Virus record (IMG/VR): IMGVR_UViG_3300009705_000174
Coordinates: 1 to 20,249 of that record
Length of the DNA stretch: 20,249 nucleotides
DNA from: a virus
Direction: 5' to 3' (one strand)
Of this stretch, positions 1-20,249 are shown in pieces. The notes below the pieces were generated by a model that was not told the origin of the DNA, made no database searches, and saw only the letters and a program-made list of their open reading frames with translations. Position 1 is the first letter of the stretch; each line of letters starts with the position of its first letter. The position numbers were made by a program, and so were the translations under genes.

Positions 1-771
1 GAACTTAATAGCTAACTGCTTGAGGCCATGCCCACCAGGGTTTTCATCAATTAGATAATGCAGTAACATAGTATCTTCGAATTTAGGAAAAACGAAGTTA
101 AAGTGATACTGGAAGAACGCTAAGTCGAACTTCGCATTGTGGAAGATAACTGTGCGATTTAGGAATAATTCGCGTAGCATATCTTCTATCTCTTCGTCAA
201 AGCAATCTGTATCTATATAGACCCCGCTGAGACCGTTATACGACATAGAGATGCCGATAACGTGGCCGTTGCGAGGATATAGACCAGTAGTCTCTGAGTC
301 AAGAGCAATTAGGTCATGACCATCAAAGTCTAGAGCACCCTGAATCCACTTCTTAGCTTCTTCAGTGTCTTGTATACCTCTAGCGATGGTTTCATCAATG
401 ATTATATCTTCTATCTCACCATTAATGTAAGCTATGATACTATCTTTAGATGATTCCCAAGTCTTACGAGCTTCTGGCTTGAAGGCAAGCATAGCTGGGT
501 TAATCACAGGCAGGAACTTACCTTCTACTTTTTTACCAGAATATTCCGTGACTGAATTGATTTTTGTAAAGTATTTCAGTGCATCACTACCTACTAGGAT
601 AATCCATTCATAGGCATCTGTATCTATAACGATGTCACAGTCTTTTTTTAATACTTTTTTAAGTGTGGAATCGGAACACAATTGGTAACGATCAAACTCG
701 AAAGCCCCTTCAAACTCTTTTTGGAAGTCTGTGCGGCTTGATTTAGTTTCTACTAATGCAACTTTAGGCAT
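1..771 (-). CDS. DNA polymerase I (family A), N-terminal part with exonuclease domain; cut by left edge
   Basis: The 257 visible residues start at an ATG (769-771) and run off the left edge. Residues 155-245 form a DEDD 3'-5' proofreading exonuclease: ALDSETTGL supplies D158 and E160, FHNAKFD supplies N212 and D216, and EDTMLLHYL supplies D233. Residues 45-115 (YEWIILVGSDALKYF, then INPAML) look like the uracil-DNA-glycosylase-like fold found in front of some phage family A polymerases; this part is inference. The polymerase palm and fingers lie outside the window. The gene is the replicative polymerase of the phage. Its start overlaps the end of the primase gene by 8 bp, so the two are probably translationally coupled. 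It follows the 99-aa gene and primase in the transcript from the promoter at 1918. Confidence 0.88.
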   Translation of the reverse strand, partial: MPKVALVETKSSRTDFQKEFEGAFEFDRYQLCSDSTLKKVLKKDCDIVIDTDAYEWIILVGSDALKYFTKINSVTEYSGKKVEGKFLPVINPAMLAFKPEARKTWESSKDSIIAYINGEIEDIIIDETIARGIQDTEEAKKWIQGALDFDGHDLIALDSETTGLYPRNGHVIGISMSYNGLSGVYIDTDCFDEEIEDMLRELFLNRTVIFHNAKFDLAFFQYHFNFVFPKFEDTMLLHYLIDENPGGHGLKQLAIKF

Positions 772-1591
772 ATAATTTTCTCTTTAGTCCAGTTACTTGA
801 GATTGGGTAAGTGCTCCAGGATCAGTGTCTTTAAGATTCACGTTCCTAGATACGAGACCAACTTTCTCGCACATTACCTTGATGTTTTGTGCAGCTTTCT
901 GTCCTGCTTCGTCTCCATCAAAAAAGATAGCTATCTTAGAGCAGCCCTGCATAGAGAGCATTCTTAACTTATCTTCATTGATATTCATTGTGCCGAAGCA
1001 GCATACTGCGTTCTCTAGTCCTTTATCATGTAAGTTGATTACATCATAAATACCTTCTACTAGAATTATTTCTCCGAGTAGGGGAAATACCTGTGGAAAC
1101 AAGGGCAGCTTTGCTCCTGGTGGTGTAAATTTATACTTAGGAATACCACTAGCGGTATGTCTACCTTGAAAAGCTACTATCTTTCCAGAGATATTTCTAA
1201 TAGGAAAGTTAATCCTACTGATATAGTCTGGGTCTGTGTGTTCAAACGCCTCAAACTTTCTATAAGTTTTAGGTGTGATGTTACGCCAATTGCCTACATA
1301 AGGCATATAGTTTTTCGGGAAGGAGAGGCCGACAGACTCTGCTTTCTTCTCCTGGATCTTACGCTTCATTGTCTCTCTCTTGAGCTGAAATCCAGAGGCT
1401 GTCTCTCCAAAGAATGTAAACAAGTTACCCTTATACTCACAAGCAAAGCAATTGAATCTACCATCAATCTGATCAATTCTCATGCTAGGATTACTGTCAT
1501 CATGCTCAGGGTTCAAGCACTTAACAACAAAGTCTTTACCTTTAGGGATGAAAGCAATCTGCTTCTGATTTAATAACTCTTCTACGTTCAT
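764..1591 (-). CDS. DNA primase, DnaG type (zinc finger plus Toprim)
   Basis: This 275-aa protein synthesises RNA primers at the replication fork. An N-terminal CHC2-type zinc finger has ligands C25, H30, C48 and C51, with the typical context HDDSNPSM before the last two. A Toprim domain at residues 174-240 has the catalytic E180 (LVEGIYD) and the acidic DGDEAGQ motif (D226, D228) that binds magnesium. It is much shorter than bacterial DnaG (about 580 aa). It lacks the C-terminal helicase-binding domain and carries no fused helicase as in T7 gp4; the helicase is encoded separately at 1954. The ATG directly follows the stop of the 99-aa gene (TAAATG), and no good ribosome binding site is seen, so coupling is likely. 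Its end overlaps the polymerase start. Confidence 0.93.
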   Translation of the reverse strand: MNVEELLNQKQIAFIPKGKDFVVKCLNPEHDDSNPSMRIDQIDGRFNCFACEYKGNLFTFFGETASGFQLKRETMKRKIQEKKAESVGLSFPKNYMPYVGNWRNITPKTYRKFEAFEHTDPDYISRINFPIRNISGKIVAFQGRHTASGIPKYKFTPPGAKLPLFPQVFPLLGEIILVEGIYDVINLHDKGLENAVCCFGTMNINEDKLRMLSMQGCSKIAIFFDGDEAGQKAAQNIKVMCEKVGLVSRNVNLKDTDPGALTQSQVTGLKRKLYA

Positions 1592-1891
1592 TTACTTACC
1601 GATATGTTTTATGTCGTCATTAGGAATAACTTGGTATGTACCCTTGTTGTAAGGAATACTAATCGTATAATTACTACTAATATCTTTCTTGAACTGTGCA
1701 TCCTTGTCTCGCTGCATTTCTGGAGCTGGAATGAAAGGAGCGGATCTGTGCTTGTGCCAGACAGGATCTATAGCGAATACGCTGTCTGCTTTTATCTTTA
1801 GTGGTATGAAGGGTGCTTTTGAACGTGATTTATACACTCGCTTTTTCCTTCTGCCTGAAGTTGTATGTGACATACTTCCGTGAATAATCAT
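1592..1891 (-). CDS. Hypothetical basic protein, 99 aa, first gene of the primase-polymerase operon
   Basis: I do not recognise this protein. It is basic at the N-terminus (GRRKKRVYKSRSKAP, residues 13-27), with a repeated APFIP motif (near 26 and 51), no membrane segment and no cysteines. The first ATG is preferred: the promoter at 1918-1946 leaves a leader of about 20 nt containing GAGGAAG six bases before it. A second ATG seven codons in (MSHTTSGRR) is possible. The gene is the first of the 99-aa, primase and polymerase transcript and runs directly into primase, so a role near the replication fork is possible, but nothing in the sequence proves it. Confidence 0.75.
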   Translation of the reverse strand: MIIHGSMSHTTSGRRKKRVYKSRSKAPFIPLKIKADSVFAIDPVWHKHRSAPFIPAPEMQRDKDAQFKKDISSNYTISIPYNKGTYQVIPNDDIKHIGK

Positions 1892-1917
1892 ATGCTTCCT
1901 CGATTGTGAGAATGTAT

Positions 1918-1946
1918 ATTATACTAGATTCAGCTAGAAAAGTCAA
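1918..1946 (-). promoter_or_regulatory. Sigma70-type promoter for the primase-polymerase operon
   Basis: On the minus strand -35 is TTGACT (1941-1946) and -10 is TATAAT (1918-1923), with 17 bp between. The -35 is preceded by AAATAGTTC, an upstream context shared by several promoters in this window. Confidence 0.85.
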
Positions 1947-1953
1947 GAACTAT

Positions 1954-3309
1954 TTAGAAGGCGACATCATCAATATCTTCATCTATCTTGTGCTCTGACA
2001 CTTCTCTCTCTGCAGGAGACATGGCAGACTCTGGGCCAATCTTCATTGTTTCCCAGTCCATCTTAGATGTAAAAGATAGCTGCGCGGCGGAACGCATTTT
2101 AACACAGTTAAACGTGATACAGTTGTCTTCGTGCTCATACGCTTCTAGCGCATAGGCAGCATCAGCTGAGTCAAGAATACCTTTTGCAAAACGCGCTTCA
2201 CCGGTAGCGTCAGTCTGATAAGGAGATATGACAGTACATTCGTACTCTTGTGCCATACTCTTTAGGGCTTTGCTTACTTCTATTTGTTCAGTCCAATCGT
2301 ACTGTCCAGAACGAGATGGGATAGCGGAGCGTTTCACTTGGTTAATGTAGTCTACCAAGATAACCCCGACGTTGAGAGCTTTCACTTTCTTGTCCAATTC
2401 GGCCTTAATTTTTGCCAGAGTAAGGCCTGGATCATAAATCACATCTAGCTGCTGAGTTGGGAGAAGCTCAGTAGTAGTTGATAAATTATGATGAAACTTC
2501 TCGAAGTCGCGGTGTTCTCGATATTCCTGTAAACGATCTTGGCCATCCGTATAACGACTAGCCCACCAACCCGCTACTTTTTCCCATTCTGTTACATTAA
2601 GATTTTTCGTGCGCAGACGAGAAAAAGGTATTCCCGTTGCAATAGAACATACTCTCTGAAGGATTGAACGACTATCCATTTCAATAGTGAAATACATAGC
2701 CGAACGACCACTCTCAAAGACAGTATGAGCAATATTTGCACAGGTAAGAGACTTGCCTGCTCCACGACGACCACCAAGAAGAACAAGATCTCTGGGAGAG
2801 AACTGTATCTGGTAATCGTACTCAGCGTTTAGGCCGAGGGGCAGGTATTTGCCAATCTCTTCATCATCTTCAAACAGTTGAATACGTTGCATACTCTCCT
2901 GCGGTAGTTCTAGGTCAACTTTCTTTTCAACATCTAGAACAATCTGATGTAAGTGTGCTACTGATTCTTCTGCATCTTCAAAAGCTACAGAGTTATCAAT
3001 ATAATCCTCTAGGGAATCTAAGATTTCCTTTTGGGTATACTCGTTCTTGAGATATTGTAGCAGCATAAATGCATCTACATCAACTTCCACACTCTCGATT
3101 GCATATAGCTTTTCAATAGTTGCAGAGTCACGTATCTCAAACTTCAAGTCTTCAAAGGTTGGTAGGTGGTGAAACTTATCGTAATGCCTATCAATTGTGT
3201 TAAACACAGTATGATACTCTGTAGGCAAATAATCCTTACGAACGGAACTCCAGGTTTCGAAATCCTGTAACGTAAGTACTTGCTTTATTAGCGCACTAGC
3301 AATATTCAA
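1954..3309 (-). CDS. Replicative DNA helicase, DnaB/RecA-fold
   Basis: This is a hexameric replicative helicase of about 451 aa. The C-terminal RecA-type core has Walker A GGRRGAGKS at about residues 179-187, a following MYFTIEMDSRSILQR segment that matches the DnaB H1a/H2 region, and Walker B VGVILVDYINQVK near residues 315-327. The N-terminal 140 residues are helical and correspond to the primase-interacting N domain. No ATG fits. The TTG at 3307-3309 is chosen because GGGAG lies five bases before it; another TTG four codons upstream (3321) lacks this site. The gene follows the terminator at 3328, so it depends on read-through from upstream or on a promoter I cannot see. Together with the separate primase it forms the phage primosome. 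Confidence 0.93.
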   Translation of the reverse strand: MNIASALIKQVLTLQDFETWSSVRKDYLPTEYHTVFNTIDRHYDKFHHLPTFEDLKFEIRDSATIEKLYAIESVEVDVDAFMLLQYLKNEYTQKEILDSLEDYIDNSVAFEDAEESVAHLHQIVLDVEKKVDLELPQESMQRIQLFEDDEEIGKYLPLGLNAEYDYQIQFSPRDLVLLGGRRGAGKSLTCANIAHTVFESGRSAMYFTIEMDSRSILQRVCSIATGIPFSRLRTKNLNVTEWEKVAGWWASRYTDGQDRLQEYREHRDFEKFHHNLSTTTELLPTQQLDVIYDPGLTLAKIKAELDKKVKALNVGVILVDYINQVKRSAIPSRSGQYDWTEQIEVSKALKSMAQEYECTVISPYQTDATGEARFAKGILDSADAAYALEAYEHEDNCITFNCVKMRSAAQLSFTSKMDWETMKIGPESAMSPAEREVSEHKIDEDIDDVAF

Positions 3310-3327
3310 AGTAACTCCCAACCAACC

Positions 3328-3364
3328 AAAAAGTAGTAGCTATCTGGCAAAAGATAACTACTAC
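3328..3364 (-). terminator. Rho-independent terminator after the tandem-HTH gene
   Basis: Minus-strand stem GTAGTAG/CTACTAC, then a one-base mismatch and ATCT/AGAT around a TTTTGCC-like loop, followed by TTTTT (3332-3328). It lies between the 241-aa gene and the helicase and may reduce helicase expression relative to the genes upstream. Confidence 0.7.
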
Positions 3365-3382
3365 CAACTTATTTACGAAAGA

Positions 3383-4108
3383 TTAGCCAGCGGCTTTTTC
3401 TTTCTTCGCAGCACCGTCATAGTCGGAAGCGACCAAGCCACGACGGGTCAACATAGTCTTTACACCACGAGCAGTCTTACCAATGTTTTCTGCAATAGCT
3501 TCCACTGTCATGCTTGAGATATCACCCAAGTCTGCTAATGGATCTTCTTTTGCTGAACCTTTGGTATGTTCCTGACGAGGAATACCATCAATGTCACCAG
3601 AGCGAAGCAAGCTAAGAGCTTTACCACGTACTGAGTTTACACTGCGGTCTAGAGCGTCTGCGATCTGCTCAACGAAAGCACCATCATTAACCATTGAAAC
3701 AAAAGTTTCCTCTTCATCAGGGTTATAGGTACGAACGGCTTCTACTTTAGGAGCAGGCTTAACGTGATCTGTCAGTTCCATAGAAAGAATCTTTCCTTGG
3801 ATTGACTTAGCAGAGAAAGCGCCTGATTCAAAGTTATCAGCGATTTGAGCATAAGTATATTCACCACTGTTGTCAGACACGAATGTCTGCAAAGTAGCTT
3901 CTTGTGCTTCCGTGAAAGCACGGGCAGAGGAGGCTGACGCCAGCTCTACATCAAAACCCATCTTACGCAGTTTGCTAGAAACTGAACGGGTTGAGGTTTC
4001 AAGGTTTTCTGCTGCTTCTGCAACAGTTGCTTGAGAAATAGGTGTTTCGTTACCGACGAAGCTAGTAAGCTGTTCGGTACGTTCTTCGGTCCACTTTGGC
4101 AATGCCAT
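3383..4108 (-). CDS. Multi-repeat GcrA/Myb-like helix-turn-helix DNA-binding protein, 241 aa
   Basis: The protein is built from about four related helix-turn-helix units at residues 5-51, 64-110, 127-168 and about 196-228. Each has the pattern aromatic-T/N-E...L...(V/I)A..(L/F)...S...V..K...(M/L). The first begins KWTEERTEQL and ends SVSSKLRKMG; the third ends NSVRGKALSLL. This resembles SANT/Myb-like and GcrA-type HTH domains, known DNA binders. The tail is lysine- and alanine-rich (KKEKAAG). It is the largest member of a paralogous family in this window (others at 6579, 15930 and 17568, and a single-domain relative at 12486). GGAGA lies before the ATG, four bases after the ligase subunit stop. 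A structural or regulatory DNA-binding role in the replication region is likely; the target is unknown. Confidence 0.7.
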   Translation of the reverse strand: MALPKWTEERTEQLTSFVGNETPISQATVAEAAENLETSTRSVSSKLRKMGFDVELASASSARAFTEAQEATLQTFVSDNSGEYTYAQIADNFESGAFSAKSIQGKILSMELTDHVKPAPKVEAVRTYNPDEEETFVSMVNDGAFVEQIADALDRSVNSVRGKALSLLRSGDIDGIPRQEHTKGSAKEDPLADLGDISSMTVEAIAENIGKTARGVKTMLTRRGLVASDYDGAAKKEKAAG

Positions 4109-4111
4109 GTT

Positions 4112-4861
4112 TTACTCTCCAATAAAATCTTTAAGATTTTCAATTATAGTTACGCCAGACTCTCTGGCTTTGGTTGTTTTTGCTGATTCTACGCCGCTCT
4201 CGTTTACGAGTATAGTCACTTCTTTGGTCAGGGAGCCTACGACTCTGTATCCTGCATCTGATAGTGCTGTTGTTGCGTCAGCTTTAGTTTTAAAACTCTT
4301 CAATCTACCACTTATACACACTACACCATTAACACTAACTAAGGATGATTTCTCTTCAAAAAGAAATGAGTGTGGTAATAAGCAATATACATCTACTGAA
4401 TCTTCTATCCAATCCATCAAAGAGGCAGTCGCCTTTGGCCCAAGACCCGCTTTCTCGCACATTTCTACGTCTATTTCATCCATATTTTTACATACAGTAG
4501 AAAGTTTATCGGAAGCTGTCTTACCAATCAGGGGAATGCTCAGTGCTGGTAGTAATAGGTTTAGTGATGCTTTTTTAGAGTTTTCTATCTCGTTGTACAA
4601 TTTCTCGGCCAGCTTTTCGGAGTTTAATGCAAGTGTGATATCTGCAACAGTTAAGTCATAGATATCTAACACATTAACAAGCTCTAGTTTAGCTACAGCA
4701 GCGGGCCCAAGACCTTTAATTTTAAGGGTCTTTGCAAAGTGTTCTACTTTCTTACTTGATTGGCTGCCACAAGAAACATTGCGGCAGTAAAGAAGAGAGT
4801 TACTCCACTCAAGATCGGAATCACAACTTGGGCAATTCGTGGGGGCTTGAATCGAAAACAC
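4112..4861 (-). CDS. NAD-dependent DNA ligase, C-terminal subunit (zinc finger, HhH, BRCT)
   Basis: This 249-aa protein is the C-terminal half of a bacterial-type LigA encoded as a separate gene. It has a Cys4 zinc finger (C10, C13, C26, C31), helix-hairpin-helix repeats at about residues 40-165 (IKGLGPAAVAKL, then AGLGPKATASL) and a C-terminal BRCT domain at about 175-249 (VSVNGVVCISGRL). It lacks the adenylation domain, which is in the next gene upstream (4949). The start is a GTG at 4859-4861 with AGAGGAG eight bases before it. The in-frame ATG nine codons earlier lies almost on the transcription start predicted from the promoter at 4891-4919, so it is not used as the start here. Split ligases of this kind are known from T5-like phages. 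The two parts presumably assemble to seal nicks. Confidence 0.88.
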   Translation of the reverse strand: MFSIQAPTNCPSCDSDLEWSNSLLYCRNVSCGSQSSKKVEHFAKTLKIKGLGPAAVAKLELVNVLDIYDLTVADITLALNSEKLAEKLYNEIENSKKASLNLLLPALSIPLIGKTASDKLSTVCKNMDEIDVEMCEKAGLGPKATASLMDWIEDSVDVYCLLPHSFLFEEKSSLVSVNGVVCISGRLKSFKTKADATTALSDAGYRVVGSLTKEVTILVNESGVESAKTTKARESGVTIIENLKDFIGE

Positions 4862-4890
4862 TAATGGGACTCCTCTGAAATTGAACATAT

Positions 4891-4919
4891 ATTATACGAG
4901 ATTTTAAGGTTTCTGTCAA
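4891..4919 (-). promoter_or_regulatory. Sigma70-type promoter for ligase C-terminal subunit and tandem-HTH gene
   Basis: Minus strand: -35 TTGACA (4914-4919), 17 bp, -10 TATAAT (4891-4896), with AAAAATAGTTC before the -35. Its position argues for the GTG start of the ligase subunit. Confidence 0.87.
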
Positions 4920-4948
4920 GAACTATTTTTCCTGAGGTATAACTTAAA

Positions 4949-5866
4949 TTATACACGGCGTACAATACGCGGTATAATTTCTCCACTACGAATAACTTCT
5001 ACGTTACACCCGATCTCTAACTCTAGTTCTCGAATGTAATCTATATTATGTAGAGTGGCTCTAGCTACTTCTGCCTCACCTATAGTAACAGGCTCTAGAA
5101 TTGCTACAGGGCTTACGACCCCGCTCTTACCTACTTGCCATGTTACATCTAGTAGTTTAGTTACTACTCCTTCCTTCTGCTCTTTCAAGGCAAAAGCACC
5201 TCGTGGGTGGTGAGCAGTATGTCCTAACTCTAGAAATTTAGTATTGTCGTCAATACGATACACAGCACCGTCCGTAGGGAAGGGACTTGAATCGAAGTGA
5301 GTAACAACATTCATTCCAAGATGACTCAAGGCACCCATAGTAGACATATAAGTCTCTAAGGTACTTGGGTACACATCGTAAGCTACAAACGTAAGATCTC
5401 TACTAGAGAAAATCGATAAGTCTTTCAAGTTCAAAGAACCTGAAGCGTAGTTACGAGAGTTAGGTATACTATTAGGAGCAACAACCTCTCCGGTAATCTG
5501 AGTAAAATGTCCGCCATTAATAACATTAGGTACTAATAGCTTCATCTTATAAGTTATATCTCTGCCTACCTTACCATCACCGAGAGTTAAAGCCAACTCT
5601 AGGCGTCCATTAACATATAGCAAAGATACTGCTGCTCCATCGAGCTTGGGGGTACATACACAGTCGTTCACGTTTAACGGCGAATCTTCTATGTCGAAAC
5701 ATTTTTGGAGCGAGTACATTGGGTACAAGTGTGGCACACCGTCAGTAACAGTATGTCCTACATTGCTGTAGTTATACCTAGACGCTAGACTATCAAATTC
5801 ATCATCTAATAGCATAGGAGTGCCTGCATAGTACAAACTACTTGCTTTGTCCAAAAAATTCTTCAT
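4949..5866 (-). CDS. NAD-dependent DNA ligase, N-terminal adenylation subunit
   Basis: This 305-aa protein carries the catalytic half of LigA. Residues 10-30 resemble the Ia domain that binds NMN (LYYAGTPMLLDDEFDSL). LYPMYSLQKCF (48-57) matches the conserved HxxPMLSL segment. The nucleotidyl-transfer motif is KLDG with K74 as the lysine that is adenylated. The C-terminal OB fold includes RATLHN and ends at SGEIIPRIVRRV, exactly where the zinc finger would begin in a full LigA. The missing zinc finger, HhH and BRCT domains are in the adjacent gene at 4112. GAGGG lies five bases before the ATG. The gene has its own promoter (5891), so the two subunits are transcribed from separate promoters. 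Confidence 0.92.
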   Translation of the reverse strand: MKNFLDKASSLYYAGTPMLLDDEFDSLASRYNYSNVGHTVTDGVPHLYPMYSLQKCFDIEDSPLNVNDCVCTPKLDGAAVSLLYVNGRLELALTLGDGKVGRDITYKMKLLVPNVINGGHFTQITGEVVAPNSIPNSRNYASGSLNLKDLSIFSSRDLTFVAYDVYPSTLETYMSTMGALSHLGMNVVTHFDSSPFPTDGAVYRIDDNTKFLELGHTAHHPRGAFALKEQKEGVVTKLLDVTWQVGKSGVVSPVAILEPVTIGEAEVARATLHNIDYIRELELEIGCNVEVIRSGEIIPRIVRRV

Positions 5867-5890
5867 ATTACCCTCAATTCAATATATACT

Positions 5891-5919
5891 ATTATACTAG
5901 AGAGAGCGACGAAAGTCAA
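5891..5919 (-). promoter_or_regulatory. Sigma70-type promoter for ligase adenylation subunit
   Basis: Minus strand: -35 TTGACT (5914-5919), 17 bp, -10 TATAAT (5891-5896), followed by a roughly 20-nt leader to the GAGGG site. Confidence 0.87.
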
Positions 5920-5922
5920 AGG

Positions 5923-6222
5923 TTATTTATACATTTCGTCTAAATAATCTTTAAAGAACTCCTCTAGGATGTCCTTACTCTCTGCTAGGGATAATATTTC
6001 GATAAGGCCAGCAAACAGCTCTCTTGAATTACTTAAATCCAAGGGCATTGCTACACCTTCTCTTCCTGCTCTCCATTCTTCATCGAAGTCTAAAAAATAC
6101 TTTCTCACATGCATATACTCTATGCCACGAAACGAATTAACTACAAGACGTACTTGTGTTTCTTTCGCTTCATCGTAATGAATAACCTTTTCATACTTAG
6201 AGGGGGCTTCGTGGAGTTCCAT
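5923..6222 (-). CDS. PC4-like single-stranded DNA-binding protein, 99 aa
   Basis: Residues 22-80 match the transcriptional coactivator PC4 / YdbC-type fold: a strand-rich segment (VRLVVNSFRGIEYMHVRKYF), a loop with REGVAMPL and a following amphipathic helix (SRELFAGLIEILSL). PC4-like domains dimerise and bind single-stranded DNA; in phages they are proposed to act in replication, recombination or late transcription. I assign the family from pattern only. The C-terminal tail is acidic and helical (EEFFKDYLDEMYK), as in many ssDNA-binding proteins that recruit partners. GGAGTATAGCT precedes the ATG, and the gene sits two bases after the stop of the 88-aa gene, so they are coupled. No other SSB is visible, so it may serve that role. 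Confidence 0.6.
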   Translation of the reverse strand: MELHEAPSKYEKVIHYDEAKETQVRLVVNSFRGIEYMHVRKYFLDFDEEWRAGREGVAMPLDLSNSRELFAGLIEILSLAESKDILEEFFKDYLDEMYK

Positions 6223-6224
6223 AG

Positions 6225-6491
6225 CTATACTCCATTCCGAAGTATAGTGGACAGAGGCACTACGCTAGTAACGCTCTCAGGCTTTAGCAGTCTGTACGAA
6301 TCTGTATCCCAACAAAAAAGCAAAAGAGTCCTGTCAGATTCTTTTGCCCGATTAGTTTTTGTTTGAATATAGGGGGTACTAAAGTCAATCGTACAAACAT
6401 TGTACTTTAGTTTCTTCGAGTTTTCACTTCTGTAGGTAATGATAGCATCACCGAATTCCGTTACTAGCTTTGCTAAGTCCTCTTTCTTCAC
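6225..6491 (-). CDS. Hypothetical protein, 88 aa, GTG start
   Basis: I do not recognise the family. The protein is mixed alpha/beta and soluble, with a central strand-rich part (LKYNVCTIDFSTPYIQ and DRTLLLFCWDTDSYRLL) and no clear motif. The start is a GTG (6489-6491) with AAGGAG seven bases before it. It directly precedes the PC4-like gene, with stop and start two bases apart, so the pair probably works or is regulated together. No promoter of the window's usual type is upstream; only an 18-bp palindrome (6514-6531) lies between it and the terminator at 6545. Confidence 0.7.
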   Translation of the reverse strand: MKKEDLAKLVTEFGDAIITYRSENSKKLKYNVCTIDFSTPYIQTKTNRAKESDRTLLLFCWDTDSYRLLKPESVTSVVPLSTILRNGV

Positions 6492-6513
6492 AATTACTCC
6501 TTAGTAGTAGGTT

Positions 6514-6531
6514 AGCAAAATTTATTTTGCT
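6514..6531. promoter_or_regulatory. Short perfect inverted repeat before the 88-aa gene
   Basis: AGCAAAAT, two bases, ATTTTGCT. It lies in the leader region about 25 bp before the GTG start. It could be an operator or a small hairpin; there is no T-run, so a terminator is less likely. Confidence 0.35.
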
Positions 6532-6544
6532 GCATTACTCTCTA

Positions 6545-6572
6545 AGAGAAAAGGTGGCCCCGAAGGGCCATG
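6545..6572 (-). terminator. Rho-independent terminator with UUCG tetraloop
   Basis: Minus-strand stem TGGCCC, loop TTCG, GGGCCA, followed by CCTTTTCTCTT. It starts nine bases after the stop of the 151-aa gene and ends that transcript. Confidence 0.85.
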
Positions 6573-6578
6573 AAAGAT

Positions 6579-7034
6579 TTAGTACTCTGCGTCAGCGGCA
6601 GATAGTACACCTGCGAAGTAAACGGCTGCTTTACCAGTCAACTTAGAAATTACGTCTTCGTCAACTGCCTTACCCATATCTACGATAATGGCTGTAAGTG
6701 CGTCTTGTGCTGCTTGCTTTGATACTCGTGTGCCGCCTGTTGAACCACTAGAAGTAGTACTACTTCCGCTTGCTGCAGGGGTCTTTTTGATGTAAACACC
6801 AGCTTTGCTAAGTACCATACGAACTCCGTTGGGAGACTCGTCATGTTCCTCAGCGATATCTTTTACGATTTCCATTGATGTTTCGGGGGTAGGGTTTGCG
6901 TTCTCGTATGCTTCGATTACCGCTGCTTTCTTATCGTCGTCCCAAGCCATGTTTCTTTTCCTTTTAATAGGGTGGTTTAATCCTGGGCAGGTACCCAGTA
7001 CTTCTCGTTGTTGTGCGTAAAATCGGTCGCCCAT
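6579..7034 (-). CDS. GcrA/Myb-like HTH protein with Ser/Gly linker, 151 aa
   Basis: Residues 29-78 (MAWDDDKKAAVIEAYENANP up to VRMVLSKAGVY) match the same helix-turn-helix module as the proteins at 15930 and 17568. A flexible Ser/Thr/Gly linker follows (about 85-98, SGSSTTSSGSTGG), then a helical C-terminal domain (SKQAAQDALTAI to the end) shared in pattern with those two. Two starts are possible. The ATG at 7034 has GAGG before it and follows a consensus promoter; it adds 28 basic residues (GDRFYAQQREVLG and IKRKRN). The ATG at 6950 has AAAAGGAAAAG before it and would match the paralogues. I keep the longer form. The gene stands alone between promoter and terminator, which suggests high expression. 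It is probably a DNA-binding regulator or DNA-organising protein. Confidence 0.7.
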   Translation of the reverse strand: MGDRFYAQQREVLGTCPGLNHPIKRKRNMAWDDDKKAAVIEAYENANPTPETSMEIVKDIAEEHDESPNGVRMVLSKAGVYIKKTPAASGSSTTSSGSTGGTRVSKQAAQDALTAIIVDMGKAVDEDVISKLTGKAAVYFAGVLSAADAEY

Positions 7035-7059
7035 TGGTTTCCTCTCTTTATTGACAACT

Positions 7060-7088
7060 ATTATAATTCAATTTAACATTCCTGTCAA
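7060..7088 (-). promoter_or_regulatory. Sigma70-type promoter for the 151-aa HTH gene
   Basis: Minus strand: -35 TTGACA (7083-7088), 17 bp, -10 TATAAT (7060-7065). It overlaps the stop codon of the upstream gene (7085). Confidence 0.88.
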
Positions 7089-7498
7089 GAATTTTTTTCT
7101 ACTAAGTCATTAATACTGTACGGCATAACACGCACATTTATATGAAAATGATCTAAAATTCTATAAGCGTCATACCTATGATGCCCGTTAATAATGTAAC
7201 CATCCATGTCTACTGTAATAGGTTTAAGAACTCCTGCTTCTATCTTGCTAATTTTTCTCAGCAACTTCTCTACGCTTCTTCCGCGCTGAACAGACCTGAT
7301 CTGTATTATAGACAAAACAGTAGTAGGAATATCACTGTCATCCACGGCAGGAGGCGCAAGGCCTCCGGTAGGGATAGGGTCATGACGCTTATCTATGTAG
7401 CTATCGCCTTCTTGCTCATACCCCATCCATCGCATCCGTGGATGCACCAGACTATCCAAGTTCGGCGTCCAATCTTCTATAAAAAGATATGTACTCAC
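7085..7498 (-). CDS. ParB/sulfiredoxin-fold (ParB-like nuclease domain) protein, 137 aa
   Basis: Residues 92-118 (PITVDMDGYIINGHHRYDAY) carry the GHHR-type motif of the ParB N-terminal / Srx superfamily (GERR in ParB itself). The rest (SIIQIRSVQRGRSVEKLLRKI) fits the usual helix before it. There is no HTH or dimerisation domain, so this is not a chromosome-partition ParB. Phage proteins with this lone domain are generally annotated as ParB-like nucleases, with unproven activity. The start is a GTG at 7496-7498, the first possible codon in this frame, without a convincing ribosome binding site; it overlaps the preceding 36-aa ORF by 47 bp and may be coupled. ATGs 21 and 24 codons further in are alternatives. 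Confidence 0.65.
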   Translation of the reverse strand: MSTYLFIEDWTPNLDSLVHPRMRWMGYEQEGDSYIDKRHDPIPTGGLAPPAVDDSDIPTTVLSIIQIRSVQRGRSVEKLLRKISKIEAGVLKPITVDMDGYIINGHHRYDAYRILDHFHINVRVMPYSINDLVEKNS

Positions 7499-7562
7499 TC
7501 CATCTAAAATAGTCTCTTCTTAGATAACAGTAGAACTGTCCTATATACTTTTCACTATCCAT
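7452..7562 (-). CDS. Small hypothetical protein, 36 aa
   Basis: A short ORF rich in tyrosine and arginine (YCYLRRDYFRW at residues 11-21). Support comes from AGAGGAG five bases before the ATG (7560-7562) and from the stop-start overlap with the preceding SH3-like gene. It overlaps the start of the ParB-like gene, so translating it could drive translation of that gene. No family recognised. Confidence 0.5.
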   Translation of the reverse strand: MDSEKYIGQFYCYLRRDYFRWSEYISFYRRLDAELG

Positions 7563-7788
7563 TGTATCTCCTCTGCCATCGGCAAATTGTATTTGTGCGA
7601 ATATCTTCCCACTTTTCATTTTCTATATCCCAAACTACTATTGTATCCGAGACATCGTATTGTTTAATTTTTTTATCTCCTGCAAGAGTGAACCACCCCT
7701 CAAGAGTTCTACCACTGTTTACACTCATGTACTCTATGAAACAGTCTTCCTGATAGAGACACTCTAGAACATTGTCTGTGAAGTCCAT
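7555..7788 (-). CDS. SH3 beta-barrel-like (DUF2693-type) small protein, 77 aa
   Basis: A strand-rich protein whose end, TIVVWDIENEKWEDIRTNTI (residues 50-69), resembles the VVWDLEKGEWRSFR signature of the phage SH3 beta-barrel proteins annotated DUF2693. The middle SGRTLEGWFTLAG fits the RxxxGT segment. Family assignment is by eye only. The ATG at 7786-7788 follows the upstream stop by two bases and has GGTGG before it. An ATG 15 codons earlier (7833) is possible but would overlap the upstream gene by 43 bp. Function unknown. Confidence 0.6.
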   Translation of the reverse strand: MDFTDNVLECLYQEDCFIEYMSVNSGRTLEGWFTLAGDKKIKQYDVSDTIVVWDIENEKWEDIRTNTICRWQRRYNG

Positions 7789-7790
7789 AT

Positions 7791-7949
7791 CTACCACCCA
7801 TGCACGATGTTTGCCATAATCATACAAGCACAAAAAACATTTATAAGAACTATTCCTGTGCGTAGTATAGCTATAATATTATCTTGCTCTCTGGTTGTCT
7901 CATCATCGAAAGAACCAATTGTGTATTTCCATATATCCCACCAACTCAT
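7791..7949 (-). CDS. Small membrane protein, 52 aa
   Basis: The N-terminal half is polar (MSWWDIWKYTIGSFDDE), with a single hydrophobic segment at about residues 28-47 (IAILRTGIVLINVFCACMIM). The ATG overlaps the stop of the 227-aa HTH gene (ATGA), so translation is probably coupled. I do not recognise it. Position and size fit the small membrane peptides common in early regions of phages. Confidence 0.6.
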   Translation of the reverse strand: MSWWDIWKYTIGSFDDETTREQDNIIAILRTGIVLINVFCACMIMANIVHGW

Positions 7950-8629
7950 ACCTTCTGTAAGTCAACACCGTACTCTTGCAAATGTTCTAGTTTTCCTAAA
8001 TCATATGCAGGGGAGTAGGCGTTGAATCCTCCAACTTCTGTATTAGAATATGAACTTTCACTGGAGTCTACTTTCTCAGGTATATAAATCTGATAGCAGG
8101 GAACCCCATAAAGAGCTATGTATTTAGCGTCGTCTAAGCGCGCTTTGATTTCAGCAGGTGCGTGATGTGCAGCAGACCATACTATCTCTTTCTCTATGAA
8201 CTCTTCAGCCACACAGCTTTCTGGTAAGTAAGCATTCTGTGCTCTGTCTTCAGCAGAGGCTGGTCGCTGTGGTACTCCAATGCGTTCTAGTAGGGCTTTT
8301 ACGAACGAGGCTGATCTATACAGACCTTTAGAAATGTCACTTACAGTATCGCCTTGTAGATAAAAGGTAATTGCCTCTTTAATCTCACCAGCAGTAGCTG
8401 CCTTTCCTTTGTTTATAGACTTTCTTCTTAGTTCGTAGGTCTTACGTTCCTCATAGTCCGCCAGAACTTTTGTCAACCTGGCAGTATTGTATGCTATATT
8501 CAGTATCTCGCAACCCTCTTTCTTCGTAATAGCTTTTACTGTAGAGGATGTCGGATTCAAAAGAGCTATCACTCGCTCTATGTTTACATCCGTCAGGTTC
8601 TCGTAGCTCTTTTTCTTTACTCTTGCCAT
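7946..8629 (-). CDS. Putative helix-turn-helix protein, 227 aa
   Basis: Two helix-turn-helix-like stretches are visible: residues 15-60 (VNIERVIALLNPTSSTVKAI, then CEILNIAYNTARL) and residues 78-118 (EIKEAITFYLQGDTVSDIS, then SFVKALLERIGVP). The second looks like a resolvase/GcrA-type HTH in which a threonine-valine turn is followed by a recognition helix. The C-terminal 100 residues (IVWSAAHHAPAEIKARLDD, then YIALYGVPCYQIYIP) are not recognised. The first ATG has GGAG 13 bases before it, a poor spacing. The start lies inside the end of the DUF5664 gene and gives a 179-bp out-of-frame overlap. It probably binds DNA; the target is unknown. Confidence 0.65.
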   Translation of the reverse strand: MARVKKKSYENLTDVNIERVIALLNPTSSTVKAITKKEGCEILNIAYNTARLTKVLADYEERKTYELRRKSINKGKAATAGEIKEAITFYLQGDTVSDISKGLYRSASFVKALLERIGVPQRPASAEDRAQNAYLPESCVAEEFIEKEIVWSAAHHAPAEIKARLDDAKYIALYGVPCYQIYIPEKVDSSESSYSNTEVGGFNAYSPAYDLGKLEHLQEYGVDLQKV

Positions 8630-8906
8630 TTTCTAACTCAATCTCCAACTTAAATAATAGACAACACACTGCGTGTGCTAAGTGAGACAGCCCACTTTCT
8701 GGGTCTATCTCTTCGTCATCTATGTGTGCGAATATGTGCCGAAGTGCACCGGAACTATATCTACTCTGTAGATTGTCCAGCTTTCTCCAATTCTCTTCGT
8801 CGTACTTCTGTGCTCCGAAGGTTAATACTTTAGCTACTTCTGTTAGTGCTTTCGGAGGGAGCAAATGCATTTTTGGCTTCTCTCCATCATATTTTATACC
8901 TTCCAT
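8451..8906 (-). CDS. MazZ/DUF5664-type dATP/dGTP pyrophosphohydrolase-like protein, 151 aa
   Basis: The protein begins GIKYDGEKPKMHLLPPKALT, the signature opening of the phage DUF5664 family. FGAQKYDEENWRKLDN, SSGALRHIFAHIDDEEID and SGLSHLAHAVCCLLFKLE follow in the usual order. The family belongs to the all-alpha NTP pyrophosphohydrolases, with the EE-x-D and following acidic helix as metal ligands; the S-2L phage member MazZ removes dGTP/dATP. The core ends near residue 95. The last 55 residues (from GKSKEKELREPDG) overlap the N-terminal coding part of the next gene and are probably a tail specific to this phage. The ATG at 8904-8906 is chosen because the domain starts there; GAGGGG precedes it. 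It sits with ThyX and glutaredoxin in a nucleotide-metabolism group. Confidence 0.8.
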   Translation of the reverse strand: MEGIKYDGEKPKMHLLPPKALTEVAKVLTFGAQKYDEENWRKLDNLQSRYSSGALRHIFAHIDDEEIDPESGLSHLAHAVCCLLFKLEIELENGKSKEKELREPDGCKHRASDSSFESDILYSKSYYEERGLRDTEYSIQYCQVDKSSGGL

Positions 8907-8907
8907 T

Positions 8908-9156
8908 CTACAGCAATCCCCTCTGTTTGTCAAACGATTTTTGAAGATCACTATAGCCTCCAATAGAATAATCGTACAAAAAAATCTGCGGATACGTTGT
9001 AAACTTGACTTTTTCCCACAGCTCATCCATCGTGTAATCACTATCTAACTGTAAGTATGTAAACTCTACACCCTCACTTTTGAGTAAGCGCCTTGCTTTA
9101 TCACAAAAGATACAGTCCTGTTTTCCATAAATAACATACGGTTTAACTACTTTCAT
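8908..9156 (-). CDS. Glutaredoxin, 82 aa
   Basis: A compact thioredoxin-fold protein with the redox motif C15-I-F-C18, the conserved TYPQIF segment with the cis-proline (residues 54-59) and the glutathione-binding GGYSDL at 66-71. The length is typical of phage and bacterial glutaredoxins (75-90 aa). It probably supplies electrons to ribonucleotide reductase; no reductase gene is in the window, so the partner would be host-encoded or elsewhere in the phage genome. The ATG overlaps the ThyX stop (ATGA), which indicates translational coupling. Confidence 0.9.
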   Translation of the reverse strand: MKVVKPYVIYGKQDCIFCDKARRLLKSEGVEFTYLQLDSDYTMDELWEKVKFTTYPQIFLYDYSIGGYSDLQKSFDKQRGLL

Positions 9157-9791
9157 TTTTCTACAAATTCCTCGATCATAGGAAATATGGGTTTCAGGGC
9201 TTCAACACATTCTAGAGCGATAGTTTGGTGTTCTAGTTGTGTGCCGTTCCCGCTACGCAGTTGAATGAAATGTACCCAGCTACGAATTGTTCCTGCCATA
9301 TATAATCGTGATGGAGTGATACCTTCTGGTAAGACTGCCCGCGCTTGTTCTTTTGCGATACCGTTCTTCAACGCCCAGTTGTAAGCTGTCATAGAGGCGT
9401 GCCAAGCATTTCTCTGCTTAGTTAGCCATTCTAGATGTATGGGGCCGTCCTCTAGTCGTACAGAATTCTGTCGATTCTTAGGATCTTGTCCTCTAGCTTC
9501 TCTGAAGGCAGGTATTGGTAGTTCGTCTACTGTTGCATAACGCTGACTAAACTCTTGAAAAGAAAAGGATCTATGACGCAGTATCTGTCTAGCAATATCT
9601 CTGGTGGTGTCTATTTCCATTGTTACAGATACCATCTCTAAAGGAGACCAGTGTCCGTGTTTAATGAGGTATCGTACTAATTTTTCTGCGGTTTCTTCAT
9701 TGTTTTGGTTTGAAGGGTTGGACACCCTTGCTGCGAATGCTATATCATTTAATACATCATCGCTTGACTTACTAACTATTCTAACTGCCAC
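9153..9791 (-). CDS. thyX: FAD-dependent thymidylate synthase ThyX
   Basis: Flavin-dependent synthesis of dTMP from dUMP with methylenetetrahydrofolate. The signature RHRxxSxxxxSxR is present as R72-H73-R74-SFSFQEF-S82-Q-R84. The later QARAVLPEG and RSWVHFIQLRSGNGTQLEHQ segments match the dUMP- and FAD-binding parts of the family. At 212 aa it is a normal-length ThyX. The start is a GTG (9789-9791) that overlaps the stop of the preceding gene by one base (TAGTG), with AAAGGA upstream. Phages often carry ThyX to raise the dTTP supply; here it is next to glutaredoxin and a dNTP pyrophosphohydrolase. Confidence 0.96.
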   Translation of the reverse strand: MAVRIVSKSSDDVLNDIAFAARVSNPSNQNNEETAEKLVRYLIKHGHWSPLEMVSVTMEIDTTRDIARQILRHRSFSFQEFSQRYATVDELPIPAFREARGQDPKNRQNSVRLEDGPIHLEWLTKQRNAWHASMTAYNWALKNGIAKEQARAVLPEGITPSRLYMAGTIRSWVHFIQLRSGNGTQLEHQTIALECVEALKPIFPMIEEFVEK

Positions 9792-10360
9792 TATCTTGTA
9801 ATCCTTTCGTTGTAATCTGCTTCGTTTTCATCCCACCACTCTGGCTTATCCCTGTACTTCCAGCTGGCAAAGGTTGCTTTGTCTTTGTGGTAGAAGGCTC
9901 TGTAACTAGCAATGGGCTTGTCTGATTTGAGTTCATCGGGCATAGCCTGTGCAAAGGTAGTGAGACCGGTACTGGGTAAGCTGATATCAGGTAGCTGGAG
10001 TATAACTTCATGCACTGACTTATGTTCTTTACCGTAGCGATATCTGTACTCGTCGTTGAGCGCAAGACCGTAGCAGAATAACCACTCGTAGTTCTGCTGG
10101 GACTCTCTTGCCCATATAGTACAGGGGTGATTGTACATAGTGGGAAGATAAGGAAAGTCCCTAACAGGATTTTTCTTTGCTTCTTTAACAACTGCCCATT
10201 CCTCTCTAGTAAGTTTTTGTGGTACATAGCCAAGGTACTTATCTATCCAGTGATTAGTACATAGCATCTGTGCTGCCTCTAGGGGCATCTTTACAATATG
10301 CTTGTCAACGTGATATTCAGCACACTTGTCTAAATCTTCATCTAATATAAAAATATTCAT
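9791..10360 (-). CDS. Conserved phage protein, 189 aa (opening MNIFILDEDLDKCA)
   Basis: The opening (MNIFILDEDLDKCAEYHVD, then KHIVKMPLEAAQML) is that of a protein family I have seen in many tailed phages and which is usually annotated as hypothetical; its biochemical role is not known to me. It is soluble, rich in His, Tyr and Trp, with conserved-looking NHPCTIWARES and YRAFYHKDKATFASW. The predicted transcription start of the promoter at 10368 lies only about one base before the ATG, so the message would be leaderless or nearly so. No ribosome binding site is visible. It runs directly into ThyX. Confidence 0.8.
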   Translation of the reverse strand: MNIFILDEDLDKCAEYHVDKHIVKMPLEAAQMLCTNHWIDKYLGYVPQKLTREEWAVVKEAKKNPVRDFPYLPTMYNHPCTIWARESQQNYEWLFCYGLALNDEYRYRYGKEHKSVHEVILQLPDISLPSTGLTTFAQAMPDELKSDKPIASYRAFYHKDKATFASWKYRDKPEWWDENEADYNERITR

Positions 10361-10367
10361 AGTGTGT

Positions 10368-10396
10368 ATTATGACACCTTATTATTAATTTGTCAA
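10368..10396 (-). promoter_or_regulatory. Sigma70-type promoter for the ThyX gene group
   Basis: Minus strand: -35 TTGACA (10391-10396), 17 bp, -10 CATAAT (10368-10373). Counting seven bases from the -10 puts +1 at about 10361, next to the ATG at 10360. Confidence 0.8.
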
Positions 10397-10407
10397 GAAT
10401 AATTTTA

Positions 10408-10728
10408 TTACAAACTATCTTTATTTCTCCACTCTCTTAGCCACTTAGAGCCAGCACGCTCAGCATCCATAAAGACTGCGTTGGTGAACCCTATAGGTAT
10501 AATTATTGCTAAATGAATAAAGATGCTAGCTAGTGTACTATAGTTTACTAGTCCTAAGTAATGACTTGCTATAAACCCGAAGTATGCACTCCACATTGTA
10601 AACAAAGCCAGCGTAAAATACATCTGCAAACTAGGATCGCCAATAAATCTCAATGGATTAAACCGCACATCCATAACATAACGCCAGCTATCAACCACGA
10701 ATATGGTTGCTCTTTTTAATCGTATCAT
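10408..10728 (-). CDS. Membrane protein in lysis region, 106 aa
   Basis: Two hydrophobic segments are visible, at about residues 34-60 (MYFTLALFTMWSAYFGFIAS) and 63-86 (YSTLASIFIHLAIIIPIGF), between basic ends (MIRLKRA and KWLREWRN). The ATG overlaps the lysozyme stop (ATGA). Its place directly after the lysozyme and the presence of two membrane spans make a holin-like or antiholin-like role possible, but the 3TM-holin candidate at 11480 is stronger. No family recognised. Confidence 0.65.
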   Translation of the reverse strand: MIRLKRATIFVVDSWRYVMDVRFNPLRFIGDPSLQMYFTLALFTMWSAYFGFIASHYLGLVNYSTLASIFIHLAIIIPIGFTNAVFMDAERAGSKWLREWRNKDSL

Positions 10729-11171
10729 ACATTTTCCAATCTGCTCATTAATCTTTCGGCTCTATTAGGTACTTGTCGGTACCATAAGGAGTCCCTACCC
10801 TCTTTTGCTGCTTCTACCCAATCTGATTTGTTAAGGGCCGCATGCATATTCTTAAACTTAGATAGCCGTGGTCTGCCCATATTAAAGATCATGTTTACAA
10901 GTATTTCTTGAACTTCCCCTGGCCAATCGTCGAAGTAGTCCTCCCTATATAGGATTAGACACTCTCGTATTGACGTATGCAGGTCTTGCATAAACACTGA
11001 CTTGACTCGATCCTCACTAACCCTCGTTCCAACCTCTAAGCCAAACTCTTCGTCCTGCTTTGTTATCAGATGGCCGACTCCAAAAGTAGGATATCCCAAA
11101 TGGTCATTGTAAATTTCATACTTAATTCCTTCGTCTAGTTGTAGCTGTTTGTATACATTATCTTGGTTCAT
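10725..11171 (-). CDS. Endolysin, T4-type lysozyme (GH24 muramidase)
   Basis: A 148-aa peptidoglycan hydrolase that cleaves between MurNAc and GlcNAc. The catalytic triad of T4 lysozyme is kept with the same spacing: E14 (LDEGIKYEIY), D23 (YNDHLG) and T29 (YPTFGVGH). Later LVNMIFNMG and WYRQVPNRAERL match the C-terminal lobe. There is no signal peptide or membrane anchor, so it needs a holin to reach the cell wall. The ATG at 11169-11171 has AGAGGA six bases before it and overlaps the upstream stop (ATGA). An in-frame TTG two codons earlier is less likely. Confidence 0.95.
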   Translation of the reverse strand: MNQDNVYKQLQLDEGIKYEIYNDHLGYPTFGVGHLITKQDEEFGLEVGTRVSEDRVKSVFMQDLHTSIRECLILYREDYFDDWPGEVQEILVNMIFNMGRPRLSKFKNMHAALNKSDWVEAAKEGRDSLWYRQVPNRAERLMSRLENV

Positions 11172-11347
11172 ATGCAATCCTCTGCGTTTCTTATCTGTCC
11201 AGTGTACTCGTAAAAGAACTGTCGTTCCGTTATCTCTAATACGTCGTAGTCGTCTGACTTATCGTAGCCGAACTCTTCTACATCTTCTAGCAAACACCAG
11301 TCTCCATTAGGCCATTCGCAAAGTTTTACTAAATTATTCAGCGTCAT
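11168..11347 (-). CDS. Small hypothetical protein in lysis block, 59 aa
   Basis: A soluble acidic protein (opens TLNNLVKLCEWPNGDWCLLE), with no membrane segment. The start at 11345-11347 is supported by GAGGAG seven bases before it; longer in-frame extensions up to 11434 have no such site. It overlaps the 48-aa ORF upstream and the lysozyme downstream, so the four genes from holin to lysozyme are translated as a coupled chain. I do not recognise it. Confidence 0.6.
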   Translation of the reverse strand: MTLNNLVKLCEWPNGDWCLLEDVEEFGYDKSDDYDVLEITERQFFYEYTGQIRNAEDCI

Positions 11348-11480
11348 TTCTTTGCTCCTCAATCTTAGATGTGTCCTGTGTTTCATTACTTTCGTCCTCC
11401 CCGTAACGACCCCGATCACGGTTTCCATCACCATTTAGCTCAGTTAAATCCTGTTGGGTCTCTTTGAAATTTCTTTCCAT
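11334..11480 (-). CDS. Very hydrophilic small protein, 48 aa
   Basis: An almost entirely charged or polar peptide (ELNGDGNRDRGRYGEDES in the middle), probably disordered. Its ATG overlaps the holin stop (TAATG), with AGGGAAAAG before it. It ends inside the next gene. No membrane segment or lipobox is present, so it is not a spanin. Function unknown. Confidence 0.55.
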   Translation of the reverse strand: MERNFKETQQDLTELNGDGNRDRGRYGEDESNETQDTSKIEEQRNDAE

Positions 11481-11869
11481 TACTTTTCCCTACTCACGCC
11501 TTGTACTTTTTCGTAGCTTCTCATGGCCCCTAATCCTAGCATACCCATCATTACGGGAGTGAGTGCTTCGGTATCTACGGGGGGTAACTCTATCCATACA
11601 GAAAGTATGGGATGTAGTATCACGTTATATAATAATCCTAAGCCGCACGTCCAACCAATTGCTGGTCTCCATCCGGCTACAAATAAAGATTTATGTGCAG
11701 CTTCGACTTTGTTTACTTCTAGTTGCGCTAGCTGTTGTGCGTGATGCTGTTTATCCGCTAATGTAGCTATTTCATGTGCTAACTTATTAGCTTGATCTTT
11801 GTCTACTATAAACTCTGATACTAAACCTGATACAGGCCCAATCAGCTCTTTTATAAATCCAAGTGCCAT
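11480..11869 (-). CDS. Holin, 3TM family (gene-transfer-agent type)
   Basis: A 129-aa membrane protein. An N-terminal amphipathic region (FIKELIGPVSGLVSEFIVD) and a charged helix (about 22-62) are followed by WRPAIGWTCGLGLLYNVIL at about residues 67-85 and a last hydrophobic segment ALTPVMMGMLGLGAMRSYEK at about 103-122. The FVAGWRP...GW...L plus MLGLGAMRSYEK pattern is that of the 3TM holin family (Holin_3TM). It would form lesions in the inner membrane to release the lysozyme encoded at 10725. AAGGA precedes the ATG. It is followed by a coupled run of three genes. Confidence 0.82.
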   Translation of the reverse strand: MALGFIKELIGPVSGLVSEFIVDKDQANKLAHEIATLADKQHHAQQLAQLEVNKVEAAHKSLFVAGWRPAIGWTCGLGLLYNVILHPILSVWIELPPVDTEALTPVMMGMLGLGAMRSYEKVQGVSREK

Positions 11870-11895
11870 AATATATCCTTATGGAGAACTATATA

Positions 11896-11920
11896 GTGAA
11901 GAAGGGACTATTAAGTCCCT
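11896..11920 (-). terminator. Hairpin after the 36-aa membrane peptide gene
   Basis: Minus-strand stem AGGGACT, loop TAAT, AGTCCCT (11920-11903), followed by TTCTTC. The T-run is poor, so termination may be partial and allow read-through into the holin. Confidence 0.5.
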
Positions 11921-11929
11921 CCAGTTTTA

Positions 11930-12040
11930 CTACCAAGCTAGCGCCGATAACGTCCCCATTACTATGGCCAATGACCATATGAAATCGCAGAGTATACCGT
12001 CGCAGGCAATCTCTTCTAGCCTTATTTTCATCATTTTCAC
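11930..12040 (-). CDS. Small single-span membrane peptide, 36 aa
   Basis: The sequence ends with a hydrophobic segment (DFIWSLAIVMGTLSALAW). A GTG at 12038-12040 has AGGAAG nine bases before it; ATGs two and three codons later are alternatives. It lies upstream of the holin in the same direction and is followed by a hairpin. It could be an accessory lysis peptide, but no family is recognised. Confidence 0.5.
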   Translation of the reverse strand: MKMMKIRLEEIACDGILCDFIWSLAIVMGTLSALAW

Positions 12041-12043
12041 TAT

Positions 12044-12154
12044 TTATCTCTTCCTGGGCGTTTGTGGTGCTCCGACCGTTTTTAGTCTATCCAGTGTGAA
12101 TAAATCTGTACTGAAAAATACAGAAGCATTACTAAAACCCCAAGAGTCGTTCCA
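12044..12154 (-). other. Open frame in phase after the stop of the 55-aa gene
   Basis: Directly after the TAA of the 55-aa gene the same frame stays open for 36 codons (ending VGAPQTPRKR) and then stops at TAA. It has no ATG, GTG or TTG start. Two tiny ATG ORFs of 7 and 15 codons lie in the other frames. It is either chance, a read-through extension, or a gene remnant. Confidence 0.3.
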
Positions 12155-12322
12155 TTAATCATAGTGTGTGAACAGCTCCTCGTCATCTACGTCGAGCTTC
12201 CCCAGGCCCAATAACCATTCTATTGTATCTACGGTTCCTTCTCTTTTTCCTAGCTTATAACTACTGTACATAGCCCCTGCTAATATAAAAGCTAAAAGAG
12301 CGTAAAACTCGATACCGGTCAT
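12155..12322 (-). CDS. Small membrane protein, 55 aa, first gene after the lysis-region promoter
   Basis: An N-terminal membrane segment (IEFYALLAFILAGAMYSSY, residues 4-22) is followed by a charged tail (GKREG, then LDVDDEEL). Orientation would be N-out, C-in by the positive-inside rule. AGGAG lies six bases before the ATG. It is the first gene downstream of the consensus promoter at 12369, in the transcript that leads to the holin and lysozyme. Function unknown. Confidence 0.6.
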   Translation of the reverse strand: MTGIEFYALLAFILAGAMYSSYKLGKREGTVDTIEWLLGLGKLDVDDEELFTHYD

Positions 12323-12368
12323 GAACTACTCCTGTTTTTCTTTTTTGTCTTCTTAGGATTTCTAAGAT

Positions 12369-12397
12369 ATTATAGGGGAAATCGGTTGCAAAGTCAA
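12369..12397 (-). promoter_or_regulatory. Sigma70-type promoter for the lysis block (leftward arm of divergent pair)
   Basis: Minus strand: -35 TTGACT (12392-12397), 17 bp, -10 TATAAT (12369-12374). It lies back to back with the rightward promoter at 12431. Confidence 0.87.
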
Positions 12398-12439
12398 GTA
12401 TTATTTTTGAGTGACTGTTAAAAATAACACTTGACTTTG
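12389..12439. repeat. Inverted repeat joining the divergent promoters
   Basis: Arms 12389-12408 and 12420-12439 match at 19 of 20 positions, separated by 11 bp. Each arm contains the -35 hexamer and the A/T-rich upstream element of one promoter, so both promoters have the same upstream sequence in opposite directions. Confidence 0.8.
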
Positions 12440-12459
12440 GAGGTTATTGCTATTATAAT
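12431..12459 (+). promoter_or_regulatory. Sigma70-type promoter for the plus-strand operon
   Basis: -35 TTGACT (12431-12436), 17 bp, -10 TATAAT (12454-12459). It drives the eight genes 12486-14177. Confidence 0.88.
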
Positions 12460-12485
12460 TATACCTATAATGAAATAGGAAATCT

Positions 12486-12668
12486 ATGAAATATACGAGA
12501 AGACCTTGGACGTATGACGAGAGAGTTACGCTATCAAAGCAATACTACTCATCAGACTGTGAGAGGCTACAAGAACTGTTTCCTGACCGATCTTACAACT
12601 CCTGTGTGAAACAGGCTAAGTATCTAAGAGACAGAGGTTGGGTTTTTATAAAGAAGAGTAAGGAATAA
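12486..12668 (+). CDS. Myb/SANT-like DNA-binding protein, 60 aa
   Basis: A single Myb/SANT-type domain fills the protein: WTYDERVTLSKQYYSSDCER (first helix), then LFPDRSYNSCVKQAKYLRDR as turn and recognition helix, with W8 and W52 as core aromatics. It is flanked by basic residues (KYTRR at the start and IKKSKE at the end). It is the first gene of the plus-strand operon, with AGGA before the ATG, and overlaps the next start by one base. Being first in an operon fits a regulator. Related in fold to, but distinct from, the GcrA-like family elsewhere in the window. Confidence 0.7.
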   Translation: MKYTRRPWTYDERVTLSKQYYSSDCERLQELFPDRSYNSCVKQAKYLRDRGWVFIKKSKE

Positions 12669-12853
12669 TGCCAAAGACAAAAGTAACAACAGAAGAGTTA
12701 ATCGAGCAACTACAGAGGGAGTTCGAAGTAGAAGAACTCGACTTCGAGAAAGACACCTATAATGATGCTGATTATGAAGATGGACAACCCGATAGCTATA
12801 CAGAATATCAAGACCTGTACGATGGGGATGACTCTTTTGGAGATTACATTTGA
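12668..12853 (+). CDS. Highly acidic small protein, 61 aa
   Basis: About 21 Asp/Glu against 4 Lys/Arg give a net charge near -17. The first third is a charged helix (TTEELIEQLQREFEVEEL). The rest is a Tyr/Asp-rich tail (YTEYQDLYDGDDSFGDY). Proteins of this type in phage early operons are sometimes DNA mimics or carry a tail that displaces nucleic acid, but this is speculation. It lies between the Myb-like protein and the bS21 homologue, with one-base and four-base overlaps. Confidence 0.6.
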   Translation: MPKTKVTTEELIEQLQREFEVEELDFEKDTYNDADYEDGQPDSYTEYQDLYDGDDSFGDYI

Positions 12854-13044
12854 AAGTATCAGTAAGAAATGGTAATATAAATAGTGCTATCAGAGCACTG
12901 AAAAGAAACACCAAAGACAGCCTCATTGAACTGAGGGGAAAACAACATTACGAGAAGCCTAGCTCCAAAAGGAACAAAGCGAAAGCGTCAGCTCGTATCA
13001 GAGAACAAAAAAGGCAAAGAGATGATAAGCGGAACAAATTTTGA
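12850..13044 (+). CDS. Phage-encoded homologue of ribosomal protein bS21, 64 aa
   Basis: The protein matches bS21 along its length: a short beta start (KVSVRNG), helix NINSAIRALKRNTKDSL, the conserved EKPSSKRNKAKASARIR (residues 35-51; bacterial form YEKPTTERKRAKASA) and a basic C-terminal helix (REQKRQRDDKRNK). bS21 sits on the 30S platform near the anti-Shine-Dalgarno and helps initiation. Phage copies are thought to replace or supplement the host protein and bias translation. It starts at a TTG (12850-12852) overlapping the upstream TGA, with GGAG seven bases before; the weak codon may limit its level. It overlaps the MazG-like gene by 23 bp. E. coli bS21 is 71 aa. Confidence 0.88.
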   Translation: MKVSVRNGNINSAIRALKRNTKDSLIELRGKQHYEKPSSKRNKAKASARIREQKRQRDDKRNKF

Positions 13045-13402
13045 GTTAGTTGGCGACTTTATGGAAGCGTTTGGACAAACGTGTGAGGTAGAGCCTACAT
13101 TAAGTGACTTCAATACTCGGGAGCTAAGAATCTCTTTGATTGAAGAAGAGTTGGACGAATTAAAGCAAGCTATCGAAGATAGGGACGTTGTAGACGTAGC
13201 AGATGCACTTACAGATTTACTGTACGTTATTTATGGGGCTGGCCAATCTTTCGGCATTGATTTAGACGAGTGTTTTGCCGAAGTGCATTACAGTAATATG
13301 TCTAAGCTAGAGAACGGAAAGCCACTCTATCGTGAAGATGGTAAAGTATTAAAGGGTAAGGAGTACTTCCCGCCCAATCTAGAGGCAGTATTAGATGTAT
13401 AA
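13022..13402 (+). CDS. MazG-like / PRA-PH-type NTP pyrophosphohydrolase, 126 aa
   Basis: An all-alpha nucleotide pyrophosphohydrolase. The metal site is in LIEEELDELKQAIED (EE-x2-E pattern, about residues 39-53) and DVADALTDLLYVIYGAG (E/D-x2-D, about 58-74). The tail SKLENGKPLYREDGKVLKG is typical of the phage subfamily related to phosphoribosyl-ATP pyrophosphatase (PF01503). It may clear noncanonical or excess dNTPs, or alter alarmone levels as proposed for MazG. It is translationally linked to bS21 upstream and overlaps the next gene by 8 bp. Confidence 0.88.
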   Translation: MISGTNFELVGDFMEAFGQTCEVEPTLSDFNTRELRISLIEEELDELKQAIEDRDVVDVADALTDLLYVIYGAGQSFGIDLDECFAEVHYSNMSKLENGKPLYREDGKVLKGKEYFPPNLEAVLDV

Positions 13403-13634
13403 GTGTATATGTCATGCTGTAACAGATGGTGATGTCGACCAATATCACCTAATAGGAACTAAGTGCGGTAAGTGTCTTGAAGCAGGTCCGATGACGGATG
13501 GTTATAGCTTTGAAACTGGCTATAAGTTTAAGATGGATAACTTAGTAATAAAGGGGAAGTTTGAAGGAGCTGACTCCGACAAACGCGATTATATTAAAAG
13601 CCAACTCGAAACAGAGATTCGCTACACATTTTAG
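13395..13634 (+). CDS. Short BFD-like [2Fe-2S] candidate protein, 79 aa
   Basis: The N-terminus YKCICHAVTDGDVDQYHLIG, followed by CGKCL, resembles bacterioferritin-associated ferredoxin (BFD) domains, which bind a [2Fe-2S] cluster through CxC and CxxC. The four cysteines are C4, C6, C24 and C27. The spacing between the pairs is 17 residues, about half of that in Bfd, so the cluster may be lost or differently bound. The C-terminal half (MDNLVIKGKFEGADSDKRDY) is not recognised. It follows the MazG-like gene with an 8-bp overlap. Confidence 0.6.
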   Translation: MYKCICHAVTDGDVDQYHLIGTKCGKCLEAGPMTDGYSFETGYKFKMDNLVIKGKFEGADSDKRDYIKSQLETEIRYTF

Positions 13635-13643
13635 GAGATCGGT

Positions 13644-13841
13644 ATGAACATGAACTTGACAAAGTATTTATTTATTGAAGGTGTTATATCAGAGGCAGAT
13701 CGTAAAGCAGGAGAACTTGTTTTAATTCCTACTATTACGTTTGAGTACTTAAATTATAAGGAAGATGGTATAGATTGGACACTACGTCTTGCCTGGTTGC
13801 TTGCACACTTAGAAATTACATTTAACTGGAGAGGGGTGTAA
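13644..13841 (+). CDS. Hypothetical protein, 65 aa
   Basis: A small protein with a hydrophobic C-terminal stretch (LRLAWLLAHLEITFNW) that is more probably an amphipathic helix than a full membrane span. AGGAG lies six bases before the first ATG; a second ATG is two codons on. Its stop overlaps the next start (TAATG). No family recognised. Confidence 0.65.
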   Translation: MNMNLTKYLFIEGVISEADRKAGELVLIPTITFEYLNYKEDGIDWTLRLAWLLAHLEITFNWRGV

Positions 13842-13990
13842 TGGGACTAGGATTTCAAGACGGGTTTCAACCTGCACTAGCGTTCTGGGAACATTGGTGT
13901 AAGGGAGAAAATGATATGATTTCTACTGAGGAAGGGTACCCATGCAATTGGTGTGGGCTTACAGAAGAGGATATGAACGATGGAGATTAA
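13841..13990 (+). CDS. Small cysteine-containing protein, 49 aa
   Basis: An acidic peptide with a CxxC (PCNWCGLTEEDM near residues 36-47) and one earlier cysteine (EHWCKG). The CxxC could bind a metal, but a single pair plus one cysteine is weak support. The start overlaps the upstream stop (TAATG) and its end overlaps the next gene. No family recognised. Confidence 0.6.
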   Translation: MGLGFQDGFQPALAFWEHWCKGENDMISTEEGYPCNWCGLTEEDMNDGD

Positions 13991-14177
13991 TGCTATAACC
14001 CCGGTGCGGCGTACACTTGCTGCACCTCAGACTAGAACAGATACAGTAACAACTGTGAACAAATTAGCTGACGGTACTCACAAGGTAAGTCAGGATCACT
14101 ATACTGTCACGCTCTACGATAGAGGTGGTAGTTTACAAACTGTGCAACGTAGTTTTAGCACTAATTATCTGGTATGA
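13980..14177 (+). CDS. Hypothetical protein, 65 aa, last gene of the plus-strand operon
   Basis: Thr/Val-rich, probably strand-forming (TDTVTTVNKLADGTHKVSQD, then YTVTLYDRGG), with no cysteine or membrane segment. AAGAGG lies before the ATG inside the upstream gene. The stop is immediately before the terminator at 14179. Function unknown. Confidence 0.6.
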   Translation: MEINAITPVRRTLAAPQTRTDTVTTVNKLADGTHKVSQDHYTVTLYDRGGSLQTVQRSFSTNYLV

Positions 14178-14178
14178 A

Positions 14179-14199
14179 AAAGGGGCGTTAAGCCCCTTT
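14179..14199. terminator. Bidirectional terminator between converging operons
   Basis: Stem AAAGGGGC / GCCCCTTT with loop GTTAA. On the plus strand it is followed by ATTCTTTG; on the minus strand the T-run is TTTTT. It ends the plus-strand operon and the converging minus-strand genes, and contains the stop codon of the 48-aa gene. Confidence 0.88.
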
Positions 14200-14344
14200 A
14201 TTCTTTGTCTACTATCTTTTTTAATTCTGCCAACTTGAGAAGTAATGTACTTCTTTGTAGCTCTGTTGGCTCTTCATCCATAACTCTATTGATATACCAC
14301 TGAATATCCTTAACTGCTTCATCTATATTCTTTAGTTTAGTCAA
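14198..14344 (-). CDS. Small helical protein, 48 aa, TTG start
   Basis: Charged and helical (LKNIDEAVKDIQWYINRVMD, then LKLAELKKIVDKE). The TTG at 14342-14344 is chosen because a strong AGGAGG lies nine bases before it. An ATG 12 codons upstream (14380) has no ribosome binding site and would overlap the previous gene by 44 bp. It overlaps the end of that gene by 8 bp. Function unknown. Confidence 0.55.
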   Translation of the reverse strand: MTKLKNIDEAVKDIQWYINRVMDEEPTELQRSTLLLKLAELKKIVDKE

Positions 14345-14516
14345 ATTGGAGTTCCTCCTGTAGTACGGTGGTAGCTTCATGTTCTGCTATCGCTCCTTTT
14401 AATATGCCCGTAATTGACATGCCTACTAGCATTGCTAGTGCTTCTTGGTCTAGTTCCATCTTCAGGTTAGCACTGCCATCCCAAAACTCTTCTACATCTG
14501 ATACTTCAATTTTCAT
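14337..14516 (-). CDS. Hypothetical protein, 59 aa
   Basis: An acidic protein (MKIEVSDVEEFWDGS) with a hydrophobic, glycine-containing helix (ALAMLVGMSITGILKGAIA) that could lie in or on a membrane. The ATG at 14514-14516 has GGGA five bases before it; an in-frame ATG 13 codons earlier (14555) has none. No family recognised. Confidence 0.6.
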   Translation of the reverse strand: MKIEVSDVEEFWDGSANLKMELDQEALAMLVGMSITGILKGAIAEHEATTVLQEELQFD

Positions 14517-14567
14517 ACTAATCCCATAAGTTTCTGTAATATTTATCCGCCACACTTTTATCCATTT

Positions 14568-14735
14568 CTATGGTCTGTACTCCAAAAAAGTATAGAACTT
14601 AAACCATAGGAATGAAACATCTAAACAACGCTCAACTAATGATATTGAGATAGAAGGAAGCAAGTAAACAGTCTTCTCATGTGTCCACTGATTACTGAAA
14701 CGATATACTCTTTTACTTGTCATATACACTTCCAC
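14568..14735 (-). CDS. Small hypothetical protein, 55 aa, GTG start
   Basis: Starts at a GTG (14733-14735) with AGGAG seven bases before it. The sequence is aromatic and partly hydrophobic (KTVYLLPSISISLVERCLD and FLWFKFYTFLEY). It overlaps the preceding 33-aa gene by 16 bp. Function unknown. Confidence 0.5.
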   Translation of the reverse strand: MEVYMTSKRVYRFSNQWTHEKTVYLLPSISISLVERCLDVSFLWFKFYTFLEYRP

Positions 14736-14821
14736 ATTAATTCTCCTGCTATGTCACTTAAATAAACTAATAGTTGTAGATTGAGTACAATTAGTACAAA
14801 TCCTGCTAGATCACAAATCAT
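14720..14821 (-). CDS. Small membrane peptide, 33 aa
   Basis: A leucine-rich hydrophobic core (GFVLIVLNLQLLVYL) fits one membrane span. GGAG lies seven bases before the ATG (14819-14821). It overlaps its neighbours on both sides, which supports translation as part of a chain. Confidence 0.5.
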   Translation of the reverse strand: MICDLAGFVLIVLNLQLLVYLSDIAGELMWKCI

Positions 14822-14900
14822 CTAATAACTCCACGATTACCCAGAGTAATACTAGGTATGCTGCGGCGAGTACTGACCCCGCCCATACTTCAAATATCAT
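14811..14900 (-). CDS. Small membrane peptide, 29 aa
   Basis: Nearly all hydrophobic (WAGSVLAAAYLVLLWVIVE), one membrane span. The ATG overlaps the end of the 93-aa gene and the peptide overlaps the next gene by 11 bp. Function unknown. Confidence 0.5.
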   Translation of the reverse strand: MIFEVWAGSVLAAAYLVLLWVIVELLDDL

Positions 14901-15171
14901 TTACGTCTAAACCGTCTTTCCAAATAGCATCAGTGTAGTGAGGGTCAAAGGACATAGAGGAACCTAGTACCTCGTCAACTTCGTCTGTGTCGACAATCAT
15001 AAGTTCTCTACCATCGAGTTCATAGCCTATGGCAGATAAGAATCTAGTATAGGATTCCAACATAGCATCGAGAGTGATCGCAGGCTGTTCCGTTATCGAA
15101 TGCTCTATATACTCTCCAGTTCTGCTATTGTTAACAGGGTGGGCAATAAAGCTATACATTTTTTCTTTCAT
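14890..15171 (-). CDS. Hypothetical protein, 93 aa
   Basis: Soluble and acidic. N-terminal SFIAHPVNNSRTGEYIEHSI is followed by a helix (LDAMLESYTRFLSAIGYEL) and an acidic end (VDTDEVDEVLG). AGGAG lies before the ATG, and a consensus promoter with 18-bp spacing is just upstream (15194). It is the first gene of the chain running to 14198. No family recognised. Confidence 0.7.
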   Translation of the reverse strand: MKEKMYSFIAHPVNNSRTGEYIEHSITEQPAITLDAMLESYTRFLSAIGYELDGRELMIVDTDEVDEVLGSSMSFDPHYTDAIWKDGLDVNDI

Positions 15172-15193
15172 TCATTTCTCCTAATAAGTATCT

Positions 15194-15223
15194 ATTATAC
15201 ACTGTTTTAGCTATCAAAGTCAA
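15194..15223 (-). promoter_or_regulatory. Sigma70-type promoter, 18-bp spacing
   Basis: Minus strand: -35 TTGACT (15218-15223), 18 bp, -10 TATAAT (15194-15199). It drives the small-gene chain 15171-14198. Confidence 0.82.
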
Positions 15224-15288
15224 AACTTTTTTGCGTTTACTACAACTTTGTCACTAAGTATTTACAGTCACCCTACCAAAAATAGTTC

Positions 15289-15317
15289 TTTTCTTATGCC
15301 AAAAAGTGTGATATAAT
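15289..15317 (+). promoter_or_regulatory. Possible plus-strand promoter with degenerate -35
   Basis: -10 TATAAT (15312-15317) lies 17 bp after TTTTCT (15289-15294). The preceding AAAAATAGTTC is the same upstream element seen at other promoters in this window, so it looks like a family member with a damaged -35. Confidence 0.45.
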
Positions 15318-15349
15318 TTATTAAAATTGATAATCAATAAGGTTTAACT

Positions 15350-15478
15350 ATGATTTATTATACTCGTTGTTACGAAGGTGGTTTGAAATCATTATGCAAT
15401 TGGAGTACAATCGGAATTAAAGGAGATTGCATCTCCAAATCCATTAGGTTATTGAAAGTGACATCTAGTAACAACTAA
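15350..15478 (+). CDS. Small hypothetical protein, 42 aa, plus strand
   Basis: A cysteine- and lysine-containing peptide (MIYYTRCYEGGLKSLCNWS). It lies 33 bases after the -10 at 15312, with AAGG eight bases before the ATG. The region from about 15230 to 15630 is AT-rich and has no minus-strand gene, so this is the best candidate for what it encodes. No family recognised. Confidence 0.4.
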   Translation: MIYYTRCYEGGLKSLCNWSTIGIKGDCISKSIRLLKVTSSNN

Positions 15479-15562
15479 AACCCCACTTTCGAGGCAACGA
15501 GAATTATATAATTAAAACAATTGTTAAGTACAACGATAATCAAATAACCCCGCTACGAGGAT

Positions 15563-15694
15563 ATGAACAATATCCCAATCCTACCCGAACTAAAAATCCC
15601 TTACAATTTCTCGCAATTTCAAAATCATTTTTTTAAGGATTCATTACTGCTTCTATGCTTTCAAAGAGTCTTTCCAATTGACCTTCAGCACTAG
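15563..15694 (+). CDS. Tentative plus-strand ORF, 43 aa
   Basis: The first 25 residues (MNNIPILPELKIPYNFSQFQ) look protein-like, but the rest is antisense to the 73-aa gene at 15633, and the purine-rich GAGG is only two bases before the ATG. It follows the 42-aa ORF in the same direction. It may be a chance ORF. The bases between the two ORFs (15479-15562) hold nothing else I can name. Confidence 0.22.
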   Translation: MNNIPILPELKIPYNFSQFQNHFFKDSLLLLCFQRVFPIDLQH

Positions 15695-15854
15695 AACCTA
15701 CAGGATATTTTATAGAATTTTCATGAATTATCCTTAGTGTGTAGAACTTTATTTCTTCTCCACAGTCAGTTCTTTCATAGTTTTCCAGTATTTCAATATC
15801 CGTAGATCCCCTACTATATGTGCCTACTAGGTTTGCAGCTTTTAAGTACTGCAT
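15633..15854 (-). CDS. Hypothetical protein, 73 aa
   Basis: Mixed alpha/beta, soluble (STDIEILENYERTD, then IKFYTLRIIHENSIKYPVG, ending with helix EGQLERLFESIEAVM). No strong ribosome binding site precedes the ATG, but it starts inside the end of the 32-aa gene and is probably coupled. It is the last gene of the group from the promoter at 16796. Function unknown. Confidence 0.6.
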   Translation of the reverse strand: MQYLKAANLVGTYSRGSTDIEILENYERTDCGEEIKFYTLRIIHENSIKYPVGSSAEGQLERLFESIEAVMNP

Positions 15855-15940
15855 ATATTTACCATACTATTGTAATTAATGATACCTAGTAAGACCCCGC
15901 AGAGAATCCAAGGTATATAGTTCAGCAATTTATCCAGCAT
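15842..15940 (-). CDS. Small membrane peptide, 32 aa
   Basis: One membrane span (YIPWILCGVLLGIINY). AGGAGAG lies five bases before the ATG, and the start overlaps the end of the 103-aa gene by 11 bp. Function unknown. Confidence 0.55.
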   Translation of the reverse strand: MLDKLLNYIPWILCGVLLGIINYNSMVNICST

Positions 15941-16241
15941 TCAATCTCTCCTTCATAATGATTAATACTTGCTTCGGAGCTTTTTCCAACCCCGTAAGTT
16001 CGTCTTCTGTTGTGTTTAAAGCTAATGCTATCTCTGCGACAATTTCAGCTTTAGTGACGGGCGTTAACCCCGCTTTGGTTTTATAAACAGATCGTCTATA
16101 AACTCCTTCTCTACTTAGCTTTCCAATTATTGATTTCTTACTTTTACTGAGAGTGGCCGCCAATTCTTCCACTGTTTGTGGTTCAGGATTAGCCGCGTAC
16201 TTTTCAAGTATTAGCTTAGTCTGTTCCTCAGTATAGTTCAT
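15930..16241 (-). CDS. GcrA/Myb-like HTH protein, 103 aa
   Basis: Residues 2-48 form a helix-turn-helix module (NYTEEQTKLILEKYAANPEP and SKKSIIGKLSREGVYRR). S-x-x-IIGKLSR-x-G is close to the recognition helix of GcrA (SRNAVIGKVHRLGL). The C-terminal half (TKAEIVAEIALALNTTED, then KQVLIIMKERL) is a helical domain with the same pattern as in the protein at 17568, suggesting an oligomerisation domain. It is the clearest sister of the 17568 protein. The ATG overlaps the upstream stop (ATGA). Likely DNA-binding; the target is unknown. Confidence 0.72.
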   Translation of the reverse strand: MNYTEEQTKLILEKYAANPEPQTVEELAATLSKSKKSIIGKLSREGVYRRSVYKTKAGLTPVTKAEIVAEIALALNTTEDELTGLEKAPKQVLIIMKERLNAG

Positions 16242-16447
16242 TGCGCTACTAATCTCCTGACTGTTGCTAGTTTATCAGCAGCTTCCGTTAGCTTTTCTAC
16301 TTCTTCTTCAATAGCTGCTATCAGTTGTGGATGTTCGCCTATCCCGACAGGGTTATTCATATATACTCGAATATTGGCTTCGTGGATTGCTACATCCCCT
16401 TCTAGCCTTTTACCAAGCGCCTCTAGTAATTGTGTATCATACATCAT
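16238..16447 (-). CDS. Helical hypothetical protein, 69 aa
   Basis: The C-terminal half is a likely coiled coil (IAAIEEEVEKLTEAADKL). The ATG at 16445-16447 is preferred because GAGG lies six bases before it and it directly follows the upstream stop. An ATG eight codons earlier would overlap the preceding gene. No family recognised. Confidence 0.6.
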   Translation of the reverse strand: MMYDTQLLEALGKRLEGDVAIHEANIRVYMNNPVGIGEHPQLIAAIEEEVEKLTEAADKLATVRRLVAQ

Positions 16448-16448
16448 T

Positions 16449-16772
16449 TCATTCCTCATAGTCGTTTTCATCCGGGGGTACGAAGGAAATTGTTAGTTTT
16501 CCTGTTTCTGGGTCTTTTTCCATGGATACAAAGCCGCAATACTCAAGCCACTTAACTGCTACATTCTCTACGCCAACAATATCAGCATACATCTGTATTA
16601 AGGTTTGATACTCGTCTTCTATCTCCAGAGTCCTATCTTTTATACTAATGTGACCCCGCTCTATTTTTTCCAGCGCATCGTATAGCTCACTAAGAACTAC
16701 TTGAGTTGCTTCCATTTGTTTTTCTATTTCTCTCTGCTCTCTAACATCTGGAAATTGAATTATGTTGCTCAT
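16449..16772 (-). CDS. Coiled-coil hypothetical protein, 107 aa
   Basis: Opens MSNIIQFPDVREQREIEKQ and continues as a long charged helix to about residue 55 (VLSELYDALEKIERG), then a short mixed region (NVAVKWLEYCGFVSM). The start at 16770-16772 is supported by AAGGAGG; an ATG seven codons earlier lies too close to the -10 of the promoter to be used normally. First gene of the group 16772-15633. No family recognised. Confidence 0.65.
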   Translation of the reverse strand: MSNIIQFPDVREQREIEKQMEATQVVLSELYDALEKIERGHISIKDRTLEIEDEYQTLIQMYADIVGVENVAVKWLEYCGFVSMEKDPETGKLTISFVPPDENDYEE

Positions 16773-16795
16773 ATAATCCTCCTTAGGAACCATCT

Positions 16796-16824
16796 ATTAT
16801 AACGGACATGATGAAAAATGTCAA
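16796..16824 (-). promoter_or_regulatory. Sigma70-type promoter
   Basis: Minus strand: -35 TTGACA (16819-16824), 17 bp, -10 TATAAT (16796-16801). Confidence 0.87.
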
Positions 16825-16844
16825 GAAATTTTTTCAACAGGCAT

Positions 16845-16877
16845 AAAAAAACCCCAGACAATTTCTTATCTGGGGTT
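16845..16877 (-). terminator. Strong rho-independent terminator of the orphan RNA unit
   Basis: Minus-strand stem AACCCCAGA / TCTGGGGTT (9 bp, 16877-16850) with a 10-nt loop, followed by a run of Ts (16850-16845). Confidence 0.9.
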
Positions 16878-17131
16878 GATTTAAAGAGTGAATGGCTGCC
16901 TCCTTCTTTCCATTCGATGAAAGCCTCACAGGTTGATGACTTTCCCCATTCTCAATAGGGGGATATTGAGAACGATTAGTACAGCTTGCATATCAATAAA
17001 TAGAAGTTGCCGAAACTGTACTGGCTCTCGCTGTTACCCTGCGCCCCAACTAGGTATGAGGTTACCCCTACAGCGTTTTTACTTGCCTGTAGGTTACAAG
17101 GAGGGAGTAGCGTACGCCTCTCTCAAATCTG
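16845..17131 (-). ncRNA. Orphan structured RNA, about 287 nt, unknown class
   Basis: A consensus promoter (17138-17166) places +1 near 17131, and a strong terminator ends the unit at 16845. No credible protein gene lies between. Local stems on the minus strand include TTCTCAATA/TATTGAGAA (9 bp, 16945-16969), CTACAG/CTGTAG, GTACAG/CTGTAC and GAATGG/CCATTC. The last loop contains AAGGAGG, an exposed Shine-Dalgarno-like sequence without a nearby AUG. Only peptide ORFs of about 10-21 codons are present, without good start contexts. It matches no tRNA, tmRNA or riboswitch I recognise. Candidates are a regulatory RNA, a decoy of the 30S anti-Shine-Dalgarno, or a replication or packaging RNA. The RNA call rests on promoter plus terminator plus hairpins. 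Confidence 0.55.
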
Positions 17132-17137
17132 TTAACT

Positions 17138-17166
17138 ATTATACTTAAAAATAACCTTTCAGTCAA
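17138..17166 (-). promoter_or_regulatory. Sigma70-type promoter of the orphan RNA
   Basis: Minus strand: -35 TTGACT (17161-17166), 17 bp, -10 TATAAT (17138-17143), with AAAAATAGTTC before the -35. Confidence 0.9.
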
Positions 17167-17175
17167 GAACTATTT

Positions 17176-17322
17176 TTACCTACCTTGTCCTCGGTACTTC
17201 TTATAGGAACGCTTCTTACTCTTATTCATAGAAGAAAACTTCACCATATTAGGATTACCACTTGTACTAGATCTTTTAGCTGGGCCTGGTTCATGTACTA
17301 CTGTTAGAGATCGTTGTGCCAT
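17176..17322 (-). CDS. Small basic protein, 48 aa
   Basis: Very basic towards the end (MNKSKKRSYKKYRGQGR), with no acidic patch or cysteine. It could bind nucleic acid. AAGGAA lies before the ATG (17320-17322). An extension to 17412 would run through the tRNA and is rejected. It is transcribed just after tRNA-Cys. Function unknown. Confidence 0.6.
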   Translation of the reverse strand: MAQRSLTVVHEPGPAKRSSTSGNPNMVKFSSMNKSKKRSYKKYRGQGR

Positions 17323-17344
17323 ATCATTTCCTTTATTAAAATTG

Positions 17345-17418
17345 TGGAGAGGAAGACTGGACTCGAACCAGCATACACGGAGTTGCAGTCCGTTACATAG
17401 CCTTTCTGTCACTTCCTC
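17345..17418 (-). tRNA. tRNA-Cys (anticodon GCA)
   Basis: A 74-nt cloverleaf on the minus strand. The acceptor stem is GAGGAAG / CTTCCTC (perfect 7 bp). The D arm ACAG-AAAGGCTA-TGTA closely follows E. coli tRNA-Cys. The anticodon arm is CGGA-CTGCAAC-TCCG with anticodon GCA, and the T arm is GCTGG-TTCGAGT-CCAGT. CCA is encoded (17345-17347). The 5' end overlaps one arm of the inverted repeat 17415-17529. It may support translation of cysteine-rich or late phage proteins. Confidence 0.93.
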
Positions 17419-17529
17419 CTTTGTAAAGAGTACTCAGAGCGGAGGACAGGCATAACATTTACCTCTCACTTTACTATCTTATTCGCAGAAGCGAACCCTG
17501 ACTTCTCTGAGTACCCTTTACAAAGGAGG
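17415..17529. repeat. 25-bp inverted repeat with 65-bp loop beside tRNA-Cys
   Basis: Arms 17415-17439 and 17505-17529 match at 24 of 25 positions (CCTCCTTTGTAAAG, then TACTCAGAG after one variable base). The loop contains a further hairpin TTCGC-AGAA-GCGAA (17482-17495). On the minus strand the stem ends exactly at the tRNA 5' end. In RNA it would be a long duplex suited to RNase III cleavage, which could free the tRNA. It could also be the ends of a small element. Confidence 0.85.
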
Positions 17530-17567
17530 CTCCGTTGGGTACGGTGGAGCCGAAGCCGTTATGTTAC

Positions 17568-17912
17568 TTAGCCTTCGATGGCTGTAATCATTGCCAAAGC
17601 TGCTCGCATCTTAACAAGATCGTTCTTAGTAGCTTTGCTTAGTGACTCTACTTCTACACCTAGCATGGTTTGAATCTCTTCTACCATTGCTTCTTTACGC
17701 TCAACCGGAACACCTGCTTTAGTAGCCCGTGCCTGTGCTTGGTAGATGCCCATGCTTGATAGCTTAGCAATTACGCTGCGTACTGGCTTGTCAAACTCTA
17801 CAGCTAACAGTTCAGCAGTCTCACGACTAGGATTAGCACTGTAGTTTGTTTCCATTACAGAGATCATGTCTTCAGTGTAGTTTGTTGATGCTTTTGCGGT
17901 AAATTCGCTCAT
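17568..17912 (-). CDS. GcrA/Myb-like HTH protein, 114 aa
   Basis: Residues 12-58 are the helix-turn-helix module (NYTEDMISVMETNYSANPSR and KPVRSVIAKLSSMGIYQAQ), parallel to NYTEEQTKLILEKYAANPEP and SIIGKLSREGVY in the 103-aa protein at 15930. The C-terminal domain also aligns (TKAGVPVERKEAMVEEIQTM, then NDLVKMRAALAM). It has its own consensus promoter and a leader of about 40 nt, with GGGAG before the ATG. Likely a phage DNA-binding regulator or architectural protein. The space after its stop (17530-17567) holds a GGCTCC/GGAGCC hairpin and leads into the inverted repeat and tRNA. Confidence 0.72.
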   Translation of the reverse strand: MSEFTAKASTNYTEDMISVMETNYSANPSRETAELLAVEFDKPVRSVIAKLSSMGIYQAQARATKAGVPVERKEAMVEEIQTMLGVEVESLSKATKNDLVKMRAALAMITAIEG

Positions 17913-17957
17913 TTAAAATTCTCCCAAATTTTGTTTGTTTCTTTATTTTATGAATCT

Positions 17958-17986
17958 ATTATACTAGCTTTTTTGTTTTTTGTCAA
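17958..17986 (-). promoter_or_regulatory. Sigma70-type promoter for the 114-aa HTH gene and tRNA
   Basis: Minus strand: -35 TTGACA (17981-17986), 17 bp, -10 TATAAT (17958-17963). It overlaps the stop of the upstream gene. Confidence 0.88.
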
Positions 17987-18372
17987 GCAGTTTTTGCTGT
18001 CTGACTAAAAAGATAATGCATTAAGAATGCCTCCTCTAGTCCTCTTGCTTCTACTTCCCAAGGAGCGAACCAGTAATCTCCTTCCCACTTTTCACCTTTA
18101 AACATTTCTGTCTCAAGGCACAGCCCATCTTGTTCGTGTTGTTTAACGTGCACCATTTCGTGTGCTACCGCTCTTATGATATACACAAGATCCTCTGTTT
18201 TTATAAACTTTCTATCTAGGATGAGGCTGTAAACACCTCCTCCCAGTACTTCTAACTCTCCACTGTTCTCGTCTAAGTCTTCGGTTTCCACGAAGATGTC
18301 TACGTCTAGGTTATAATAGCCAGCTACTAAATCTACTACGCCTCCAATTGTATTTCTAAGCCGTTTCTTCAA
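17983..18372 (-). CDS. Zinc metallopeptidase-like protein with HExxH, 129 aa
   Basis: IIRAVAHEMVHVKQHEQDG contains HEMVH (residues 71-75), the zinc-binding HExxH of SprT-like and related metallopeptidases. The later WFAPWEVEARGLEEAFL supplies a glutamate suited as third ligand. Phage proteins with this pattern (HEMVHVKQ...PWEVEA) are usually annotated as putative metallopeptidases, with unknown substrates. The TTG at 18370-18372 has GAGGG six bases before it and is preferred. A GTG seven codons earlier (18393) has no ribosome binding site. The start lies inside the end of the 60-aa gene. Confidence 0.7.
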   Translation of the reverse strand: MKKRLRNTIGGVVDLVAGYYNLDVDIFVETEDLDENSGELEVLGGGVYSLILDRKFIKTEDLVYIIRAVAHEMVHVKQHEQDGLCLETEMFKGEKWEGDYWFAPWEVEARGLEEAFLMHYLFSQTAKTA

Positions 18373-18538
18373 CGTGAGCCCTCGCTTTCGCACTAGATTT
18401 TAGATGCTTAACTAACCAAGATATATCATCAATGTGTTCGCCCATTGATATTAATAAGGTCATAGCAGTAGTTTTATCTAAACCTTCCCCAAGCATACCG
18501 TAGTATATCATTAAGATGTCAAATTGTTTATCTGTCAT
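18356..18538 (-). CDS. Hypothetical helical protein, 60 aa
   Basis: All-helical by composition (DKQFDILMIYYGMLGEGLD, then WLVKHLKSSAKARAHVEE). AGGGAGG before the ATG at 18536-18538 decides this start over a TTG seven codons earlier. First gene after the promoter at 18562 and overlapping the metallopeptidase gene by 17 bp. No family recognised. Confidence 0.65.
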   Translation of the reverse strand: MTDKQFDILMIYYGMLGEGLDKTTAMTLLISMGEHIDDISWLVKHLKSSAKARAHVEETA

Positions 18539-18561
18539 ACTATCCTCCCTTATATGCAACT

Positions 18562-18590
18562 ATTATACTACCTTCGACTTTTCTTGTCAA
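18562..18590 (-). promoter_or_regulatory. Sigma70-type promoter
   Basis: Minus strand: -35 TTGACA (18585-18590), 17 bp, -10 TATAAT (18562-18567), followed by AGTTGCATA as at the PPK2 promoter. It lies within the end of the PPK2 gene. Confidence 0.88.
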
Positions 18591-19215
18591 CAATTCTTTC
18601 CTCTAAGGTGTCACATAGTTTAGTAATTAAAGCTAGGCGACCCTCTTTCTTGTCATTGTAGTTGATAGGATACCAGTCATTAGTGGTAGTCATTACACGC
18701 TCTTTGAGAATAGTCATCTCGTCATAGTAAGATAGAGCTTTGATATCATTTGGTGACAGCTTCCACGACTTGAGTGGAGAGGTCTTTCGCTCATTAATAC
18801 GATCATTATGCTCGTCTTCACTGATAGATAACCAGAACTTGATGTACTCTATGTCTTGGTTAGCTTCCCAGTTGTTCACGGTTAGCATGAAGTCGCAGTA
18901 CTCTTCGTCTGAGCACCAGTCATTGATAGGCTGTACCATAGCTCTAGAGTACCAACTACGATCAAAGAATGTAATCATAGGTCGCTTAGGCAATTTGGTT
19001 TCCCAGAACTTAAGCCAGCTTTTCATAATCTTAGAAGTAGGCTTTGTAGAAAGAACAACGCTGTACGAATCTGTAGGCATATAGTGTGTCAACTCACGAA
19101 TAGTGGATGATTTACCAGCCGTATCTCTACCTTCTAGCACTACAGCAGTAGGCTTAAGGTTAGGGTTGGCTAAGATGCTGTTCAGTCGTGCTTGTTGTCT
19201 TTCTAATTTGTTCAT
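18568..19215 (-). CDS. Polyphosphate kinase 2 (PPK2) family protein, 215 aa
   Basis: Transfers phosphate between polyphosphate and nucleotides (NDP to NTP, or NMP to NDP, depending on class). Motifs in order: Walker A VVLEGRDTAGKSSTIRE (residues 26-41; family FEGRDAAGKGGTI), FFDRSWYSRAMV (83-94; family NRSWYNRAGV, lid and Walker B region) and KSWKLSPNDIKA (149-160; family WKLSPMD), then WYPINYNDKKEGRL (181-194; family NDKKRARL). All key segments are present, so it is probably active. The start is the ATG at 19213-19215 with AGAGGAA before it, after a consensus promoter. A longer in-frame ORF to 19341 would begin upstream of the promoter and is rejected. Single-gene transcription unit. Confidence 0.92.
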   Translation of the reverse strand: MNKLERQQARLNSILANPNLKPTAVVLEGRDTAGKSSTIRELTHYMPTDSYSVVLSTKPTSKIMKSWLKFWETKLPKRPMITFFDRSWYSRAMVQPINDWCSDEEYCDFMLTVNNWEANQDIEYIKFWLSISEDEHNDRINERKTSPLKSWKLSPNDIKALSYYDEMTILKERVMTTTNDWYPINYNDKKEGRLALITKLCDTLEERIVDKKSRR

Positions 19216-19239
19216 GCTATTCCTCTTTTGTATGCAACT

Positions 19240-19268
19240 ATTATACAACCCTACGCTTCTGTTGTCAA
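19240..19268 (-). promoter_or_regulatory. Sigma70-type promoter for PPK2
   Basis: Minus strand: -35 TTGACA (19263-19268), 17 bp, -10 TATAAT (19240-19245), leader of about 25 nt. Confidence 0.9.
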
Positions 19269-19390
19269 CTGTATTTCCTCGTTTGGTCATAAAACATCGC
19301 AACCGATCTCCCGGGGGCCGGTCGCGGGGTTTTTCTGTCAAGTTTTATTTACTCTAATTTACTAAAATTATATGAAATTAAGTGCACCCG

Positions 19391-19465
19391 TTGCGGGGTT
19401 TGCACAAATTATCTACGCTTATCTAAGACTAACGCAATCTGACATAATTTGTGCAAACCCCGCAA
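19391..19465. repeat. Perfect 22-bp inverted repeat
   Basis: Arms 19391-19412 and 19444-19465 (core GCGGGGTTTGCACAAATTAT and its complement) are separated by 31 bp. Each arm contains TTTGCAC, a sequence related to the TTGCACT repeats that follow. There is no T-run that would make it a simple terminator. Confidence 0.9.
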
Positions 19466-19471
19466 AAATAC

Positions 19472-19500
19472 TTGACATTGCAGAGCGTTGCATGTATACT
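19472..19500 (+). promoter_or_regulatory. Plus-strand promoter inside the non-coding region
   Basis: -35 TTGACA (19472-19477), 17 bp, -10 TATACT (19495-19500). A second TTGACA with 17 bp and TATTTT follows at 19555-19583 and is weaker. No plus-strand gene lies downstream, so the transcript would be non-coding or antisense to the 76-aa gene. Confidence 0.6.
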
Positions 19501-19520
19501 GGCGCCGGAGACCACCGCTT

Positions 19521-19659
19521 TTGCACTAAATTGCACTTAACTTGAAAAAAAGACTTGACATGCATTGCTTTTGCACTTATTTTGGCGCAAGCAACACTTT
19601 CGTTTTTGCACTTCGCTTTTGCACTGGCGCCCCCGCGCCAAATCACCGTAAATTGCACC
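19521..19659 (+). repeat. Iteron-like TTGCACT repeats
   Basis: TTGCACT occurs at 19521, 19531, 19571, 19606 and 19619, with a variant TTGCACC at 19653, all on the same strand. The first three are spaced 10 and 40 bp, on one face of the helix. Four of the five exact copies extend to TTTTGCACT. Direct repeats like this typically bind a replication initiator or repressor. Confidence 0.7.
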
Positions 19660-19763
19660 CCCTCCCTGCAAAAGACTACTAACCCCGCGCATGCGCTCGC
19701 AATCGGGGACGAGCAACACAAATATAATCGTCGTCGTACTACTACTGGCGCCCCCGCGCCAAA
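19623..19763 (+). repeat. Two identical 20-bp GC-rich repeats
   Basis: ACTGGCGCCCCCGCGCCAAA is present at 19623-19642 and at 19744-19763. Each contains TGGCGC-CCCC-GCGCCA, a 6-bp inverted repeat. Further TGGCGC half-sites occur at 19500 and 19583. Confidence 0.85.
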
Positions 19764-19789
19764 ATCATGCTGTCAAGCAATGATTTTGG
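19759..19789. repeat. 10-bp inverted repeat
   Basis: CCAAAATCAT (19759-19768) and ATGATTTTGG (19780-19789), 11 bp apart, between the second GC-rich repeat and the parS-like site. There is no T-run on either strand. Confidence 0.7.
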
Positions 19790-19799
19790 TCGTGGGATG

Positions 19800-19831
19800 T
19801 GAAACAGTGTTTCACGTGAAACAGCGTTTCA
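19800..19831. promoter_or_regulatory. parS-like centromere site (exact chromosomal consensus) in a 32-bp near-palindrome
   Basis: The core TGTTTCACGTGAAACA (19808-19823) is identical to the consensus site bound by chromosomal ParB proteins across many bacteria. The flanks extend the symmetry to 32 bp: TGAAAC on the left and GTTTCA on the right, with only the two pairs at positions 7-8 of each half mismatched. Three partly overlapping GTTTCA/TGAAAC palindromes result. The core overlaps the last two sense codons and the stop of the 76-aa gene (19812). A chance 16-bp match in 20 kb is very unlikely. Binding by host ParB is inference. Confidence 0.85.
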
Positions 19832-20042
19832 GATCTAGGACAAAATGAAGTTTGTCCCTCAGCACGCGGCACCATGAATATGCCCTATGCAATTCGCTGT
19901 GTACGGCAATCAAGTCTTCTACCTCCTGACGAGAAAGCTCTACCACGAAAACCTCGCGCGTTTGTTCCTGTTTATAGTAATGTGGCACCATACGCTCTAC
20001 AGTTACCGTTTCGGTTTTGTTGATTTTTCTGATAAATTCCAT
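19812..20042 (-). CDS. Hypothetical protein, 76 aa
   Basis: Opens MEFIRKINKTETVTVERMV and continues with a helix (VVELSRQEVEDLIAVHSEL), then SWCRVLRDKLHFVLDLK. It is soluble and not recognised. The ATG at 20040-20042 has AAGGG seven bases before it. The longer in-frame extension to 20210 overlaps the membrane-peptide gene and is rejected. Its final residues C-F-T and stop are encoded by the parS core. Confidence 0.65.
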   Translation of the reverse strand: MEFIRKINKTETVTVERMVPHYYKQEQTREVFVVELSRQEVEDLIAVHSELHRAYSWCRVLRDKLHFVLDLKRCFT

Positions 20043-20053
20043 AATTTTTTCCC

Positions 20054-20176
20054 TTAAATTTGCGTTAGTAGATAGTAGAAAGCGCCGCCCCAGATTAGCG
20101 TATCCGTTAGCACAGAATAGACTAGGTAAGCGGTGACGAAAAATCTCGCCACCTTTTTTTGGGTTTTCTTTTTCAT
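20054..20176 (-). CDS. Small membrane protein, 40 aa
   Basis: A lysine-rich start (MKKKTQKKVARFF) is followed by a hydrophobic stretch (VTAYLVYSVLTDTLIWGGAF), giving one span. GGAG lies ten bases before the ATG, which overlaps the upstream stop (ATGA). Not recognised. Confidence 0.55.
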   Translation of the reverse strand: MKKKTQKKVARFFVTAYLVYSVLTDTLIWGGAFYYLLTQI

Positions 20177-20249
20177 TGCCCAAGCTCCAACAATTGCTTT
20201 CTGGTAACATTCCGCAGAATGTAAGTCAGAATTGCCGCCTCATAATCAC
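20173..20249 (-). CDS. C-terminal end of an unknown protein, cut by right edge
   Basis: The last 24 codons of a minus-strand gene (ends YILRNVTRKQLLELGQ) run to a TGA that overlaps the next ATG. Too little is present to name it; the tight coupling supports it being real. Confidence 0.5.
   Translation of the reverse strand, partial: DYEAAILTYILRNVTRKQLLELGQ

Follow-up and report, generated by a model that had tools for sequence, protein, structure and literature searches.

Results

An exact parS site at the edge of a non-coding region

The window, by which we mean the whole stretch of viral DNA analysed (20,249 nucleotides), contains near its right end a repeat-rich non-coding region with promoter-like sequences, which separates a PPK2-family polyphosphate kinase gene from a palindromic cluster and a small ORF (Table 1). 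A motif scan showed that positions 19808-19823 are identical to TGTTTCACGTGAAACA, the exact chromosomal parS (ParB-binding) consensus and a 16-bp palindrome, as the sequence-only reading of this DNA had claimed. From the base composition of the window, the exact word is expected about 8×10−6 times. This is also the sole window match with fewer than three mismatches to parS, and at three mismatches or fewer there are two window matches versus 0.08 per window in dinucleotide shuffles.

Inverted-repeat analysis placed two arms of 85% complementarity at 19796-19815 and 19816-19835, and GTGAAACAGYGTTTCA is present as direct copies at 19799 and 19816. The 32-bp symmetry described earlier was thus recovered and resolves into four half-sites, those of a full parS and two that flank it on the outside. 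The position of the site over a stop codon, at the edge of the repeat-rich stretch, likewise held up. No intrinsic terminator was found, and Rfam returned tRNA-Cys only. The form TGAAACA-n-parS also occurs elsewhere: in two contigs of this phage, in three further contigs of viral origin and in seven from bacteria. We rejected this extended half-site form as a signature of the host; it occurs in scattered Clostridia, Desulfovibrio and other contigs. For the PPK2 gene, there was no T5-like phage among the 15 named phage records matching it.

Table 1. Features of the window discussed in the text.
Feature	Position	Strand	Remarks
DnaB-like helicase	1954-3321	minus	T5-type replication gene
D5-like regulator (phrog_323)	3383-4108	minus	T5-type gene
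phrog_1725 protein	6579-7034	minus	family of the T5 A2 DNA-binding protein
ORF, 137 aa	7085-7498	minus	weak PHROG 'ParB-like' matches over residues ~66-127; no Pfam domain
PPK2-family polyphosphate kinase gene	18568-19215	minus	far side of the non-coding region from parS
Repeat-rich non-coding region	about 19216-19807		adjoins parS; promoter-like sequences
Palindromic cluster, 32 bp	19800-19831		TGAAACA-g-TGTTTCA-CG-TGAAACA-gc-GTTTCA; full parS and two outward flanking half-sites (TGAAACA, GTTTCA)
Small ORF, 76 aa	19812-20042	minus	no family match; last codons and TGA stop (19812-19814) inside parS

Gene content and order are those of a T5-like phage

Family searches of the window matched T5-type DnaB, primase, D5-like regulator, NAD ligase (split) and a PolA fragment. 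A 41-kb contig that is 99.9% identical to the window (G001) contributes terminase, portal and capsid genes, and its terminase is about 50% identical to those of T5-like phages of Pectobacterium and Vibrio. Both the set of genes and their order proved to be of T5 type, for D5, DnaB, primase, PolA, split NAD ligase, the A2 and dmp families and terminase. Outward from parS, early genes, ligases, D5, DnaB, primase and PolA lie on one side and terminase, portal and capsid genes on the other, and the same order flanks the terminal repeat in the T5-like genomes phi 3, VF16, D51 and VCPH. A dmp-family gene (phrog_415) is located about 1 kb from parS and the A2-family gene (phrog_1725) about 13 kb away; the 41-kb contig yielded no A1, and no ends of a repeat are visible in the contigs, which are fragments. 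Because the gene order and the dmp-family gene match T5-like genomes, the parS region is plausibly the pre-early/terminal-repeat region. The earlier description of a lytic-phage genome agrees with the T5-like replication and terminase genes, and the lytic lifestyle itself we infer from the relatives, which also point to a host that is probably Gram-negative and non-sporulating. The 41-kb contig also encodes a 382-aa protein (2215-3363 of L129) that reads as serine hydroxymethyltransferase, in a family (phrog_9968) annotated 'methyltransferase'.

No phage ParA or ParB in the sequence covered

Searches for ParB_N, HTH_ParB and ParA domains (PF02195, PF17762 and PF13614) gave no match in the five contigs of the group, the longest of which is 41 kb. 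The claim that the window holds no ParA and no ParB with an HTH was therefore borne out, and its suggested extension to the rest of the genome gave the same result across the 41-kb near-identical contig. This search reached about 15 kb on one side of parS and 26 kb on the other, or about one third of the genome if the phage is of T5-like size. In particular, the 41-kb contig has no parA or parB genes linked to parS of the kind found in phage or plasmid ParABS cassettes. We rejected the protein with weak 'ParB-like' matches (Table 1), the sole ParB-like candidate in view, as a phage ParB; it has neither an HTH nor a Pfam ParB_N domain and is not a credible parS binder.

The site in close relatives

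The close relatives of the window are four IMG/VR contigs only. Megablast of the window against named phages gave no match, and no close named relative was found through the small ORF next to parS or through PPK2. Exact parS is present in three near-identical contigs of the phage (the window, G001 and G004). In G003, which is about 90% identical in the non-coding flank, TGTTTCACATGGAACA occupies the same place, with 14 of 16 bases retained and one change in the central CG. The 16-mer is thus unchanged in the near-identical G001 and G004; in G003, the sole informative relative, the share of motif bases kept does not exceed the 90% identity seen in the non-coding flank, a result compatible with constraint and with drift alike. 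G003 also lacks the flanking half-sites, and an unrelated ORF replaces the small ORF. Homology between the window and G003 stops where the motif ends on the right, and the motif lies on the homologous side in both lineages. Restriction avoidance of CACGTG was considered as a cause of the G003 change but is not supported, since CACGTG counts match the Markov expectation in both G001 and G003. Elsewhere in the non-coding region, a 75-bp element with a perfect 22-bp inverted repeat (19391-19465; arms 19391-19412 and 19444-19465) is 100% identical in the otherwise ~90% identical G003 and is a candidate cis-acting element, such as an injection stop or an origin.

parS is in excess across phages and avoids genes

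Exact parS was found in at least 120 stretches of IMG/VR, a viral set that may include some bacterial fragments, versus 1, 3 and 7 for three palindromes of the same base composition. Among isolate phages, 387 records match a 30-mer around parS versus 2 for the reversed control; since many of these records are closely related, the figure counts records and not events. They span phi29-like, Listeria, Microbacterium, Arthrobacter, Gordonia, Lactobacillus, Enterococcus, Pseudomonas, Roseobacter and Pelagibacter phages and microviruses. Furthermore, parS sites in viral DNA avoid genes: in the 120 IMG/VR loci listed, 74 of 146 exact sites are not fully within an ORF of at least 90 aa, versus 20.8 expected. 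At the DNA level, the window showed no relationship to any of the other 120 parS-bearing viral loci listed, and protein matches between the window and these loci were confined to a small ORF (11480-11869), which matched two of them.

HTH_ParB was detected in none of the 50 parS-bearing IMG/VR records examined, many of which are fragments. In several viral contigs, three to five exact parS sites are packed into about 1 kb (L017 2657-3444, L044 10535-11462, L053 240-961 and L063 276-910), and the records of L017 and L044 contain no HTH_ParB. Microvirus records of about 6 kb in INPHARED (for example PQ006097 and PQ006098) have 10-12 reported places, corresponding to about 5-6 palindromic chromosomal parS sites.

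Codon-level conservation of a parS variant in the phi29 family

In six of six phi29-family genomes from three genera (phi29, B103, Goe1, Goe6, BSP11 and Chedec 11; L167-L172), the coding end of gene 10 carries AATGTTTCACGTGGAACAT, a parS variant one base off the consensus, unchanged at the DNA level. The C-terminal residues around it vary, and between genera (68-77% nucleotide identity) only about 41-52% of the other codons for unchanged residues are identical. In total, phi29 has four parS-type sites per genome, B103 two and Chedec 11 three. PMC9437464 cites Meijer et al. 2005 for the report that host ParB (Spo0J) entraps the phi29 chromosome in spores. The literature searched yielded nothing on host parS in lytic phages beyond this spore case.

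Centromere-type motifs in T5-like phages of known hosts

In Vibrio phage phi 3, the left terminal repeat contains an exact parS that lies upstream of A1, in the gap that separates A1 from A2. Two copies of TTTACANTGTAAA, the published V. cholerae chromosome-II parS consensus (PMC7022226 Table 1), share the 136-bp gap with this exact parS, all within 63 bp (L139 2934-2996), and a one-mismatch parS variant adjoins dmp. The chromosome-II motif is present in nine of ten T5-like Vibrio phages (phi 3 and JSF10, pVp-1, VF16, VPT02, D51, D254, 234P2 and VCPH), and the records other than that of phi 3 (L144-L153) hold it 1 to 8 times each, versus about 0.02 expected per genome and 0 for the reversed control. 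Wherever the annotation was read (phi 3, VF16, D51, pVp-1 and VCPH), it lies in gaps of the pre-early A2-A1-dmp block.

Chromosome-I-type sites are found as well in two of the ten T5-like Vibrio phages and are missing in most of those tested and in Aeromonas phage AhSzq-1. Compared with phi 3, both chromosome-I-type sites of JSF10 (L158 and L162; 88000 and 90148) show one and the same C-to-T substitution, as though the two had been altered jointly. T5 and four further T5-like phages of enterobacterial type (Eos, DU_PP_V, KKP_3711 and My1) lack the chromosome-II motif and have no centromere motif of the chromosome-I type either. Escherichia and its relatives are not known to have a chromosomal ParABS system. 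The window phage resembles the T5-like Vibrio phages (Demerecviridae and relatives) in its T5-type replication and terminase genes and in having a centromere-type motif. Most of the Vibrio phages have the chromosome-II motif, whereas the window-group contigs have none and the window phage has only a chromosome-I-type parS, which is not beside A1 or A2.

Discussion

We consider it probable that the parS described here is a landing and loading site that recruits host chromosomal ParB to a lytic, T5-like phage apparently without a ParB of its own. Because parS is far commoner in virus genomes than expected by chance, the virus probably borrows a host segregation protein. Capture of host ParB had been proposed from the window itself, and it is the reading best supported by the enrichment in phages, the avoidance of genes, the codon-level conservation in the phi29 family and the host-matched motifs in the pre-early DNA of T5-like Vibrio phages but not of enterobacterial-type ones. 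On the other side stand the 14 of 16 bases kept in G003 and its want of flanking half-sites, the missing chromosome-I-type site in AhSzq-1 and in most T5-like Vibrio phages tested, and the distance of the A2-family gene from parS.

The main rival, which we regard as unlikely, holds that the palindrome serves a phage-encoded regulator as its operator and equals parS by coincidence, with four half-sites that would bind at least two dimers and control promoters in the adjacent non-coding region. Such an operator would account for four half-sites in place of a lone parS and for the promoter-like sequences close by, in a phage that encodes several DNA-binding proteins (D5-like and the A2-family phrog_1725 protein), and the motifs of T5-like Vibrio phages do sit in gaps between pre-early genes. 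However, the over-representation of the identical 16-mer in unrelated phages would be left unexplained, as would the fact that Vibrio phages match the centromere motifs of their own host while T5, which has A2, has neither. Less probable again is a neutral relic or chance occurrence, in which host DNA gained at a recombination border is now drifting. The end of G003 homology at the right edge of the site, where a gene has been swapped, and the two motif bases that differ in G003 would fit this scenario, but in both lineages the motif falls on the side where homology persists, the exact word is hardly expected in the window at all, and the sites are strongly enriched across phages and avoid genes.

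Two further explanations appear very improbable. One is an RNA hairpin that would act as a terminator or processing signal for the small minus-strand gene, at its 3′ end, where the minus strand does fold into a long hairpin (z −2.9); however, such folding is expected of any DNA palindrome, nothing resembling a terminator was found, the minus-strand arm of the G003 copy is interrupted by a mismatch, and the exact 16-letter identity to parS would be unaccounted for. The least probable of the alternatives is that the site is the centromere of a phage-encoded ParABS located elsewhere in the genome. Phages with plasmid-like lysogeny carry ParABS, and about 70 kb lies outside the sequence covered, assuming T5-like size. 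Against this, parS normally lies beside parAB and none was found within the reach of our search on either side, and T5-like phages are lytic. Phage and plasmid ParABS cassettes do share with the proposed arrangement a ParB-parS pair on an extrachromosomal replicon, although in such cassettes the ParA and ParB are the element's own, with genes that usually adjoin the site, and neither was found in the 41 kb of the window phage.

If the site recruits host ParB, the protein would attach to the 16-bp palindrome, close around the phage DNA as a clamp and spread, and phage DNA would thereby come under the host segregation and organisation machinery, including the ParA gradient, SMC loading and subcellular position. 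Loading of ParB may take place early in infection, because the site is in the gap between the T5-type early/replication and terminase/head blocks, which in T5 is the position of the first-injected terminal repeat. For a T5-like phage, candidate gains would be tethering or positioning, SMC-driven compaction, easier DNA entry, regulation of early genes, or disturbed host segregation. What we infer here is that ParB binds, that the site enters early and that the phage benefits at all.

The closest precedent is phi29 and its relatives (Salasmaviridae), which, like the window phage, are virulent and carry host-type parS without a phage ParB being found; for the window phage, this refers to the 41 kb covered and to a lifestyle judged from relatives. 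The window phage differs in being unrelated, far larger and T5-like, with one exact site flanked by half-sites. Since its host is probably Gram-negative and non-sporulating, the benefit cannot be spore entrapment. Phage use of host ParB is thus known from phi29, and what would be new is its use by a T5-like phage whose host probably does not sporulate. Host regulators are also co-opted through CtrA and LexA sites in phages (PMC9437464). There, too, phage DNA carries sites to which a host protein of the cell cycle or stress response binds; CtrA and LexA are transcription factors, whereas the protein recruited by the window phage would be a segregation clamp.

The pattern across phages and T5-like Vibrio phages is a more interesting result than the window site itself. 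More tentatively, unrelated phages, including T5-like ones whose hosts have ParB, may have repeatedly acquired host centromere sequences, with the effect that clamps of host ParB are loaded soon after entry, and the host-chromosome motifs (in phi 3, those of both chromosomes) in the first-injected terminal repeat of T5-like Vibrio phages might aid DNA uptake, positioning or pre-early gene control. If recruitment of host ParB is true, such phages would obtain, with no gene of their own for it, ready access to ParA gradients, SMC complexes and cell position; alternatively, they would disturb host segregation through titration of ParB. The excess of exact parS in phages and the host-matched motifs in the first-injected DNA of T5-like Vibrio phages make this idea testable in cultured phage-host pairs.
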